In this document: positions 1 through 64,000 of the stretch, one piece after another
Position numbering within the stretch: the first letter of the stretch is position 1
Layout of the letters: every line of letters starts with the position of its first letter
Assembly (NCBI GenBank): GCA_001281695.1
Contig: LJIE01000001.1
Location: 502,107 to 566,106, forward strand
Source: a bacterium 336/3
GTDB lineage: Bacteria; Bacteroidota; Bacteroidia; Cytophagales; Thermonemataceae
Direction: 5' to 3'
Length of the DNA stretch: 64,000 nucleotides
The notes under the pieces: model-generated
Told to the model about the DNA's origin: nothing
Database searches by the model: none
The model's input: the letters and a program-made list of their open reading frames with translations, nothing else
Made by a program: the position numbers and the translations under genes

Positions 1-534
1 CAGAACAAGAAAGTAAGAATTCATAATGAAAAGCAATTTTTACAACATACGTTCAATTACATACATACTCATTATCTTAAAACTTACCAAAAAGAAGCAA
101 ATTTCTATGATATAGTTTCCAAAGGGTATTATAATTGTGTCTCAGGAAATATTCTATTTGCTTATTTTTTAGAAAAAATAGGTTATCAATATCAAATTTA
201 TGAGTCTGATAACCATGTTTTTATGATTGTATCTCTTTCTGAAAAAGACAGAATCTTAGTAGAATCAACGGCATTTTTTGGAGAGGGGATGATAGATGAT
301 GAAAAGAAAATAGATGAAGAGCTCTCAAAATTACGCCCTACAGGAACGGCAAGCCTGATGAATTTGGCAGGAATGCAATTTTATAACGAGGCTGTTTTGG
401 CATTTCAAGACCAAAAATATTTAGAAAGTCTTTCATTGAGTAATAAAGCATACTATTTCTATCCATCTGAAAAGGTTAAAAATCTATATCAGATTTCTAA
501 ACAAAAGCTTTCGGAGCAAGTGGTATCAAGATAA
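1..534 (+). CDS. Transglutaminase-like protein, C-terminal part (5' end outside window)
   Basis: The reading frame is open from base 1, so the gene starts upstream; the first internal ATG (223) is not the real start. About 177 residues are visible. Near residues 50-80 there is an Asn-Cys-Val-Ser-Gly motif, followed about 30 residues later by Asn-His-Val-Phe. This Cys...His spacing is typical of transglutaminase-like (SirB1-type) folds in Bacteroidota; the third catalytic residue cannot be assigned. The tail after residue 110 is helical and TPR-like (repeated Tyr/Leu/Ala positions). The signal or anchor region is not visible. The gene ends in a perfect 12-bp hairpin shared with mutS2. Family assignment is an inference from the Cys/His pattern; the substrate is unknown. 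Confidence 0.6.
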   Translation, partial: QNKKVRIHNEKQFLQHTFNYIHTHYLKTYQKEANFYDIVSKGYYNCVSGNILFAYFLEKIGYQYQIYESDNHVFMIVSLSEKDRILVESTAFFGEGMIDDEKKIDEELSKLRPTGTASLMNLAGMQFYNEAVLAFQDQKYLESLSLSNKAYYFYPSEKVKNLYQISKQKLSEQVVSR

Positions 535-559
535 AAGGCTGTGTTTTACACAGCCTTTT
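533..559. terminator. Bidirectional terminator
   Basis: A perfect 12-bp inverted repeat (AAAAGGCTGTGT / ACACAGCCTTTT) with a 3-base loop and T/A runs on both sides. It lies between the convergent ends of the transglutaminase-like gene and mutS2 and can serve both. Confidence 0.85.
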
Positions 560-562
560 GTT

Positions 563-2953
563 TTATTTCATTTTTACAATGGTAATTCCATCACCACCTC
601 TATCGGCATGTTCACTTTCAAAAGAGGCTATTTGTGGATAAGCCCTCAAATGTTCTCTGATGAGTTTACGGAGAATACCATCACCTTTCCCATGTAAAAT
701 ACGTACTTCTGGATAACCAGCCAGTAAAGCATCATCAATGAGTTTATCAACTTCAGTAAGAGCCATTTCTGCACTTTTTCCACGTAAATCCACTTGGTAG
801 CTAAAATTAGCCATTTTTTCAGTTAGATTAATGCCAATACTCTTTTTAGAATATTCTTTTTGAGCATTTTTAACTACTTTTCGACTGATTTTCTCCAAAC
901 GGTTGAGTTTAACATTGGAACTGAGTTCTCCGATAATAATATCCACATCTTTTCCCTTGATATTGACTACTTCACCCATAGCAGTTTGCCCCTTAATACG
1001 AACCCAATCACCTACTAAAATTTCACCACTCAAAACTTCTATTTCTTCATTATCCTCTGAACGTACACTTTCGATAATCAAATCATCGTTGAGTTTCTCT
1101 AAATCATATCTGAGTTTTTTAGTTGTCTCTTTTTCAGCTTTTTGCTCTTTAATTTGTCTGATGGTATTTTCTATTTTCTGATTGGTTTCAGCCAGTAGTT
1201 TTTTTGCATCAGTTTTTGCTTGATTCAAGATTTTTTTACGTTCATTCTCCAGATAATCAGTTTGTTCCTGATATTTTTTCAACAGTTCTTTGTATTCTTT
1301 CTCTTGCTTGGAAAGTGTAGCATTTTTCTCGTTGAATTGCTTTTTTTCTTGTTCAAGTTCTTTGAGCAATTTATCGTAGTTTACTTCTTTATCACTCAAT
1401 TTTTCTTTGGCTTTAGCTAAAACTTTCTTTGGTAAACCAATTTTTTTAGCAATTTCAAAAGCAAAAGAGCTTCCTGCTTGTCCGATTTCAAGCTGATACA
1501 AAGGCTCTAAATTTTCAGTATCAAAACGCATAGCTCCATTGCTGATACCACTTTTATTTTGGGCAAAAGTTTTGAGATTACCATAATGTGTATTGACAAC
1601 ACCAAAAGCCTTCTTTTCATACAAATCCTCTAAAATAGCTTCGGCAATTGCTCCACCCAAACGAGGCTCTGTTCCTGTCCCAAATTCATCAATCAGAAAC
1701 AAAGAATTTTTATCAGCAAAATTGACAAACTGACGCATGGCAGTTAAATGTGAACTATACGTACTCAAGTCATTTTCAATGCTTTGCTCATCTCCAATAT
1801 CAATGAAAATATTTTTGAAAACACCAATTTCAGAACCTTCAGCCACAGGTACAAGCAAACCACATTGCCACATATATTGAAGCAAACCGACTGTTTTAAG
1901 AGAAACAGATTTTCCACCTGCGTTGGGTCCAGAAACCACTAAAATATGTTGATTTTCAGTAATTTCTATATTTAAAGGTACAACGCTTTTACCCTGCTCT
2001 TGGTGAGCCAAAAATAACAAAGGATGCACAGCTTTTCGCCAACGCAAAATCGTTTTCTGATTAAAAATCGGCTCTATGGCATTTAATTTAATAGCAAAAA
2101 GAGCCTTTGCTCTAATGAAATCTACCAAACCTAAAAACTGATATGCCTTTTGTAAATTTGGTAAAAAAGGACGTAAATAATTCGTAAGTTCAGTTAGAAT
2201 GCGAATAATTTCTCTCCTTTCTTGAGATTCTAATTCTTTAATCTGATTGTTTAAATCAAGAATTTCAGCAGGTTCAAGGTAAACAGTTTGCCCTGTAGAA
2301 GATTCATCATGGACAAAACCTTTGAGTTTACGTTTGTGTTCAGCAGCAATTGGAATGACCAATCTACCACCTCTAATTGTCAAACTTGCATCTTCATTCG
2401 ACCATCCAGCTTGTTTGGCTTGCTTTAAAATTTTATCAGTTGTTTTTCTTAAACTATTTTGCTCTGATAAAATCTCTTTTCTGATGCGTTGTAACTCGGT
2501 AGAGGCAGTATCTCTGATTTTACCACGTTCATCAATGGTTTGGTCTAAACGTTTGAATACATTTTTATCCAACTCAACCAAACGGAGCAATTCTGCTAAA
2601 CTTGTGTATCGCTCTACACGACCATGTAAATACAAATAACAAGCTTGAATAGCTGATAATGAAAGCTTTAATTCGAAAAAATCTTCTTCGTTTAAAAAAG
2701 CACCTTCAATGGAGGCTTTTTGTAAAGAAGGCTTTGCATCTACAAAACCTTGTGCTGGAAAGGGCTCATCAAATTCAAGTATATTTTTAAATTCTTGTGT
2801 TTGTTTGGCTAATTTAGCAATCAGTTCATAGTCATCAGAGAAACGCATTTTTTCTAAATAGCTTTCTCCTAAAGTGCTCAAACACAACTCTTCTAAGATT
2901 ACACGTATTTTATCAAAACCTAATTTTTGTTCAATATTTTTAGGGTATAACAT
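563..2953 (-). CDS. mutS2: MutS2 family ATPase with Smr domain
   Basis: MutS2 proteins are MutS-like ATPases with a C-terminal Smr nuclease domain. They were first linked to suppression of recombination and later, in Bacillus, to rescue of collided ribosomes. The 796-residue length fits the family. Residues 1-300 form the core/lever region. The Walker A motif GPNAGGKS is at 342-349, followed by the Asp-Glu Walker B (FLIDEFGTGTEP). A long Lys/Glu-rich coiled coil covers about 520-640, then a KOW-like segment. The Smr domain is in the last 80 residues, with VDLRG and HGKGDG motifs. All the key motifs are intact. It is transcribed alone and shares a terminator with the convergent upstream gene. 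Confidence 0.95.
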   Translation of the reverse strand: MLYPKNIEQKLGFDKIRVILEELCLSTLGESYLEKMRFSDDYELIAKLAKQTQEFKNILEFDEPFPAQGFVDAKPSLQKASIEGAFLNEEDFFELKLSLSAIQACYLYLHGRVERYTSLAELLRLVELDKNVFKRLDQTIDERGKIRDTASTELQRIRKEILSEQNSLRKTTDKILKQAKQAGWSNEDASLTIRGGRLVIPIAAEHKRKLKGFVHDESSTGQTVYLEPAEILDLNNQIKELESQERREIIRILTELTNYLRPFLPNLQKAYQFLGLVDFIRAKALFAIKLNAIEPIFNQKTILRWRKAVHPLLFLAHQEQGKSVVPLNIEITENQHILVVSGPNAGGKSVSLKTVGLLQYMWQCGLLVPVAEGSEIGVFKNIFIDIGDEQSIENDLSTYSSHLTAMRQFVNFADKNSLFLIDEFGTGTEPRLGGAIAEAILEDLYEKKAFGVVNTHYGNLKTFAQNKSGISNGAMRFDTENLEPLYQLEIGQAGSSFAFEIAKKIGLPKKVLAKAKEKLSDKEVNYDKLLKELEQEKKQFNEKNATLSKQEKEYKELLKKYQEQTDYLENERKKILNQAKTDAKKLLAETNQKIENTIRQIKEQKAEKETTKKLRYDLEKLNDDLIIESVRSEDNEEIEVLSGEILVGDWVRIKGQTAMGEVVNIKGKDVDIIIGELSSNVKLNRLEKISRKVVKNAQKEYSKKSIGINLTEKMANFSYQVDLRGKSAEMALTEVDKLIDDALLAGYPEVRILHGKGDGILRKLIREHLRAYPQIASFESEHADRGGDGITIVKMK

Positions 2954-2996
2954 ATAACTTTGTTTTCTTTAATTTTAAGTAAAAGAAAACACTCTT

Positions 2997-3416
2997 TTAC
3001 TTAAGGGCTTTGTAAGTATAAATTTCTTTGTCTTTATCTTTCCCTACACTTAATACTAACTTTTTTGTTGAAAGCTCCTCTATAATCATATTTTGTTTAA
3101 AGGGTTCTCCAAAACCATTGTCAGCTTCCATAATAATGTAGGTTTCCTTTTCTTCCTTTTTCAGTGTCCATTTGTTTTTTTTGATAGCAGCTTCAGCTTT
3201 TATGGGTCTGATAATACAATATCCATTACCCAAAAATTCCATCATTATATTACTATTTTTAGACCTGATTTCTTCCTCAGAGATTTTCATGTTGGCTGTT
3301 TGTACGCCTACAAGTTCCCATTTCCTAACCAGTTTTTCTGTTGTTGGGTCAGGTTTAAATGCCATTGCTCCTAAAAGCAACATGCAAAAACAGCTTATCA
3401 ATACTCTCATTTTCAT
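2997..3416 (-). CDS. Secreted lipocalin-like protein
   Basis: A 139-residue protein with an N-terminal signal peptide (about residues 1-19, cleaved after Ala-Met-Ala). The mature part begins with a KLVRKWELVGV segment, the typical opening of Bacteroidota lipocalin-like (lipocalin_4/5 type) domains, and continues as alternating beta-strand-like stretches ending in IYTYKAL. No lipobox Cys follows the signal, so it is probably periplasmic rather than a lipoprotein. Start choice is between two Met codons two residues apart. It lies 43 bp upstream of mutS2 on the same strand and could be co-transcribed. Ligand and role are unknown; the family call rests on the opening motif and size. Confidence 0.55.
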   Translation of the reverse strand: MKMRVLISCFCMLLLGAMAFKPDPTTEKLVRKWELVGVQTANMKISEEEIRSKNSNIMMEFLGNGYCIIRPIKAEAAIKKNKWTLKKEEKETYIIMEADNGFGEPFKQNMIIEELSTKKLVLSVGKDKDKEIYTYKALK

Positions 3417-3498
3417 TATTTTTTAGTTTTCAAGGGAATTGAGCAAAAATTTTTCCAAAATTAGTGTTTTCTTGAAATTTTTTTCTCTAAAAACTCTC

Positions 3499-3506
3499 TA
3501 TCTTTG
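3499..3506 (+). promoter_or_regulatory. Candidate -7 element TATCTTTG
   Basis: A perfect match to the Bacteroidota -7 consensus TAnnTTTG, 48 bases before the DUF1599 start. The nearest upstream TTG is 24 bases away, slightly longer than usual, so only the -7 element is supported. Confidence 0.4.
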
Positions 3507-3554
3507 TGAAATCTTTAAAGAAAAAATCAAAAAAAGATAAAATACATCTACTGA

Positions 3555-4118
3555 ATGTCGCAAACAGCACAACAATATCAAGCAATTATCAACTATTGCA
3601 AAAATCTTTTTATCAAAAAACATCAAGATTATGGTTCTTCATGGCGAATTTTACGTTTGCCATCTCTTACAGATCAAATTTTTATCAAAGCCAATCGTAT
3701 TCGATCTATTCAAGAGGCGGGTACACAACAAATTGCTGATGATGTTCGTTTGGAGTTTGTAGCTATGATAAATTATGCAATTATTGCCCTGATACAAATT
3801 GAACTGAAAGAAAATAAAAACGATAACTTGGATTTAAGTCTTGAAGAAGTTACACAAAGTTACAACTTCCATGCTCAAAATACTTTGGATTTACTGATGA
3901 AGAAAAACCACGATTATGGCGAGGCATGGCGACAAATGCGAGTAAGCTCTATGACAGACTTAATTTTAATGAAAATCAAAAGAATTAAGCAAATAGAAGA
4001 CAATCAGGGCGTTACAGTGGCTTCAGAAGGTATAGATGCAAATTATCAAGATATTTTAAATTATTCAGTTTTTTGTTTGATACAATTAAACTTCTTAGAA
4101 AATGAAAATAGCAACTAA
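3555..4118 (+). CDS. DUF1599 family protein (two repeats)
   Basis: A 187-residue protein made of two copies of the same module, about residues 15-80 and 105-180. Each copy carries a K-K-x-x-D-Y-G-x-x-W-R core followed by S-x-T-D-x-I-x-x-K. This is the DUF1599 (nucleotide modification associated domain 1) signature. No signal peptide or membrane span is seen, so it is cytosolic. Related domains occur with nucleotide-modifying enzymes, but no activity is established for this stand-alone family. Its stop overlaps the start of the BT_3928-type gene by 17 bp, an arrangement recognised in many Bacteroidota, which points to translational coupling. The function of the pair is unknown. Confidence 0.85.
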   Translation: MSQTAQQYQAIINYCKNLFIKKHQDYGSSWRILRLPSLTDQIFIKANRIRSIQEAGTQQIADDVRLEFVAMINYAIIALIQIELKENKNDNLDLSLEEVTQSYNFHAQNTLDLLMKKNHDYGEAWRQMRVSSMTDLILMKIKRIKQIEDNQGVTVASEGIDANYQDILNYSVFCLIQLNFLENENSN

Positions 4119-5292
4119 TATAATTATTTGGTTAGTAGGTGGATTATTTATTTTTTCGGGTCTTATCAAACTCAACGACCCTGTTGGTACAGAAATAAAA
4201 TTAGAAGAATATTTTGACGTTTTTGCTGATGATTTTAGAGATAAAATCATGGTGAATGGACAATTGAAAGGCTCAGAGAATACTTCTATGAGCGACTTTT
4301 TTGAAGCATTAAAGCCTTATTCACTTAGTTTTGCAATTCTGATGAGTGCCTTGGAGGTCATTTGGGGTTTTAGTTTACTGATTCGTTTTAGACCAAAACT
4401 TACACTCTGGTCTTTATTTTTACTAATTTTATTCTTTACAGGATTAACATTTTATTCTTGGTACTATAACAAAGTAACAGATTGTGGATGTTTTGGAGAT
4501 GCTATCAAACTTCAACCTTTCCAGTCTTTTATGAAAGATATAGTTCTGACAACTTTAATAGGCTTTTTACTATGGCAAAGTAGAAATATTGCACCTAATG
4601 ATAAAAAATGGGCATGGGGAAGCAACATACTTGTTTCTATAATAGCTTTTGGTTCAGGTATTTATGCAGTAAATTATTTGCCATTTATAGATTTTATGCC
4701 CTACAAAGTAGGTAACAATATACCAGCTCTTATGAAACCCAAAGAGCCTCTACGTTATCAGAATAAGTATATTTATTCTAATCTGCAAACAAAACAAGAT
4801 GAAGAATATACCGAAAAAGAATTTACAGCCCAATGGGACAAAAAATTAGCTGATAGTACAAAATATAAATACAAAGACTTTAAACAGGAACTTTTAAACC
4901 CTGAGGCTCAATCTAAAATAGGTGCTGATTTTGTTTGGATAGATGGTGATACCACAACAACTAAACAAATGTTTAAAGGAAATAAATTAATACTTGTTTT
5001 CTCTGACCTTAAAAAAATTGACCCTAAAAAATATAAAAATTTAAGTCCTGTACTCAAATCTTTAAAAGATTCAGGAATTGAGCCAATTGGATTGAGCTCT
5101 GATAAGGTAAACTTAGAAATCATATGCCACGAATATCAATTGCCTATGGAACATCACTCTATGGATGCTAAAATTCTAAAGGCCATGATTCGTTCTAACC
5201 CTGGAATATTGTTATTGAAAGATGGAATAGTAAAAGGAAAATGGCATTACAACAGCCTACCTAATCTAAATGAATTGAAGGCGAAATTATAA
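4102..5292 (+). CDS. BT_3928 family DoxX-like membrane protein
   Basis: A 396-residue protein with a DoxX-type membrane domain: spans at about 4-25, 73-95, 100-122, 143-158 and 172-194. After the third span comes a TDCGCFGD motif, a Cys-Gly-Cys pair usual in this family and suggestive of redox chemistry. The C-terminal 200 residues are soluble and look thioredoxin/AhpC-like in strand pattern, but no CxxC motif is visible there. In Bacteroidota this family commonly follows a DUF1599 gene, as here, with overlapping reading frames. Both the pairing and the Cys motif are seen directly; an electron-transfer or thiol role is inference. Confidence 0.8.
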   Translation: MKIATNIIIWLVGGLFIFSGLIKLNDPVGTEIKLEEYFDVFADDFRDKIMVNGQLKGSENTSMSDFFEALKPYSLSFAILMSALEVIWGFSLLIRFRPKLTLWSLFLLILFFTGLTFYSWYYNKVTDCGCFGDAIKLQPFQSFMKDIVLTTLIGFLLWQSRNIAPNDKKWAWGSNILVSIIAFGSGIYAVNYLPFIDFMPYKVGNNIPALMKPKEPLRYQNKYIYSNLQTKQDEEYTEKEFTAQWDKKLADSTKYKYKDFKQELLNPEAQSKIGADFVWIDGDTTTTKQMFKGNKLILVFSDLKKIDPKKYKNLSPVLKSLKDSGIEPIGLSSDKVNLEIICHEYQLPMEHHSMDAKILKAMIRSNPGILLLKDGIVKGKWHYNSLPNLNELKAKL

Positions 5293-5309
5293 AATGAAAT
5301 CATATAAAC

Positions 5310-5340
5310 TTGTTTACTGTTTCAAAAGTTTTTATTTTTG
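5310..5340 (+). promoter_or_regulatory. Promoter of the permease-aroK-thiL operon
   Basis: TTG at 5310-5312 and TATTTTTG at 5333-5340 separated by 20 bases, matching the Bacteroidota TTG-N19/20-TAnnTTTG pattern, 45 bases before the start codon. Confidence 0.55.
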
Positions 5341-5385
5341 GCTGTAAGCAAAATAGAAAAGGTGTTTTAATTTTTTGAAAAATTC

Positions 5386-6441
5386 ATGTTGCAATATGTA
5401 CTCAAACGTTTGGGCTATGGTTTCATGATTCTCTTGGGAGTCATTATCGTAGTGTTTTTACTATTCCATGCTTTACCTGGCGACCCAGTTTCTATGATTA
5501 CAGGGCAACGTTCTGACGAAGCAACAAGAAAGGCTATTCAGCAAGATTTAGGTTTAGATAAACCTATCGGCTATCAGCTTTATAACTATTTAAGAGATCT
5601 TTCTCCTATTTCAGTACATTCAGATACACCTGAAGAAAAAGATAAATATGGATATGCTCGTGTTATTCCTGTGGGAAAGAGTGTATTGGTATTGAAATTT
5701 CCTTATCTAAGAAAATCTTTTCAAACCCAGAAAAAAGTCTCTGAAATTATCAATGAACGAATTTGGAATACTTTGATTCTTGCAATCACAGCTATGCTAT
5801 TTGCAACTATTGTCGGGGTATTCTTAGGTATTGTAACAGCTCTCAATCAAGGTAAATGGCTCGATCAAACTCTTATTGTTATTTCTACAATAGGGATTTC
5901 AGTACCTTCATTTGTGGCAGCAGCTCTTATTTCTCGTTATTTTGGATATGTTTGGGCTGAATACACTGGCTTAAATGGTATAGGTTCTTTGTGGGAATTA
6001 GATTATGAAGGAGAAGAAAGGCTAATGTTAGGCAATTTGATTTTACCAGCTATTACATTGGGAATAAGACCTTTGTCTATTATTACTCAACTTACACGAA
6101 GCTCTATGTTAGATGTTCTCTCACAAGATTATATCCGAACAGCAAGAGCTAAAGGTGTTCCTAAACAACTACTTATCTATAAACATGCTCTTAAAAATGC
6201 CTTAAACCCAGTGGTAACCTCGGTTTCAGGATGGTTAGCATCTCTAATGGGTGGAGCTTACTTTATTGAGTGGATCTTCAATTATCAGGGATTAGGTTAT
6301 GAAACTATTTCTGCTGTAAGTAATTTAGATTTACCCATTATTATGGCATCAGCATTGGTTGTAGGGGTAATATTTATTATCATTAGTATTGTTGTAGATT
6401 TATTGTATGCAGTAATAGATCCTCGTATTCGTTTGCAATGA
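5386..6441 (+). CDS. ABC transporter permease, DppB/OppB type
   Basis: A 351-residue inner-membrane permease of the peptide/nickel importer class. It starts with the typical first span and a HALPGDP motif. The remaining spans lie at about 130-155, 165-185, 220-240, 280-300 and 320-345. The cytoplasmic coupling (EAA) loop, with DYIRTARAKG, contacts the ATPase. Members usually sit with a DppC permease, two ATPases and a binding protein. None of these is adjacent here: the gene is followed, with a 4-bp overlap, by shikimate kinase. Its partners must be encoded elsewhere. Between spans 1 and 2 the family's periplasmic loop is long (about residues 60-125). Substrate is not predictable from sequence. 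Confidence 0.88.
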   Translation: MLQYVLKRLGYGFMILLGVIIVVFLLFHALPGDPVSMITGQRSDEATRKAIQQDLGLDKPIGYQLYNYLRDLSPISVHSDTPEEKDKYGYARVIPVGKSVLVLKFPYLRKSFQTQKKVSEIINERIWNTLILAITAMLFATIVGVFLGIVTALNQGKWLDQTLIVISTIGISVPSFVAAALISRYFGYVWAEYTGLNGIGSLWELDYEGEERLMLGNLILPAITLGIRPLSIITQLTRSSMLDVLSQDYIRTARAKGVPKQLLIYKHALKNALNPVVTSVSGWLASLMGGAYFIEWIFNYQGLGYETISAVSNLDLPIIMASALVVGVIFIIISIVVDLLYAVIDPRIRLQ

Positions 6442-6935
6442 TAATTTTTTTGGTAGGAATGCCTGCTTCAGGCAAAAGTACATTGGCTAAGAAAATAGCT
6501 GAAATATATAACTTTACTGTTGTTGACTTAGATAACTTAATAGAAAAAAAATATCAGAAGACAATCCCTCAAATATTTGCAGAAGAAGGAGAGTTCTTTT
6601 TTAGAAAATTAGAATCACAATCCCTAAAAGAACTAATTTTTAATAAAAACACGGTCATATCCACAGGGGGAGGAACACCATGTTTTTATGATAATATGGA
6701 ATTTATCATAGAAAAAGGAATAGCAATTTTTTTAGATACTCCTCTCTCAACTATAATAGATAGAATTTGTCAAAATATTTCACAACGCCCTATATTTCAA
6801 GGGAAAACACAAGAAGCTGTTCAAAAGCAATTAGAAGAACTATACAAACAAAGAAAGCCCTTTTATCAAAAAGCTCATTATCAAATTATGAATGAGTTAG
6901 ATTTTTTTGAATTAGAATTAATTAAAAATATATGA
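6438..6935 (+). CDS. aroK: Shikimate kinase
   Basis: Phosphorylates shikimate at the 3-hydroxyl with ATP, step five of the chorismate pathway. At 165 residues it is of usual length. The P-loop GMPASGKST is at 7-15. The shikimate-binding Asp lies in the VVDLDNLIE segment, the Arg in FFRKLE, the STGGGTP motif near 76-82, and the lid Arg in QRPIF. The start codon overlaps the permease stop by 4 bp (ATGA) and its own stop overlaps thiL by 4 bp, so the three genes are translationally coupled although their functions are unrelated. No residue expected for activity is missing. Confidence 0.93.
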   Translation: MIIFLVGMPASGKSTLAKKIAEIYNFTVVDLDNLIEKKYQKTIPQIFAEEGEFFFRKLESQSLKELIFNKNTVISTGGGTPCFYDNMEFIIEKGIAIFLDTPLSTIIDRICQNISQRPIFQGKTQEAVQKQLEELYKQRKPFYQKAHYQIMNELDFFELELIKNI

Positions 6936-7957
6936 AACGAACAGAAGTCAGTACTTTAGGAGAGTTTGGACTTATCAAGGCTTTAACGCAAAACACGACC
7001 ATATTTCATTCAGAAACGATAAAAGGAGTAGGGGATGATGCTGCTGTTATGGATTTAGGAGATAAATACTTGGTTACTTCCACAGATATGTTGGTAGAGG
7101 GGATTCATTTCGACTTGAGTTATTATCCTCTTAAACATTTGGGTTACAAAGCTATAGCTGTTAATGTTTCTGATATTGCAGCCATGAATGCCAAACCCAA
7201 ACAAGTACTTGTTTCTTTGGCTATGAGTAACCGTTTTTCAGTAGAAGCATTGCAAGAGCTTTATGAAGGAATGAAAATTGCTTGCCAAAACTATAAAGTT
7301 GACTTGGTAGGTGGAGATACTACTTCTTCAAGAAGTGGATTAGTTTTATCTGTTACTGTTTTAGGAACAGTAGAAAAACATAAAATAGCTTATAGAAATA
7401 CTGCTCAAAAAGGCGATATTATTTGTGTAACAGGTGATTTGGGAGGAGCTTATGCTGGTTTACAAATTTTGGAAAGAGAAAAACAAGTGTTTTTGACAAA
7501 TCCTGATATGCAACCACAGTTAGAAGGTAAAGATTTTGTAGTAAAAAGACAGCTTCGTCCTGAAGCTCGAATGGATGTTATTTATGAATTAGAAGAGTTA
7601 GGAATTGTACCTACATCTATGATTGATATTTCGGATGGGTTGGCTTCTGAAGTTTTTCACATTTGTACACAATCCAATTTGGGGGCTATGATTTATGAAG
7701 ATAAGTTGCCGATTGCTCAAGAAACCTATGACACAGCCATCAACGATTTGAATATCTCGCCTGTAACTTGTGCTTTGAATGGTGGGGAAGATTATGAGTT
7801 ATTATTTACTATTAAACAAGAAGATTACGAAAAAATTAAAAATCATCCAGATATTTCTACTATTGGCTATACTACAGAGCCTGATAAAAAAATTAATTTA
7901 GCAATGAGAGCAGGAAACGTAATTCCTTTGCAAGCTCAAGGCTGGCAACATTTTTAA
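6932..7957 (+). CDS. thiL: Thiamine-monophosphate kinase
   Basis: Phosphorylates thiamine monophosphate to the active cofactor thiamine diphosphate. It belongs to the PurM/ThiL fold; 341 residues is normal. Visible motifs are GVGDDAAV near the N terminus (Mg/ATP-binding Asp pair), TDMLVEGIHFD, GGDTT, DISDGLASE and the C-terminal GGEDYELLF. No TPP riboswitch is seen nearby; the gene is simply the last of the permease-aroK-thiL operon. Its stop codon lies inside the left arm of the following hairpin, so translation termination and transcription termination nearly coincide. Confidence 0.95.
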   Translation: MKRTEVSTLGEFGLIKALTQNTTIFHSETIKGVGDDAAVMDLGDKYLVTSTDMLVEGIHFDLSYYPLKHLGYKAIAVNVSDIAAMNAKPKQVLVSLAMSNRFSVEALQELYEGMKIACQNYKVDLVGGDTTSSRSGLVLSVTVLGTVEKHKIAYRNTAQKGDIICVTGDLGGAYAGLQILEREKQVFLTNPDMQPQLEGKDFVVKRQLRPEARMDVIYELEELGIVPTSMIDISDGLASEVFHICTQSNLGAMIYEDKLPIAQETYDTAINDLNISPVTCALNGGEDYELLFTIKQEDYEKIKNHPDISTIGYTTEPDKKINLAMRAGNVIPLQAQGWQHF

Positions 7958-7990
7958 ACAAAAAGCCCAATTTATTTGGGCTTTTTGTTT
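7956..7990. terminator. Bidirectional terminator
   Basis: A perfect 15-bp inverted repeat (AAACAAAAAGCCCAA and its complement) with a 5-base loop, overlapping the stop codons of both the convergent thiL and the MerR-type regulator. Confidence 0.88.
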
Positions 7991-8870
7991 AAAAATTCTC
8001 TTCAATAAACTCAAACATATCTTCTATCTTGCTGAAAATTTGAGTGTTATGAGGTGTGTCTAAACCTTGCCCTACTACTTGGCTACCACTCAAGAGAATT
8101 GTGGTATCAGGAAATAGAGAGGAAAGTTCATTGATGTAACCTTGTACATGATGAAATGAAGGGACACTTGTAATAACTGTAAATAAGAAATCTGGTTTAC
8201 AAACTCTATAAGCCTCTTTTAAATCTCCAAGGGGTAATGTTTGTCCTAAATAAGAAGTTCTTTGTCTTCTGCTACGCAATAAATAATTTGCAAATAATAA
8301 AGACAGCTCATGCCATTCACCTTCTGGCAAGAATAACATATATCTTTTACCTTCAGTATAATTAGGTTTTAAGTTATCAATAGCTGCTATTACCTTTTGT
8401 CTGATAAGATGAGTCATAAAATGCTCTTGGGCAGGGTTTACAGAACCAGCAAGCCATAGAATACCTATTCTATTAAGAAAAGGAAAAATAACTTTGAGCA
8501 TCGTATTTTCAAAACCAACTTGCTTAATACTTTGAGATAAGAGATACTCAAACTTTTCTTCATCCATATCCATCATACACAAAGTCAAAGCTTGTATTTT
8601 ATCAGAAGCATCTTGGGTTCTGTCCGAAAGGCTAATCATTTCTTCTCTTAATTCCTCTTCGGACATTTGGGCAATTTTAGAAATTTTGTGCCCATGTTTA
8701 TTTAATACAGAAATGTTGAGAATGAGTTTTAAATCTAATTCATCATAATAACGAATATTAGTATCAGTGCGTTTAGGTTTTAGAATATTGTAACGTTGCT
8801 CCCAAATACGAAGTGTATGTGCTTTAATTCCTGAAAGACTTTCTACATCTTTTATAGAGTAGTTGCTCAT
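7989..8870 (-). CDS. MerR-family regulator with B12-binding domain, CarH-like
   Basis: A 293-residue transcription factor. Residues 1-75 are a MerR winged helix (YSIKDVESLSGIKAHTLRIW, then RYYDE). Residues about 90-170 form the helical cap of B12-binding regulators, and 175-290 the Rossmann-like cobalamin-binding domain. Trp139, nine residues, Glu149-His150 reproduces the W-x9-EH motif that caps adenosylcobalamin in the light-sensing repressor CarH. His187, in EGEWHELS, is placed as the lower axial cobalt ligand, though the classical D-x-H-x-x-G is here E-x-H-x-x-S. In known systems such repressors release DNA in light and control carotenoid or photolyase genes. No such target is adjacent here. 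Light sensing is inferred from the motif. Confidence 0.82.
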   Translation of the reverse strand: MSNYSIKDVESLSGIKAHTLRIWEQRYNILKPKRTDTNIRYYDELDLKLILNISVLNKHGHKISKIAQMSEEELREEMISLSDRTQDASDKIQALTLCMMDMDEEKFEYLLSQSIKQVGFENTMLKVIFPFLNRIGILWLAGSVNPAQEHFMTHLIRQKVIAAIDNLKPNYTEGKRYMLFLPEGEWHELSLLFANYLLRSRRQRTSYLGQTLPLGDLKEAYRVCKPDFLFTVITSVPSFHHVQGYINELSSLFPDTTILLSGSQVVGQGLDTPHNTQIFSKIEDMFEFIEENF

Positions 8871-8950
8871 GGTATCTTCATCTTAAAATCTCAAAATAAA
8901 AAATGTCTTGTTATGAATATAACAGAATACTTTCTAAAATGTTTAAAAAA

Positions 8951-9310
8951 CTACAAGTCTGTAAGCCGGGTTCTGTAACACAAAAATTGTGCTTCTTATC
9001 ATTTATCTAAGACTTACTTCACAGTAAGCCTTTATCGACCTACCCGCCGACTCAGGCGAGCAACCTTTTTTACAAAAAAGTAAACATCGGCTTATTTGGT
9101 CTTTCAACACTTGAGGTTTACCCTGCCTTTGTTGTCACCAACAAAGCGGTAGTCTCTTACACTACCTTTTCACCCTTACCTTTTCAGGCGGTTTGTTTTC
9201 TGTGGCACTGGCTGTCAGTTTTTTAGCTGCCTTCCCGTTAGGAAGCAAGTTGCTCTGTGTTGCCCAGACTTTCCTCTTTATTTTCATAAAGCGATAAGAC
9301 GACTTGTAGT
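8951..9310 (-). ncRNA. rnpB: RNase P RNA, bacterial type A
   Basis: Read on the minus strand, the segment shows the conserved RNase P core. It has AGAGGAAAGTC near the 5' end followed by the ACAGAGCAA region, then GGGTAAACCTC in the middle, and a 3' block with GATAAATGA and CAGAACCCGGCTTACAG. The ends pair as helix P1 (CTACAAGTC at the 5' end with GACTTGTAG at the 3' end), which sets the boundaries to within a few bases. It is the catalytic RNA that trims tRNA 5' leaders. It fills most of the space between the MerR regulator and the small lipoproteins. Confidence 0.95.
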
Positions 9311-9314
9311 GATA

Positions 9315-9322
9315 CAAAAATA
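9315..9322 (-). promoter_or_regulatory. rnpB promoter -7 element
   Basis: On the minus strand TATTTTTG, a perfect TAnnTTTG match, ends 4-5 bases before the predicted RNase P RNA 5' end, the right distance for a Bacteroidota promoter. No clear TTG element is seen upstream. Confidence 0.5.
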
Positions 9323-9354
9323 CATAAAATGTCAGAGTTTTTCTTATACTTTTT

Positions 9355-9384
9355 TTGTATTAAGCTAAAAATTACTAATATTTG
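9355..9384 (+). promoter_or_regulatory. Candidate promoter of the small lipoprotein cluster
   Basis: TTG at 9355-9357, 19 bases, then AATATTTG at 9377-9384 (one mismatch to TAnnTTTG), 17 bases before the first small lipoprotein start. Confidence 0.4.
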
Positions 9385-9401
9385 TAAAAAACTCTTGCCT
9401 T

Positions 9402-9566
9402 ATGAAATGGTTAAAGACTTCAATTTGCTTATTTACTTTAATGATGATACTTGGAGCTTGCGGAAATAATAGCATGTCATATCGTCGTAAACATGGTGGG
9501 TATGACTCTCAAAATTGGATTCCAAAAAAACATTACCCTTATTATTATAATAAAAAGGCAAGATAA
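9402..9566 (+). CDS. Small lipoprotein, 54 residues (paralog 1)
   Basis: A short gene whose product has a hydrophobic leader and an SPII lipobox Leu-Gly-Ala-Cys around residue 20. The mature peptide is only about 33 residues and very basic/aromatic. It carries SYRRKHGGYDSQ, then W-x-P-K-K-H and a Tyr-rich end. The same YRRKHGGYDSQ-x-W-x-P core recurs in the next gene, so the two are tandem paralogs, which supports real coding despite the size. Probably anchored in the inner or outer membrane. I do not recognise the family; function unknown. Confidence 0.7.
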   Translation: MKWLKTSICLFTLMMILGACGNNSMSYRRKHGGYDSQNWIPKKHYPYYYNKKAR

Positions 9567-9607
9567 TTGGAAGCTTTAAGAATAGGGATTTTAAAATAAA
9601 AAGGAAT

Positions 9608-9793
9608 ATGAAAAAGTTACTGATTGTATTTACAGTGTACTTATTGTCTACTTTTATGCTTAGCTCGTGCGTAGATAACAGTGCATATCGAAGAAAACAT
9701 GGTGGGTATGATAGCCAAACATGGACTCCACGTAAACATCGTGATATAAACTTGCGTACTTATAGTGGTTATCCTCGTGGTAACCGTAGATAA
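9608..9793 (+). CDS. Small lipoprotein, 61 residues (paralog 2)
   Basis: A second copy of the small lipoprotein type: hydrophobic leader, Leu-Ser-Ser-Cys lipobox near residue 21, then the shared YRRKHGGYDSQTWTPRKH core and a diverged tail rich in Arg, Tyr and Gly. It follows the first copy by 41 bp on the same strand. The conservation is in the mature part rather than only the leader, which argues that the short peptide is the functional unit. No known domain is recognised. Confidence 0.75.
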   Translation: MKKLLIVFTVYLLSTFMLSSCVDNSAYRRKHGGYDSQTWTPRKHRDINLRTYSGYPRGNRR

Positions 9794-9804
9794 AACTCGA
9801 AACC

Positions 9805-9966
9805 ATGAAAACTAAGTTTTTTAAAAAAATCAATTTATTGCCATTTTTTTTAGGCTTTCTAATCGTATTTACTTTGGAATCTTGTCAATCACAAAATCCT
9901 CCAAGAAGACGAAATGGCAAAATGCCTAAATCGGGTCGTATTCCTTGTCCTATTAAAGACTGCTAA
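9805..9966 (+). CDS. Small lipoprotein, 53 residues
   Basis: Starts 11 bp after the previous gene. It has a basic start, a hydrophobic leader and a Leu-Glu-Ser-Cys lipobox near residue 28. The mature part is about 26 residues, basic (PPRRRNGKMPKSGR) and closed by Cys-Pro-Ile-Lys-Asp-Cys. It does not share the KHGGY core of the two preceding genes but has the same architecture. Its stop lies 2 bp before cmk, so the lipoprotein cluster and cmk are probably one transcript. The terminal Cys pair could form a disulfide; function unknown. Confidence 0.65.
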   Translation: MKTKFFKKINLLPFFLGFLIVFTLESCQSQNPPRRRNGKMPKSGRIPCPIKDC

Positions 9967-9968
9967 AA

Positions 9969-10679
9969 ATGCGAAAAATAGTAATTGCTTTAGATGGTTA
10001 TTCAGCATGTGGTAAAAGTTCTACCGCCAAACTTGTAGCCTCTCAGTTAGGTTATACCTATATTGATACGGGAGCTATGTATCGAGCTGTTACACTATAC
10101 TTTTATGAAAATTATATAGAACTAACCAATCCAAAAGCAATTCTAGATGCATTAGAAAAAATAGATATCTCTTTTAGGTTTAACCCTAATACTCAACATA
10201 GTGATACTTATCTTAATAACTTAAATGTTGAAGACGAAATCAGAAAAATGTATATCTCTGAAAGGGTAAGCCCTGTTAGTGCAATACCTGAAGTTCGTAG
10301 GGCTATGGTTCGCCAACAACAAAAATTAGGTAAAAAAAGAGGTGTGGTTATGGATGGACGAGATATTGGAACAACTGTATTTCCTGATGCAGAGGTCAAA
10401 ATTTTTATGACAGCGGATGTATATACAAGAGCTTTTAGAAGACAAAAAGAGCTTATCGAAAAGGATGAAATTGTAGATTTAGATGAAATTCTTGAAAACT
10501 TGAAAACTAGAGATAGAATTGATACTACTCGTTCTGAAAGCCCTCTGAAAAAAGCAGAAGATGCTCATTATCTTGATACTACCTTTATGACTGTTGATGA
10601 ACAAGTAGAATATGTATTGCAACTTGCAACAAGTCATATCATCAAAATCAATAAAATTGCAAAACCTTTAGAAATATAG
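9969..10679 (+). CDS. cmk: Cytidylate kinase
   Basis: Converts CMP/dCMP to the diphosphates using ATP. The P-loop is GYSACGKSS at about 9-17, followed by the YIDTGAMYR motif that binds the nucleotide. VVMDGRDIGTTVFPDA is the conserved central motif, RDRIDTTRSESPL the lid and CMP-binding region, and the product is 236 residues, normal for the family. Two bases separate it from the preceding small lipoprotein gene, implying co-transcription. All catalytic motifs are present. Confidence 0.95.
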   Translation: MRKIVIALDGYSACGKSSTAKLVASQLGYTYIDTGAMYRAVTLYFYENYIELTNPKAILDALEKIDISFRFNPNTQHSDTYLNNLNVEDEIRKMYISERVSPVSAIPEVRRAMVRQQQKLGKKRGVVMDGRDIGTTVFPDAEVKIFMTADVYTRAFRRQKELIEKDEIVDLDEILENLKTRDRIDTTRSESPLKKAEDAHYLDTTFMTVDEQVEYVLQLATSHIIKINKIAKPLEI

Positions 10680-10732
10680 TTTCTTTTACTATAATTTCGA
10701 ATAATTTGAAAATTTAGAGTAGAATAAATTAA

Positions 10733-11518
10733 ATGAAAAATAAAACTGTAATTTTCATTGTACTATCATTTAATGTTTTGTTTGGATGTTCTGAAAGAAA
10801 ACTTGATAACAAAGGATTTCCCATAAATAATACACAAACATCAAGCAATAGTGAAGATGAAAAGACAAATACAATAAGCAAAGATTCTGTAAAAATTGAT
10901 ACACGACCAAGCAACGTTTTACTTACAGGAATTTCTAATATAAGGCTTACAACAATTTATAAAGTTAATATCAACAAAAATGATGGAATAAAATTTATTG
11001 GTTCTAACAAGTATTTAAGTAATGATATGGAATTGGAACGAGGAAACAATTGGAATGGAAATTATATTCCTGGATTGAAAGGCATTTTTGGTTATAATTT
11101 AGTAAATGTTTCACATTATGACATTCTAAGCAATAAGAAAAAAGATTTTTTTGATAAACCTGTTCTGATAAAAACACTCTATTATCCAACATTCTCAAAA
11201 GATACATTAAACAATAAAATTATTAAGAGAAATTATTTTTTAGTGTCAGTTTATAATGATGATACCAACAAAGATAAATTTATTAATCAAAAAGATTTAA
11301 GACGATTTTATCTGTTTAATAGCAATGGGGATAAATTAAATCATCTTGTTCCTGAAAATTATTCAGTGTTCAAATCTGAATATGATTTAGAAAATGACTT
11401 TATGTATGTTTTTGCAAAATGGGATAAAAATGCAAATGGGCAAATAGATGACGATGAACCTATTAATATTTTTTGGATAAACCTAAAAGACCCAAACAAA
11501 ACAGGTTTATTATACTAA
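10733..11518 (+). CDS. Lipoprotein with two EF-hand-like loops
   Basis: A 261-residue protein with an SPII leader (Leu-Phe-Gly-Cys, Cys about 19) and a Ser/Asn/Thr-rich linker to about residue 60. The C-terminal half carries two loops that fit the EF-hand calcium pattern. The loop at residues 177-188 has Asp1, Asn3, Asp5, Ile8 and Asp12. The loop at 231-242 has Asp1, Asn3, Asn5, Gly6, Ile8 and Glu12. Short beta-like segments (RRFYLFNSNGDKL, PINIFWINL) alternate with the loops. I do not recognise the family. Surface location and calcium binding are inference from the lipobox and loop residues. It is followed by a convergent gene 20 bp away. Confidence 0.65.
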   Translation: MKNKTVIFIVLSFNVLFGCSERKLDNKGFPINNTQTSSNSEDEKTNTISKDSVKIDTRPSNVLLTGISNIRLTTIYKVNINKNDGIKFIGSNKYLSNDMELERGNNWNGNYIPGLKGIFGYNLVNVSHYDILSNKKKDFFDKPVLIKTLYYPTFSKDTLNNKIIKRNYFLVSVYNDDTNKDKFINQKDLRRFYLFNSNGDKLNHLVPENYSVFKSEYDLENDFMYVFAKWDKNANGQIDDDEPINIFWINLKDPNKTGLLY

Positions 11519-11538
11519 AAAATAAGAAAATGGAAAAA

Positions 11539-12075
11539 CTATATTTTTTCAGAACCTTTAGATTCTAACTTCTTTTTATAAATATAGTTTAAGACTACAT
11601 TTTCTAACACTGACTCTATGGGTTTTAATGAAAGTACCAAGAATAATTTAATACCTATACTTACCCACTGATTGGCACTCACAAAATCTACGATGAGTGG
11701 CTCCAATAAAATTTCTTCAATCAAAAATAATATAATTGCTAATATTAAAACGATGGTGGTTGCTATTTTGCCTGCACGAGCTTGTGTAAGTTGATCTATA
11801 GTTTCCTGAAGTTGTTTGTTTTTGATGTCTAATTCCTGGTTTTTACCATCTAACTCTTGATTTTTTTGATCTAAAGCAGCATTTAATCTATCTAGTTTTT
11901 TTTGAATTTTATCGCTTACATTCGTAATCAGTCTCATTTGCCCAATAGCTTCCTCAAAATTATCTAGAAGTCTTCTATATTCTTCTTTTAAGTCAGTCTC
12001 TTGTAAATCAAGATTTTCCTCTATTTTCTTAGCTCTATGAAGTTCATTAACCTCTTTGATGTAAACTTTTTCCAT
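11539..12075 (-). CDS. Coiled-coil protein with C-terminal membrane spans
   Basis: A 178-residue protein. Residues 1-105 are charged and heptad-like, with repeated ELDGKNQELDIKNK-type units. These are followed by two hydrophobic segments at about 107-130 and 138-160, and a short basic tail. No signal peptide, so the coiled coil should face the cytoplasm. It lies 40 bp downstream of the ABC-F gene on the same strand and is probably expressed from it. No family recognised; a scaffold or membrane-tether role is only a guess from architecture. Confidence 0.6.
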   Translation of the reverse strand: MEKVYIKEVNELHRAKKIEENLDLQETDLKEEYRRLLDNFEEAIGQMRLITNVSDKIQKKLDRLNAALDQKNQELDGKNQELDIKNKQLQETIDQLTQARAGKIATTIVLILAIILFLIEEILLEPLIVDFVSANQWVSIGIKLFLVLSLKPIESVLENVVLNYIYKKKLESKGSEKI

Positions 12076-12115
12076 AAATTAATCAATAAAAAAGACAGTG
12101 GTGTATTCAAAAAGT

Positions 12116-14002
12116 TTAATTAGTTAAGAGATTCTCCCAATCTTGCATTTTTTGGAATAATAATGATTCTACTAAAGAATATTGTTGTTGAGTTTGTTCA
12201 AGCACATCTTTTTGGCTATATAAACTTGAATCAGCAAGCTTTTGTTCTAAAGATAGTTTTTCTTCTTCCAATTTAGTAATTTCTTGTTCTATCCTCTCAA
12301 TATCTTTTTCTATTTTTTTAGAATCTTTTGTGGTATTGGATTTATTGGGAGTAGTTTCTTTAATTTTTTCTTTTGGTGCCTTTTCTTTTTCAGAAATTTG
12401 AGTTAAAAGCCTTTCTTCTTGCCAAATTTCGTATTCGTCATAAGTACCTAAAAACTCTTTAATCTGATGATTCTCAATATACCAAATTTTATTGGCAATG
12501 TTCCTAATAAAGTTTCTATCATGGGAAACTACTATAAAAGAGCCTTCATAGCTTTGTAATGCTTGTGAAAGAATAGATACTGAAATAATATCTAAGTGGT
12601 TGGTAGGCTCATCTAAAAGTAAAAAATTAGCATCAGAAAGCAATGTTTTTGCCAACGCAACCCTCGATTTCTCTCCTCCTGATAATACTTTTATTTTTTT
12701 GAAAACTTCCTCTCCTGAAAATAAAAAGCAACCCAAAATAGTTCTAAGTTCTACTTCTGTTCTGGTTGTACCTGTTTGGTTCAGTTCTGTTAGCAAATCA
12801 ACATTCAAGTTTAAGGCTTCTATCTGATGTTGAGCATAATATGTCATCCTTACATTATGTCCCAACTTGTTTTCACCTTCAAAATTTTCTGTCCCAAGTA
12901 AAATTCTTAAAACTGTAGACTTTCCTTTTCCATTTGCTCCAACCAAGGCAATTTTATCGCCTCGCTCAATATTAATAGAACTATTTTGTAAAATTTTTAA
13001 ATCTCCATAATTTTTAGAAATATTCTTCAATTCCATGACTTGCTTACCCGAATTTTGTGAAAAAGTAAACCTGAAATGAAGTTTTACATTTTCCTCAATT
13101 ACATCCTCAATTTTGTCCAGACGTTCTAAAGCCTTTACCCTTGATTGTACTTGTTTCGCTTTAGAGGCTTTTGCCTTAAAACGAGTAATAAAACGCTCAG
13201 TTTGTTTAATCAAGGCTTGTTGATTTTGGAAAGCATTTTTCTGAATTTCCTGTCTTTCAGCTTTTTGCTCCAAGAAATCAGTATAATTGCCTGTATAAAT
13301 ATTGAGTTTCTTTTGAGAAATTTCTACAATAGTATCAGCAATATTATCTAAAAAATCTCTATCGTGAGAAACTACCAAAACAGCCCCATCATAATCTGCC
13401 AAGTATTCTTCTATCCACTGAATAGAAGGTAAATCCAAGTGGTTGGTAGGTTCATCCAAAATGAGTAAAGCAGGGTGTTGTAGTAATAGTTTGGCAAGCA
13501 TCACACGCATACGCCATCCACCCGAAAAAGTACTTAAAGGCTTCTGTAAGTTTTCTGTTGCGAAACCTAAACCTTCTAATACAGCTTCAGCTTTAGCTTG
13601 CATGCTATAGCCATCCAAAATGCCAAATTCTTCTTGTAAGTGGCTTAGTTTATCTACTAAGCTATCAGAATAGTCTTTTTCAAGCTTCTTGATAATTTCA
13701 TTAATCTCTGATTGAATCTGATTTTGCCTTTCAAAGGCTTGCATAGCTACTTGCAAAATAGATTCTTCTGATTGATATGAAAGTAAATCTTGATTTAAAA
13801 AACCTATGGTACACTCTTTACTTTTAGAAATATTACCTGCATCAGGCTGATATTCACCAACAATGAGCCTCAATAATGTAGATTTTCCTGTACCATTTAA
13901 ACCTATCAAACCGATTTTGTCTTTGGGCTTGATTTGCAATGAAGCCTCCTCATACATGGTTCTTCCACCAAAAGAAAAAGAGAGGTTGTGTATTGTAAGC
14001 AT
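12116..14002 (-). CDS. ABC-F family ATPase (ribosome-associated type)
   Basis: A 628-residue protein with two ABC cassettes and no membrane domain, the ABC-F architecture. Cassette 1 has Walker A GLNGTGKST, signature FSGGWRMRVMLAKLLL and DEPTNHLD. Cassette 2 has GANGKGKST, signature LSGGEKSRVALAKTLL and a second DEPTNHLD. Between them lies the charged linker (about 240-310) that reaches towards the ribosomal P site in characterised members. The C-terminal 90 residues are a Lys/Glu coiled coil. It resembles the Uup/YheS-like group more than antibiotic-resistance ABC-F proteins, but the subgroup cannot be settled by eye. Confidence 0.92.
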   Translation of the reverse strand: MLTIHNLSFSFGGRTMYEEASLQIKPKDKIGLIGLNGTGKSTLLRLIVGEYQPDAGNISKSKECTIGFLNQDLLSYQSEESILQVAMQAFERQNQIQSEINEIIKKLEKDYSDSLVDKLSHLQEEFGILDGYSMQAKAEAVLEGLGFATENLQKPLSTFSGGWRMRVMLAKLLLQHPALLILDEPTNHLDLPSIQWIEEYLADYDGAVLVVSHDRDFLDNIADTIVEISQKKLNIYTGNYTDFLEQKAERQEIQKNAFQNQQALIKQTERFITRFKAKASKAKQVQSRVKALERLDKIEDVIEENVKLHFRFTFSQNSGKQVMELKNISKNYGDLKILQNSSINIERGDKIALVGANGKGKSTVLRILLGTENFEGENKLGHNVRMTYYAQHQIEALNLNVDLLTELNQTGTTRTEVELRTILGCFLFSGEEVFKKIKVLSGGEKSRVALAKTLLSDANFLLLDEPTNHLDIISVSILSQALQSYEGSFIVVSHDRNFIRNIANKIWYIENHQIKEFLGTYDEYEIWQEERLLTQISEKEKAPKEKIKETTPNKSNTTKDSKKIEKDIERIEQEITKLEEEKLSLEQKLADSSLYSQKDVLEQTQQQYSLVESLLFQKMQDWENLLTN

Positions 14003-14043
14003 TCTAATTCAACGAAAAATCACTAAAAAACCTTAAACTACCA

Positions 14044-14051
14044 CAAATATA
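14044..14051 (-). promoter_or_regulatory. Candidate -7 element for the ABC-F gene
   Basis: Minus-strand TATATTTG, a perfect TAnnTTTG match, 41 bases before the ABC-F start. No TTG at the expected distance. Confidence 0.35.
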
Positions 14052-14071
14052 TAATTTTTTCGGCATTACTA

Positions 14072-14102
14072 TTGTTGTTCTTTTAAAAAGCAACTAAATT
14101 TC
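14072..14102 (+). promoter_or_regulatory. Candidate promoter of the AsmA-like gene
   Basis: TTG at 14072-14074, 20 bases, then TAAATTTC at 14095-14102 (one mismatch to TAnnTTTG), 40 bases before the start codon; divergent to the ABC-F promoter. Confidence 0.3.
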
Positions 14103-14142
14103 CCTCTATATCGTAAAACTATTAGTTCAACCAAACTCAATT

Positions 14143-17100
14143 ATGAAAAAAATATTGAAACGAGTCTTTATCGGGCTGGGTATATTCTTAGTCGCTATTT
14201 TGGGCTTTGCAATAGCTGTTCCTTTTTTGTTTAAAGACAAAATAAAAGCAGAAATAGACAAGCAAATTGCTTTGTATGTAGATGCAAAAGTCAATTTTAA
14301 GGCGAATGATTTTAGTTTGAGCCTTTTTAAAAGCTTCCCTGATGTAACTGCATCACTCAATAATTTAAGTGTTGTAAACAATGCTCCATTCAAAGGTGAT
14401 ACACTTGCTTCTATTAAGTCTTTTAACATCACAGTAGATTTATGGAGTGTTTTTGGTGATAAAATGAAGATTAATAAAATTTCTTTGGATAAGCCAAGAG
14501 TTTTCGCCAAAGTCAATAAAGAAGGAAAAGCAAACTGGGATATTGTCCGCCCACAACCTTTAGACACAACAGCCAAAAAGACACAAGATACAACCTCCAA
14601 ATTTAGTTTAGCCATCAAAAAATGGGAAGTAACAGAGGGTTTGGTTGTTTATGAAGATAAAACCATGCCCATGTATGTGAAAATTGATAAAATAAACCAC
14701 GAAGGGAAAGGAAATTTAGATGCTGATGTTTTTGATTTGTACTCAGAAACTAATATTGAAAAGTTTACTTTTAGCTTTGATGGAACAGAATATCTCACAG
14801 AGAAAAAAGTAACAGCAGAGGTAACGATGGGCATGGATTTGAAAGGGTTTAAATTCACTTTCAAAGAAAATAAAGTACAACTCAACGATTTTGGTTTAAA
14901 ATTCGATGGTTTTGTGGCTATGCCTGATACCAATATCACTATGGATATCAAATATGCTACCACAGATACTGATTTCAAAACATTACTATCTTTAGTACCA
15001 GGTGTCTATACAAAAGATTTTAAAGATATTAAAGCTAGTGGTAAAATAGCTTTTAATGGAGATGTAAAGGGAACTTACAATGCTGTACAAATGCCAGCAT
15101 TTCATTTAGGGCTTAAAGTAGATAATGGGTCTTTCCAATACCCTGCTGTTCCTACTCCTGTTAATAATATTCAAGTAGATTTGAATCTTGGGACAGACGA
15201 TGGAGTTATTGACAACATGAAAATTGACTTGAAAAAATTCCACATGGATTTAGGGCAAAACCCTATAGATGCCAGAGCTTTGGTACAAGGACTTACCAAA
15301 ATGAATATTGATGCCAATGCCAAAGCAAAACTAAATCTGGCTGATGTAACAAAAATGTTCCCAATGTCAGGGTTAAGTCTTTCAGGTTTGTTTAGTTTAG
15401 ATGGTACAGCAAAAGGTATTTATGATGGCAAGCAAATGCCAACCGTCAATGCAGCCATGAGTCTGCAAAATGGTTATGTAAAATCTTCAGCTTTTCCTGA
15501 ACCTCTTGAAAAACTCAATATGCAGGCAACAGCAAAAAGTGATGGAACTCTACCCAATAGTGAGTTTTCAGTGCAAAATTTTTCTATGATGCTTCAAAAT
15601 GAACCATTTAATGCAACAGCTACATTCAGAAATTTTGAAGATATAGACTTCAATGTAAAAGCAAATGGAGTCATAGATTTGACAAAAATCACAAAAATAT
15701 ATCCTTTAGAAGGGATGAAATTGGCAGGAAGGGTAAAAGGAGATATCACTTCAGCAGGTAGAATGTCGTATATAGATAAGGGACAATATGAAAAAATAAC
15801 GAATAGTGGTGATGTAACCATGACAAGTTTTGTGTATGAAACCAAAGACATGCCCATTGTAAAAGTCAACAATGCTCATTTACAGTTTAATCCAAAAGAA
15901 ATGGTATTAGAAAAATTTGAGGGTTCTGCGGGTAGAAGTGATATGCAAGCCAATGGAACTATTTCAAACTACTTGGGATATATCTTTAAAGATGAAACTA
16001 TCAAAGGCAAACTTAATTTTACATCCAAAAAATTTGATGTAAATGAATGGTTGGTTGATAGCCCAACACCAGCTAATCCAACACCTGAACAAGATGTTCC
16101 GCTTACAGTAATTCCTATTCCTAAAAATATAGATTTTCTATTAAATTCTTCTATTGGAGAGGTGGTGTATGATAACCTGATATTGAGAGCTATGAAAGGA
16201 AATATTATTGTGAAAGATGGTAAAGTGAGCCTACAAGATGGAGCTTTCAATACATTAGGAGGCGATTTTGTAATGAATGGAACTTATGATACTCAAGATG
16301 AAAAGAAACCAAAATTTGATTTTGATTTGGGTATTAAAGATTTACAAATGGGTGATGCTGCTAAATCTTTTGTAACGATCAAACAATTAGCCCCTATTAC
16401 ACAAAATGTAGCAGGGAAGTTTTCTACGAAGTTTAAAATGAAAGGCGATCTAGGACAAGACATGATGCCCATCTATAATACGCTTACAGGTGATGGACTT
16501 GTAACAGTTTTGGAAGGTGCTATTCAAAATGTACCTTTAATGGAAAAAATTGCTGACCAAATCAAGATGCCTGAACTCAAATCGGCAAAATTTGCTGATG
16601 TGCTGACTACTGCCAAAATTCAGAATGGACGTTTTGTAGTGGATCCTTACAACATGAAAGTTGATAAATATATGATGAATGTTTCGGGTAGTAATGGCAT
16701 CATGGATGGTTCTTTAGAGTATACTTTAAAAATGGATGTACCTGCTAAAGGAGCAGGGCAGCAACTCAATAGTTTGGTTACAAGCCAATTGGGTGCAGGT
16801 GTAGCTTTCGATAAAGTTCCTTTAATTATCTCAGTGGGAGGTACTTATGCAAAACCTATCATCAAAGTAACAGTAGATAAAAACAATCTGAAAGGCGAAG
16901 TAAAGAATGTAGTAGATGCAAAAAAAGACGAGTTGAAAAATAAATTGCAAAACGAATTAGATGCTAAAAAGAAAGAAGCAGAAGAAAAAGCAAAAGCCGA
17001 AGCTGATAAATTTAAAAAAGAAGCAGAAGAAAAAGCAAAAGCTGAAGCTGATAGATTGAAAAAAGAAGGTGAAGCTAAATTGAAAGCAGAATTAGAAAAA

Positions 17101-17208
17101 ATTAAAAATGAAAAACTTAAACGTCAGGCTGATAGTTTGAAAAAATTGGCTGATGATAAAATCAAAAATGGAATTAAGAATAATCTGCCTATTAAAATAA
17201 AACCTTAA
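14143..17208 (+). CDS. AsmA-family envelope protein with charged C-terminal tail
   Basis: A 1021-residue protein. One N-terminal membrane span (about 7-30) is followed by a long periplasmic part of repeating beta-strand units. It opens with the AsmA hallmark pattern (KVNFKANDFSLSLFKSFPDV, then ASIKSFNITVDLWSVF). AsmA-like proteins belong to the repeating-beta-groove superfamily, which includes lipid-transfer proteins of the envelope. The AsmA_2-like C-terminal region (about 800-930) is present. The last 90 residues are unusual: a Lys/Glu/Ala-rich helix with near-duplicate units of KKEAEEKAKAEAD. Lipid transport is inferred from the family, not seen. It is followed by its own strong terminator. 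Confidence 0.85.
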   Translation: MKKILKRVFIGLGIFLVAILGFAIAVPFLFKDKIKAEIDKQIALYVDAKVNFKANDFSLSLFKSFPDVTASLNNLSVVNNAPFKGDTLASIKSFNITVDLWSVFGDKMKINKISLDKPRVFAKVNKEGKANWDIVRPQPLDTTAKKTQDTTSKFSLAIKKWEVTEGLVVYEDKTMPMYVKIDKINHEGKGNLDADVFDLYSETNIEKFTFSFDGTEYLTEKKVTAEVTMGMDLKGFKFTFKENKVQLNDFGLKFDGFVAMPDTNITMDIKYATTDTDFKTLLSLVPGVYTKDFKDIKASGKIAFNGDVKGTYNAVQMPAFHLGLKVDNGSFQYPAVPTPVNNIQVDLNLGTDDGVIDNMKIDLKKFHMDLGQNPIDARALVQGLTKMNIDANAKAKLNLADVTKMFPMSGLSLSGLFSLDGTAKGIYDGKQMPTVNAAMSLQNGYVKSSAFPEPLEKLNMQATAKSDGTLPNSEFSVQNFSMMLQNEPFNATATFRNFEDIDFNVKANGVIDLTKITKIYPLEGMKLAGRVKGDITSAGRMSYIDKGQYEKITNSGDVTMTSFVYETKDMPIVKVNNAHLQFNPKEMVLEKFEGSAGRSDMQANGTISNYLGYIFKDETIKGKLNFTSKKFDVNEWLVDSPTPANPTPEQDVPLTVIPIPKNIDFLLNSSIGEVVYDNLILRAMKGNIIVKDGKVSLQDGAFNTLGGDFVMNGTYDTQDEKKPKFDFDLGIKDLQMGDAAKSFVTIKQLAPITQNVAGKFSTKFKMKGDLGQDMMPIYNTLTGDGLVTVLEGAIQNVPLMEKIADQIKMPELKSAKFADVLTTAKIQNGRFVVDPYNMKVDKYMMNVSGSNGIMDGSLEYTLKMDVPAKGAGQQLNSLVTSQLGAGVAFDKVPLIISVGGTYAKPIIKVTVDKNNLKGEVKNVVDAKKDELKNKLQNELDAKKKEAEEKAKAEADKFKKEAEEKAKAEADRLKKEGEAKLKAELEKIKNEKLKRQADSLKKLADDKIKNGIKNNLPIKIKP
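16970..17075 (+). repeat. Duplicated Lys/Glu/Ala coding unit in the AsmA tail
   Basis: Two nearly identical copies of about 54 bp encode KKEAEEKAKAEAD-type heptads, differing at a few bases. This looks like a recent in-frame duplication lengthening a helical tail. Confidence 0.6.
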
Positions 17209-17213
17209 AAATG

Positions 17214-17243
17214 ATTTGGGGCTTATCACAATAAGCCCCAAAT
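17214..17243 (+). terminator. Terminator after the AsmA-like gene
   Basis: Perfect 13-bp stem (ATTTGGGGCTTAT and complement) with a CACA loop and trailing T residues. Confidence 0.85.
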
Positions 17244-17259
17244 TTTATCATAACAATAT

Positions 17260-17850
17260 ATGAACATTCCTGTCAATTTATTACCCATAGCATTTTTTGT
17301 TCGAAATTTTATTACAGTAGAAGAAAGTGAGTTGATAGCATTTCTATCTAATTTTCAACCTGTTTCTTATCAGAAAGAGCAAATTATACATGGAGGTCAA
17401 CAGGTATGCAAACACCTGTATTTTATCAGTCAAGGGATAGTAAGAGAAGAAGAAAAGTTTAAAAACAAACCAAGAATAGGGTGGTTAACATTTGAGAATG
17501 AATTGCTTACAGATATTTATGGATTTATTCGTGATGTACACAACCCCAATAAAAAATATTATACAGCTTGTACAGATGTTGAGGGATTTAGATTACATAA
17601 AGATGTATTGTTAGGGTATTATCAAAAAAACCCACTTTGGGAGCGTTTGGGAAGACTGGTTGCTGAACACTATGTTTTAAGAGTAGCAGAACAAGCAGAT
17701 TTCTTAATTAAACTATCTGCCAAAGAAAGATATGAGGATTTATTAAAAAGAAGACCTTCCATATTACAAGAACTTCCTCTCAAGCAAATAGCATCATATT
17801 TGGGCATTACTTTGCCATCTTTAAGCAGAATAAGAGGTTTAAAAAACTGA
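17260..17850 (+). CDS. Crp/Fnr family transcriptional regulator
   Basis: A 196-residue protein with a cyclic-nucleotide-binding-type beta-roll (about 25-120, including the HLYFISQGIVREEE strand pair) and a C-terminal helix-turn-helix (KQIASYLGITLPSLSRIRG, about 172-192). No Cys cluster of the Fnr iron-sulfur type is present. The Bacteroidota members of this group often lack the exact cAMP-binding residues, and the phosphate-binding R-x-A-S motif is not visible here either, so the ligand is uncertain. It starts 16 bp after the AsmA terminator. The divergence from the next genes suggests it might control the lipoprotein pair downstream, but this is inference. Confidence 0.88.
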   Translation: MNIPVNLLPIAFFVRNFITVEESELIAFLSNFQPVSYQKEQIIHGGQQVCKHLYFISQGIVREEEKFKNKPRIGWLTFENELLTDIYGFIRDVHNPNKKYYTACTDVEGFRLHKDVLLGYYQKNPLWERLGRLVAEHYVLRVAEQADFLIKLSAKERYEDLLKRRPSILQELPLKQIASYLGITLPSLSRIRGLKN

Positions 17851-17937
17851 ATTTAACATAGGTTAAATTTTTGGTAGCCTTTAGGCAACGAATTTGTTAG
17901 AGCATACATAGTTTTAACTTAAAATAATGTAACTCTT

Positions 17938-18624
17938 ATGAAAAAAGTCTCTCTTTTTATTTTCTTAATGGCTTCTTTATTGTGGTCGTGTACACCTGCC
18001 GAAGATGCTGCCAGTGTTGATCAAAATAGAGTTTTTGTAATCTATGAACTTTATTATGATGCAAATTTCGATAAAACATTCGCTAAGGCTTATTTTAGAT
18101 TTGGCAACGAATTTGGTACACAACTAAAACTTACTGGCAATAGTCAAGTTACTTTTGATGGAGGAGCTATGATTGAAAAAAATGTATTAAACCTTACCTA
18201 TTATGAACGTGAATTTGCTGGACTAAAAAATACTGGAAACTTTGTTTGGAAAGATGTGAATGGGAAGGAATATACAAACACTGTAACAATAGCAAATACA
18301 ATTGAATATCCCACAAACTTTACAAACCTTTCTAAAAATAGTGCTTTTACATTTACTTGGCAAGGCAATGCTCTTGTTCAAGGAGAAACTGTATATTTGG
18401 GTGTAAATGGGCAAGCAGAAGGTGATGCAAGACTTTTTTCGCAAACAGGAGCAGGAGCAACACAAATGATTTTACCAGTTAATCAATTACAACAATTACC
18501 CAATGGTAGTGTATCCATGATTTTGAACCGTAAAAATTTTGGAACAGCTTCTCAGGTAACAGGAGCAGGTGGACGTTGGGAAACAAGCTATGTTCCTAAA
18601 CATAAAACTGTACAAGTTCAATAA
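17938..18624 (+). CDS. Secreted lipoprotein, 228 residues
   Basis: SPII leader ending Leu-Trp-Ser-Cys (Cys 18), so a lipoprotein. The rest is beta-rich with no cofactor motif; the region RVFVIYELYYDANFDKTFAK resembles the start of an Ig-like or transthyretin-like strand pair. It is followed after 10 bp by a second lipoprotein gene of similar style, so the two are likely one operon and possibly one surface complex. I do not recognise the family. Confidence 0.65.
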   Translation: MKKVSLFIFLMASLLWSCTPAEDAASVDQNRVFVIYELYYDANFDKTFAKAYFRFGNEFGTQLKLTGNSQVTFDGGAMIEKNVLNLTYYEREFAGLKNTGNFVWKDVNGKEYTNTVTIANTIEYPTNFTNLSKNSAFTFTWQGNALVQGETVYLGVNGQAEGDARLFSQTGAGATQMILPVNQLQQLPNGSVSMILNRKNFGTASQVTGAGGRWETSYVPKHKTVQVQ

Positions 18625-18634
18625 TTAAAAATAT

Positions 18635-19483
18635 ATGAAGAAAGCAATTCTTTTTTTAGGAATCTTAAGTCTTGGGACTGTTTCTTGTAAAAAAAACGAC
18701 CCAAGCCCAGAAGTAAAAGTGATTTTTAAATTCAAATTCAACTCTACCCAAGAACGTTTGGATGGTTTTGGAAATGTTGCTACAATGCCAGCAGGCAATG
18801 CAGGACAAAACCCCACATTCAATAAAATTTCGGCTCATTATTTTGAGTTATCTCCCAATGCTCTTACTCAATTGGGGCAAGGAAGTGTATTGTATCATGC
18901 AACAGAAACTGCTTTGGGAGGTGAAACAGCCATTGATTTTGAAAAAAGTATTTTGAAAGGCGAAAACGAGGTATATTTGAGCATTCCTATCAAAGATATC
19001 AAGGCTCAAAGTTATGAGTATTTGAGAATTTCGTTGGCATACCAAAACTATGATATTAGTTTTAGAGCAAATGGCTCAGATTTGACAGGTACAATCGCTT
19101 CTTTTATTGGCTACAATTCTTACATCAAGAATACTCAAGTAAAAGGCAACTCTATTACTATAAATGCAAATAAAAAACAAGGATTTTGGGCTTTTGAAAC
19201 TGTGAATGGAATCACACAAGGGCAGGCACCAGGTACAACTGTGCCTAACCCTATTGCAGCTACTTCGCCCATTCCAGCAGGCTCATGTGTGGTAACAGCC
19301 AAATTTGATACTCCTTTACAGATTACTGGTAAAGAAACCAAAGATATTATCATCACAGCATCTCTTTCTACCAACAAAAGTTTTGAATGGAGAGATACCA
19401 CCCCAAACGGTTTTTTTGAACCGTTGTTAGGTGAGCAGGTAGTGGATATGGGTATCAGAGGTATGAAAATAAAAGTAGAATAA
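18635..19483 (+). CDS. Secreted lipoprotein, 282 residues
   Basis: Leader ending Thr-Val-Ser-Cys, then Lys-Lys-Asn-Asp, a normal SPII site. The mature protein begins with a beta strand (KVIFKFKFN) and contains a LDGFGNVATMPAGNAGQNP loop and several short strands, ending at a strong terminator. The opening strand followed by a long glycine-rich loop recalls extracellular beta-sandwich domains, but no specific family is recognised. Coupled to the preceding lipoprotein gene. Substrate or partner unknown. Confidence 0.65.
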   Translation: MKKAILFLGILSLGTVSCKKNDPSPEVKVIFKFKFNSTQERLDGFGNVATMPAGNAGQNPTFNKISAHYFELSPNALTQLGQGSVLYHATETALGGETAIDFEKSILKGENEVYLSIPIKDIKAQSYEYLRISLAYQNYDISFRANGSDLTGTIASFIGYNSYIKNTQVKGNSITINANKKQGFWAFETVNGITQGQAPGTTVPNPIAATSPIPAGSCVVTAKFDTPLQITGKETKDIIITASLSTNKSFEWRDTTPNGFFEPLLGEQVVDMGIRGMKIKVE

Positions 19484-19501
19484 TCTGTAAAATAAAAAAT
19501 G

Positions 19502-19531
19502 AAAGCCTTGATAATTTATTATCAAGGCTTT
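19502..19531 (+). terminator. Terminator after the lipoprotein pair
   Basis: Perfect 13-bp stem (AAAGCCTTGATAA and complement), TTTA loop, then a T run. Confidence 0.85.
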
Positions 19532-19587
19532 TTTGTTGAACAAAAAGCCTCATTATAATGTTGAAAGAATAAAACACCTCAAAGTTT

Positions 19588-20238
19588 ATGCAAATCTTTT
19601 CCAGAGTTTTAGCTTTTTCATTCTTCTTATTGATTTCCCTCTCCGCTTGTGGACAAAAACAGAAAAAAACGCAATCAAATCAGAATATGACAACCAACTC
19701 AGCAAATTTAGAAACAATTACACTTGGGGCAGGGTGCTTTTGGTGTGTAGAAGCAGTGTTCCAACGTATAGAAGGAGTAACAAAAGTAGAATCAGGGTAT
19801 TCAGGTGGTTTTAAAGATAATCCTACTTATAAAGAAGTATGTAGCGAAACAACAGGACATGCTGAGGTTTGCCAACTTACTTACGACAAAACCAAAGTAA
19901 GTGTTGAAACTATTTTGGAAGTATTTTTTGGGACACATGACCCCACTACACGCAACAGACAAGGTAATGATGTGGGTACACAATACCGTTCAGCTATTTT
20001 TTATCATACACCTGAACAAAAAGCTACTGCTGAGAAAGTAATCAAAACACTCAATGAAGAAAAAGTCTTCTCAAATCCTATCATAACAGAAGTTACAGAA
20101 TTTAAAAAGTTTTATGTGGCTGAGGATTATCATCAGAACTATTATAATGAAAACGGCAGTCAAAGCTATTGTTACTTCGTCATTCGTCCCAAAATTGAAA
20201 AACTTCAAAAAGTATTTAAAGACAAACTGAAAAAATAA
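19588..20238 (+). CDS. msrA: Peptide-methionine (S)-S-oxide reductase, lipoprotein form
   Basis: Reduces the S epimer of methionine sulfoxide in proteins. The catalytic motif GCFWC is at residues 49-53 with Cys50 as nucleophile. The SGYSGG, YDKTKVS, FFGTHDPT and QYRSAIF blocks follow in family order. The product has an N-terminal leader with lipobox Leu-Ser-Ala-Cys (Cys21) and a short linker. It should therefore be a periplasm-facing lipoprotein that repairs envelope proteins. The start at 19588 is chosen because it keeps the complete leader. The stop is directly followed, without a gap, by the aldehyde dehydrogenase start. Confidence 0.93.
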   Translation: MQIFSRVLAFSFFLLISLSACGQKQKKTQSNQNMTTNSANLETITLGAGCFWCVEAVFQRIEGVTKVESGYSGGFKDNPTYKEVCSETTGHAEVCQLTYDKTKVSVETILEVFFGTHDPTTRNRQGNDVGTQYRSAIFYHTPEQKATAEKVIKTLNEEKVFSNPIITEVTEFKKFYVAEDYHQNYYNENGSQSYCYFVIRPKIEKLQKVFKDKLKK

Positions 20239-21597
20239 ATGACATTTGAAAGTCGAAATCCTTTTACAGAGGAGCTTATCACCAGTTTTGAAAGCCTAAA
20301 AACCTCACAAATTGAGCAAAAATTAACGTTAGCCAAGCAGGCATACGCTTCTTGGAAAAACATCCCATTTGATAAAAAATCTACTTTGTTTTTTAGAGTT
20401 TCCGAAATTCTTGAAAAAAACAAAGAGCAATATGCTCAACTCATCACTGTAGAAATGGGTAAAGTAATCAGAGAGGCAAGGGCAGAAATAGAAAAATGTG
20501 CAATGCTCTGTCGTTATTATGCTGAAAATGCAGAAAAACACTTGGTAGATGAAATAGTAGCCACCGAAGGAACAAAAAGCTACATTCGTTTTGAACCTTT
20601 AGGGGCAGTTTTTGCAGTCATGCCTTGGAATTTCCCTTTTTGGCAGGCTTTTCGGTTTGCTATACCCTCACTCATGGCAGGAAATGTGGCATTCTTAAAA
20701 CATGCTCCTAATGTTCCTCAATGTGCTCTGGCAATTGAAAATATATTTCTGCAAGCAGGTTTTGAAGAAGGTGTTTTTCAGAATTTATTTTTGGAAATAA
20801 CTGATGTTGAAAGTATTATCGCCTCAGACATAGTACAGGCAGTCACACTTACAGGTAGCGAACGAGCAGGTTCGCAAGTAGCAAGTTTAGCAGGAAAATA
20901 CCTGAAAAAAACAGTTTTAGAACTTGGTGGAAGTGATGCCTTTGTAGTACTTGCAGATGCAGATCTAGATATAACAATTCCCAATGCAAGGCTAAGCCGT
21001 ATGATAAATATGGGGCAAAGTTGTATCGCAGCCAAACGATTTATTGTAGAAGAAGACATCTATGAGAGCTTTTTACAGAAGTTCATAGATTCATTCAAAA
21101 AGTTACAATTTGGTAATCCTTTAGAAGAAAGTTCAGATTATGCTTGTCTGGCACGTCCCGATTTGGCTAAAAATATAGAAAATCAGGTGCAAAGAAGTAT
21201 AGAGCAAGGAGCCAATATGATTTTAGGTAACTCAAAAGCTAACAAAGCCTTTTTTGAGCCAACAATTCTAACAAATATAACACCTCACATGTTGGTTTTC
21301 AATGAAGAGCTATTTGGTCCTGTGGCTTCTGTGATTGTAGTTCAAGACGAAAATGAAGCCATTCAACTGGCAAATCGTTCAGTATATGGTTTGGGAGCAT
21401 CTGTTTGGACAAAAGACTTAGAAAAAGGTGAAAAAGTAGCCCAACAACTCGAAGCAGGAAGCTGTTTTGTGAATGCGATTGTAAAATCTACACCTTTATT
21501 GCCTTTTGGAGGCATTAAAAGGTCTGGTTATGGCAGAGAGCTTTCTATTGCAGGCATCAGAGAATTTGTAAATATGAAGGCTATTTTTGTGAAGTAG
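20239..21597 (+). CDS. NAD(P)-dependent aldehyde dehydrogenase, succinate-semialdehyde type
   Basis: A 452-residue aldehyde dehydrogenase. The active-site Cys262 lies in GQSCIAAKR, the general base Glu228 in ELGGSDAF, Asn131 in MPWNFPFWQ and the cofactor Lys154 in LKHAPN. The closing PFGGIKRSGYGRE motif is present. The sequence is of the succinate-semialdehyde dehydrogenase group found in many bacteria (short form, starting directly with the S-RNPFT segment). Exact substrate is uncertain. The gene abuts msrA with no intergenic base. The last 75 coding bases and 6 bases beyond the stop recur 548 bp downstream. Confidence 0.9.
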   Translation: MTFESRNPFTEELITSFESLKTSQIEQKLTLAKQAYASWKNIPFDKKSTLFFRVSEILEKNKEQYAQLITVEMGKVIREARAEIEKCAMLCRYYAENAEKHLVDEIVATEGTKSYIRFEPLGAVFAVMPWNFPFWQAFRFAIPSLMAGNVAFLKHAPNVPQCALAIENIFLQAGFEEGVFQNLFLEITDVESIIASDIVQAVTLTGSERAGSQVASLAGKYLKKTVLELGGSDAFVVLADADLDITIPNARLSRMINMGQSCIAAKRFIVEEDIYESFLQKFIDSFKKLQFGNPLEESSDYACLARPDLAKNIENQVQRSIEQGANMILGNSKANKAFFEPTILTNITPHMLVFNEELFGPVASVIVVQDENEAIQLANRSVYGLGASVWTKDLEKGEKVAQQLEAGSCFVNAIVKSTPLLPFGGIKRSGYGRELSIAGIREFVNMKAIFVK

Positions 21598-21603
21598 GTT
21601 TAT
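21523..21603 (+). repeat. Direct repeat, upstream copy (3' end of aldehyde dehydrogenase)
   Basis: This 81-bp stretch covers the last codons and stop of the dehydrogenase and the first bases of the next ATG. It recurs at 22071-22151 with five differences. Confidence 0.9.
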
Positions 21604-22030
21604 GAAAGAAAAAAAAGAGTTTGAATGGCAAAAAAGTGGTTGTATTGTTACATTAGGCTTTTTCTCATTTCTCTTTCTAATCCTTTATTTTATAAAACAA
21701 GCTGAGGACAAAAAAAAATTATTGGACGAGAAAGGAGTGTATTCTATTGCTGAAATTGTGGATGTAACAATTGATGATGGTACAGCTAATATTGTAATAG
21801 AATATAAATTTAATAATAAAACTATTCTAAGAAGTATTCACGAAAATTGTTGCCCTGAGATTGGTAAGTTATATTACATTAAAATTTTACCAGATAACCC
21901 AAGAGGTATAATGATACTCTTTTCAGGTACAGAAGTGCCTGATTATATACAAACAAATATTTCACAAGAGGGTTGGAAAGAACCACCTTCTTACATTAAA
22001 AATGCTCATTTATATGAAGTTTCTGATTAA
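21602..22030 (+). CDS. Small single-span membrane protein, 142 residues
   Basis: One N-terminal membrane span (about 14-35) followed by a soluble beta-rich domain (YSIAEIVDVTIDDGTANIVI, then a Cys-Cys pair near 88-89). The strand pattern ('a-x-V-x-x-V' then extended strands with K-x-Y-Y-I-K) resembles DUF3592-type extracytoplasmic domains, but this is a weak call. Its start codon lies in the end of the upstream copy of an 81-bp direct repeat. The second copy begins 40 bp after its stop, so the gene sits exactly between the two copies and appears to be a later insertion. Confidence 0.6.
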   Translation: MKEKKEFEWQKSGCIVTLGFFSFLFLILYFIKQAEDKKKLLDEKGVYSIAEIVDVTIDDGTANIVIEYKFNNKTILRSIHENCCPEIGKLYYIKILPDNPRGIMILFSGTEVPDYIQTNISQEGWKEPPSYIKNAHLYEVSD

Positions 22031-22070
22031 TATCCTCTACTTTTTCTAAAATATCATTCATTTCAAATAT

Positions 22071-22151
22071 TCTGGTTATAACAAAAAGCTTTCTATTGCA
22101 AGCATCAGAGAATTTGTAAATATGAAGGCTATTTTTGTGAAGTAGGTTTAT
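22071..22151 (+). repeat. Direct repeat, downstream copy (decayed)
   Basis: Aligns without gaps to 21523-21603. The five mismatches are all G in the upstream copy and A here, four of them in the first 18 bases. It is not coding for a dehydrogenase and contains the stop codon of the convergent gene. Confidence 0.9.
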
Positions 22152-22708
22152 ATATTAGTCCAAGCATATTTAATAAAAGTAAGCTTAGCACCTTTCATGA
22201 AATTTTCCAAAGGGGTGAATTCAGTGGCGGATTCATTTGTTAATTCCATTAAATAAACATCTGGGTTCATGTGTAATGGTTTAAATAACCAAAACCAAAA
22301 TCTTTTAACTTTATAATTATTAGTGAAATTTTTTAGCTCCTTAAAATTAGAAATAGTAGCATTCTTTGGTTCCATAATATCTTGAAATGATATTTGGGTA
22401 GAATCCGAAGGTTGTACCCATTCCCCAAAAATAATCTGTGGATAAAATACACCTTTTTCTAATAGAATTTCAAGTCCATTAGAATTATCTAAAGTAAAAC
22501 TCCTACTGCTAAATTCAAAGGTATTGCCAACTCTTTTAATTTTACCTTCAAAAATTTTGTGATTTTGTTTCTTATAATTTTTTTCAAAAAACTTTTTTGC
22601 CCAATATAATTCTTGTTCTCCTTGATTTTTAAAATCAGGCTTATTTTGGCAAAAAGAACTTTGAGAGAAGCTAAAAAATAACCAAATGAGTAAAATATAA
22701 ATTTTCAT
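22148..22708 (-). CDS. Secreted protein, 186 residues
   Basis: An N-terminal signal peptide (about 1-20, ending Ser-Phe-Cys-Gln) is followed by a soluble part of alternating charged and aromatic residues. No enzyme motif or known domain is recognised. The Cys near the cleavage site is in Ser-Ser-Phe-Cys, a poor lipobox. The last codon and stop lie within the downstream direct-repeat copy. Before the insertion this gene would therefore have been directly convergent with the aldehyde dehydrogenase. Function unknown. Confidence 0.6.
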   Translation of the reverse strand: MKIYILLIWLFFSFSQSSFCQNKPDFKNQGEQELYWAKKFFEKNYKKQNHKIFEGKIKRVGNTFEFSSRSFTLDNSNGLEILLEKGVFYPQIIFGEWVQPSDSTQISFQDIMEPKNATISNFKELKNFTNNYKVKRFWFWLFKPLHMNPDVYLMELTNESATEFTPLENFMKGAKLTFIKYAWTNI

Positions 22709-22760
22709 AGTTTTAGACTTGAATGATAAAGATACTATTTTTTCATTATGTCATCATAAG

Positions 22761-23159
22761 TTAAAACGAGTAGAATAAAAGAAAAAATACAACTGTAAAA
22801 TATACCCACAAACAAGAAAAAAGAACGTGGACAATGGTTTCAAAAAGTTTACCTTTCCAAAGTTTGCTTGAATACACAAAAAATTGAAAAAACAACCTCA
22901 CACCCCAAAAAATAGAAACTCCTAATGCTATTTTGCTTCCAATGGGTGTATTGAAATCTGCTTGCGTCGAAAACAAAGACAAAAGTCCCAATAAAAAAAC
23001 CAAAAACCCAATAAAAAATGTATGAACATACATAAGTTGTTGGTTAATTAGGCTGATGCTTTTCAAATCTTCTTTCCAGTTGAAATAACGTGGAAAAATT
23101 ACATGAATAATGCCCAAAACAACCATAATAATGCCTATAATTTTAAGATGAATGTCCAT
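22761..23159 (-). CDS. Four-span membrane protein, 132 residues
   Basis: Four hydrophobic segments (about 4-25, 43-66, 75-98, 108-130) with little between them and no signal peptide. It resembles small uncharacterised membrane proteins of Bacteroidota. Its start overlaps the preceding methyltransferase-like gene by 17 bp, so it is the last member of the fbp-linked operon. No functional residue stands out. Confidence 0.6.
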   Translation of the reverse strand: MDIHLKIIGIIMVVLGIIHVIFPRYFNWKEDLKSISLINQQLMYVHTFFIGFLVFLLGLLSLFSTQADFNTPIGSKIALGVSIFWGVRLFFQFFVYSSKLWKGKLFETIVHVLFSCLWVYFTVVFFLLFYSF

Positions 23160-23904
23160 GTTTCTCTAAAATAAAAAGTTTGACAAATGGAGTGATGGAA
23201 TGTTGTTTAGAAATTATAAAATTAGATTTTCTGAAAGTATCAAGCCATGTGTATAAGCCTAAAAAATGAAAAAAACCAATGTTATAGGCTAAAAAATTCC
23301 AAAAATCTCTTAAATGTTCCACTACAATTATTTTTCCTGAAGGAGCTAAAATTCTATTCAATTCATTGAAAAAGATGATTCTTTCTTGATGGTTTCGGAT
23401 TTCATGAGCCGAAAAAATAATAAAAATATGAGAAGTAGAATTATTTTCAAGAGGTACTTGCGAAGTGCTGATATTTTGAGTGTTGGGATAAGGTGGATAA
23501 GCCCTTCTTGCTCTTTTGATAGAAACTTCTGTATGCAAAATAGGATTGTAAAAATCAAAAACTTGTAATGAGTTTTTAGGGAATTTATGATTTAATAAAG
23601 TGCTTGTTTCGTCAAAACCTGCATGAATATTGACTATCTGGCTGTTTTCTGGAATGTTAATATCTAACCAATAAAAATTATACAAACCTGATAAATCATA
23701 AACATACCACGATACCAATAAAGGAATAAATGTGCCTAAAGTTGTTAGAACACCTAAAAGAAGAAAATAAAATTGATAATCAGAGCTAAAAGTAGAACCT
23801 ATAAAACTAACCATCATAACTAAAGAAGCTATTACAAAAAAATGCCAATTAAATTTGACAATGTTGGTTACTCCTTGGAAAGCAGTTCTTTTTGTTTGTT
23901 CCAT
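23143..23904 (-). CDS. Membrane-anchored methyltransferase-like protein
   Basis: A 253-residue protein with two N-terminal spans (about 20-42 and 46-68). A Rossmann-type region follows with class I SAM-methyltransferase features in its second half: FSAHEIRNHQERIIFFNELNR and the LAPSGKIIVVEH strand. However, the SAM-binding motif I, normally a Gly-x-Gly loop, reads VNIHAGFDETS, which lacks the usual glycines. It may be an altered or inactive methyltransferase. The start overlaps the DUF2071-type gene by 37 bp. Confidence 0.6.
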   Translation of the reverse strand: MEQTKRTAFQGVTNIVKFNWHFFVIASLVMMVSFIGSTFSSDYQFYFLLLGVLTTLGTFIPLLVSWYVYDLSGLYNFYWLDINIPENSQIVNIHAGFDETSTLLNHKFPKNSLQVFDFYNPILHTEVSIKRARRAYPPYPNTQNISTSQVPLENNSTSHIFIIFSAHEIRNHQERIIFFNELNRILAPSGKIIVVEHLRDFWNFLAYNIGFFHFLGLYTWLDTFRKSNFIISKQHSITPFVKLFILEKHGHSS

Positions 23905-24632
23905 GTTTCAATTCTTCCTTTTTTCCAATAATAAGGAATATTTTTGATGATGAAGGCATTGGCTAAATGAATTTCGGAGAAGTTAAATTTTTCTAAAAAC
24001 TTAAAATGAGCTTCTTCTACTTGTACAGGTTGTGGATGCCAGTCTTCTCGAACACCCTCAATAATTAAAACTTCTGATTTTTGTTTGTTATAAGTAAATG
24101 TAAATGGCAAAGGACCTGCAAAACGTCTTGCTTCTTTCCAATCTTTAAAAGGAGAAGTGGTAGGCAAAGCAATATTTTCATCCCCATATTTTACTTTTAA
24201 ATGAAAATCAGATTTTTGAGAATTAATTTGAATAAAATTCTGATTTTCTGTATGCTTAATATCTGTGGTGGTATAATTATAATGTGTAAAGATATTCCCA
24301 AAAAACTCCATCTTCTTTTTGTTGGTTTCAGACTTTAAAATATATAAGCCTCTTAGTCTTTTACCAGCATTGGTATGGTAGCGGACAAAAATTCGATAAC
24401 CAATCAAGAAAAAGTCGTTTCCTAAAAACTTTGGAAAGCCTTTAGGACGTAGATTTTTGGTTTGCACCATTGCAATAGCCAAAAAAGCCCATTTATCTTG
24501 AAATGTATCAGGCTCTAGACATTCAGGAATCAGTGGAATAGCCTCTTGAAATGGAACAGCATAGGTAAGCACTAAAGAGCTTTCAAAGAAAGCGTCTACT
24601 GCAAATGGGTGATTTTTTAAAAAATTAAGCAT
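23868..24632 (-). CDS. DUF2071 (YqjF-type) protein
   Basis: A 254-residue cytosolic protein of the acetoacetate-decarboxylase-like superfamily, recognised from the opening SSLVLTYAVPFQEAIPLIP pattern and the mid-domain RFAGPLPFTFTY strand. Members are common next to small membrane proteins in Bacteroidota but have no established reaction. Here it overlaps the upstream DoxX-like gene by 8 bp and the downstream methyltransferase-like gene by 37 bp. I see no catalytic Lys matching acetoacetate decarboxylase. Confidence 0.6.
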   Translation of the reverse strand: MLNFLKNHPFAVDAFFESSLVLTYAVPFQEAIPLIPECLEPDTFQDKWAFLAIAMVQTKNLRPKGFPKFLGNDFFLIGYRIFVRYHTNAGKRLRGLYILKSETNKKKMEFFGNIFTHYNYTTTDIKHTENQNFIQINSQKSDFHLKVKYGDENIALPTTSPFKDWKEARRFAGPLPFTFTYNKQKSEVLIIEGVREDWHPQPVQVEEAHFKFLEKFNFSEIHLANAFIIKNIPYYWKKGRIETWNKQKELLSKE

Positions 24633-25017
24633 TCTTTAGGGATTTCTTTAAAACAAACTCATGCCAATAAATAATTATTGCAAAAATAATGGCTATAAAA
24701 ATATTGAGCTTACCAAATAAAAGTAGTTCTGGTGCTAGCATAAATTCAATGACGTTCATGGTAAGTACTAATACAATTTGTATTATGGTACACAAACGGC
24801 TATATAAACGACTAAGAATCCATACAAAAAGAAAAATCTCACCAAAACCAATCATTTTGGTGAGAATATCAGCATAGTTTGTACCCAAAATTTTGCCAAC
24901 AATTTCTTTATGGCGAGGTACAAAATTTAGTACTTTACAATACAAACCATTCACAAACCAAACTAAAGCAATACAAATCAGTAGAATGTGATAGAGATAT
25001 TTTTTTAGTTGGTTCAT
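24625..25017 (-). CDS. DoxX-like small membrane protein
   Basis: A 130-residue protein with four spans (about 7-27, 47-65, 70-92, 100-120). The first span carries FVNGLYCKVLNFVPRH and the second a GFGEIFLF segment, a DoxX-like layout. It starts 12 bp after the fbp stop and overlaps the next gene by 8 bp. DoxX-like proteins are often linked to quinone or thiol chemistry; nothing specific can be concluded here. Confidence 0.6.
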   Translation of the reverse strand: MNQLKKYLYHILLICIALVWFVNGLYCKVLNFVPRHKEIVGKILGTNYADILTKMIGFGEIFLFVWILSRLYSRLCTIIQIVLVLTMNVIEFMLAPELLLFGKLNIFIAIIFAIIIYWHEFVLKKSLKNA

Positions 25018-25029
25018 AAAGAGAAATGA

Positions 25030-26013
25030 TTAAGAAAAACTTTGAGCCTTTTCCACCATTGATTTTGTTCCAATGTACAAAGGGCATCTCTGATGAATGT
25101 CAGTAGGCTCTAAATCCAAAATTCTGTTTTTGCCATCAGTAGCCATACCACCAGCCTGCTCAATGATAAAAGCCAATGCGTTACATTCATGCATGAGGCG
25201 TAGTTTGCCATTTTTATCTTTATGAGTTGCAGGATACATATAAATACCACCTTTTAATAAGTTTCTATGGAAATCAGCAACTAATGATCCTATATAACGA
25301 GCTGAGTATTTTTTCTCTTTGCAGAAATCTATGTATTTCTTTACACTATCAGAGAAATCATTATAATTACCTTCATTTACAGAATAAATTTTTCCATCTT
25401 CAGGAGTTTGAAATTCTGATTTTGACAAAATGTATTCTCCTAAAGAACCTTCGTAAGTAAAAGCATTTACACCATGTCCTGTGGTATAAACAAGCATTGT
25501 TGATGAACCATACAACACATAACCTGCTCCTACTTGTTCAGAACCTTTTTGTAAAAAATCTTCTTTGGTTGGAGGTGTACCTACAGGGCTTATTCGTCTG
25601 TAAATAGAAAAAATAGTCCCAATAGAAACATTTACGTCAATATTAGATGAACCATCAAGTGGGTCAATGGCGACTACATATTTTCCATTCAAATTTCCTG
25701 TATCAATAGCCTCATCTTCCTCTTCTGAAAGAACAGCACAAACTTCACCACCATTTTTTAAAGCTCTGATAAAGCGAATATTGGCAATGACGTCTAATTT
25801 TTGTTGTTCTTCTCCTTGTATGTTTTGAGTACCATAAGAGCCTGTAATATCAATGAGTCCTGCTCTGTTAATTTCTCTGTGGATAATCTTGCTTGCCCAA
25901 GCTATATCTCTCAATAATTGAGATAAATCGCCTGTTGCATTTGGAAATTGGGCTTGATCTTGTTTAATAAAACGGTCGAGGGTTCTACCAACTGAGGGTA
26001 CTAATGTATTCAT
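25030..26013 (-). CDS. fbp: Class I fructose-1,6-bisphosphatase
   Basis: Hydrolyses fructose 1,6-bisphosphate to fructose 6-phosphate, the committed step of gluconeogenesis. The metal-binding motif [20 protein letters not shown] is intact, as is the LSEEEDEA Glu cluster and the later GGIYMYPAT and [11 protein letters not shown] segments. At 327 residues it has the usual length. The gene heads a run of four tightly packed minus-strand genes (gap 12 bp to the first). A candidate promoter lies 48 bases upstream. Confidence 0.95.
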
Positions 26014-26061
26014 AATTTTAGCAGAATTTAAAAATTACTAAAAATCAGGTTAAAATGGCTT

Positions 26062-26069
26062 CAAAGATA
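26062..26069 (-). promoter_or_regulatory. Candidate -7 element for fbp
   Basis: Minus-strand TATCTTTG, perfect TAnnTTTG, 48 bases before the fbp start; no TTG at the expected distance. Confidence 0.35.
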
Positions 26070-26242
26070 CACATTTTTTAATTTTTTGATAAAGTTGTTT
26101 ATCAAAGTTTTCTTATGTAATATTTTTACAATAAAAATAAGTTTTTATTGTGTTTTATTAGATTTTGTTTTGAGTAATTGTTTTAAAATATTCTTTTGTT
26201 CTGAAATAAGTAGTTTTTGTGAAATTTTATTGTGCAATTTTG

Positions 26243-26273
26243 TTGCATTATATTTTTTTATTATTTAGTATTG
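26243..26273 (+). promoter_or_regulatory. Candidate promoter of the T9SS subtilase
   Basis: TTG at 26243-26245, 20 bases, then TAGTATTG at 26266-26273 (one mismatch to TAnnTTTG), in an extremely T-rich 299-base intergenic region that otherwise holds nothing recognisable. Confidence 0.35.
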
Positions 26274-26312
26274 CATACGTAATTTTTATGCTCTATTAAA
26301 CAACTTAAACCC

Positions 26313-28964
26313 ATGAAAAAAAACACACTTCTTGCTTGTGCGTTTTCGTTACTCGCAACAGGTTTGTTCGCTCAGAATGAGTCAGAACGCCAAAAAATTG
26401 TTTCAGGAACAAATGTTTCCAAACTACAAAACATTAGTAAAGAGTTTGCTACCAAACGTCTTGAAGAAAAGAAAAAGGCTATTGAATTAGCACACAAAAA
26501 AGGATGGCAGATTTTTGTAAACATGCCAGATGGTAATTTTGCTGAATTACAAAGAGTAGATAATCTCGGGAATCCAGTTTACTACATCACTCAAAGCAAT
26601 TTGAATGCAGCTGCAACTACAAGAGCCAATAGACTTTGGACTGGTGGCTCAATGGGATTAAACCTAAACGGACAAGGCATGATTGTGGGAGAGTGGGATG
26701 GTGGTCCAGTTCGTGGAACTCACCAAGAGTTTGGAACAAGAGTAGTACAAAAAGATGGAGTTACTTTTACAACATCTGATGGAAATAATCAACATGCTAC
26801 TCACGTAGGTGGTACTATGATAGCTTCAGGGGTAACTGCCAATGCAAAAGGAATGGCTCATCAGGCTACTCTATGGGCTAATGAATGGAATAATGATACT
26901 GCTGAAATGCCAACACAAGCATCTCAAGGCTTACTTTTATCTAATCACTCTTATGGTTATAGAGCTGATTTGTTACCTACATGGATGTTTGGATTTTACG
27001 ATAGTGAGGCTGCTGCATGGGACGAAATAGCGTTCAATGCTCCTTTCTACACTATTGTGAAAGCTGCTGGTAACGATAGAGGTGCAGGTTATAACCCTGG
27101 TGGTGTATTTGGCACAACAGGATATAATTTATTGAGTGGTTCAGCTACAGCTAAAAATGTATTGGTTGTTGCTGCTGTATCTGCTGTAACAAACTATACA
27201 GGTCCATCAAGTGTAACCATGTCATCATTTAGCTCTTGGGGACCTACTGACGATGGTCGTATCAAGCCAGATATTTCAGGGATGGGTGTTGGTGTGTATT
27301 CAACAACAAGTACAAGCAATACAGCTTATTCTACACTATCTGGTACTTCTATGGCTAGCCCTAACGTAACAGGTACACTTACACTGATTCAACAACATTA
27401 TAAAAACTTGAATAGTGGAAGTTTCATGCGTTCTGCTACACTAAGAGGCTTGGCTATTCATACTGCTGATGAGGCTGGTTCTGCTGCTGGTCCTGACTAT
27501 CGTTTTGGATGGGGATTATTAAATGCTGAAAAAGCTGCAAACGTAATTACAAACAGAGGAACATCTTCTATTATTGATGAAAGGAGTTTAAGCAATGCAA
27601 CAACTTATTCTACCAATGCTGTAGCAAATGGTTCTGCTCCTTTAGAAGTTACAATTGCATGGAACGACCCTAAAGGAACTCCTTTAGCAGATGGAACATC
27701 TAACTCTACTTCTGTAAGACTTGTAAACGACTTAGACATCAGAGTTACTTATAACGGAACAACTACTTTACCTTGGAGATTAGATCCTGCTGCTCCTGCA
27801 AATGCTGCAACAAAAGGAGATAATTTTAGAGATAACGTAGAAAAAATCATTATTGATAGCCCTGTAGCTGGTGCAACTTATACAATTACAGTATCTCACA
27901 AAGGTACATTAGCATCTGCTCAAGCATATTCTTTAATCGTTACAGGAATTGGCTCTAGTACACCTCCTCCAGTTTGTGCTGTCCCTAGTAGCTTAACAAC
28001 TTCTTCAATTACTTCTTCAGGTGCAACATTGAATTGGGGTACTGTTTCTGGTGCAGCTTCTTATGATGTAAGAGTAAGAGCTACTGGTGCAACTACTTGG
28101 ACAGACTTCTTAGGAAGAACAGGTACTTCTTTGGCTGTAACAGGCTTAACTGCAAATACAGGTTATGAGTGGCAAATCAGAACAAATTGTTCAGGTTCTT
28201 CAAGTGCATATTCTTCAAGTACAACATTTACAACAACTACTGCCACTACAACACCTTCTTGGTGTGCTTCAAGAGGTACAAACAATACTTATGAGTGGAT
28301 TGATTTGGTACAATTGGGAAGTATCAACCGTACATCTTCAAGAGAAACCAATGGTTATTTGAATACAGGAGTCTCTACAAATTTAGTAAGAGGTTCTTCT
28401 CAAACCGTTTCTTATAGTGCTGGATTCTCTTCAACTGCTTACACAGAATACTGGAAAGTATATATAGACTGGAATGCTGATGGAGACTTCTTAGATGCTG
28501 GTGAAACTGTTGTAAACAGAACATCAAATAGCAGTGCTACGCTAAGTTCAACATTTACTGTACCAAGTACAGCAACTTTAGGGCAAACTCGTATGAGAGT
28601 GTCTATGAGTGATGCAAGTCAAAGTTCTTGTACAACATTTACTTATGGTGAAGTTGAAGACTATACAATCAATGTTACTAGTTCAGGAGCTCGTACACTT
28701 GCAACTACTGATGGTTTAGAAGGAGAATTGGATGTAGTTATCTACCCTAACCCTAGTACAACAGGAGCTAAAATTAACTTACAATTCTCTCAAGAGATGG
28801 AAGGATCAATTCAAATTATAGATCTTTCTGGTAAAGTTGTAAGAAAAGAAACTGTTAAAGGTGCTAATGTAGAAGTGAGTACAGAAGGTTTCGCAAGAGG
28901 TATGTATGTGCTTCAAGTGGAGTCTGCACAAGGTAAAGCAACAAAAAAACTAATTATCAACTAA
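26313..28964 (+). CDS. Secreted S8 subtilisin-like protease with T9SS sorting tail
   Basis: An 883-residue secreted serine protease. After a signal peptide (1-20, cut before QNES) and an N-terminal pro-region, the S8 catalytic domain carries Asp129 (GEWDGG), His164 (HATHVGG) and Ser346 (GTSMASP), with the oxyanion Asn near 254 (AAGND). A fibronectin type III-like domain follows at about 555-645. Then a GEVED domain (about 665-790, ending GEVEDYTINV), and a C-terminal type IX sorting domain (YPNP about 816, ending KKLIIN). Family knowledge: such tails are exported through the T9SS and often attached to the surface. Substrate is unknown. Confidence 0.95.
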   Translation: MKKNTLLACAFSLLATGLFAQNESERQKIVSGTNVSKLQNISKEFATKRLEEKKKAIELAHKKGWQIFVNMPDGNFAELQRVDNLGNPVYYITQSNLNAAATTRANRLWTGGSMGLNLNGQGMIVGEWDGGPVRGTHQEFGTRVVQKDGVTFTTSDGNNQHATHVGGTMIASGVTANAKGMAHQATLWANEWNNDTAEMPTQASQGLLLSNHSYGYRADLLPTWMFGFYDSEAAAWDEIAFNAPFYTIVKAAGNDRGAGYNPGGVFGTTGYNLLSGSATAKNVLVVAAVSAVTNYTGPSSVTMSSFSSWGPTDDGRIKPDISGMGVGVYSTTSTSNTAYSTLSGTSMASPNVTGTLTLIQQHYKNLNSGSFMRSATLRGLAIHTADEAGSAAGPDYRFGWGLLNAEKAANVITNRGTSSIIDERSLSNATTYSTNAVANGSAPLEVTIAWNDPKGTPLADGTSNSTSVRLVNDLDIRVTYNGTTTLPWRLDPAAPANAATKGDNFRDNVEKIIIDSPVAGATYTITVSHKGTLASAQAYSLIVTGIGSSTPPPVCAVPSSLTTSSITSSGATLNWGTVSGAASYDVRVRATGATTWTDFLGRTGTSLAVTGLTANTGYEWQIRTNCSGSSSAYSSSTTFTTTTATTTPSWCASRGTNNTYEWIDLVQLGSINRTSSRETNGYLNTGVSTNLVRGSSQTVSYSAGFSSTAYTEYWKVYIDWNADGDFLDAGETVVNRTSNSSATLSSTFTVPSTATLGQTRMRVSMSDASQSSCTTFTYGEVEDYTINVTSSGARTLATTDGLEGELDVVIYPNPSTTGAKINLQFSQEMEGSIQIIDLSGKVVRKETVKGANVEVSTEGFARGMYVLQVESAQGKATKKLIIN

Positions 28965-28980
28965 AAATAATAAATCAAAT

Positions 28981-29008
28981 AAAAGCCCTTGCTAATGCAG
29001 GGGCTTTT
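28981..29008. terminator. Terminator after the protease gene
   Basis: A 12-bp stem (AAAAGCCCTTGC with GCAGGGGCTTTT, one G-T pair), loop TAAT and T run; it also lies at the end of the convergent TPR/phosphatase gene. Confidence 0.8.
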
Positions 29009-29017
29009 TTATGTTAT

Positions 29018-31447
29018 CTATATTTTAGCTCTTATGACTGAGATATCATCAATTTGTTCATAATCTCTTTTCCATTCATTTAACTCATTGATTAAATATT
29101 GTTCTTGAATATCAGTAGAAAGCAGAGATGTCTGCTCTATTAATTCCTTAAACCTCTTCCTAGAATATTTTTTATTTTTATCTCCTCCAAATTGATCTTG
29201 GAAACCGTCTGAAAACAAGAATATTTGACAAGATTGCTCAAAAGATAATGTTTGGTTTTGAAAAGATTTATTTTTTGTGATTTCATATCCTCCAATACCA
29301 TGTTTATTGGCTTCTAACTCTTTAAATTCATTATCTATCAAGATGTAAGCCCCATTATGAGCACCAGCAAATTCAATAGTTTTATGATGCTTATCAATTA
29401 CACAGATTGAAATATCCATACCATCTTGATTTCCAGTATCTTGTTGGTGTAAAGATTCTTGAATAGTTTTATCTAATTCTTGTAAAATTTCAGAAGGGGT
29501 ATAAATATTTTTAGCCATAATAATATTTTCGAGAGTCGCAATGCCCAAACTACTCATAAATGCACCAGGTACACCATGCCCTGTACAATCTGCAAGAGCC
29601 AAAAAACCTTTTCCCTCTTTTTCAATGAAATAATAAAAATCACCACTAACGATATCTTTGGGTTGATACAATGCAAAAAAATGGGAAAAATATTCGTTTA
29701 AACGCTTTGGAAAAGGTAGAAGAGCTTGTTGAATATTCTTTGCATATCTAATACTATCCAAAGTATTTTTTCTTTCATTTTCTAAAAGATTATTTTGTTC
29801 ATGTAATAAATCTCTTTGGGCTAAAATTTCTTCTGAACTTTGTCTAAGTTCTTCATTTTGAGCAGTAATTTGATTGGATTGTTCAAAAATCTCATCTGCT
29901 TGTTCTCTAATAGCAATAGCTTGCTTCTCAATAGCTTGTTTTTGTTTTCTGATTTTTGAAAGAGAATAAAACATATAACCAAGCCCCATAACAGCCAATC
30001 CAATAATGGTTATTAATAAAATATTGATAATAGCTTGCGTTTCTCTTTCTTTATCTCTTTGGCGTTGTTCAATCTCTCTTTTTTGTTGTTCTAATTGTCT
30101 GAGAGCTTTTTCTTTTTGAGATGTTTCTTTTTCTGTTTTGAGTTGTTGTTCCTGTATTTTTTGCTCCGCTTCTTGTTCTTTTATTTTCAGTTCATTTACC
30201 TCTGCATCTCTTTGGAGTATTTCGTTTTCTTGAGCTTGTTTAGAACTTAAAAGCCTCATTCCAATAGCTTCTAACTCTTTCAAACGATTATCTTTTTTTA
30301 ACAAAGTGTTTTCTTGTATTTTTTGATTATACTCAAAACGATTTTGAAGTTTAGCAATTTCTTCTGCATTTTGTTGGCTATAAAGTTCGTTTTTCAGTTT
30401 GGTGTACAAGTTTGCATAATAAGAAACAGAATCTGCAGGTTTATTCATGTAAGCTCCTAAAAGCATATAATCGTAATAAGTTTCTGCTAAAATAGCTTTT
30501 GAGCCTGTCTTTTCAGCAAGACTTAAACTCTCAATTAAGAGCTTTTCTGCCTGTTTATAGTCTTTTTCTGCTGAGGCAATTCGACTTAAATTTTGCTTTA
30601 CAAGAGCTTCATTGTACAAATCTTTGGCTTCTCTAATCAATACCAAAGCTTTTTCAAAATAGGTTTTGGCTAAAGTAATTTTTTTAGTATTGAAATAAAT
30701 ATTGCCTTTGTTGATATAATTTAACTGTAATAACCTTTTGTTATTAGCTTTCTCGCTAAGAGCCTCAGATTTATCAATTACTTCCAAAGCCTTTTGGTAT
30801 TCTTCTTTTCTGAAATGAATAATGCCTATATTATTTAAATTTGTAGCAATCTGGCGTTCATCATTGATTTTGGTGTTGATGTCTAAAGCTTGTTGGTAAT
30901 ATTTGAGTGCTTCATCAAGATTGTTTTGTTGGCGATAGATTTCTCCTAAATTATTGAGACAAGCAGATTGATAGCGTATATGTTTGATTTTGGTAGAATA
31001 TTCTAAAGCTTTTAGATAACAATTGATGGCTTCTGTAAAATCTGCGGTGTTTCTATAAACATTTCCAAGGTTGATATAACTTTTGGCAAGTTGAGTTTCG
31101 TCATTTCGAGTATTACTTATTTCAATAGCTTTTTTATGATTTTCAATAGAAGAATTATACTCTCCCATAAAGCGATAAGCACTTGCCAGATTGCTATAAC
31201 TACGAACAATACCATTTTTGAAATTCAGTTTCTGGGCATTTTGAAGAGCTTGTTTATAATACTCCAAAGCTTTTGAATGATTTTGCTCATCATAATAGTA
31301 ATCTCCAGCCTGATTAAGTAGGTTTACATAATTCGAGTCAGGCTTAGGTTTATTATTAAGTTTACTTTCAATATCCTGAATATTAGTTTTTTGAGCATGC
31401 AAATTCCAAGAAATGCAAAAAATAAAGATAAATAGACGTGGTAGCAT
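29018..31447 (-). CDS. TPR sensor with SpoIIE-type PP2C phosphatase domain
   Basis: An 809-residue protein. A signal peptide (1-18) precedes TPR repeats over about 40-345 with regular YxNLGNVY/EA-x-x-YYxKAL signatures. A long charged coiled coil (355-470) leads to one membrane span (473-496) and a second cytoplasmic coiled coil. The PP2C-like SpoIIE domain at about 580-809 has metal-binding motifs DIVSGDFY (598-605) and ADCTGHGVPGAF (619-630). So extracytoplasmic TPRs should be coupled to a cytoplasmic Ser/Thr phosphatase, as in partner-switching control. No anti-sigma or antagonist gene is adjacent. Ligand unknown. Confidence 0.92.
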   Translation of the reverse strand: MLPRLFIFIFCISWNLHAQKTNIQDIESKLNNKPKPDSNYVNLLNQAGDYYYDEQNHSKALEYYKQALQNAQKLNFKNGIVRSYSNLASAYRFMGEYNSSIENHKKAIEISNTRNDETQLAKSYINLGNVYRNTADFTEAINCYLKALEYSTKIKHIRYQSACLNNLGEIYRQQNNLDEALKYYQQALDINTKINDERQIATNLNNIGIIHFRKEEYQKALEVIDKSEALSEKANNKRLLQLNYINKGNIYFNTKKITLAKTYFEKALVLIREAKDLYNEALVKQNLSRIASAEKDYKQAEKLLIESLSLAEKTGSKAILAETYYDYMLLGAYMNKPADSVSYYANLYTKLKNELYSQQNAEEIAKLQNRFEYNQKIQENTLLKKDNRLKELEAIGMRLLSSKQAQENEILQRDAEVNELKIKEQEAEQKIQEQQLKTEKETSQKEKALRQLEQQKREIEQRQRDKERETQAIINILLITIIGLAVMGLGYMFYSLSKIRKQKQAIEKQAIAIREQADEIFEQSNQITAQNEELRQSSEEILAQRDLLHEQNNLLENERKNTLDSIRYAKNIQQALLPFPKRLNEYFSHFFALYQPKDIVSGDFYYFIEKEGKGFLALADCTGHGVPGAFMSSLGIATLENIIMAKNIYTPSEILQELDKTIQESLHQQDTGNQDGMDISICVIDKHHKTIEFAGAHNGAYILIDNEFKELEANKHGIGGYEITKNKSFQNQTLSFEQSCQIFLFSDGFQDQFGGDKNKKYSRKRFKELIEQTSLLSTDIQEQYLINELNEWKRDYEQIDDISVIRAKI

Positions 31448-31523
31448 AGTATTGAGAGTTGAACTCTTAAATTAAAAAATATTTCTATTTTTTTTTATTT
31501 TAAAGATATTTTTAAAATAAAAA

Positions 31524-31542
31524 AAGCCCTATAAAAGGGCTT
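31524..31542 (-). terminator. Terminator after the aminopeptidase gene
   Basis: A 7-bp stem (AAGCCCT/AGGGCTT, 5-base loop) with a T run on the minus strand just past the stop codon. Confidence 0.65.
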
Positions 31543-31546
31543 CATG

Positions 31547-32839
31547 TTATTTACTATTCATTAAAGTTTCTATTTCATCAGCTTCAATGGGGATATTTTC
31601 CATAAGGTCAATGTTTCCATCTTCTGTAATCAAAATATCATTTTCTAAACGAATACCCAAACCTTCTTCAGGAATATAAATGCCTGGTTCGCAAGTGAAA
31701 ACCATACCTGCTTCAAAAGTATGATATTTGCTACCCACATCATGTACATCTAAACCTAAAAAATGAGATGTTCCATGCATAAAATATTTTTTGTATAGAG
31801 GATAATCAGGATTTTGCTTTTCTACCTCATGTTTATGCAATAAACCAAGTCCAATGAGTTCACTCTCCATCATTTTACCAACTTCTTTGTGATATTTGTC
31901 CCAATTATTACCTTTTACAAGCATAATTTTAGCTGCTTTCATAACTCTCAAAACAGCATTATATACATCTTTTTGACGTTGGGTAAAACGTCCACTAACT
32001 GGGACACAACGAGTAAGGTCAGAAGCATAATTAGCATATTCAGCAGCCACATCTAACAAAATTACATCACCCTCTTTACATTGCTGATTGTTTTCAATAT
32101 AATGTAAAACGCAAGCATTTTTACCAGAGGCAATAATAGGTGTATACGCAAAGCCTCTTGAACGATTGCGTAAAAACTCATGAGATAACTCAGCTTCAAT
32201 CTCATACTCCCAAACGTTGGGTTTGATAAAATTTAAAAGCCTTCTAAAACCTTTTTCAGTAATTTGGCAGGCTTTTTTCATTAGAAAAATCTCCCAAGTA
32301 GATTTTACAGCTCTCAAGCGATGCATAATAGGAGCTAAACGCTTGTAATTGTGTAAAGGGAATTTTTCTTTACAATATTTAATAAATCTTGCATCACGAG
32401 TTTCTACTTCTACAACAGCTCTGGTATGTTCATTAGTATTCAGGTAAATATTTTCAGATTCAAAGGCAAGCAAAGCAAATACTTTTTCAAACTCTGAAAG
32501 CCAATAAATTGTCTGGATGCCTGAAACTTCGTGAGCTTCTTGTTTGGTAAGTTTATGTCCTTCCCAAGTAGCAATATGCTCATTGGTCTCTTTGATAAAT
32601 AAAATTTCACGCATTTTTTTATCACGAGCATCTGGGCAGATAATTAAAATGGTTTCTTCTTGGTCTGCACCTGTCAAATAGAACAAATCGCTACTTTGTT
32701 TAAATGGCATTGTTCCATCAGCACTGGTTGGCATAATATCATTAGAATGGAAAACTGCAACAGATTCAGGAAAAAGGGCATTTGCTACAGTTCTTCTATT
32801 TTCAATAAAAAGTTCTTTAGGAATGGGTGCGTATTTCAT
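31547..32839 (-). CDS. pepP: Xaa-Pro aminopeptidase (M24B)
   Basis: Removes N-terminal residues followed by proline; a two-metal 'pita-bread' hydrolase. The N-terminal creatinase-type domain (to about 170) opens with FIENRRTVANALF. The metal ligands are an Asp pair (LLDVAAEYANYASDLTR), a His (HGTSHFLGLDVHD), a Glu (TCEPGIYIPEEG) and a final Glu (IRLENDILIT). At 430 residues it fits the bacterial PepP group. The start is at the divergent 140-base region shared with ppk1. Cytosolic; no signal peptide. Confidence 0.93.
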   Translation of the reverse strand: MKYAPIPKELFIENRRTVANALFPESVAVFHSNDIMPTSADGTMPFKQSSDLFYLTGADQEETILIICPDARDKKMREILFIKETNEHIATWEGHKLTKQEAHEVSGIQTIYWLSEFEKVFALLAFESENIYLNTNEHTRAVVEVETRDARFIKYCKEKFPLHNYKRLAPIMHRLRAVKSTWEIFLMKKACQITEKGFRRLLNFIKPNVWEYEIEAELSHEFLRNRSRGFAYTPIIASGKNACVLHYIENNQQCKEGDVILLDVAAEYANYASDLTRCVPVSGRFTQRQKDVYNAVLRVMKAAKIMLVKGNNWDKYHKEVGKMMESELIGLGLLHKHEVEKQNPDYPLYKKYFMHGTSHFLGLDVHDVGSKYHTFEAGMVFTCEPGIYIPEEGLGIRLENDILITEDGNIDLMENIPIEADEIETLMNSK

Positions 32840-32979
32840 TGGAAAAAAATTAGATTAAAACTTTTGCTCAATATTAGAGAAAATCATTGAGACATCTTAT
32901 AGTTCATGTTACTATTTTGTTAAGCTACTTGTTTTTTCAGGTTTTTCAAATAAATTTGGTAAAAATATATGTGAAATCT

Positions 32980-35097
32980 ATGCTTGTAAAAGAAAAAGTA
33001 AATCATACCATAGACCAAAGTGATTATATTAGTCGTGATTTGAGTTGGCTCAAATTTAATTGGAGAGTTTTAGACCAAGCGAAAGCTCAACGTAGAAATA
33101 TTTTTGAAAAACTAAAGTTTTTAGCTATTACAACGTCCAATTTGGATGAATTTTTCACAATTAGAGCTGGTAGTTTGTATAATTACTTGGATTACGGAAA
33201 AGAACGTTTAGATTATTCGGGTTTAAAAGGGAGACCTTTTAGAAAAATTCTTTTGGATGAAGCTCATCAATTTGTAGCAGACCAATATGAGGTCTTACAT
33301 GATTTGGTAGAGCATTTTGAAGAAAATGGATTCAGATTGGCTACTATTCGAGATTTGCGAGATACAGAAAAAGAGCAGGTAGAAAGCTATTTTCGTAAAA
33401 CTATTTTCCCAATGCTTACACCTATGGTGTATGACAGTCATCATGCTTTCCCTATTCTAAGAGCACAAGTTTTGGTTTTTGGAGTTGTAACTCAATTTGA
33501 AGAGAATGGAAAAGCTATCAGAAAAGCATCATTTGTTCAAATTCCTCAAAATTTACCTCGTTTTTTTGAAATAAGAAGAAAAGAAGATGAAGAAGTTTTA
33601 TTTGTACCTATAGAGACCATTATTCGTTGGCAAATTGGTAAACTTTATAAAAATGTAAAAATCTTATCTGTAGATTTAATCAGAATTACGAGAAATGGAG
33701 ATTTTACTTTAGATGAAAGTGATGATTTAGAAGCAAACTTTATCAATGAAATCAGAAGTAAAATTAAAACTCGTAGAACAGGTAGGGTGGTAAGAATTGA
33801 GGTACTTTCAAAATATTCGGAATGGCTCATGCGTATTCTGAAAGAACGTTGGCAAATTGATGATGACAATATTTTTATTGTTGATAAACTTTTGGATTTG
33901 ACTTGTTTATGGCAAATTGTAAAACATCCTGAATTTGTAGATGAATTGCCTCCATTAACAGAGCAAGTACCTCCTTTGCGTATGCGTGGCTTTCAGCAAG
34001 AAGTAGATTTATTTGAATTACTCAAAGAAAGAGATGTCCTTTTACACCATCCATACAATTCTTTTGAACCTCTCTTAGAGCTTTTGGAGCAAGCTGCTGA
34101 AGACCCAAATACTTTGGCTATTAAGATGACTATTTACAGACTAGCTAAAAGCTCTCGAATTACCAATGCTCTCCTTAAAGCTGCTGAAAATGGAAAGCAC
34201 GTTTCTGTACTTTTTGAATTGAAGGCTCGTTTTGATGAAGAAAATAATATCAGAGAGGCAGAAAGGCTACAAAAAGCAGGTTGTTATGTAGTATATGGAG
34301 TAGGAGGGTATAAGACACATACAAAACTCTGTTTAATTGTTCGTAAAGAAGAAGATCAAATTGTTCGTTATGTTCACTTATCGAGTGGGAATTATAATGA
34401 GGAAACAGCTCGTATTTATACAGATATGGGTTTACTTACAACAGATGAGGATTATGCAGAGGATGTTTCGGAGTTCTTTAATGTAATTACGGGGCATTCT
34501 GTACCAGATTATTATAAGAGTCTCATAACAGCTCCCCGAGAAATGCGTGGACATTTGGTGAGTTTAATAAGAAATGAAGCTGAAAATGCGAAAAAAGGTT
34601 TAGCATCTGGAATAGCTATCAAAGTAAATTCACTAGAAGACAAAGAAATTATAGATGAGCTTTATAAAGCTTCTCAAGCAGGGGTATCTATTAAGCTTAT
34701 CATCAGAGGAATATGCTGTTTAAGACCTAATAGAAAAGGCTTAAGCGAAAATATTGAAGTGCATTCAATAGTAGGTGATTATTTAGAGCATACACGTATA
34801 TATTATTTTCATAATGAGGGCAATCCAAGAATCTATGGTGGTAGTGCAGATATGATGGTTCGTAGTTTTGATAGACGTTTAGAGTCTTTATTCCTCATAA
34901 CAGATAAATTCTTGAGAATGCAATGCAAAAATATGCTGGTTTATAATTTTAAGGATAATGTAAACTCTTATGCTTTACAAGAAGATGGTTCCTATATTAA
35001 AATCGAACCTAAAAATGGAGAAAAGGCTTTCAATATTCATGAAGAGTTTTATAAAGTTACAGAAGAGATAGTAAAACAAGCTCGATTATTTGACTAA
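32980..35097 (+). CDS. ppk1: Polyphosphate kinase 1
   Basis: Reversibly makes polyphosphate from ATP. The start is placed at 32980 rather than the earlier in-frame ATG at 32887. The extra N-terminal residues are hydrophobic and unlike the family, whereas residue 1 here leads into ISRDLSWLKFNWRVLDQ, the conserved opening; this gives 705 residues. The catalytic His is in YKTHTKLCLIV, and the second PLD-like motif is IYGGSADMMVRSFDRR. The FNPLE-type ATP-binding region, HHPYNSFEPLLE, is present. Transcribed divergently from pepP and closed by a strong terminator. Cytosolic or membrane-associated. Confidence 0.95.
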   Translation: MLVKEKVNHTIDQSDYISRDLSWLKFNWRVLDQAKAQRRNIFEKLKFLAITTSNLDEFFTIRAGSLYNYLDYGKERLDYSGLKGRPFRKILLDEAHQFVADQYEVLHDLVEHFEENGFRLATIRDLRDTEKEQVESYFRKTIFPMLTPMVYDSHHAFPILRAQVLVFGVVTQFEENGKAIRKASFVQIPQNLPRFFEIRRKEDEEVLFVPIETIIRWQIGKLYKNVKILSVDLIRITRNGDFTLDESDDLEANFINEIRSKIKTRRTGRVVRIEVLSKYSEWLMRILKERWQIDDDNIFIVDKLLDLTCLWQIVKHPEFVDELPPLTEQVPPLRMRGFQQEVDLFELLKERDVLLHHPYNSFEPLLELLEQAAEDPNTLAIKMTIYRLAKSSRITNALLKAAENGKHVSVLFELKARFDEENNIREAERLQKAGCYVVYGVGGYKTHTKLCLIVRKEEDQIVRYVHLSSGNYNEETARIYTDMGLLTTDEDYAEDVSEFFNVITGHSVPDYYKSLITAPREMRGHLVSLIRNEAENAKKGLASGIAIKVNSLEDKEIIDELYKASQAGVSIKLIIRGICCLRPNRKGLSENIEVHSIVGDYLEHTRIYYFHNEGNPRIYGGSADMMVRSFDRRLESLFLITDKFLRMQCKNMLVYNFKDNVNSYALQEDGSYIKIEPKNGEKAFNIHEEFYKVTEEIVKQARLFD

Positions 35098-35127
35098 AAA
35101 AAGCCTTGCTGATTAGCAAGGCTTTTT
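35098..35127 (+). terminator. Terminator after ppk1
   Basis: Perfect 13-bp stem (AAAAAGCCTTGCT and complement), GATT loop, T run. Confidence 0.88.
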
Positions 35128-35244
35128 GCATGAATAGATAGATGTTCTGTTTCTACTACAATAAAAAAGTAAAAACCGTCTGAAAAATGAAGATTAATAA
35201 AAAATAGCTTTTCATAAAATTATAAGTTTTTGATTTGATAGATA

Positions 35245-37308
35245 TTATTGTGGTTGAATATGACTGTCTTGTGAAATAGATGTAGAAACTGTAGGGTTAC
35301 CATGATAGTTTAGTTCACTGTTTTGTTTAGCTGTAACCATCAATTTCTTTTCTACATGAATATTGGCTTCACTATTACGATTTAAATCAATAATAGCTTC
35401 TTGTGCTATCCAATCCCAAGCATTTAGATTAGAAAACGAATCTAAATTTGCTTTAAGAATATTACTTTTTCCACTTAAATGTAAAGAAGCATGATTTTCA
35501 AGATTTACTTGTAATTGCTCTGTGAAAGGTAAATCGAACACGCCTTCAGCATAATTAGATAATTTAATTTTATTTAGAATTGGAGCATGAATAATCACTT
35601 GAATATTGTCTCTTGTATGTGAAACTATACTTAAAACTCCATTTTTTGAATCTACTTTAGCCAAATTAGAAGAAATGTGTACTTCAAATATATTGGAAGG
35701 TTTAAATTGAACTTCTATATGTCCTGAAATCTCAATATCTTGAAATTTCTCTAAGGTAAACTTTTTTAGTTCATCGTAATTTTCTGTAGTTACAATTGTA
35801 CTATTATCGCAGCCCTCACATTCCAAGCCATTAGAGGTAAAAAACCAGATTTTCTTTACATTTTCACTGTCATAAGATACACTCGAATACAAACTGGTTT
35901 TTCTTTGAAAACCTTTAGAGAATGTAAATTTCTGATTATAAGGTATCAGTACTTTTAAAGAAAGATTTTGATCTCTAAATTTTGCATCTTTTTTGAATGT
36001 GATATTATTGTCAAAAAATAAGGAGGAATCTTTTTTGGATATTTGGTAATCCACCATTTCTATGTGTTTTAAGGCTTCTTCTTTATTTTTCCCTGCTGAT
36101 TCCCAAACTTTGATAACTTTAATAGTATTGCCTTCATAACCTTTTACATCGATAAAATCTTCATAATAAAAATCATGTCCTTCTATGGTATTGATAGTAA
36201 GTGTGAGGACTTTATTTTTATCTAAAACAAAAACCTCTTCTTTTTCAATAGAATAATCTTTTCTGAAATGAATAGCTGTTTGAGGTATTAGCACAAAAAA
36301 TAAAACAGTACAAGCAAATGAAGTGGCAGATAAGCCCCAAACCAATGAATTATTGATAAAACGTTTTCTGAAAATTAAACCTAAACCTATTAAAAACATA
36401 AGTATGGCTAAACATAATATTCCCAAATAACTAATTAAGGTAATAAAGCTTAAATTTTCGATGCTATTAAGTATTACATTGAGAGGAATATCTTGTCCCC
36501 AATAAGCATCCCCATCTATCCAGCGAAAGGCTATCAGAGCAATCAGTGTAGCAACTACCAAACTCAATACAGCAAAACCACTTAAAAAAATGCCTAACGT
36601 TTTACCCAAAAACAGACTCGTTTGTTTGAAAATTGTATTTACTTTGGGTTGTAAATATTCTAATACACGAGCTAAGAGATAAAAAGGAGTCATGATAAGT
36701 TTGACGATTTTGTTGTCATCCTTTTTATCTTCCAATGCAATTTTTAAATTGTTTTCGATATTGTTGAGTGTAATAGGCTCACCTTTCATGGCAACTTTAT
36801 CAGTAATTGTTTTGGCAACAGGTACAGCAAACCACCATGTTAGATATATTAAAATCCCAATACCACCCATAAGAGCGAGAACAATAAATAATAAGCGAAA
36901 AATGAGTTCACCTCCTCCAAAGTAGGCTGCTAAACCACTGGCTACTCCAGCAATTACTTTATTATCTTCATCTCTGAATAATTTTTTAGTAGAAGGCTCT
37001 TTTTCAAGAATAGTGTTGTTGTAAACTTGCTCTTTTATGTTTTCAATTACCTCAAAATCAGTAATATCTCCCATTTGTGTAATAAGAGCTTGTACATCTT
37101 CTAAAGTGATGACCTGCTTGTAGGAATCAAGTTTGCCTAAAAATATTTCAGCAATTCTGCTTTCTATATCTTCAACAATTTCTTTGTTGCCTTCGTAGTT
37201 AGCAAAATAAGAATTTATCTTACTCAAATATTCTTGAAGCACTTCATAACCATCTTCCTCGATATATAATAAAATGCCTCTGATATTGATACTTAGGTTC
37301 TTTTTCAT
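35245..37308 (-). CDS. PspC domain membrane protein with GIN/DUF2807 head
   Basis: A 687-residue protein. The PspC module (about 105-170: KLFRDEDNKVIAGVASGLAAY, then a membrane span) resembles phage-shock proteins. Further spans follow at about 235-260, 285-315 and 325-350. The C-terminal extracytoplasmic part (about 360-687) ends in the beta-helix GIN/DUF2807 region with regular N/S-rich turns and a 'K-x-N-S-E-L-N-Y' style ladder. The N terminus (1-100) contains a cytosolic segment with paired charged helices. It is 4 bp downstream of the PadR gene, so an operon. Envelope-stress sensing is inferred from the domain names and the repressor pairing. Confidence 0.85.
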   Translation of the reverse strand: MKKNLSINIRGILLYIEEDGYEVLQEYLSKINSYFANYEGNKEIVEDIESRIAEIFLGKLDSYKQVITLEDVQALITQMGDITDFEVIENIKEQVYNNTILEKEPSTKKLFRDEDNKVIAGVASGLAAYFGGGELIFRLLFIVLALMGGIGILIYLTWWFAVPVAKTITDKVAMKGEPITLNNIENNLKIALEDKKDDNKIVKLIMTPFYLLARVLEYLQPKVNTIFKQTSLFLGKTLGIFLSGFAVLSLVVATLIALIAFRWIDGDAYWGQDIPLNVILNSIENLSFITLISYLGILCLAILMFLIGLGLIFRKRFINNSLVWGLSATSFACTVLFFVLIPQTAIHFRKDYSIEKEEVFVLDKNKVLTLTINTIEGHDFYYEDFIDVKGYEGNTIKVIKVWESAGKNKEEALKHIEMVDYQISKKDSSLFFDNNITFKKDAKFRDQNLSLKVLIPYNQKFTFSKGFQRKTSLYSSVSYDSENVKKIWFFTSNGLECEGCDNSTIVTTENYDELKKFTLEKFQDIEISGHIEVQFKPSNIFEVHISSNLAKVDSKNGVLSIVSHTRDNIQVIIHAPILNKIKLSNYAEGVFDLPFTEQLQVNLENHASLHLSGKSNILKANLDSFSNLNAWDWIAQEAIIDLNRNSEANIHVEKKLMVTAKQNSELNYHGNPTVSTSISQDSHIQPQ

Positions 37309-37312
37309 ATAG

Positions 37313-37654
37313 TTAAGCAGTTAATTTTGATTTTTGAATAATTTGTTGTGTGGAGCTAACAAGCTCATCCCAAGTGAATTGTAACTGGTCTAAAAATGAC
37401 TTACCTGTTTCTGTAATGGTAAAATACTTTCTTGGAGGACCAGAATCAGATTCTACCCACCGATACTCAACCAATCCAGCATTTTTGAGTCTTGTCAGTA
37501 GGGGATAGAGTGTACCATCCACAACCATAATTTTAGCACTTGTCAGTTCCTCCAAAATATCTGAAGAATAAATTTCTCCCCTTGCTATAATTCCCAAAAT
37601 GCAGAATTCTAATATCCCTTTCCGCATCTGGACTTGTGTGTTTTCTAAGTTCAT
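37313..37654 (-). CDS. PadR family transcriptional regulator
   Basis: A 113-residue repressor-type protein. Residues about 10-85 form the PadR winged helix (ILEFCILGIIARGEIYSSDIL, then GTLYPLLTRLKNAGLVEYRW and PRKYFTIT); the short C-terminal helix is the dimerisation arm. It is expressed in one operon with the PspC/GIN gene. A dyad overlapping the -33 element lies upstream, which fits self-repression. The effector molecule is not predictable. Confidence 0.92.
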   Translation of the reverse strand: MNLENTQVQMRKGILEFCILGIIARGEIYSSDILEELTSAKIMVVDGTLYPLLTRLKNAGLVEYRWVESDSGPPRKYFTITETGKSFLDQLQFTWDELVSSTQQIIQKSKLTA

Positions 37655-37691
37655 AGACTATGTGTTATAAGGTAGTATGTTATAACTGATA

Positions 37692-37722
37692 CAAATATAT
37701 AAAAAGGTACTTTGTTATACAA
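37692..37722 (-). promoter_or_regulatory. Promoter of the padR-pspC operon
   Basis: On the minus strand, TTG (37722-37720), 20 bases, TATATTTG (37699-37692), a complete TTG-N20-TAnnTTTG promoter 38 bases before the start codon. Confidence 0.6.
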
Positions 37723-37727
37723 GGTAC
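37707..37727. promoter_or_regulatory. Candidate PadR operator dyad
   Basis: GTACTTTGT-TAT-ACAAGGTAC is a 9+3+9 inverted repeat with one mismatched pair, lying over the -33 element of the operon promoter. TGTTATA also occurs at 37663-37669 and 37678-37684, and AAGGTA at 37669-37674, so a partial second site is possible. Confidence 0.5.
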
Positions 37728-37815
37728 TTGGTGAAATTTTTACCTAATTATTAAAAAATATTTTTTATTGATTTGATAATGAATATTTTGTATATTGATA
37801 AAAAATGATGTAGGT

Positions 37816-38673
37816 ATGAAACCTTTCCTTTTTATTCCAATAATTCTGATTTTGATAAGTTGTCAGCAACAAGAAAAGAAATCGGAAAAGAGTAAACAAG
37901 ACACAACAAAAACTAAAAACGAGAATATTCTTTTAAAAGAAAAAAAAGTAGAAAGAATACATCCTTTCTTTAAAATGTCTGTTGATATAAAAGGTACAAG
38001 ATTGGATGTAGAACAGGCGGAATTTCAAGATTGGATTTTTCTAGTAGATAGAAAAGAATTTCTAAAATTCTGTGATACCATTCAATATACCCATTATCCA
38101 GTTAGTGAAAGAGCAAAGTATATAGAAAAGTATAGTATTAAGAAAGATTCACTTTTGGTAAAAAGAGATAGTTTAGATTTAATATTTAGCCTTAAAAATG
38201 GGAAATTAAAAATTTTAAAGGATAATAATAGATCTGGAGAAGCCTATGTACATTATTATTATCGAGAATATTTACAGGATATAGGCTTCTTTATATGTTT
38301 TGTAGCATTGTATGAAGGAGCACATTATTTACTAATTAATGATACTACAGGAGAAGAATTTATGATAAATGGAATACCTCAAATATCACCAAATAAAAAA
38401 ATGATAGCTACAACTTCTTATGACGCAGGAGGTTATTTTAATGATAGTAGCTTAAATATTTGGTATGTAAAAGGCAAAAAAATAGAAAAATTCTATTCAT
38501 TTGATACAAGGTTTATTTGGAATTGTGACTGGAGTAGTGATAATCTGCTTAAACTACAAATATTAGCTTCTGGAGATACAAGAGACTGTATAGGAAAAGA
38601 CCAGCGTACAATTCTATCAAAAGATTGTTATACAGTTTATGATTTGAAAATTAGAGAAACAAAAATAAAATAG
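37816..38673 (+). CDS. Lipoprotein, 285 residues
   Basis: The start is set at the ATG at 37816, not the TTG 21 bases earlier, because this gives a proper leader ending Leu-Ile-Ser-Cys (an SPII site) followed by a charged linker. The mature part contains strand-like segments (FMINGIPQISPNKKMIATTSYDAGG, shortened here to its core NGIPQISPNKK) reminiscent of WD/propeller repeats with 'ISPNK-x-M-I-A' turns. It stops one base from the convergent neighbouring gene. No family recognised; a beta-propeller-like fold is a guess. Confidence 0.6.
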   Translation: MKPFLFIPIILILISCQQQEKKSEKSKQDTTKTKNENILLKEKKVERIHPFFKMSVDIKGTRLDVEQAEFQDWIFLVDRKEFLKFCDTIQYTHYPVSERAKYIEKYSIKKDSLLVKRDSLDLIFSLKNGKLKILKDNNRSGEAYVHYYYREYLQDIGFFICFVALYEGAHYLLINDTTGEEFMINGIPQISPNKKMIATTSYDAGGYFNDSSLNIWYVKGKKIEKFYSFDTRFIWNCDWSSDNLLKLQILASGDTRDCIGKDQRTILSKDCYTVYDLKIRETKIK

Positions 38674-38674
38674 C

Positions 38675-39265
38675 CTATAAAGTTTCTACTAAAATTTTAA
38701 TATGGATAGGTTTGTCAACTTTTTTATCTGAACGAACAATAAAAGAGGCTGAAGTGAGAGATATATCATTATTTCCTTTTGGGGATTCCCAGCCAATAGC
38801 TTGTTCATAAGTGCCACTATCAGCTTTTCTTCCATACCAATAACAATCAGAGTAGATACGATAAATTAGGAAGCCACCTTCTAAATATTTTTTTTCACAA
38901 TCATAGATACTTTTATCTGTATAATTGTGTAAAAGCCTGATTTCTAACTCTCCTGATTGTTTTTGGGTATCTTGAGAGGAAATTTTTTTGGTATGCAGGG
39001 CTTCTAAAAAGGTATTTTTTTTGAGTTTTAATTTCTTTTCAGCTTTCTTTAACTCTTGTAAAGACTCATCTCCAACGCCTATCCAATATGAAATGGATTT
39101 GATGGGTTGAGTAGTAGAAATAGAAATAGCTTCATTAAACCATGTTTTTTTATCTTCAAACTTTCGTTCCTGAGTTAAGTAAATAGTCTTCTCAATTATC
39201 TGAAATTTAGATGTTTGAGCAAATATATTGGTGGATAATAGTATAAAAAGAATCAATGTTTTCAT
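38675..39265 (-). CDS. Secreted protein, 196 residues
   Basis: A signal peptide (about 1-16, cut after Ile-Phe-Ala) is followed by a beta-rich region with SISYWIGVGDESLQELKKAEK and a C-terminal SASFIVRSDKK. The GVGDES segment, with conserved-looking aromatic and Cys residues (DCEKKYL, YSDCYWYG), is not one I recognise. It is the last gene of the SWIM-headed run, 12 bp after the YARHG gene. Function unknown. Confidence 0.55.
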   Translation of the reverse strand: MKTLILFILLSTNIFAQTSKFQIIEKTIYLTQERKFEDKKTWFNEAISISTTQPIKSISYWIGVGDESLQELKKAEKKLKLKKNTFLEALHTKKISSQDTQKQSGELEIRLLHNYTDKSIYDCEKKYLEGGFLIYRIYSDCYWYGRKADSGTYEQAIGWESPKGNNDISLTSASFIVRSDKKVDKPIHIKILVETL

Positions 39266-39277
39266 AGAATCAATGTT

Positions 39278-40156
39278 TTACCTGCCAAAACTATCATAGT
39301 AAGCTGTTGCATGTTTTTCGTAACGCTTAATGAGTTCAATATTTTTAATTTCCAAATCTGTTAGTTCTTTTGATACATCTGTAGAAACGGGAATATACCA
39401 ATCCACATAAATATCAAAAAAGTCTCTCATTTTACGATTCTTAAATGCATAGCCATGTCTTGCATAAATGGTATTTCTAAGAATCTCTAAATCTCTTTTA
39501 TACATATTTTCTACATCTTTAGATGTTAGTTGGTGTGTTGATGCATTAAATTTGCTGGCGTCAGGAGTTATTAACTCGCTTTCACCAGATTTTTCGTTAT
39601 AAGAGTTATAAACAGGAATCATATCAGCAGTAATATTGAGTTTTGGGTCATATTTGAAAGTTTTTTTCTCTAAATTAAGTTTCCTGCCTTCTTTACTTAA
39701 CTTCTTGTCATAAGGCTTCCAAATACCCTCTATTGCTTTTTTAGAAAGATATAAATCAAATGTAAAAACTCCATCATAAGGATCATTGCCTGCTTCTTTG
39801 GCTACAACAGACCAAAGAGTATCTTTTTTGATAAATGTACCTTTAAATTTTCTGTCATTTCCTGCTACCACAGAATGTCCCCAAATAGAGTCTTTTTCTA
39901 TACGGTCTATGGATAGATTTATTTTATTAGTATATTTTAGTTTTTCCTTTTCTTCAATTTCAATAGCGTTGAAAGAACCCACATAAGACCCATAAAACTC
40001 TTGATTCTCTGAATTAATATTGTCTTTTGCTTTTTCAGAGTTTTGAGATACCGCTGTATCCTGCTTTTTATTTTCATCACTTTTCTGAGAAGGAGAGCTA
40101 TTACAAGCAAATAGAGTTGAGCTAATGAGTAAGCTATATAAAATGTTTCTTTTCAT
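39278..40156 (-). CDS. YARHG domain lipoprotein
   Basis: Leader with Leu-Phe-Ala-Cys lipobox (Cys 18), a Ser/Lys/Asp-rich linker, and a C-terminal YARHG domain (about residues 225-285) containing the eponymous ILRNTIYARHGYAFKNRKM motif. Such domains occur in extracytoplasmic proteins and are thought to be peptidoglycan- or envelope-related, without a known activity. The 180 residues before it form a beta-rich region that starts FYGSYVGSFNAIEIEEKEK, similar to lipocalin-like strands. The start overlaps the DUF2306 gene by 23 bp. Confidence 0.8.
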   Translation of the reverse strand: MKRNILYSLLISSTLFACNSSPSQKSDENKKQDTAVSQNSEKAKDNINSENQEFYGSYVGSFNAIEIEEKEKLKYTNKINLSIDRIEKDSIWGHSVVAGNDRKFKGTFIKKDTLWSVVAKEAGNDPYDGVFTFDLYLSKKAIEGIWKPYDKKLSKEGRKLNLEKKTFKYDPKLNITADMIPVYNSYNEKSGESELITPDASKFNASTHQLTSKDVENMYKRDLEILRNTIYARHGYAFKNRKMRDFFDIYVDWYIPVSTDVSKELTDLEIKNIELIKRYEKHATAYYDSFGR

Positions 40157-40802
40157 ATTTCTTCAAAATTATAATTTCAGCAATAACAAGATTTAAAACC
40201 CAGCCTAACCAAGCAACTATTTGATATACATCCATTGGGCGTGGTTGGAACATCGCAACAATAATGTACTTCCATGCTCTTAGTGTGAGAGCAGATAAAG
40301 TTAATGAAAAACTCCGTATCATCCATATTTCGTGTGAGATAATTTGATGTTTGATAATACTTGTAGTAGCTTTATATGTATATAAAAACCATAAAACAGC
40401 CAATATACAAAAAGCTAACTGTGAGAAAGAACCTCCATTAGCATATATACCAATAATAAAACCTGAAGGAGCAGAAAAAAATAAAATACAAACAATATAT
40501 AGCCAACCCGCTTTCCTATGAATAGAAGGATGTTTTTTTCGGAGATATTTAGAGAATTGAGTGAAACCAGCTAAAAGTACAAAAACAGAGCTAAAAACAT
40601 GAATAAAAAATGCTATCCGATAATGTAAAAAATGTATATAATCTTGTTTGATGGCTAAAAAGGCTACATCTAATTTGATTGGAATGTATTGTAGAGTGAT
40701 TTCAAGCATTAGCCAACACAGATATGCATAAAAAATTAGAATGAACGCATATAATTTCGATTTGTAAAACCATTCAAATATATTTTTGAACACATACATC
40801 AT
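40134..40802 (-). CDS. DUF2306 family membrane protein
   Basis: A 222-residue polytopic protein with about six spans (17-38, 58-80, 95-115, 122-142, 155-178, 190-212). The HxSxHRKAGWLYI region after the second span and the 'S-H-E-I-W-M-I-R-S' stretch are typical of DUF2306 members. His residues (near residues 98 and 157) sit at positions often conserved in that family and suggestive of heme or metal binding, although this is inference. Overlaps the upstream gene by 4 bp. Confidence 0.75.
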   Translation of the reverse strand: MMYVFKNIFEWFYKSKLYAFILIFYAYLCWLMLEITLQYIPIKLDVAFLAIKQDYIHFLHYRIAFFIHVFSSVFVLLAGFTQFSKYLRKKHPSIHRKAGWLYIVCILFFSAPSGFIIGIYANGGSFSQLAFCILAVLWFLYTYKATTSIIKHQIISHEIWMIRSFSLTLSALTLRAWKYIIVAMFQPRPMDVYQIVAWLGWVLNLVIAEIIILKKYEKKHFI

Positions 40803-41197
40803 ACATCTAAACTAACCAAAACCTCATCAATAAAAAAGCTTTTGATAAAAGTTTTAACATCTTCGGGCATATCTGTTATAAAACCTTTTAAATGAGGGTA
40901 CTTGTATCCTTTATCTACAAGCCCTTCAATAAAACTCACATATACAGCATTCCTGACTTTATCTTCTCCACACTCCAATAAAGTCAAAATATAAGCCTTA
41001 ACTTTATCAATCAGAAGGTTATCATTTTTGATAAAACCTTCTTCTATCAAAAATTCTGCAAATCTATCAAAAGAATAAAAAACATTATCTTCCTGAAAAT
41101 TTTCTTTTCCATAGCCATATTCTTTCATTAGAATAGGGAAGTTTTCTAAACAGTAATTATGGACTTGTTCTATATCTATTTTATTTTCTTGATTCAT
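40799..41197 (-). CDS. Hypothetical soluble protein, 132 residues
   Basis: The start is set at the second in-frame Met (41197) because the longer version would overlap the upstream gene by 55 bp and begins with a hydrophobic stretch that is that gene's end in another frame. The product is acidic and helical with a ECGEDKVRNAVYVSFIEGL segment, resembling small DUF7674-type proteins, a weak resemblance. No signal or span. Sits between a beta-propeller-like membrane protein and DUF2306; function unknown. Confidence 0.55.
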   Translation of the reverse strand: MNQENKIDIEQVHNYCLENFPILMKEYGYGKENFQEDNVFYSFDRFAEFLIEEGFIKNDNLLIDKVKAYILTLLECGEDKVRNAVYVSFIEGLVDKGYKYPHLKGFITDMPEDVKTFIKSFFIDEVLVSLDV

Positions 41198-41202
41198 AAA
41201 AA

Positions 41203-42402
41203 CTAATAAGCTATAAATTCCCAAATAAGCTTGCCAGTTTGGATATCCAATCCACAAACAGCTCTATTTTGATAAGTGTTATTGATTAAAATAACTTGAT
41301 TTTTACCAATTTTGCCTGAAAGTTGTGGATATTGTCCATCAAGTTTCTCAAAAGATTCAAAATTAGGCGAAACAAGTTCCCATAAAATTCTCCCTTGATT
41401 ATTTACACAGGTAATGACCTTTTTAGCATCTTTTTCGATAGACTGATTATGTAGTACTACACAATATTGAGCATTTGAGGCAATTATGTTAGCTTCCAAA
41501 AACACTTTGTTGGGAACTAAAACGACTAGTTTTTCATTTCTAATAGACTCATTTCGTTTTTCATCGGAATCTATATTGGCAACACTTTTACTCATTTCCT
41601 CCAATCTAGAAATTTCAGAAGCAGATAAATTACGAGCTAATATATATATATGTTGCTTAGTGAGATATAATTGTTGTCTGATATTTTGCTCTTTTCGGGT
41701 AAGTCCCCAGAAATGTTTTAACTCAAAGTCTTTACTCGTTGTATCTATGGGGGCATTAAACTTTGAAAGAGCTTCTTCTTTTTGCTTATATTCATTTTCC
41801 GCCATTAAAATATTTCTTTCAAAGAAATATAAAAATTGTAAACCATCTTTGGTTGTAATTTGTACACATTGATTACAGTTAGAGGACTTTTCAACCTTTC
41901 CAATACCACTTGCCAACTGTGGAAATTTTTTGGAAAGAGTTTCATTGTTTTCTTTAATATCTCCATTATCCACATTTCTTGACTCTAAGCCTAAAAGTTC
42001 ATTCCCTGCAAAGAAAAAATCATTATACCAGTTAAAGTCACTCATTTGAGAGCCTGCTGTTATAGAGGTTGTCTGTTCACAAGGAATAGACTTTATCAGC
42101 TTTTTTTCAATAGGGTCAATAATGTCAATTCTGTAGTCATAACCTCTGTTAAATTTCTTGTTGTAAGTAAAAATCCATATATAAGGTTTATCATTTTTAA
42201 AGCCTACCTTTAATGTATTTACTTGTACAGAATAGGGATTGATATTAAACTGTCCTGCATAATAATAATCAGGAATACTATGCTGAAACAGAAATTTTCG
42301 GGCTAATTGCCATCCAGTTACTAAAAGGGCAATTGTTAGAATGAGAGAAATACAGCCTTGTTTGGCAGATGCCTTAGGCTTGGGAGTTTTAGGTATTGTC
42401 AT
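41203..42402 (-). CDS. PA2928 family-like propeller protein
   Basis: A 399-residue protein with one N-terminal span (about 17-37) and a large extracytoplasmic part. It has the 'F-P-Q-L-x-x-G-I-G-K' unit twice (about residues 145 and 365) and ends GLDIQTGKLIWEF, a PQQ-like quinoprotein turn. I associate this pattern with the PA2928 family, whose role is unknown. A single Cys pair (NCNQC, about 160) occurs. It is 4 bp downstream of the similar gene before it, implying a functional unit. Confidence 0.55.
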   Translation of the reverse strand: MTIPKTPKPKASAKQGCISLILTIALLVTGWQLARKFLFQHSIPDYYYAGQFNINPYSVQVNTLKVGFKNDKPYIWIFTYNKKFNRGYDYRIDIIDPIEKKLIKSIPCEQTTSITAGSQMSDFNWYNDFFFAGNELLGLESRNVDNGDIKENNETLSKKFPQLASGIGKVEKSSNCNQCVQITTKDGLQFLYFFERNILMAENEYKQKEEALSKFNAPIDTTSKDFELKHFWGLTRKEQNIRQQLYLTKQHIYILARNLSASEISRLEEMSKSVANIDSDEKRNESIRNEKLVVLVPNKVFLEANIIASNAQYCVVLHNQSIEKDAKKVITCVNNQGRILWELVSPNFESFEKLDGQYPQLSGKIGKNQVILINNTYQNRAVCGLDIQTGKLIWEFIAY

Positions 42403-42406
42403 AAGA

Positions 42407-43471
42407 TTAAATTTTTACTCTTTTTATTAGAGTACCTGTTTGAGAATCTAAGGCAATGAGTTCATTATTAAATGATAAATATATTTTGTTGTCATCAATA
42501 GCAAAAGATGTATGAATAAGATTTTTAATAGGAATATTTAGTTCAAATGAACTTTTTTGCCACAACTGTTGTAAATTTGTATGAAGCCCATGAATATAAA
42601 ATTTTGTGTGTTCAGTATCTTCAAAACTCAATACAATTAGCCTTTTATGTTTGAGCGAAGCACCTAAAAATTTCCCATCCAAAAAATCCATAGAAGAGCT
42701 ATTTGCTTCTTTTTGTGTTTGTTCTGCTTTAAGCTGTTGTTCATTTTTTATGCTTACTTCTATTTTTTGATTTGTGGGCGTTTTATATATTTTTCTTCTA
42801 CGTTGCGAATAATCCATCCTAAATTGCTCATAATGATTATACATTACATTATGGTCGTTTATAGCTTCTTGTATTTGCTCTAGTTTCTGATTTTTATCTC
42901 GGAAAGTATATTCGTTTTCAATTTTTCCGTAGTTTTTAAAAGTCTCAAAATCTATAAATGACACAAAGCCTTTTTTATCTGTAACTTTTAATAAACCACT
43001 AATTTCTTGATAATCAATTGACTCTATACCTTGTGGAAAATAATTTTTGGTCAAAAAACCCTTATCTATGAGTTCAGATTGAAGTGTTATAGAATTTACT
43101 TTTACAATCCCTTCAAATCTTTTCCAAGTGTCAAAACTCAAAAAAGCAAAGCCATTATCCAAAACAAATACTTTTTTTATATCTGTAATCAAATCTACGC
43201 TTTTGAATTGCTTAAAATCTTTATCTAAAAGAATAAGTTTGCTTTTGGTATAGTCGCCATCTTCGCTAGGATAAAGACTCGTCTGAATGATATATATTTG
43301 GCTATCTTTCAGTAAAACATTGGAAATATAGCGTTTTGCAGAAAACTCATGCATCCAAAAAGAAAATGGTATAATGAGACCAGTTAATAAAATAGACAAT
43401 AAAACGATTTTCAAACCCTTTCTGTTTGAGGTTTCTTTTTTATAAAGGTCTATTTTAGAAGGTTTTTTCAT
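42407..43471 (-). CDS. Single-span protein with PQQ-like terminal repeat
   Basis: The start at 43471 is used because its ATG overlaps the SWIM gene stop as ATGA; the longer form would reach 27 bp further into that gene. One span (about 20-42) is followed by a beta-propeller-like region ending SFNNELIALDSQTGTLIKRV, the same kind of PQQ-like turn as in the next protein. The two proteins share size, topology and ending but little else by eye. Not otherwise recognised. Confidence 0.6.
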   Translation of the reverse strand: MKKPSKIDLYKKETSNRKGLKIVLLSILLTGLIIPFSFWMHEFSAKRYISNVLLKDSQIYIIQTSLYPSEDGDYTKSKLILLDKDFKQFKSVDLITDIKKVFVLDNGFAFLSFDTWKRFEGIVKVNSITLQSELIDKGFLTKNYFPQGIESIDYQEISGLLKVTDKKGFVSFIDFETFKNYGKIENEYTFRDKNQKLEQIQEAINDHNVMYNHYEQFRMDYSQRRRKIYKTPTNQKIEVSIKNEQQLKAEQTQKEANSSSMDFLDGKFLGASLKHKRLIVLSFEDTEHTKFYIHGLHTNLQQLWQKSSFELNIPIKNLIHTSFAIDDNKIYLSFNNELIALDSQTGTLIKRVKI

Positions 43472-44820
43472 AGAAAAATATATTTGCCTTCTAACCAAAC
43501 ACCAACAGGCTCTATACTTTTAAGTGTACTTACAATAGAAAAATCAGCTTTTTTACCTCCTAGAAGTGCTAAAAGTTCATAAACTTTTTCTTCAGAAAGA
43601 TAGAGCGTTTTCGAATGACCTTTACTATCCATTAAAAGCCATTGTCCTTGATATTGAATAAGAGATAAGTTAGCTATGTGAGCGGGTACTATGTCTATCC
43701 AAGGCATTTTGATAAGAGCATCTGTATAAGACTCTTGCCATTCTTGCCACGACTGTAGCATATGTGGGATTGCAGGAATATCTGTGGAGCTACTTCCTTG
43801 ACTCTTGATAATGGCTCTTAAGGGATAATTACTGGGATAAAATACCAATTCAGCATTTAAAACAGTACTAGGTACAAGAGAATTTTTGATAGGAGCATTG
43901 GCAAATGCAAAATCTAATAACAATGCCATTTTTTTGGTTTTAAAGCCATACAACCACTGTCTTTGTCCAACTAAATTATCTTCTTCTACATTAAAACGTT
44001 GTTTAGCTAAAACAAGCCAAGAATCTTTGAAACTTTCAGGAGTAGAGTCTAAAACTTCTTTTTGTGTCTTACTAATACCAATAAGCCCTTTGATATCTTC
44101 TTGGAGTAAATCAGGTAAAGCTTCTATATTTTTAAAAGCCTCTAAAAGTAAGTATAAATGAGAGGTTTTTTCTATAAGTTCAGTTTGCCATTGAACAGGT
44201 GCTTGAAAGAAATTAATTTGACTTATTTCTTTTACCATTGCAGAAAGCCCTTTAGCTTGTGCATCAATGAGGCGAGTAGAAGTTCTTGTCCAATACTGAT
44301 AATCTTTTTCGGGAACAGCTAAAAAGCCTGCTCTAAGCATATCTTTGAGCCATAAATCTAACTCTGCAATACCTGCTTGTATTTTATCTAAACGTTCATT
44401 TTGGGTTTTTTCTTTGGCTTTGTTTTGTTTGGCAGCCTTTTCAGGACTTATAGGCTCAGCTTCAGCAGTAGCTTTCTTTTCTTCTTTTTGTACTCTTTTA
44501 TCCATCCAATCTTTTACCCAAGCAGGCTCTTCCTCACTTTTTGTAACAATGCTTGAATCTTTGGCAAATAATAAATAAGCTCCTAATCCATGCTTACAAG
44601 GAAATTTTCGACTTGGGCAAGTACATTTAAAAGCTGTGTTATTGAGGTCAATTTGAGTTTTGTAAGTATCTCTTCCACTACCCTGAATTTCCCCCCATAA
44701 TACTCGGTCATTATAAAACAAATTAACCCATTTTTTTGCATTGGCTAAGTCCCTGCCAGCTTTTAAGGAAGGAGTATCAGGTGAAAGGGCTTCTACTTGT
44801 TCTTCAGAAAGTTGATTCAT
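43468..44820 (-). CDS. SWIM zinc-finger protein
   Basis: A 450-residue cytosolic protein. The SWIM finger (CxC-x6-CxH) is Cys66, Cys68, Cys75, His77 near the N terminus, preceded by the YKTQIDLNNTAFKC strand; it is a predicted nucleic-acid or protein-binding zinc site. A Lys/Glu/Ala-rich linker (about 95-145) leads to a large helical domain. In other bacteria such proteins sit beside DUF5691, a MoxR ATPase and a VWA protein. None of those is adjacent here. The gene is instead coupled by a 4-bp overlap to two propeller-like membrane proteins. Confidence 0.8.
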   Translation of the reverse strand: MNQLSEEQVEALSPDTPSLKAGRDLANAKKWVNLFYNDRVLWGEIQGSGRDTYKTQIDLNNTAFKCTCPSRKFPCKHGLGAYLLFAKDSSIVTKSEEEPAWVKDWMDKRVQKEEKKATAEAEPISPEKAAKQNKAKEKTQNERLDKIQAGIAELDLWLKDMLRAGFLAVPEKDYQYWTRTSTRLIDAQAKGLSAMVKEISQINFFQAPVQWQTELIEKTSHLYLLLEAFKNIEALPDLLQEDIKGLIGISKTQKEVLDSTPESFKDSWLVLAKQRFNVEEDNLVGQRQWLYGFKTKKMALLLDFAFANAPIKNSLVPSTVLNAELVFYPSNYPLRAIIKSQGSSSTDIPAIPHMLQSWQEWQESYTDALIKMPWIDIVPAHIANLSLIQYQGQWLLMDSKGHSKTLYLSEEKVYELLALLGGKKADFSIVSTLKSIEPVGVWLEGKYIFL

Positions 44821-44863
44821 AAATCAAAAAAATACATTAAATGCTTTGAGTAAATATATAAGA

Positions 44864-45403
44864 TTATTTATCAATTTGCAACGCTTTGTCTTCCAATTCT
44901 TTTAGTTGCTTAAGATGGTGTCTTAAATGTGTTTCTAAACACCAAACCCATTCAGTTGCAGTAATCATCCCAAAAATAGCATGTTGCCTTTTGTATGTAG
45001 TAGAATTTGCTTCTATGGCAGTTTCTACTTTGGGTAGATATTCTAATAAATCTTTAAAAGTTATCTGATAATGCTCAACACCTTGAGAAACGATTTCTGA
45101 AGTAGGCTTATATTTTTCTGGAACCTTAATTTTGACAGGAGGGAAACCTCCAAAAGCAAATATTTGTTTGCCTTGCTCTGTTTTTTCTCCTTCAAAGCTA
45201 CCTTTATCTTCTCTTAAGCAACCTTCTGCTTGCCTTAGAAAATAGGTGCTTGAAGTTACTAAATGCTCGTATAATTGCCCCAAAGACCATGTTTCTTCAT
45301 CAGATTTATGAGAAAACTGCTCTTGAGAAAACTCTGAAAGTTTATCAAGATAACTATTCAGATGTTCAGATGATTTTTGACTAATTTCTTGAAGAGTAAG
45401 CAT
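44864..45403 (-). CDS. DinB family protein
   Basis: A 179-residue four-helix-bundle protein of the DinB/YfiT superfamily. The metal-binding His positions are plausible: YEHLVTSS in the second helix, and HLRHHLKQL near the C terminus. This group includes thiol-dependent (bacillithiol) transferases and small-molecule hydrolases, but the exact reaction cannot be read. Cytosolic. It lies 43 bp upstream of the SWIM gene and 57 bp downstream of ctaA. Confidence 0.8.
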   Translation of the reverse strand: MLTLQEISQKSSEHLNSYLDKLSEFSQEQFSHKSDEETWSLGQLYEHLVTSSTYFLRQAEGCLREDKGSFEGEKTEQGKQIFAFGGFPPVKIKVPEKYKPTSEIVSQGVEHYQITFKDLLEYLPKVETAIEANSTTYKRQHAIFGMITATEWVWCLETHLRHHLKQLKELEDKALQIDK

Positions 45404-45460
45404 ATAAAAAAAATAAATATTTATGAAAATTTCAATTTATCCACATTTCTTGCTTTTTGT

Positions 45461-46489
45461 CTATAAAAGAGGTTCTTTTCTTATTCTAAGCCAAATTTCC
45501 CATTCCAAGCCCATCATAAGGGTAGCTAAAAGCAAGTGTAAAGGTTGTGCAAATGCAGGAATTGCAAAATAAGCCATGATAACTCCTGTAAGCGTAGCAA
45601 ATACTAATACAGCCATAAGACCCCAATAGAATTTTTTAATAGAAGCAAAGAAACTTTCCTTTCTTAATTTGTACAATAAAAAGATATTGAAGGCAATAAG
45701 GGCTAAAGAGTATGTTCTGTGAATATAAAAACGCCAATCTAAGTTTTCAATCCATAGACTACGTTGGCTATTCCCTATTTGATGAGCTACAACATCCACA
45801 CTTTCACGAACTTGTGTTCCTAATAACACTTGTACAAATGAAAATGAAATATTTACCCAAAGTAAAACAGAGAGTCCCCAACTAATTTTACGAGATTGAA
45901 AAGCATCTGAATTTGCTAAATTCACAGTGTAAGCCATCAATAGAACTTGTACTACTGCCAAAAACATGTGCAGAGTAATCATACCTTGTAAAAGATTGGT
46001 AGACACCACAATAGAGCCTATCCAACCTTGAAAACCGACTAAAACTAAAGATAGGAATGATAAAAGTGGAATTATGGGTTTAGTTTTGTAATAACTCAAA
46101 GAACTAACTAGAGTAACGATAATAAATAAACCAATTAGAACACCTAAAAGCCTATTTAGATACTCTATCCATGTTTTGCGTACACTGAAATCTTCTTCAA
46201 TATAAATCGTATCATCATTTTGTACTCTTTCAGCAGCTTCTTTCATCCCTATGGCTTTCAAGAAGCCTACTAAACGTAAGTTTTTTTCTTTACGTTTTTG
46301 AGCGTAAATATCTTTATAATTTGTGGGTAATTGGCCAATCTCTGTTGGTGGGATATATTGCCCAAAGCATTTGGGCCAATCGGGGCAACCCATGCCCGAA
46401 CCTGTACTTCTGACTATCCCGCCTACTAAAATGAGTAAATAAACAGCAATAATGGTAATCCAACTAAATTGAATAAAGAATTTTTTCAT
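45461..46489 (-). CDS. ctaA: Heme A synthase
   Basis: COX15/CtaA, an inner-membrane enzyme that oxidises heme O to heme A for cytochrome oxidase. Eight spans are visible (from residue 8 onward). The family motif GSGMGCPDWPKCFGQYIPP follows the first span, and the conserved His residues for heme binding lie in later spans (TLHMFLA and the HQIGN and HLLLA segments). At 342 residues the length fits. It marks an aerobic organism. It starts 22 bp after kmo and may share its transcript. Confidence 0.93.
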   Translation of the reverse strand: MKKFFIQFSWITIIAVYLLILVGGIVRSTGSGMGCPDWPKCFGQYIPPTEIGQLPTNYKDIYAQKRKEKNLRLVGFLKAIGMKEAAERVQNDDTIYIEEDFSVRKTWIEYLNRLLGVLIGLFIIVTLVSSLSYYKTKPIIPLLSFLSLVLVGFQGWIGSIVVSTNLLQGMITLHMFLAVVQVLLMAYTVNLANSDAFQSRKISWGLSVLLWVNISFSFVQVLLGTQVRESVDVVAHQIGNSQRSLWIENLDWRFYIHRTYSLALIAFNIFLLYKLRKESFFASIKKFYWGLMAVLVFATLTGVIMAYFAIPAFAQPLHLLLATLMMGLEWEIWLRIRKEPLL

Positions 46490-46511
46490 AACTATATTTT
46501 TTGAATCAACG

Positions 46512-47825
46512 TTATGAAAGATTTTTTAGTTTTTCATAAACATCTTGAATATTAATTTTCTGTATATCTGTAATGTTTTTACAGAGATTCAAAAGATATT
46601 CATTTTGCTTATTCCCTTTTGCTTTTGCAAAAGAATAAGGAAATTCTGGATGAAATGTTACCATTGAATATTTGGAATGATACTCAGGATAAGTATTTTC
46701 TAAAATATGCTCCAATTTTCTCATTCGTTGGAACTCCTCGTCATTAACCTTATCTCTCATTTCATAAAAATTTTCAACAGCAAGGTCTGCAATAGCATCT
46801 GTATCCTTTTTACGCCTTTCCTGATAAATAGAAAGAATTTTATCCCAATCTTCTTTGTATTCATCAATCAAATCATTGAAAATAATGCAATCTTCAAAAG
46901 AAGCATTCATCCCTTGTCCGTAAAATGGTACAACAGCATGAGCCGCATCTCCTAAAATTAAAGTTCTATTTATCACCCAAGGATATGCTTTGAGGGTAGC
47001 GAGTACTCCAACAGGATTTTTGAAGAAATCTTCCTCAAAATCTGGCATCAGAGCTAATGCATCAGGAAAATATTTCTTGAAAAATGCCTTTGCTTTTTCA
47101 TGTGTATCAAGCGTTTCAAAGCTTTCGTCTCCTTTATTTTGTAAAAACAATGTAACTGTAAAACTTCCATTGAGATTGGGCAATGCAATCAATAAAAAGG
47201 AATCTCGTCCCCAAATATGTAGAGAGTGTTTGTCTATTAGAAAGCTTTCATTTTGGCCAGCAGGGATTTCCAACTCTTTATAACCATGATCAAGAAAATC
47301 AATATTTTCACTAATTTTTTCAGTATCAATCATTTTATGACGAATGATAGAACCAGCTCCATCAGTTGCAATAATTAAATCTGCTTGAGTTTTTGAATTC
47401 TTGAAATATACTGTATTTGTTTCAAAATCAATGTCTTGACAGGGAGTCTCAAAGTGAAATTTTACATGTTTATACTTCTCAGCAATACTGATAAGAGCTT
47501 CATTCAATCCACCACGAGAAATAGAGTTGATGTACTCAGAGTTATCTTTTCCATAGGGAAAAAATGCTTGATTTCCTTGTAAATCGTGAACCATTCTTCC
47601 ATGCATAGGAATAGCAAGGGGCAAAATCTGTTCAGTAACCCCCAATTCTTTCAATGCTCTAATACCTCTGTGAGAGAGAGCCAAATTAATAGAACGACCA
47701 CCTTCATAACCCTTTATTCTGCTGTCTGTACGTTTCTCAAAAACTTCAACATCATAGCCACGGCGAGCCATATAAATAGATAGTAAAGAGCCTGCTAAGC
47801 CTCCACCAATGATACATACTTTCAT
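46512..47825 (-). CDS. kmo: Kynurenine 3-monooxygenase
   Basis: A flavoprotein that hydroxylates L-kynurenine to 3-hydroxykynurenine with NADPH and oxygen. The start is set at 47825 because the coding sequence then opens with MKVCIIGGGLAGSLL, the FAD-binding Rossmann motif; the 26 extra upstream residues lie in the preceding lipase gene. The second FAD motif is GDAAHAVVPFYGQGMNASFEDC (about residues 285-305). A Tyr/Arg-rich C-terminal segment follows. It is 4 bp downstream of the lipase gene. With kynureninase 4 kb away it supports a tryptophan-to-NAD or tryptophan-degrading route. Confidence 0.93.
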   Translation of the reverse strand: MKVCIIGGGLAGSLLSIYMARRGYDVEVFEKRTDSRIKGYEGGRSINLALSHRGIRALKELGVTEQILPLAIPMHGRMVHDLQGNQAFFPYGKDNSEYINSISRGGLNEALISIAEKYKHVKFHFETPCQDIDFETNTVYFKNSKTQADLIIATDGAGSIIRHKMIDTEKISENIDFLDHGYKELEIPAGQNESFLIDKHSLHIWGRDSFLLIALPNLNGSFTVTLFLQNKGDESFETLDTHEKAKAFFKKYFPDALALMPDFEEDFFKNPVGVLATLKAYPWVINRTLILGDAAHAVVPFYGQGMNASFEDCIIFNDLIDEYKEDWDKILSIYQERRKKDTDAIADLAVENFYEMRDKVNDEEFQRMRKLEHILENTYPEYHSKYSMVTFHPEFPYSFAKAKGNKQNEYLLNLCKNITDIQKINIQDVYEKLKNLS

Positions 47826-47829
47826 ATTT

Positions 47830-48633
47830 TTAATAGCTTTTTTGTAATCTTCTGATGTATTCTTGCATCTTATGTACTTGTAGTCCATCAGTTGCATAAT
47901 CAAATATAGAATCTAACAACGATAAAAAGTCGCCACCACTTTGCTCAAATATAGTAGCATTATACTGTATTTCAAAGCCACCTTCTTGCTTCAATTTTAC
48001 TCCAACACCTGCATGATATAGTTTGGGAGGGCTTTCAATGACAGAGTCCCCTTCATTGTAAATTCTGAAAGTCTTGTTCTTCAGAAAGGAATTATAATTA
48101 GAAACAAACAACATATCACCTGATTTTGGTTGTCCGTATGTATAAATACTTTGCACAGATACTCCAATGTCTAAGAGTCTTCTTCCTGCAAGCATAGCTA
48201 ATGCCCCACCCTGGCTATGGCCTGTAAGCCAAATAGTTTGATTATTATTTCGGAAAGACTGTATTGTTTCCAATGTGAGATTCCATACTTGATCTAATGC
48301 TTCCCAAAAACCTCTATGTACATTTCCAGATGAGTAAGTAAAAGGTCGATTATCTAAATTATTTACCCAGTCTTCTAAACTGTCAGCTTCTGTTCCTCTA
48401 AAAGCAACAACAATAGTTTTATCATTGCCAGCTACAAATAATTCAGTGTCAAATCCAGACATGGGATGAATATCAATAAAAGTAAAATTGCTATATAGAT
48501 GTTCAATTTTGGACCGAATATAACTCCCATCATGATAAACTATATCAGAGAGTTCAGCTAAGTGAATAGCATTTTGTAATTCGAAATCAGTGGCAAGATG
48601 TTGGAGAGATAGCATAGCAAAAAAGTTTAACAT
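47830..48633 (-). CDS. Class 3 lipase-like alpha/beta hydrolase
   Basis: A 267-residue protein with the nucleophile Ser140 in TGHSQGGALA, the fungal-type class 3 lipase motif, preceded by the FRGTEADSLEDW oxyanion/lid region typical of that group. The catalytic Asp (EGDSV) and His (in YHAGVG) are plausible. No clear signal peptide, so location is uncertain. The start at 48633 directly follows the T run of the OmpA terminator; a second Met at 48615 could be used instead. Confidence 0.8.
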   Translation of the reverse strand: MLNFFAMLSLQHLATDFELQNAIHLAELSDIVYHDGSYIRSKIEHLYSNFTFIDIHPMSGFDTELFVAGNDKTIVVAFRGTEADSLEDWVNNLDNRPFTYSSGNVHRGFWEALDQVWNLTLETIQSFRNNNQTIWLTGHSQGGALAMLAGRRLLDIGVSVQSIYTYGQPKSGDMLFVSNYNSFLKNKTFRIYNEGDSVIESPPKLYHAGVGVKLKQEGGFEIQYNATIFEQSGGDFLSLLDSIFDYATDGLQVHKMQEYIRRLQKSY

Positions 48634-48636
48634 AAA

Positions 48637-48670
48637 AAAACCTCACTAAGTTATAATTTAGTGAGGTTTT
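48637..48670 (-). terminator. Terminator after the OmpA gene
   Basis: A 13-bp stem (AAAACCTCACTAA and complement, 8-base loop) with a T run on the minus strand, just before the lipase start. Confidence 0.85.
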
Positions 48671-48686
48671 AAGTTATAAAATTTAA

Positions 48687-50096
48687 TTATTTTTTAGAAT
48701 GAATTTCAACACGACGGTTAGAAGCTTGTTGCTCTTTAGTTTTGTTAGCAGCTTTTACGTCTGTGCTTCCATCAGCAGGTCTTTCTGAACCATAACCAAT
48801 AGCAGAAATACGATCAGCACCCACTTTCTTGCTCACCAAGTATTTCTTGATAGCATCAGCTCTTTGCTGAGAAAGTTTCTTGTTAGCAGTAGCATTACCT
48901 ACATTATCTGTATGTCCTTCAATAGAAATCTTAGCTTCAGGGTATTTTTGTAATAATGTAGCTAATTCATCTAATTGAGGGAAAGATGTTTTCAAGATAG
49001 TTGCTTTACCAGTTGCAAAGTTGATTTTCTTAGCAATTACTGCTAATTCTTCTTCTTTAGGAGCTTTACGAGGACAACCTTGCTCTTCAACAATACCTGG
49101 AACATCTGGACACTTGTCATCTTTGTCAGCGACACTATCACCATCTTTATCAGGACAACCGTTCAATTCTTTTTTACCAGCAGCATCAGGACAAGCATCA
49201 TCTTTGTCAGCGATACCATCACCATCTTTATCAGGGCAACCTTGTAGTGTGGCTAAACCAGCAGCATCAGGACACGCATCATCTTTATCAGCGATACCAT
49301 CACCATCTTTGTCAGGACAACCTTGTAGAGCAGCTAAACCAGGTGTATCAGGACACGCATCATCTTTGTCAATTACTTTATCACCATCTTTATCAGGGCA
49401 ACCTTTTAATTCTTTACTTCCTGCATCTTGAGGACATGCATCATCACCATCAATGATACCATCATTATCTGTATCAGGACAACCAGCAAACTGCTTTAAA
49501 CCTTTATCATTGGGGCATTTATCTTTTTTGTCAGGAATACCATCACCATCAGTATCAACAGGTTTAGCTAAACCAAAACGGAAACCTGCACGATAGTGCA
49601 TATAATCTTCAAAATCAAATACATAATTATAACCTGCTTGTACATTTAAAGCAACAGCCTCATCAATCCAATAATTTATACCTACACCACCTTCTGCTAA
49701 CCCATAAAGATTTCTACGTATATAATTACCGCCACCACCTAAAGTAATATAAGGGTCAAATTTTTTGTCTGTTAAAGGGTGAAATTGCCCTGCAATGCTA
49801 CCTTGTAAGACGGCAGTGCTTCTACCTGTTGTCTGTAGTTGATCAGGAAATAAATCACTAAAATTGCTAATTTCTACGGCAGCAAACGAAGGAGCTATTT
49901 GAATCATTGGATGAACTCTTTTAGTAGCTGTCAAGTAAACCCCCCAATTCCAGTCACTTACACTAAGAGAACGTTTGGCAGGTACTGCAAAATCAAATGC
50001 TGTACCACCTACTCCCAAAGTCCAATCAGAACTTTGAGCCATGGAAGCATGCCAGCAAGCGAAAATACCAAAAAATAGTAAAGTTATTTTTCTCAT
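48687..50096 (-). CDS. OmpA family outer-membrane protein with TSP3 repeats
   Basis: A 469-residue outer-membrane protein. A signal peptide (1-20) is followed by a beta-barrel (to about 190). Six calcium-binding thrombospondin type 3 repeats then span about 193-353, each 27 residues with D-x-D-x-D-G ladders and a Cys-Pro. The C-terminal OmpA domain (about 365-465) contains ISIEGHTDNVG and the NRRVEI ending, which binds peptidoglycan. The repeats act as a rigid calcium-stabilised stalk between membrane and cell wall. The last repeats are almost identical at DNA level. Confidence 0.95.
   Translation of the reverse strand: MRKITLLFFGIFACWHASMAQSSDWTLGVGGTAFDFAVPAKRSLSVSDWNWGVYLTATKRVHPMIQIAPSFAAVEISNFSDLFPDQLQTTGRSTAVLQGSIAGQFHPLTDKKFDPYITLGGGGNYIRRNLYGLAEGGVGINYWIDEAVALNVQAGYNYVFDFEDYMHYRAGFRFGLAKPVDTDGDGIPDKKDKCPNDKGLKQFAGCPDTDNDGIIDGDDACPQDAGSKELKGCPDKDGDKVIDKDDACPDTPGLAALQGCPDKDGDGIADKDDACPDAAGLATLQGCPDKDGDGIADKDDACPDAAGKKELNGCPDKDGDSVADKDDKCPDVPGIVEEQGCPRKAPKEEELAVIAKKINFATGKATILKTSFPQLDELATLLQKYPEAKISIEGHTDNVGNATANKKLSQQRADAIKKYLVSKKVGADRISAIGYGSERPADGSTDVKAANKTKEQQASNRRVEIHSKK
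49080..49556 (-). repeat. Tandem 81-bp TSP3-coding repeats
   Basis: Six units of 81 bp encode the 27-residue TSP3 modules of the OmpA protein, with Gly-Cys-Pro-Asp at each start. The middle units share long identical stretches. Confidence 0.9.
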
Positions 50097-50215
50097 AAGG
50101 GTTATTTTTTGTAAAATATCTACATAAACTTATTTGCAATATTAATAAAATATTCTTTTTTACCTAAAAAAACTTTTTTTTTCTATTTTTTGAAAATGCA
50201 AAATTTTCTTTGGAA

Positions 50216-51529
50216 TTATATCATTGCTTTTGCTTTTATTTCTAAGTATTTATTAATGGTATTAACAGTTAGATTTTGAGGTTTTGTAAGTACTACTTGA
50301 ATACCATGTTTTTGAAGTTCCTTTACAATTAATTTTTTTTCAAAAGCGAGTTTTTCTGCGATAGTTTGATGATATATTTCTTCAGTATTTTCTACTTGTG
50401 AATTGATAAGGCTATCTAACTCTGTATTATGAAAAAATATAACAACCAAAACATGATGTGCTGCAATTTTTCTCAAAAAAGAAAGTTGCCTTTCCATAGA
50501 AGATAAGGATTCGAAGTTGGTATAAAGCAAAATAAGACTTCTTTGCTTTATTTGGTGTTTAATAGTAATATAAAGTTTCTCAAAATTTGCCTCTTTATAA
50601 GCTGTCTTTTGTTTATATAATGCTTCCAAGATTTTATTCATCTGCATAAAATCTTTATTAGGGCTTACAAAGCTATCTATTTTATGTCCAAATGTAATTA
50701 AACCTGCCTTATCATCTTTTAGTAGGGCAATTTTAGAAATAACCAAAGCCGAATTGATAGCATAATCTAGTAAACTTAAACTCTCAAAAGGCATCTTCAT
50801 AGTTCTACCTTTATCAATAATGCTATAAATATGCTGTGAACGTTCATCTTGATAATGATTGACCATGAGGTTATTACGTCTTGCTGTAGCCTTCCAGTTG
50901 ATAGTTCTCATATCATCACCTTGTACATACTCTTTGATTTGTTCAAATTCCCTATTGTTGCCAATTCTTCTTATTTTTTTGATGCCCAGTTCACTTAATC
51001 TGTTTGATATAGCGAGTAATTCATATTTCCTGAGTTGTAAAAAGGCAGGATAAACAGGAACAGAAACATTTTCAGAAAAAATAAATTTACGAGCTACTAA
51101 GCCCAACAATGAAGATACAAAAACATTTAATCTTCCAAATTCATATTCACCTCTTTTGGTTGGGCGTATGGTATAAGTGATTTTTTTGATTTCTTTGGGA
51201 TAAAGTGTATCTAATAATTTGAAATCACGTTTTTGTAGTTGTTCAGGAAGCTCATCAATAATCTTGACGTACATAGGAGTAAGATAAGAGCTTTTTAACT
51301 CAATATGAATGATATTTTCATCTCCATTAGAGAGTTTCTCACCTGTTTTTCTTTTACCCATAACTTTACCATTGCCTGCATAGAGCAATAAAGCATCAAG
51401 CCCTATTAGTCCGATGGTGACTAATACACTAACTTTTGCAGGGGGTAACAAAAAAGGCATTGGAAATGCAGCTATCAAAAATAGCACATTGCCTAAAAGT
51501 ATAAGAAAGAGGCGATTATTAAGATACAA
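50216..51529 (-). CDS. DUF58 domain protein
   Basis: A 437-residue protein with two short N-terminal spans (about 5-27 and 33-50), an Ig-like middle region, and the DUF58/vWA-like domain. The DUF58 landmark is DDMRTINWKATARRNNLMVN (about residues 210-230), followed by the vWA-like core (from SIIDKGRTM). Such proteins usually follow a MoxR ATPase, with which they are thought to assemble protein complexes; no MoxR gene is adjacent here. Coupled with NfeD (4-bp gap). Confidence 0.88.
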   Translation of the reverse strand: MYLNNRLFLILLGNVLFLIAAFPMPFLLPPAKVSVLVTIGLIGLDALLLYAGNGKVMGKRKTGEKLSNGDENIIHIELKSSYLTPMYVKIIDELPEQLQKRDFKLLDTLYPKEIKKITYTIRPTKRGEYEFGRLNVFVSSLLGLVARKFIFSENVSVPVYPAFLQLRKYELLAISNRLSELGIKKIRRIGNNREFEQIKEYVQGDDMRTINWKATARRNNLMVNHYQDERSQHIYSIIDKGRTMKMPFESLSLLDYAINSALVISKIALLKDDKAGLITFGHKIDSFVSPNKDFMQMNKILEALYKQKTAYKEANFEKLYITIKHQIKQRSLILLYTNFESLSSMERQLSFLRKIAAHHVLVVIFFHNTELDSLINSQVENTEEIYHQTIAEKLAFEKKLIVKELQKHGIQVVLTKPQNLTVNTINKYLEIKAKAMI

Positions 51530-51533
51530 TTTT

Positions 51534-52007
51534 TTATGAAGCGTTTAAAGTTACAAATATCTCATTTCCTTTTATTTCTACAATGACTATTTTTCGTCCT
51601 ACATCAATCATTTCCCCCAAAGATTGAACTTCTACTCTTTTTCCATCAAAATCGGCAGTTCCAGTAGGACGTAATACAGATACAGCAACCCCTTGTTGTC
51701 CTACATGTAAATCATTGATGGATTTTTGAGAAAGTTTGGAATCGTTTTCTGTATTGAGAGCAAATTTTTTCCAAACACCTTTCTTATAACCTGCATAAAA
51801 AGCCAATGACATGACCACGAGAGAACCTCCAGCCAATGACATACCAGCCAATTTTCCATAAATGTCGAAACAATACCAAACTCCAAAAGCTATCATTAAA
51901 AAACCTAACAACCCAACAAATGTAGTCCCTGGTATAAAAAGAACTTCTACAATAACAAGGGCTATTCCTGCAATAACAAAAATAGAAATAATAGTAATAT
52001 CTGACAT
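51534..52007 (-). CDS. NfeD family membrane protein (short form)
   Basis: A 157-residue protein with spans at about 4-24, 28-48 and 54-70, then a soluble OB-fold domain at about 95-157 (VGQQGVAVSVLRPTGTADF). This is the short NfeD form without the protease domain. It usually works with an SPFH/stomatin-type protein in membrane microdomains, but no such gene is next to it here. It lies 16 bp after kynU and 4 bp before the DUF58 gene. Confidence 0.88.
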   Translation of the reverse strand: MSDITIISIFVIAGIALVIVEVLFIPGTTFVGLLGFLMIAFGVWYCFDIYGKLAGMSLAGGSLVVMSLAFYAGYKKGVWKKFALNTENDSKLSQKSINDLHVGQQGVAVSVLRPTGTADFDGKRVEVQSLGEMIDVGRKIVIVEIKGNEIFVTLNAS

Positions 52008-52023
52008 ACAATTTTATGGAGTT

Positions 52024-53289
52024 TTAAGATTGATAAAAATTAACAACACTATTGACTGCTTTATAAACATCTTCAAAAGTATTGTATAAAGGAACTGGAG
52101 CCATTCGAATGACATTTGGCTCTCGCCAATCAGTAATAATGCCCTGTTGCATGAGATATTGATGCAACTTTTTTCCATCTTTTTTAGCAAATAAAGATAG
52201 CTGACAACCTCTATGAGGTAATTCTGATGGTGTAATCACGTCTATATATTCTTGAGCATAATTTGTAAGCAAATAGTACAAATAACCTGTTAGAAGCTTA
52301 CTTTTTGCAACTAAATTATCAAAACCAGCTTCTTTAAAAATTTCTAAAGAAACTTGGTGTACAGCCATTGGTAAGATAGGCTCATTTGATAATTGCCATC
52401 CATCCGCTTCTGGAATGGGTTTAAAGCCTTTTTTCATTAAAAAACGTTCTTCTTCTATTTGCCCCCACCAACCCCCGAAACGTGGCAAATTACTTTGATG
52501 ATGTTTTTTATGAATAAATACTCCTGATACGCCACCAGGGCTCGAATTGAGGTATTTGTAAGAACACCAAACGGCAAAATCTACGCCCCAATCACTCAAA
52601 TTTAAGGGTAAATTTCCAATGGCATGAGCTAAATCAAAGCCTACCATAGCACCAACTTCATGCCCTTTTTGAGTAATCTTATCCATTTCAAATGCTTGAC
52701 CAGTATAATAATTTACACCTCCAAACATAATAAGAGCTAATTCATCACCAATATTTTCGATTGTCTGAAGAATATCTGTTGTTTTAAGAGTATGTTCTCC
52801 ACTTCTGGGAGCTATTTCTACAATATTTTCTTGCGGATTGATGCCCCTACTAATCAGATGTGTTTCTAAAGCATATTGATCAGAAGGGAAAGCCCCTGCT
52901 TCCATCAAGATTTTTGTTCTTTTACCTTGTGGTTGGTAAAAACTGACCAACATGAGATGTAAGTTTGTTGTTAAATTATTCATGATGGTTACTTCTGAGC
53001 CATCAACTCCCAATAAACTTGCAACCAAGGGTTTTATGGGTTTTCTAAATTGCCACCATGCTTGGTCTCCTTCAAAATGCCCCTCTACACCAAATTTTTC
53101 CCATTTGGTTAGCTCTTTTTCAAGAGCTTTTAGGGTGTTTTTTGGTTGTAGGCCCAAAGAATTGCCACAGAGATAAACTACATCTTTATTTTGGTATTGA
53201 GGAATAAAAAAGTAATCACGAAAACTTTTTAAAGTATCTTGACTATCAAGTTTTTGGGCAAATGACAAAGAATTTTCGTAAGGTAGCAT
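52024..53289 (-). CDS. kynU: Kynureninase
   Basis: A PLP enzyme that cleaves kynurenine or 3-hydroxykynurenine to anthranilate or 3-hydroxyanthranilate plus alanine. At 421 residues it has the usual length. The PLP Lys lies in WCSYKYLNSSPGG (about 235-250), the Asp in FDLAHAIGN binds the ring nitrogen, and the opening YLCGNSLGLQPKNT is typical. With kmo it gives 3-hydroxyanthranilate, precursor of quinolinate. It heads the kynU-nfeD-DUF58 run. Confidence 0.95.
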   Translation of the reverse strand: MLPYENSLSFAQKLDSQDTLKSFRDYFFIPQYQNKDVVYLCGNSLGLQPKNTLKALEKELTKWEKFGVEGHFEGDQAWWQFRKPIKPLVASLLGVDGSEVTIMNNLTTNLHLMLVSFYQPQGKRTKILMEAGAFPSDQYALETHLISRGINPQENIVEIAPRSGEHTLKTTDILQTIENIGDELALIMFGGVNYYTGQAFEMDKITQKGHEVGAMVGFDLAHAIGNLPLNLSDWGVDFAVWCSYKYLNSSPGGVSGVFIHKKHHQSNLPRFGGWWGQIEEERFLMKKGFKPIPEADGWQLSNEPILPMAVHQVSLEIFKEAGFDNLVAKSKLLTGYLYYLLTNYAQEYIDVITPSELPHRGCQLSLFAKKDGKKLHQYLMQQGIITDWREPNVIRMAPVPLYNTFEDVYKAVNSVVNFYQS

Positions 53290-53454
53290 ATATTAATAGA
53301 ATCCTGAATAATTGTATGTGGTAATATAAACTTTAAAATTAGTTTTAAACAAATTTAACAACTTGTTTGTTTATGAGCAAAATAATACTTTTTTTTAATA
53401 AATATTTTCGGCATCTTTGTCTTTTGTGCTTACTATAAATCATGCCATAACTTT

Positions 53455-53814
53455 ATGAAAAAATACGCATTCATTTTATTGATAACATGTTCTTGTGTTT
53501 CTACAAAAAAATATAATGCTCTGAAAAGCCAAGTAGATGAAAAAGATGTAGCCCTTACAGAGGCAAAAGCTACAATATTTACATTGAATAAGCAACTGGA
53601 AGAAAGCCAAGAAGAGAAAAAAGCTCTTACACAAGATTTACGAAAACTAACTTCTTCTAAGTCTTCAGGTAAAGATAAAGACGAAAAAATCCATTCTTTA
53701 GAACAAAAAATAAAAGATTTAGAATCCAAAATTGCTTATCTTGAAAAGAATCAGGGTTCTACCAAAACCAATGGTAAAGACAATAACAAAAAAAAGCCTA
53801 AAAATGCTTATTAA
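53455..53814 (+). CDS. Small coiled-coil lipoprotein, 119 residues
   Basis: A hydrophobic leader with a Cys near residue 12-14 (Ile-Thr-Cys-Ser-Cys, lipobox-like) is followed by a continuous charged coiled coil (about 20-100) with heptad repeats, and a Lys/Asn-rich tail. It resembles the periplasmic/outer-membrane coiled-coil lipoproteins that bridge to the cell wall. The gene lies 17 bp upstream of the propeller protein on the same strand and may be co-expressed. Family not recognised. Confidence 0.65.
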   Translation: MKKYAFILLITCSCVSTKKYNALKSQVDEKDVALTEAKATIFTLNKQLEESQEEKKALTQDLRKLTSSKSSGKDKDEKIHSLEQKIKDLESKIAYLEKNQGSTKTNGKDNNKKKPKNAY

Positions 53815-53831
53815 GGCATTTGTATGAAACT

Positions 53832-56417
53832 ATGAGGTATTTTTTAGCCTTCTTATTCTTTGTATTATTTTATACAGCATATCCTCAAATTTACCCTTTC
53901 CGCCATTATGGTTTAAAAGAAGGTTTACCTGAGTCTAATGTAAATGCCATCACAGAAGACCATAATTCCTTCATTTGGATAGCTACACAAGGTGGGGTAT
54001 GTAAATTTGATGGTAGAAGTTTCATTAATTTTTCAACAACACAAGGACTTTTAAATAATGTTGTGCACCATGTGATAGAAGACAAAAACTATCATATTTG
54101 GGCTGCAACAAGGCAGGGTATTGCTCGATTGGTTGGTGATAAATTTGAGGTGTTTACGGAAAAACAGGGACTTGTAGATGATGATGCCAATTATATTTTA
54201 GAAGATAAAAATGGAAACATTTGGGTCGCTACTAATGGAGGTTTGAGTAAATTTGATGGAAAAAGATTTGTTAACTATACCACATTTCAAGGATTACCAA
54301 GTAACCAAATATTCTCTTTATGGCAAGACCATAGAAACTTAATTTGGGTAGGTACAGATAAAGGTGTTTGTCGATTTGATGGAAAAACCTTTGAAACATT
54401 TACAACTGAAGATGGTCTTCTTGATAATACGATTAATTGTATTTTTCAAGATGCAAAACTTAATTTATGGTTTGGAACACCTAAAGGAGCCTGTCGCTTA
54501 AATAATTTAGATGGAAAATTTGAAGATTTCTCTGAAAAACAAGGAATTACAGGGTCTATTAATGCTGGACTAAAAGATAAACTCAATCAGATTTGGCTTA
54601 CTTCTGATGAGGGAGTATATGTTTTACAAGACAGTATTCTAAAAGAAAAGATATCCCCTAAAAATGGCTTGTCTGGAGATTTTATCAATTGTATTTTACA
54701 AGATAATAATGAAAATATTTGGTTTGGGGGAAATTTAGGAGTTTCCAAAATTACCAATAGACGTTTTATGATTTTAGATGCTGGGAACGATTTACTCAAA
54801 AATGTTCCTGTTACAGCCACTATAGAAGATAAAAAGGGGAAAGTTTGGATAGGTACAAGTAACCATTTATTATCCTATGAAAACAAAAAAATAACCATCG
54901 AAAAAGCTGAGACAAGTGTAAGGAGTTTATTTCTAGACTCTAAAAATAGTTTATGGATAGGGACAATAGGAGATGGAGTGTTGCAAATTAAAGAAGGGAA
55001 GTATAAAAATTATACAACAAAAGAGGGGCTCCGAGATAATACTATTTATTGCATTGCTGAAGATGACCAAGGACGAATTTGGTTAGGAACAGATAAAGGT
55101 CTTAGCCGTATTGAAACAAATGGAAAAATAATAACTTTTTCCGAAAATCAGGGTTTAGCTGATAACTATGTCAGATGTATGCTGAAAGATAACAATGGAA
55201 TTATGTGGTTTGGAACTTATAGAGGTTTGAGCAGATTTCAAGATGGTGTTTTTCAGAATTTTACAACAAAAAATGGTTTAGCTAACAATATTGTTCTGTC
55301 AATAACTCAAGACTCTAAAGGAACAATTTGGCTTGCAACAGAAAATGGGCTTTGTCAAATGAAGCCCAATGTTGATTATAAACAAGCAGATGCTTTTATT
55401 AATTACACTAAACAACATGGATTAGCTTCCCAAAACTTATGGGGAATTATTGAAGATGGTGAAGGAAATCTATGGATAGGGCATCGTAATGGAATAGATA
55501 AGTTCAATCCTTCCAATAAAAAAATTAAAAACTATGGATATATTGATGGTTTTTCTTTGATACAAACTTATCCAAATGCACTTAATAAAGACAGAAGAGG
55601 CAATATTTGGATAGGAACTTTTGGTGGATTGGTGAAGTATTTTCCTTATGAAGATATTCCAAATCCAAATCCTCCAACTATTCACTTAATAGACGTTCGT
55701 TTATTTAATAAAAAAACAGACTGGAAAAACTATTCTGAGCTACTTGACCCAGATTTTGGGATACCTCTCAGTAAGGTATCAAGTGAGATAGCTGTAAAAA
55801 TGCCTTATAATGAGAATAGCATCACTTTTGAATTTGTGGGGGTTCATTTTACAGTTCCCGAAAGAATACGCTATCAGTATAAATTAGAAGGTTTTGATAA
55901 AGATTGGTCAGATAAAGATGTTACTAATATTGCAACTTATACCAATTTACCACCAGGCAAGTACAATTTTTTGGTAAGAGCTTATAATAGTGATGATATA
56001 GGTAACCCACAACCTTTATCTTTCAAATTTCAAATAGACTTGCCTTATTGGGAAAAATGGTGGTTTTACCTTTCTGAAATATCATTTTTCTTGGCTCTTA
56101 TACTCATCTCTTTATATTTAGGATTCACACGCCGTAGCTCCAGATATACTTTGGTTTTGGCATTTACAACCCTTTTGATGCTTTTTGAGTTTGTCAATGT
56201 TTATATTGAAAATTTTATAGAAAGCTATACTGGTAATATTCCTATTTACAAAGTACTGGCGAATGTGATTTTGGCAACAGTCATTGCTCCATTTGAGAAT
56301 ATGCTCAAAAACTTCTTGTCACCTCAAAAACCTGTTGTAAGTGAAGAACTTGTTTCTCCAGATAGGTTTAATAGAGATGATTATGAGGTTGGAAACCCTA
56401 ATCAAGATTTGGTTTAA
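53832..56417 (+). CDS. Propeller/triple-tyrosine sensor without kinase domain
   Basis: The start is set at the first ATG (53832); the four codons upstream begin with TTG and are not part of the leader. The 861-residue protein has a signal peptide, then about 13 two-component-regulator-type propeller units over residues 20-610 (repeated IWIGT/ATNGGLSKFDGK). A Y_Y_Y domain follows at about 660-735 (RYQYKLEGFDKDW, NLPPGKYNFLVRAY). In relatives a histidine kinase or LuxR follows; here it is three membrane spans (about 742-763, 775-795, 810-840) and a short tail. Role: likely extracytoplasmic sensing with an unknown output. Confidence 0.85.
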   Translation: MRYFLAFLFFVLFYTAYPQIYPFRHYGLKEGLPESNVNAITEDHNSFIWIATQGGVCKFDGRSFINFSTTQGLLNNVVHHVIEDKNYHIWAATRQGIARLVGDKFEVFTEKQGLVDDDANYILEDKNGNIWVATNGGLSKFDGKRFVNYTTFQGLPSNQIFSLWQDHRNLIWVGTDKGVCRFDGKTFETFTTEDGLLDNTINCIFQDAKLNLWFGTPKGACRLNNLDGKFEDFSEKQGITGSINAGLKDKLNQIWLTSDEGVYVLQDSILKEKISPKNGLSGDFINCILQDNNENIWFGGNLGVSKITNRRFMILDAGNDLLKNVPVTATIEDKKGKVWIGTSNHLLSYENKKITIEKAETSVRSLFLDSKNSLWIGTIGDGVLQIKEGKYKNYTTKEGLRDNTIYCIAEDDQGRIWLGTDKGLSRIETNGKIITFSENQGLADNYVRCMLKDNNGIMWFGTYRGLSRFQDGVFQNFTTKNGLANNIVLSITQDSKGTIWLATENGLCQMKPNVDYKQADAFINYTKQHGLASQNLWGIIEDGEGNLWIGHRNGIDKFNPSNKKIKNYGYIDGFSLIQTYPNALNKDRRGNIWIGTFGGLVKYFPYEDIPNPNPPTIHLIDVRLFNKKTDWKNYSELLDPDFGIPLSKVSSEIAVKMPYNENSITFEFVGVHFTVPERIRYQYKLEGFDKDWSDKDVTNIATYTNLPPGKYNFLVRAYNSDDIGNPQPLSFKFQIDLPYWEKWWFYLSEISFFLALILISLYLGFTRRSSRYTLVLAFTTLLMLFEFVNVYIENFIESYTGNIPIYKVLANVILATVIAPFENMLKNFLSPQKPVVSEELVSPDRFNRDDYEVGNPNQDLV

Positions 56418-56950
56418 GGATTAAACTCTTTTTGGTCTATTTTACGAATCACTTCTTTTTTGGTAAAAAAAACCAACCAAATAATTTTATTAGAATTGGT
56501 AGCACTTGTAAAAAGAAACTTATCATCCTCTAATTTCTGAAGATTGGGCTGAATAGGTTGATTATTTTGGGTTTGATACAAACATGCATCTAAGACCTCT
56601 TTTGTTTTTTTGGAATAATTCTGCCAAGATTGTTCATTACTTAATTCGAGAGGTTCAATATCTACACTATAAGCTTTTTCTAAAGAATCTATTGCTGAAA
56701 GGGATTTGTAGCTGTTGAGCAAGGCTATTTCTTTATTGCTAAAATCAGTTTTACTATAAGCGTTATTAAGATTTTGCGTAATTAAATTTCCTTTATCATA
56801 TACCCAAGTACTGATTTGAGTAGGGGAAAGTTTCTTGATTTTTCTATCTTTAATTTCTTGGGCTAATTTTTTAGTGTCATAACCTCGTTCTTTCATATCA
56901 GGAACACATGCTGTAATGGCTACAATCAAAGGAATAAACTTCAGATTCAT
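56414..56950 (-). CDS. Lipoprotein, 178 residues
   Basis: The start is set at the Met at 56950, three residues into the longest frame, which gives the leader MNLKFIPLIVAITAC with lipobox Ile-Thr-Ala-Cys; the upstream Met at 56959 is possible. The mature part is helical, with Lys/Leu-rich segments and one Cys (DACLYQ), and no recognised domain. It converges with the propeller gene and their stop codons overlap. Function unknown. Confidence 0.6.
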   Translation of the reverse strand: MNLKFIPLIVAITACVPDMKERGYDTKKLAQEIKDRKIKKLSPTQISTWVYDKGNLITQNLNNAYSKTDFSNKEIALLNSYKSLSAIDSLEKAYSVDIEPLELSNEQSWQNYSKKTKEVLDACLYQTQNNQPIQPNLQKLEDDKFLFTSATNSNKIIWLVFFTKKEVIRKIDQKEFNP

Positions 56951-56986
56951 AAAAGACATTTTTTTGTAAATTTAGCAAAAGCACTT

Positions 56987-57017
56987 AACAAAAAAGCCCA
57001 ATTTGGGCTTTTTTGTT
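56987..57017 (-). terminator. Terminator after clpB
   Basis: A 13-bp stem (AACAAAAAAGCCC / GGGCTTTTTTGTT) with a 5-base loop, directly after the clpB stop. Confidence 0.8.
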
Positions 57018-59633
57018 TTATAATTGCTCTTGTTTTACTACATTTTCAAATACAATCCTATCAAATTCGTCAGTAGTAACAAGTATAATAGCATCTTTTT
57101 GAATTTTACCTGCCAAAATATCTTTACTAAGTTCATTGAGTATTCGTTTTTGGATAGCCCTTTTGAGTGGTCTTGCTCCAAATTCAGCATCAAATCCTAC
57201 ATCTGCAAGTAACTCTTTTACTTTGGGTTCAAATTCAATCTCTATATCATTCTCCTTGAGCAATACTTTTATTCCATTTAATTGAATATCAATGATTTTG
57301 ACAATATCTTTTTTGTTGAGTGGTCTAAACATTACTATTTCATCAATACGGTTCAAGAACTCTGGTCGGATTTGTTTCTTCAACAAATTAACCACTTGTT
57401 CTTTGGTATCTTCTATCACATCAAACTCATTGGCTTCTGTAATTTTTGCAAAATTCCCTTGAATAATCTGCGAACCCATATTTGAAGTCATAATGATAAT
57501 CGTATTCTTGAAATTTGCCGTTCTGCCTTTATTGTCTGTTAATCTTCCCTCGTCTAATACTTGTAATAAAATATTAAACACATCAGAATGAGCTTTTTCT
57601 ATTTCATCTAAAAGAATAACACTATAAGGTTTTCTACGAACAGCTTCTGTGAGTTGTCCACCCTCATCATAACCCACATAACCTGGAGGAGCTCCTATCA
57701 GACGGCTTACAGCATGACTTTCTTGGTACTCACTCATATCTATTCTGACCATATTATTTTCGTCATTGAACAGATACTCAGCAAGTGTTTTGGCAAGTTC
57801 CGTTTTACCAACCCCTGTTGTACCCAAGAACAAAAACGAACCAATAGGACGTTTGGGGTCGTGTAAGCCTGCTCTACTACGTCTTACAGCATCTGCGATT
57901 GCCTGAATAGCTTGGCTTTGTCCTGCCACACGTTTAGAAAGTTCATCTTCAAGGTATAATAATTTTTCTCTTTCAGACTGTAACATTTTCTGAACAGGGA
58001 TTCCTGTCCATTTTCCTACTATTTCAGCAATATTTTCAGCTGTTACTTCTTCTTTGAGCATGGAGTTTTCTCCTTGCATTTCTTTGAGTTGTTGCTGATA
58101 TGCTTTTAAAAAATTCTCACTTTCCAAAATTTTACCATAACGCAATTCAGCAACTTTTCCATAATCACCACTACGTTCAGCTTGTTCAGCCTCAAATTTA
58201 TAATTTTCTATATTTTCTTTTTCTGCACGTATTTTATCAACAATATCTTTTTCAGTTTTCCATTTTGCCATCAGGCTATCACGTTTGGTAGAAAACTCTG
58301 CAATTTCTTTTGAAAGGATATTTTCTTTTTCTATGTCTTTTTCTCTTCTAATAGCCTCTCTTTCAATCTCTAATTGCATAATTCTACGATTGACTTCGTC
58401 CAATTCTTCTGGCATAGAGTCTATTTCCAAACGGAGTTTAGCAGCAGCTTCATCCATCAGGTCAATAGCTTTATCAGGTAAAAATCTATCAGCAATATAA
58501 CGACTTGAAAGTTCTACAGCAGCAATAATGGCATCATCTTTAATACGAACACCATGATGTAATTCGTATTTTTCTTTGATACCTCTTAAAATTGAAATTG
58601 CATCTTGTATGTTGGGCTCATCTACTGTAACAGCTTGGAAACGGCGTTCAAGGGCTTTGTCTTTTTCTATATATTTTTGATATTCATTGAGAGTTGTTGC
58701 TCCAATAGCATGCAACTCACCACGAGCCAGAGCTGGTTTGAGCAAATTGGCGGCATCCATTGCCGAATCTCCTCCTGCACCTGCTCCAATAAGTGTATGA
58801 ATTTCATCTATAAATAAAACAATTTCTCCTTCAGAATCTGTAACTTCTTTAATTACAGATTTTAAGCGTTCTTCAAATTCTCCTTTGTATTTAGCTCCTG
58901 CCACCAAAAGACCCATATCTAAGGCTACAATAGTTTTAGATTTAAGATTTTCAGGAACATCTCCATTTACAATACGTTGGGCAAGACCTTCTACAATAGC
59001 AGTTTTACCAACCCCTGGTTCGCCCAAAAGAATGGGGTTATTTTTGGTTCTTCTCGAAAGAATTTGTAAAACTCTTCTGATTTCCTCATCTCTACCAATT
59101 ACGGGGTCTATTTTGCCTTTACGAGCAAGGTCGTTTAAGTTTTTAGAATAACGTTCTAAAGATTTATATTTTGCTTCAGCATTCTGGTCTGTTACACGAG
59201 TATTCCCTCTTAAATCTTTAATAGCTTGTATAAGAGGCTTTTCTGAGAAACCCGAATCTTTTAATATTTGTGCTGTTTTGTCTTTGCCTGAGAGTAAACC
59301 CAAAAGAATATGTTCAATAGCAACAAATTCATCTTTAAATTCAGATAAGTAGCGTTCTGCTTTTTGCAAGGCAGCTGCAGCCTCATTGGAAAGATATGGA
59401 CTTTCTCCAGAAGATTTTGGATAAGTAGGTATAAGTTCTTCTAATTTGGTTGCAACCAAATTCTTGTTTGAACCTGTTTTATTGAATAAAAAATTGATAG
59501 TATTTTCATCAGCACCCAAAAGAGCTTTGAGTAAATGCCCTGTTTCGATAATGGGTTGTTGATTTCCTAAAGCTATTTGACTTGCTTGTTGAATCAGTTC
59601 TTGACTTTTGATTGTATAACGATTGAAGTTCAT
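57018..59633 (-). CDS. clpB: ATP-dependent disaggregase ClpB
   Basis: A hexameric AAA+ chaperone that threads aggregated proteins with DnaK. At 871 residues: an N-terminal domain (about 1-145), first AAA+ module with GEPGVGKT and [10 protein letters not shown], the coiled-coil middle domain (about 400-525), and a second AAA+ module with GTTGVGKT. It also has [20 protein letters not shown], the pore-loop GYVG region. All family blocks are intact. A candidate promoter lies about 60 bases upstream on the minus strand. Confidence 0.97.
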
Positions 59634-59695
59634 AGTGGTAAATTGCTAATCCCTAATTTTAAAATATTTTAATACTTGAAGAACAATATCTAAGC

Positions 59696-59703
59696 CAAAG
59701 CTA
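59696..59703 (-). promoter_or_regulatory. Candidate -7 element for clpB
   Basis: Minus-strand TAGCTTTG, a perfect TAnnTTTG match, 62 bases before the clpB start; no CIRCE-type heat-shock inverted repeat is seen. Confidence 0.35.
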
Positions 59704-59845
59704 AAATATAGACACAATGGCATTTTTTTGTTTTTATTTATAAATTTTAGGTGTCAAAAAGTCGGATATTTTATTTCTTTGAATAAAAACTAACGGACTA
59801 TTTAGCAGTTTTAAGCTCAATGCTGAAAAATAGCCATTTTTTAGC

Positions 59846-59853
59846 TATCTTTG
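59846..59853 (+). promoter_or_regulatory. Candidate -7 element for the NFACT gene
   Basis: TATCTTTG, a perfect TAnnTTTG match, 16 bases before the ATG; no TTG at the expected distance. Confidence 0.4.
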
Positions 59854-59869
59854 TCAAATTTTTAGAACT

Positions 59870-61417
59870 ATGTTGCATCAAAACTATTACTTTTTAAAGC
59901 CATTGGGAGAAGAATTGCATAAAGAAATGCAAGGAATGGAGTTGGCTACTTGTTTTACACAAAACAGAGATGAAATGATATTAGGTTTTTGTAAACCTAA
60001 TCAAGATTTTTATATTAGAGTTGTTTTGCAATCTGATTTTGCTTGTATCAATACTCTTTCTGAGTTTCAAAGAGCAAAAAAAAATACATTGGATTTATTT
60101 GACATTATAATTGGTAAAAAAGTCTTAAAAATTGAAGCATTGGCTAATGACCGTTCATTAGTGATTTTATTAGAAGATAATTTTACAATTTTGTTTAAAA
60201 TGTATGGGAATAGGTCGAATGTAATTGTATTTGAAGGAAATGATGTAATAGATTTATTTCATAAAAAACTTCAAAATGATTGGGAGTTGCATTTGTCCGA
60301 AATCCCCAAAAATATAGAGCAGACCAAAGAAAATTTTATCAAAGAAGAAGGTAATGTAAAAAAAATATATCCTACTCTGGATAAAACACTTTTGGCTCAA
60401 ATCACGGAAGAGAATTTAGATAAAAGATGGCAACAAACAGAAAATCTTATTCAAAAAATAACTAATCATTATTTTTATGTGGGAGTGTATAATGGTTTAC
60501 CAGCATTACACTTTTTACCTGATACCATTGAAGAAGCTAAAGAGTATATATCTGCATTAGAAGCTCTCAATGCATATTATTACGCTTATGCACGTCTTTC
60601 CCATCTTGAAAAAGAACAAAACCAAGCTATCAAAAGCCTTCAGAAAGCAATAGATAAAACAGAAAACTATGTAGAAAAAACCTACCTGAAAATGGAAGAC
60701 CTCTCAGATAGCCACGATTTAGAGAAAATAGGGCATATCTTGATGGCAAACCTACACCAAATTCCAGAAAAAGCCGAAAAAGTCGTGTTACATAACTTTT
60801 ATACTCAAAAAGATATTACCATTAAACTCAAAACGGAATACAATCCTCAAAAAAATGCAGAATGGTATTATAAAAAATCGAAGAATCAGAAAATAGAAAT
60901 AGCCAAACTCGAAGAAAACTTGCAAGCAAGAGAATTGCATTTAACAATGCTCCAAAACCATCTGCAACAAATAGAAGCCATTGAAAATATTAGAGATTTA
61001 AGAAACTATTTGAAAGAAAATGCTTTGGACTTTCAAGATGATAAGCAAGCCAATGAAAACCCTTTTAAGAGCTATCAAATAGAAGGTTTTACGGTTTTAG
61101 TTGGAAGAAATGCTCAAAACAACGATTTGCTCACACAAAAATATGCTTATAAAGAAGATTTGTGGTTACATGCCAAGGATGTAAGTGGTTCGCATGTAGT
61201 TATCAAATATCAATCAGGGAAAGTATTTCCTAAGAGTGTAATTGAAAAAGCGGCTCAATTGGCTGCCTATTTTTCTAAACGCCGAAACGAAACACTCTGT
61301 CCTGTGATTGTAACACCTAAAAAATTTGTACGAAAAACTAAAGACCTTGATTTTGGGCAGGTCATTGTAGAAAAAGAAACTGTAGTGATGGTAGAACCAG
61401 CATTGTATCAGGCATAA
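59870..61417 (+). CDS. rqcH: NFACT family protein, RqcH-like
   Basis: RqcH proteins bind obstructed 50S subunits and add C-terminal alanine tails to stalled chains. The 515-residue product is a little shorter than Bacillus RqcH. An NFACT-N-like region (1-200) contains an Asp94-Arg95 pair where the tRNA-binding DR motif is expected, then MYGNRSNVIVFE. A coiled coil follows at about 250-385. The C-terminal NFACT-R domain has DLWLHAKDVSGSHVVIKY (about 424-441). The DR placement is by eye and should be checked by alignment. Cytosolic. Confidence 0.85.
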   Translation: MLHQNYYFLKPLGEELHKEMQGMELATCFTQNRDEMILGFCKPNQDFYIRVVLQSDFACINTLSEFQRAKKNTLDLFDIIIGKKVLKIEALANDRSLVILLEDNFTILFKMYGNRSNVIVFEGNDVIDLFHKKLQNDWELHLSEIPKNIEQTKENFIKEEGNVKKIYPTLDKTLLAQITEENLDKRWQQTENLIQKITNHYFYVGVYNGLPALHFLPDTIEEAKEYISALEALNAYYYAYARLSHLEKEQNQAIKSLQKAIDKTENYVEKTYLKMEDLSDSHDLEKIGHILMANLHQIPEKAEKVVLHNFYTQKDITIKLKTEYNPQKNAEWYYKKSKNQKIEIAKLEENLQARELHLTMLQNHLQQIEAIENIRDLRNYLKENALDFQDDKQANENPFKSYQIEGFTVLVGRNAQNNDLLTQKYAYKEDLWLHAKDVSGSHVVIKYQSGKVFPKSVIEKAAQLAAYFSKRRNETLCPVIVTPKKFVRKTKDLDFGQVIVEKETVVMVEPALYQA

Positions 61418-61448
61418 ATAAAGATAACAAAACCTTCACAAAATATTA

Positions 61449-61479
61449 TTGTTTATTAGCAATAACTTTCATAGATTTA
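61449..61479 (+). promoter_or_regulatory. Candidate promoter of the second propeller gene
   Basis: TTG at 61449-61451, 20 bases, then TAGATTTA at 61472-61479 (one mismatch to TAnnTTTG). Confidence 0.3.
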
Positions 61480-61499
61480 CTATTACACCACAAAACATT

Positions 61500-64000
61500 A
61501 TGCTACGTTTTCTTTTCTTTTTTTTCTTTCTAAATATTTCTGTTTTTGCTCAAAGGGGTAATTTATTGGTAAAAAACTATAAACTGCCATCCGTTCCACA
61601 AGTGACAGATATTGTTCAAAATAGTAAAGGGATTTTATATTTTGCCCATTCAGGTGGGATACTGAGTTATGATGGTTTTAGATGGGATGACATTAATTTA
61701 GAAGTAAACGCCCATAGTTTAGCCATTGATAATAAGGATATTATATATGTAGGTGGGAAAGAGTTCTTTGGAAAGATAGAGCCTAACCAAATAGGAAAAT
61801 TAGAATATTTTAACCTTTCGTATGAGCAAAAACAAATTGGAGATATTATTGATATTGCAGTTTTGGAATCTCAAGTTCTATTTTATAGCTCAAAAGGCGT
61901 TTTTAGTTATGCCAATAGTCAAATAAAAACTCTTTATAAATTTCAGAAAGAAGAATTGGCAGGCTGGGCTGTATTGAAAGAAGATATATTCTTAAACTTG
62001 CCAGAAAAAGGATTTTGTAAACTTTCTAATGGCAATGTAACATCAATAAGAACTGATTTTGTAGAAAAAACAATATTAAGTTTTATTCCTTTTGATAACC
62101 AAAGTATATTAATAGCAACAGACGATAATACATTATGGCTTTGCGATGGTAAAAATATCTATCCTTTTCCTACTTATGCTACAGAATATCTGCAAAATCA
62201 TTTTCTGGAGAAAATGACAGACTTATCACCTCAAGAGTTTGTCATTTCTACACTTGCAGGAGGGTCTATTATTGTTAATAAAAAAGATGGGAGTATCAGA
62301 CAGATTATTAGCTATGAAACAGGTTTAGCGGATAATGAAATTAGTGCTGTATTGGTAGATAAACAACAAGGATTATGGTTATGCCATACAGAAGGAGTTT
62401 CAAGAGTAGCATTAAATCTACCTGTATATAATTATGGACATTACCCTGGCATTGAGGGCAAACCATCTACAATTACAAAAATAAAAGACTTATTATATGT
62501 AGGAACAAACTCAGGATTGTTTTATTTGAGTTATAGCAACAAAGATGATGTTTCTGGACAAGTAGCAGCTGAAAAACAAAGACAACTCCAGCAAATAGCT
62601 TGGCAAAGAGCCCAAAACCGGAAAAAAACCTTACTCCAAAAACTAAATTCTCTTAAAAAAACAGAAGATAAGACACCTAAAGTAGTAACAGTAGTTGTAG
62701 AATCGAATGTGTATAACTACAATTATAGTAATTATTTGTTGGAGAAAACACCTTATAACTTTAGAAAAATAAGTGGAGTAGATGGAAAATGTAAACAACT
62801 TATCCAATTTCAGGAAAAAGTTGTTGCTCTTACTAATACGGGTTTATATGAAGTGCAATTTGGAATAGCTACTCAAATCTTTGAAGATAGAAATTTATTG
62901 TATGCTGAAGTTTCTAAAACTAATTCTAATCTATTGTATGTAGCTACTGAAAAGGGAGTTATCATTCTTCAAAAAACTGCTATTGGTTGGCAAAGTACTC
63001 CTGTTGCAGATATACAGGATACAGTATTTAATTTAACACAATATGAAAATAATTTGTGGGTAGCTGGTGAGGGCAGAATATGGAAAATAAAACTTAATTT
63101 ACAAGGCTTCCCTGAAAAAACAATTTCATATACATTAGAAAATAAAAATCTAAAAACGTTTGTAAGGGTTATTGAAAAAGAGGTGCTTTTCTTTACTAAT
63201 TTTGGTGTGCTAAAACAACAATGGATTGTAGGAGATATTTTTATCCCAGATGTCAAATTGCAACACTACAATTTAAAAGGCAGTAAGTTTTATACAAATC
63301 AAGATGCTTATATTTGGGCAACAGAAGGAATAGAGTATAAAGAATTAAGTGGGAAACCTGTTCTTTCATCTCAATTTTTAGCTATTATTCCTAATATTGA
63401 GGATATTTATTATGATGCTCAAAAAAACTTATGGGTAGTCAATTCAAATGGTATTTATCGAATTTATCCACAAGAAAACAAATCTTATGCCCCTGACTTA
63501 TTCATAAAACAAGTTCAGAGTGGAAATGGAGTATTACAACAATTGGGAAAAGCAACAATAGAAAGTAATGGTAGTATCCAAAATTTTCAAATTCAGATAG
63601 CTTCTCCATTTTTTATTGCAGAAGAAAATACACAGTTCCAGTATTATTTAAAAGGTTTAGATGATTCAGATTGGTCTCCTTGGAGAAGTCAAGCTTTGAT
63701 AGAATTTCCGTATTTACCAAGTGGAGAATATGTTTTAAAATATCGTTCTAAAAATGCTTTAGGAGAACTTAGTCCAACTCAAACATTTGTTTTTGAAATA
63801 GAATCTCCATTTTGGCAAACATGGTGGTTTTACCTTATGCAAATAGGAGTTTTATTTGGCTTGTTACTGACAGCAGTAATTTATAACAGGAAAGGAGCAG
63901 AATCACGTGTGGCTTCTGTTATTACTTTGGTGGCAATTATTACAGTGTTTGAATTGTTGTTCTTACTTATAGAACCATTAATTGATAATTTTTCTGGTGG
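61500..64000 (+). CDS. Propeller/triple-tyrosine sensor, second copy (3' end outside window)
   Basis: Open from the ATG at 61500 to the window edge (833 codons), so the stop is outside. A signal peptide (about 1-18, cut after Val-Phe-Ala) is followed by propeller-like units (GILYFAHSGGILSYDGFRW and similar). A charged Gln/Lys-rich insertion (about residues 355-405) interrupts the propeller. Near 700-770 a Y_Y_Y domain appears (QYYLKGLDDSDW, YLPSGEYVLKYR), then WWFYLMQIG and at least two membrane spans. It matches the architecture of the propeller protein 5 kb upstream. Whether a kinase follows cannot be seen. Confidence 0.8.
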   Translation, partial: MLRFLFFFFFLNISVFAQRGNLLVKNYKLPSVPQVTDIVQNSKGILYFAHSGGILSYDGFRWDDINLEVNAHSLAIDNKDIIYVGGKEFFGKIEPNQIGKLEYFNLSYEQKQIGDIIDIAVLESQVLFYSSKGVFSYANSQIKTLYKFQKEELAGWAVLKEDIFLNLPEKGFCKLSNGNVTSIRTDFVEKTILSFIPFDNQSILIATDDNTLWLCDGKNIYPFPTYATEYLQNHFLEKMTDLSPQEFVISTLAGGSIIVNKKDGSIRQIISYETGLADNEISAVLVDKQQGLWLCHTEGVSRVALNLPVYNYGHYPGIEGKPSTITKIKDLLYVGTNSGLFYLSYSNKDDVSGQVAAEKQRQLQQIAWQRAQNRKKTLLQKLNSLKKTEDKTPKVVTVVVESNVYNYNYSNYLLEKTPYNFRKISGVDGKCKQLIQFQEKVVALTNTGLYEVQFGIATQIFEDRNLLYAEVSKTNSNLLYVATEKGVIILQKTAIGWQSTPVADIQDTVFNLTQYENNLWVAGEGRIWKIKLNLQGFPEKTISYTLENKNLKTFVRVIEKEVLFFTNFGVLKQQWIVGDIFIPDVKLQHYNLKGSKFYTNQDAYIWATEGIEYKELSGKPVLSSQFLAIIPNIEDIYYDAQKNLWVVNSNGIYRIYPQENKSYAPDLFIKQVQSGNGVLQQLGKATIESNGSIQNFQIQIASPFFIAEENTQFQYYLKGLDDSDWSPWRSQALIEFPYLPSGEYVLKYRSKNALGELSPTQTFVFEIESPFWQTWWFYLMQIGVLFGLLLTAVIYNRKGAESRVASVITLVAIITVFELLFLLIEPLIDNFSG

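Follow-up and report, generated by a model that had tools for sequence, protein, structure and literature searches.

The protein encoded at 53832..56417 (+) of the window (the whole 64,000-nucleotide stretch of DNA analysed here) is an 861-aa propeller/Y_Y_Y/three-helix sensor without a kinase, and we propose that it is probably a BT4663-type sensor whose kinase has been replaced by a conserved two-helix transmembrane (TM) hairpin serving as the output.

A propeller/Y_Y_Y sensor that ends in a predicted transmembrane hairpin

ORF translation and Pfam searches gave an intact reading frame of 861 aa from an ATG at 53832 to a stop codon ending at 56417, with an in-frame TTG further upstream at 53820, and the parts of the protein followed in the order leader, 13 Reg_prop repeats, Y_Y_Y domain, three helices and stop. 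The signal-peptide-like N-terminus, recognised by eye from the translation, covered residues 1-19 (53832..53888, +) and was followed by a Reg_prop propeller region at residues 20-665 (53889..55826, +), which Pfam matched in 13 stretches (E 4e-65) and which matched structure 4a2l, and by a Y_Y_Y domain at residues 673-735 (55848..56036, +; Pfam E 4.7e-18; Foldseek match to 4a2m). Behind these domains lay TM1 at residues 737-766 (56040..56129, +), the core TM2-loop-TM3 hairpin module at residues 767-830 (56130..56321, +), delimited by profiles and alignments, and a C-terminal tail at residues 831-861 (56322..56414, +), which was placed by the alignment and an AlphaFold model and had low confidence in the latter. 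No kinase, GGDEF or LuxR domain was found by Pfam at E up to 1. The first-pass annotation had read the gene as the extracytoplasmic half of a hybrid sensor followed by membrane spans and a stop, with no such output domain, and both the Pfam results and the intact ORF agree with that reading.

The nearest solved structures were ectodomains of two-component sensors, led by 4a2l (BT4663 ectodomain, E 1.3e-72). When the sensor model was compared with the PDB by Foldseek, Y_Y_Y-type ectodomains again came out on top; its Y_Y_Y domain shared 45% identity over 62 columns with 4a2m (BT4663). An AlphaFold model of residues 671-861, built from 8 sequences and of moderate confidence (mean pLDDT 68), placed three helices (739-766, 770-799 and 803-829) after the strands of the Y_Y_Y domain.

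These helices fit the three-span module that had been annotated, but the first of them resembled the ordinary TM1 of hybrid sensors in profile matches, model and alignment. Profile matches confined to TM1 (query ending by position 44) fell in ORFs of ~700-1175 aa, mostly ~1000 aa, one of which was a kinase of this same genome. Judged by these matches, TM1 is part of the ordinary hybrid-sensor platform and the predicted TM2-TM3 hairpin is the distinctive part.

Relatives are intact and keep the C-terminus

Five relatives with complete genes, from Raineya orbicola (L042), Thermonema rossianum (L046) and three metagenome genomes (L043-L045), encoded proteins of 856-901 aa with an identical layout and 47-66% identity (BLAST), lengths that leave no room for a kinase. 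The gene is thus complete, as first annotated, and not an artefact of the window edge. Because these relatives are intact and of similar length and the modules end near the stop codon, a frameshift or a truncated kinase was ruled out. Identity to L042-L046 was 75, 75, 56, 64 and 48% in TM2-TM3 versus 66, 65, 48, 45 and 47% in the propeller, so that in none of the five pairs was the predicted hairpin less conserved than the propeller, and the tail at 831-861 retained 58 and 52% identity in L042 and L043 and 16-23% in L044-L046.

The 128-aa C-terminus was matched in 43/148 genomes and 30/80 genera of the window's order Cytophagales (a few rows being partial). A hairpin-only profile matched 68/148 genomes and 44/80 genera of the order at E 0.01. 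Across the phylum Bacteroidota, a search with 54 modules, in which at most 12 candidates per genome were scored, gave a row spanning the hairpin in at least 17/395 genomes; the larger counts of 164/395 and 36/395 include rows that match TM1 only and were not relied on. A pattern match picked out 162 stretches of viral contigs, none of which encoded a relative.

A Y_Y_Y search of this genome yielded nine matches, six of which carried kinase domains (HATPase_c, His_kinase or HisKA_3), five of these six also showing Y_Y_Y in Pfam at E 1e-4. Eight of the nine were scanned with Pfam, the ninth, below the family cut-off, being left out, and among these eight the window protein and L082 had no kinase domain and both ended in the hairpin. 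L082, identified by the Y_Y_Y search and Pfam, is a second propeller/Y_Y_Y/hairpin protein at 61449..64000 (+), 919 aa long in the genome and cut by the window edge.

Gene neighbourhood of the hairpin proteins

Split sensors, with a kinase encoded by the next gene in relatives, had been suggested as a check on the kinase-less architecture. None of 55 module genes had a kinase-like neighbour in a phmmer screen with seven kinase queries at E 1e-6, which could miss a divergent kinase because it comprised these seven queries at that threshold. The same screen found three kinase-like ORFs in all, several genes away, in L042, L043 and L089. No other neighbour family recurred in more than 4 of 40 loci, and these neighbourhoods yielded no partner for the hairpin. 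A split sensor, one version of the first of the two routes envisaged for the signal (a partner or the module itself), is therefore not supported.

The same neighbourhood screen bears on whether the kinase-less proteins are decoys, pairing with paralogues that have a kinase and thereby weakening or diverting these. Kinase-bearing Y_Y_Y relatives do exist in the same genome, but a decoy would not need the hairpin, which is kept as a specific sequence, and a kinase-like gene adjoined 0/55 module genes; we consider decoys very improbable.

Directly upstream of the sensor gene, 53455..53814 (+) encodes a 119-aa coiled-coil putative lipoprotein with a lipobox seen by eye. A putative lipoprotein gene occupied this position in 5/5 of the closest relatives with that side on the contig, at gaps of 8-184 bp; it is the one conserved partner of the window protein and, as a guess, could connect the sensor with the outer membrane or the wall.

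Four kinds of protein end in the hairpin

The hairpin was found at the C-terminus of four kinds of protein: propeller/Y_Y_Y proteins, tetratricopeptide-repeat (TPR) proteins, receiver-domain proteins and ~175-aa stalk proteins. Two further hairpin proteins lie within the window, namely L082 and a 178-aa stalk-hairpin protein (L171) at 11539..12075 (-). Among 93 distinct modules, counted after leaving out rows without a stop in the locus and rows with partial hairpin coverage, 90 ended 0-46 aa before the stop codon and the other 3 were the first halves of tandem [TPR-hairpin]x2 proteins. Longer tails were seen in weaker TPR-class members (up to 66 aa) and in two propeller-class proteins (67-70 aa), and two 125-aa ORFs (L235, L236) combined a weak hairpin match with an extra hydrophobic stretch.

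In TPR-class proteins, mostly 460-600 aa long, a leader-like start and TPR repeats came first, followed by a coil, TM1 and the hairpin; Pfam found TPR in 9/9 that were tested, two of them tandem fusions. One TPR version (L164) showed no TM1 or leader by eye. In the receiver class a receiver domain preceded the hairpin, with a PAS domain as well in one Pfam-tested case; all three proteins tested, L211, L213 and L215, had Response_reg (E 4.3e-23, 2.8e-25 and 4.2e-27) and the hairpin in the same chain, and L212 was placed in this class by likeness only.

The 178-aa stalk-hairpin protein, which carries the motif VSDKIQ, was found by the 54-module search of the phylum (E 9.8e-6) and belongs to the same hairpin family. 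No Pfam family matched it at E 0.001, so no GGDEF domain was matched. In a single-sequence model, with low confidence in the membrane part, one helix ran from the stalk through TM2 and was followed by a second helix.

Sequence features of the hairpin

The propeller and TPR classes together gave 93 sequences, of which 100% had the TM3 Pro, 94% an Ala, 92% the TM2 Glu and 91% the loop Pro; the residue two positions after the TM3 Pro was Glu or His in 92%. A joint alignment of every class placed the TM3 Pro in 130/131 hairpins and E, H, D or Q two residues past it in 130/131; all classes have in common the TM3 Pro, an acidic residue preceding the loop and [E/H] at the end of TM3. Other positions differed by class. 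TM2 column 16 held an acid in 91/99 propeller/TPR hairpins versus a hydrophobic residue in stalk/receiver hairpins, while column 19 held Glu in 31/31 stalk/receiver hairpins with letters there, and TM3 column 41 was Asn in 65/99 propeller/TPR hairpins and Lys in 32/32 stalk/receiver hairpins. Because the membrane Glu thus sits one helical turn apart, we distinguish two hairpin sub-families (propeller/TPR and stalk/receiver), and the differences at the TM2 Glu column and at column 41 make a single shared binding surface less sure. By eye, charges were basic between TM1 and TM2 and past TM3 and acidic just before the TM2-TM3 loop, a pattern that suggests an N-out, C-in topology.

These features also bear on whether the hairpin only anchors or localises its protein, tethering sensors or SiaC-binding stalks to the inner membrane, with the real output elsewhere, for instance in holding SiaC. 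A tether makes sense for the stalk and receiver proteins because they have no other predicted membrane span, and no recognisable catalytic domain was found in them; within the propeller proteins, mean entropy was 1.95 and 1.93 bits in TM2 and TM3 and 2.06 bits in TM1, so that conservation of the hairpin there barely differs from that of TM1. The propeller and TPR versions, however, retain the hairpin despite already having TM1, and the nearly invariant Pro together with the class-specific intramembrane Glu exceeds what a tether needs, so that we regard an anchor as unlikely. Alternatively, the hairpins might assemble into an oligomeric channel for ions or protons that opens and closes under control of the attached sensor, so that the module would act directly on the membrane. 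The conserved TM2 Glu with TM3 Lys or Asn, the absence of a cytoplasmic output domain and the existence of tandem-hairpin proteins would fit such a channel, which we nevertheless hold to be improbable, since no sequence or structure match to any channel was obtained.

Kinship of hairpins across input classes

Hairpin-only profiles of the propeller (P), TPR (T), stalk (S) and receiver (R) classes were run against 3172 ORFs. At 1e-3, the propeller profile recovered 57/57 TPR, 22/31 stalk and 1/4 receiver hairpins, the stalk profile 21/65 propeller and 18/57 TPR hairpins, and the receiver profile 0/65 propeller and 2/57 TPR hairpins. Background ORFs started near E 0.1, and better matches outside the groups were truncated or stalk-class module proteins. 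This test is partly circular because members had been recruited with related profiles, and the T group, sorted by regular expression, takes in a few propeller-type rows.

The groups contain near-duplicates, removal of which takes P from 65 to 45, T from 57 to 54 and S from 31 to 28, with R at 4. Comparison of the hairpin only by hhalign gave probabilities of 99.6% for P-T, 98.4% for S-T and 96.9% for P-S (E 1.3e-10), and of 99.7% for R-S and 95.6% for R-T, with only 65.6% for P-R. A hairpin tree of 117 rows and 66 columns required 8 changes of input class versus a shuffled mean of 54.8; its deep branches are weak, and nothing more can be read from it than a grouping of hairpins by input class. 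As far as these profile comparisons go, hairpins of different input classes share sequence kinship.

SiaC linkage and kinase-bearing stalks

A 158-aa relative of the stalk-hairpin protein sits after SiaC (Pfam 3.2e-37) and a SpoIIE + DUF6272 protein; the latter has a receiver-like start by eye. A Cytophagales search with the 178-aa and 158-aa proteins matched 57/148 genomes, some by stalk or hairpin alone. In the best 30 stalk-hairpin loci, SiaC was directly upstream on the same strand, or fused, in 23, and a SiaB-like ORF was present in 21; one case (L192/L214) was a SiaC-stalk-hairpin fusion. The four stalk-hairpin copies of the window's genus, including L171 of the window, had no SiaC within 1500 bases, and this genome has seven SiaC genes elsewhere.

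In Pseudomonas aeruginosa, residues S82, D83, R84 and Q86 of SiaD contact SiaC (PMC8457831). The pattern SD[RK]xQ, which was picked after the sequences and the SiaD paper were known, occurred in 30/31 stalk proteins as against 0/57 TPR, 0/65 propeller and 0/4 receiver proteins and 16/3015 other ORFs. The stalk motif matches the SiaC-contacting residues of SiaD, and the stalk is, to judge by this motif, SiaC-binding-like. The modelled helix running from the stalk through TM2 would suit a signal that travels straight from a SiaC-bound stalk to the hairpin.

Eleven ORFs of ~340 aa matched the stalk profile only and had a kinase-like H-box; all were phmmer homologues of the first. Both of the two tested by Pfam contained HisKA and HATPase_c. 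SD[RK] was present in 7/11, the full SD[RK]xQ in 2/11, and 4/11 were without SD[RK]. Hairpin and kinase thus appear, from these sequences, to be alternatives on the SiaC-type stalk. The clearest pointer to an output role of the hairpin is that similar stalks appear to carry either a hairpin or a kinase. Since no fewer than four kinds of signalling protein also terminate in the hairpin, the second route of the first-pass annotation, in which the module itself is the output, gains support. The hairpin is most likely a shared output module, and as such it would make the question of what hairpins bind or do testable.

Proposed mechanism

Taking the hairpin as the effector, we propose that ligand binding to the periplasmic propeller/Y_Y_Y part would shift TM1 and that the short cytoplasmic turn would hand this shift on to TM2-TM3. 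The hairpin, probably a dimer, would then change state and may engage a membrane partner by means of its conserved polar residues and of the end beyond the TM3 Pro, which faces the cytoplasm. In the sister proteins a related hairpin is attached instead to TPR repeats, a receiver domain or a SiaC-binding-like stalk, and the partners that we infer may be shared among them.

More broadly, and tentatively, the hairpin could be a general output of Bacteroidota, in which receiver, SiaC switch, TPR and propeller converge on one common membrane effector that replaces DNA-binding, kinase or c-di-GMP outputs; if so, the hairpin would add a new type of output. Should the hairpin be an output at all, several Bacteroidota sensor platforms would have one that is invisible to present annotation, propeller, TPR and receiver proteins that carry it would pass for truncated kinases or unknown proteins, and the SiaBC switch would drive a hairpin wherever a ~175-aa membrane protein fills the cyclase slot.

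Comparison with known systems

For the propeller and stalk proteins of the window, the hairpin stayed below the cut-off of every Pfam and NCBIfam model. Structure searches gave no structural analogue of the hairpin, the stalk-hairpin model gave no PDB match, and no description of the hairpin was found in the open-licence papers searched. PADLOC returned nothing for the window proteins and, for the others, generic TPR, caspase and one weak match. PorZ of type IX secretion was considered and rejected, the window protein scoring 116.1 bits against the cut-off of 260 of NCBIfam NF052228.

The closest approach to a known membrane family was the lipid kinase DgkA (PF01219), of which the hairpin might be a very remote relative acting on lipid. 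The acidic motif of the window hairpin, E-x2-N-x3-E-x3-E, aligns in register with that of DgkA in a weak match, 6/26 modules matched DAGK_prokar at E up to 1, and one of the 26 (L015, of the propeller class) reached 23.2 bits over positions 20-89 of 102, just above the Pfam cut-off of 22.3, with another at 21.1 bits. When 21 modules were examined singly (L027, L029 and L032-L034 being left out), only L015 passed, and no other family passed. The window module itself, however, stayed below the cut-off at 15.1 bits, and hhalign gave 3.3% with only three DgkA sequences. The motif Asn is not conserved, occurring in 9/45 propeller and 13/54 TPR hairpins and being Glu in stalk and receiver hairpins. 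The topology of DgkA is, moreover, opposite to that predicted for the hairpin, whose motif the charge pattern puts outside. We regard kinship to DgkA as scarcely credible, and return to the hairpin as an output module of signalling proteins.

FimS-type TPR histidine kinases resemble the TPR class in part. The TPR-hairpin protein of this genome matched the FimS model in one stretch (positions 128-380 of 618, E 4.4e-28, 97.9 bits against a cut-off of 600), with no match to the kinase half, and two other TPR-hairpin proteins matched the model weakly.

Stalk-hairpin relatives share with SiaABCD of P. aeruginosa the SiaC-contact motif and a position behind genes for SiaC and a SiaB-like protein. 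The stalk of these relatives ends in the hairpin, whereas SiaD ends in a GGDEF cyclase (PMC8457831). Two proteins of the window depart from this arrangement, the propeller protein being without the stalk motif and the stalk-hairpin gene not lying beside SiaC.

The window propeller protein is most like the hybrid two-component sensors of the BT4663, BT3049 and BT4673 type, with which it shares the propeller, the Y_Y_Y domain and TM1, and from which it differs in lacking the HisKA, HATPase, receiver and HTH domains and ending in the TM2-TM3 hairpin instead. The input platforms are known; for the hairpin attached to them, the Pfam and NCBIfam libraries searched contain no dedicated model.

Hairpin genes of this genome and their neighbours

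Four hairpin genes were found in this genome, and three of them fall in a stretch of ~53 kb. A coiled-coil putative lipoprotein, encoded at window positions 53455-53814 on the plus strand and starting with C-V-[SP]-x-x-K-Y, was identified as a conserved neighbour of the sensor (53832-56417) among its closest relatives, and a second propeller/Y_Y_Y/hairpin protein is encoded on the same strand at 61449-64000, running on into locus L082 of this genome. Some propeller-hairpin proteins carry a cytoplasmic tail of 36-70 aa (L238 3476-4477, L240 3915-7448 and L082 3556-6315), which in L238 and L240 looked by eye like a small helix-turn-helix-like repeat.

The minus-strand gene at 11539-12075 codes for a stalk-hairpin protein of 178 aa that bears a SiaC-contact-like motif; all seven SiaC genes of the genome lie away from this locus. 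This gene is solitary, its flanking genes being lipoprotein-like and ABC-F-like as assigned by eye. A pair of FG-GAP proteins, each of ~985 aa and carrying type IX secretion tails, is encoded by adjacent genes directly upstream of the TPR-hairpin gene of this genome (L083 1176-7154).

Elsewhere, three related genes in tandem adjoin a TPR-hairpin gene (L098 9338-15505); a caspase domain (PF00656) was demonstrated in one of them. A homologue also occurs in a second genome, where it too adjoins a TPR-hairpin gene (L099 4653-6416).

Expansions and membrane residue register

Hairpin genes were greatly expanded in genome G002 (31 matches) and in G172, G182, G212, G247, G279, G337 and G453, in each of which all 12 scored candidates matched, giving at least 12 matches per genome. 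The expanded genes in these eight genomes were mostly of the TPR class, as assigned by length. Tandem two-hairpin fusions were present in G002, G170 and G182.

In the joint alignment of all classes (A9), propeller and TPR hairpins have the membrane Glu at column 16 (E16) and a TM3 Lys at column 37 (K37; 33/45 propeller and 23/54 TPR hairpins), whereas stalk and receiver hairpins have them at columns 19 (E19) and 41 (K41). Judged from these aligned sequences, both residues appear to be displaced by about one helical turn between the two sets of classes.
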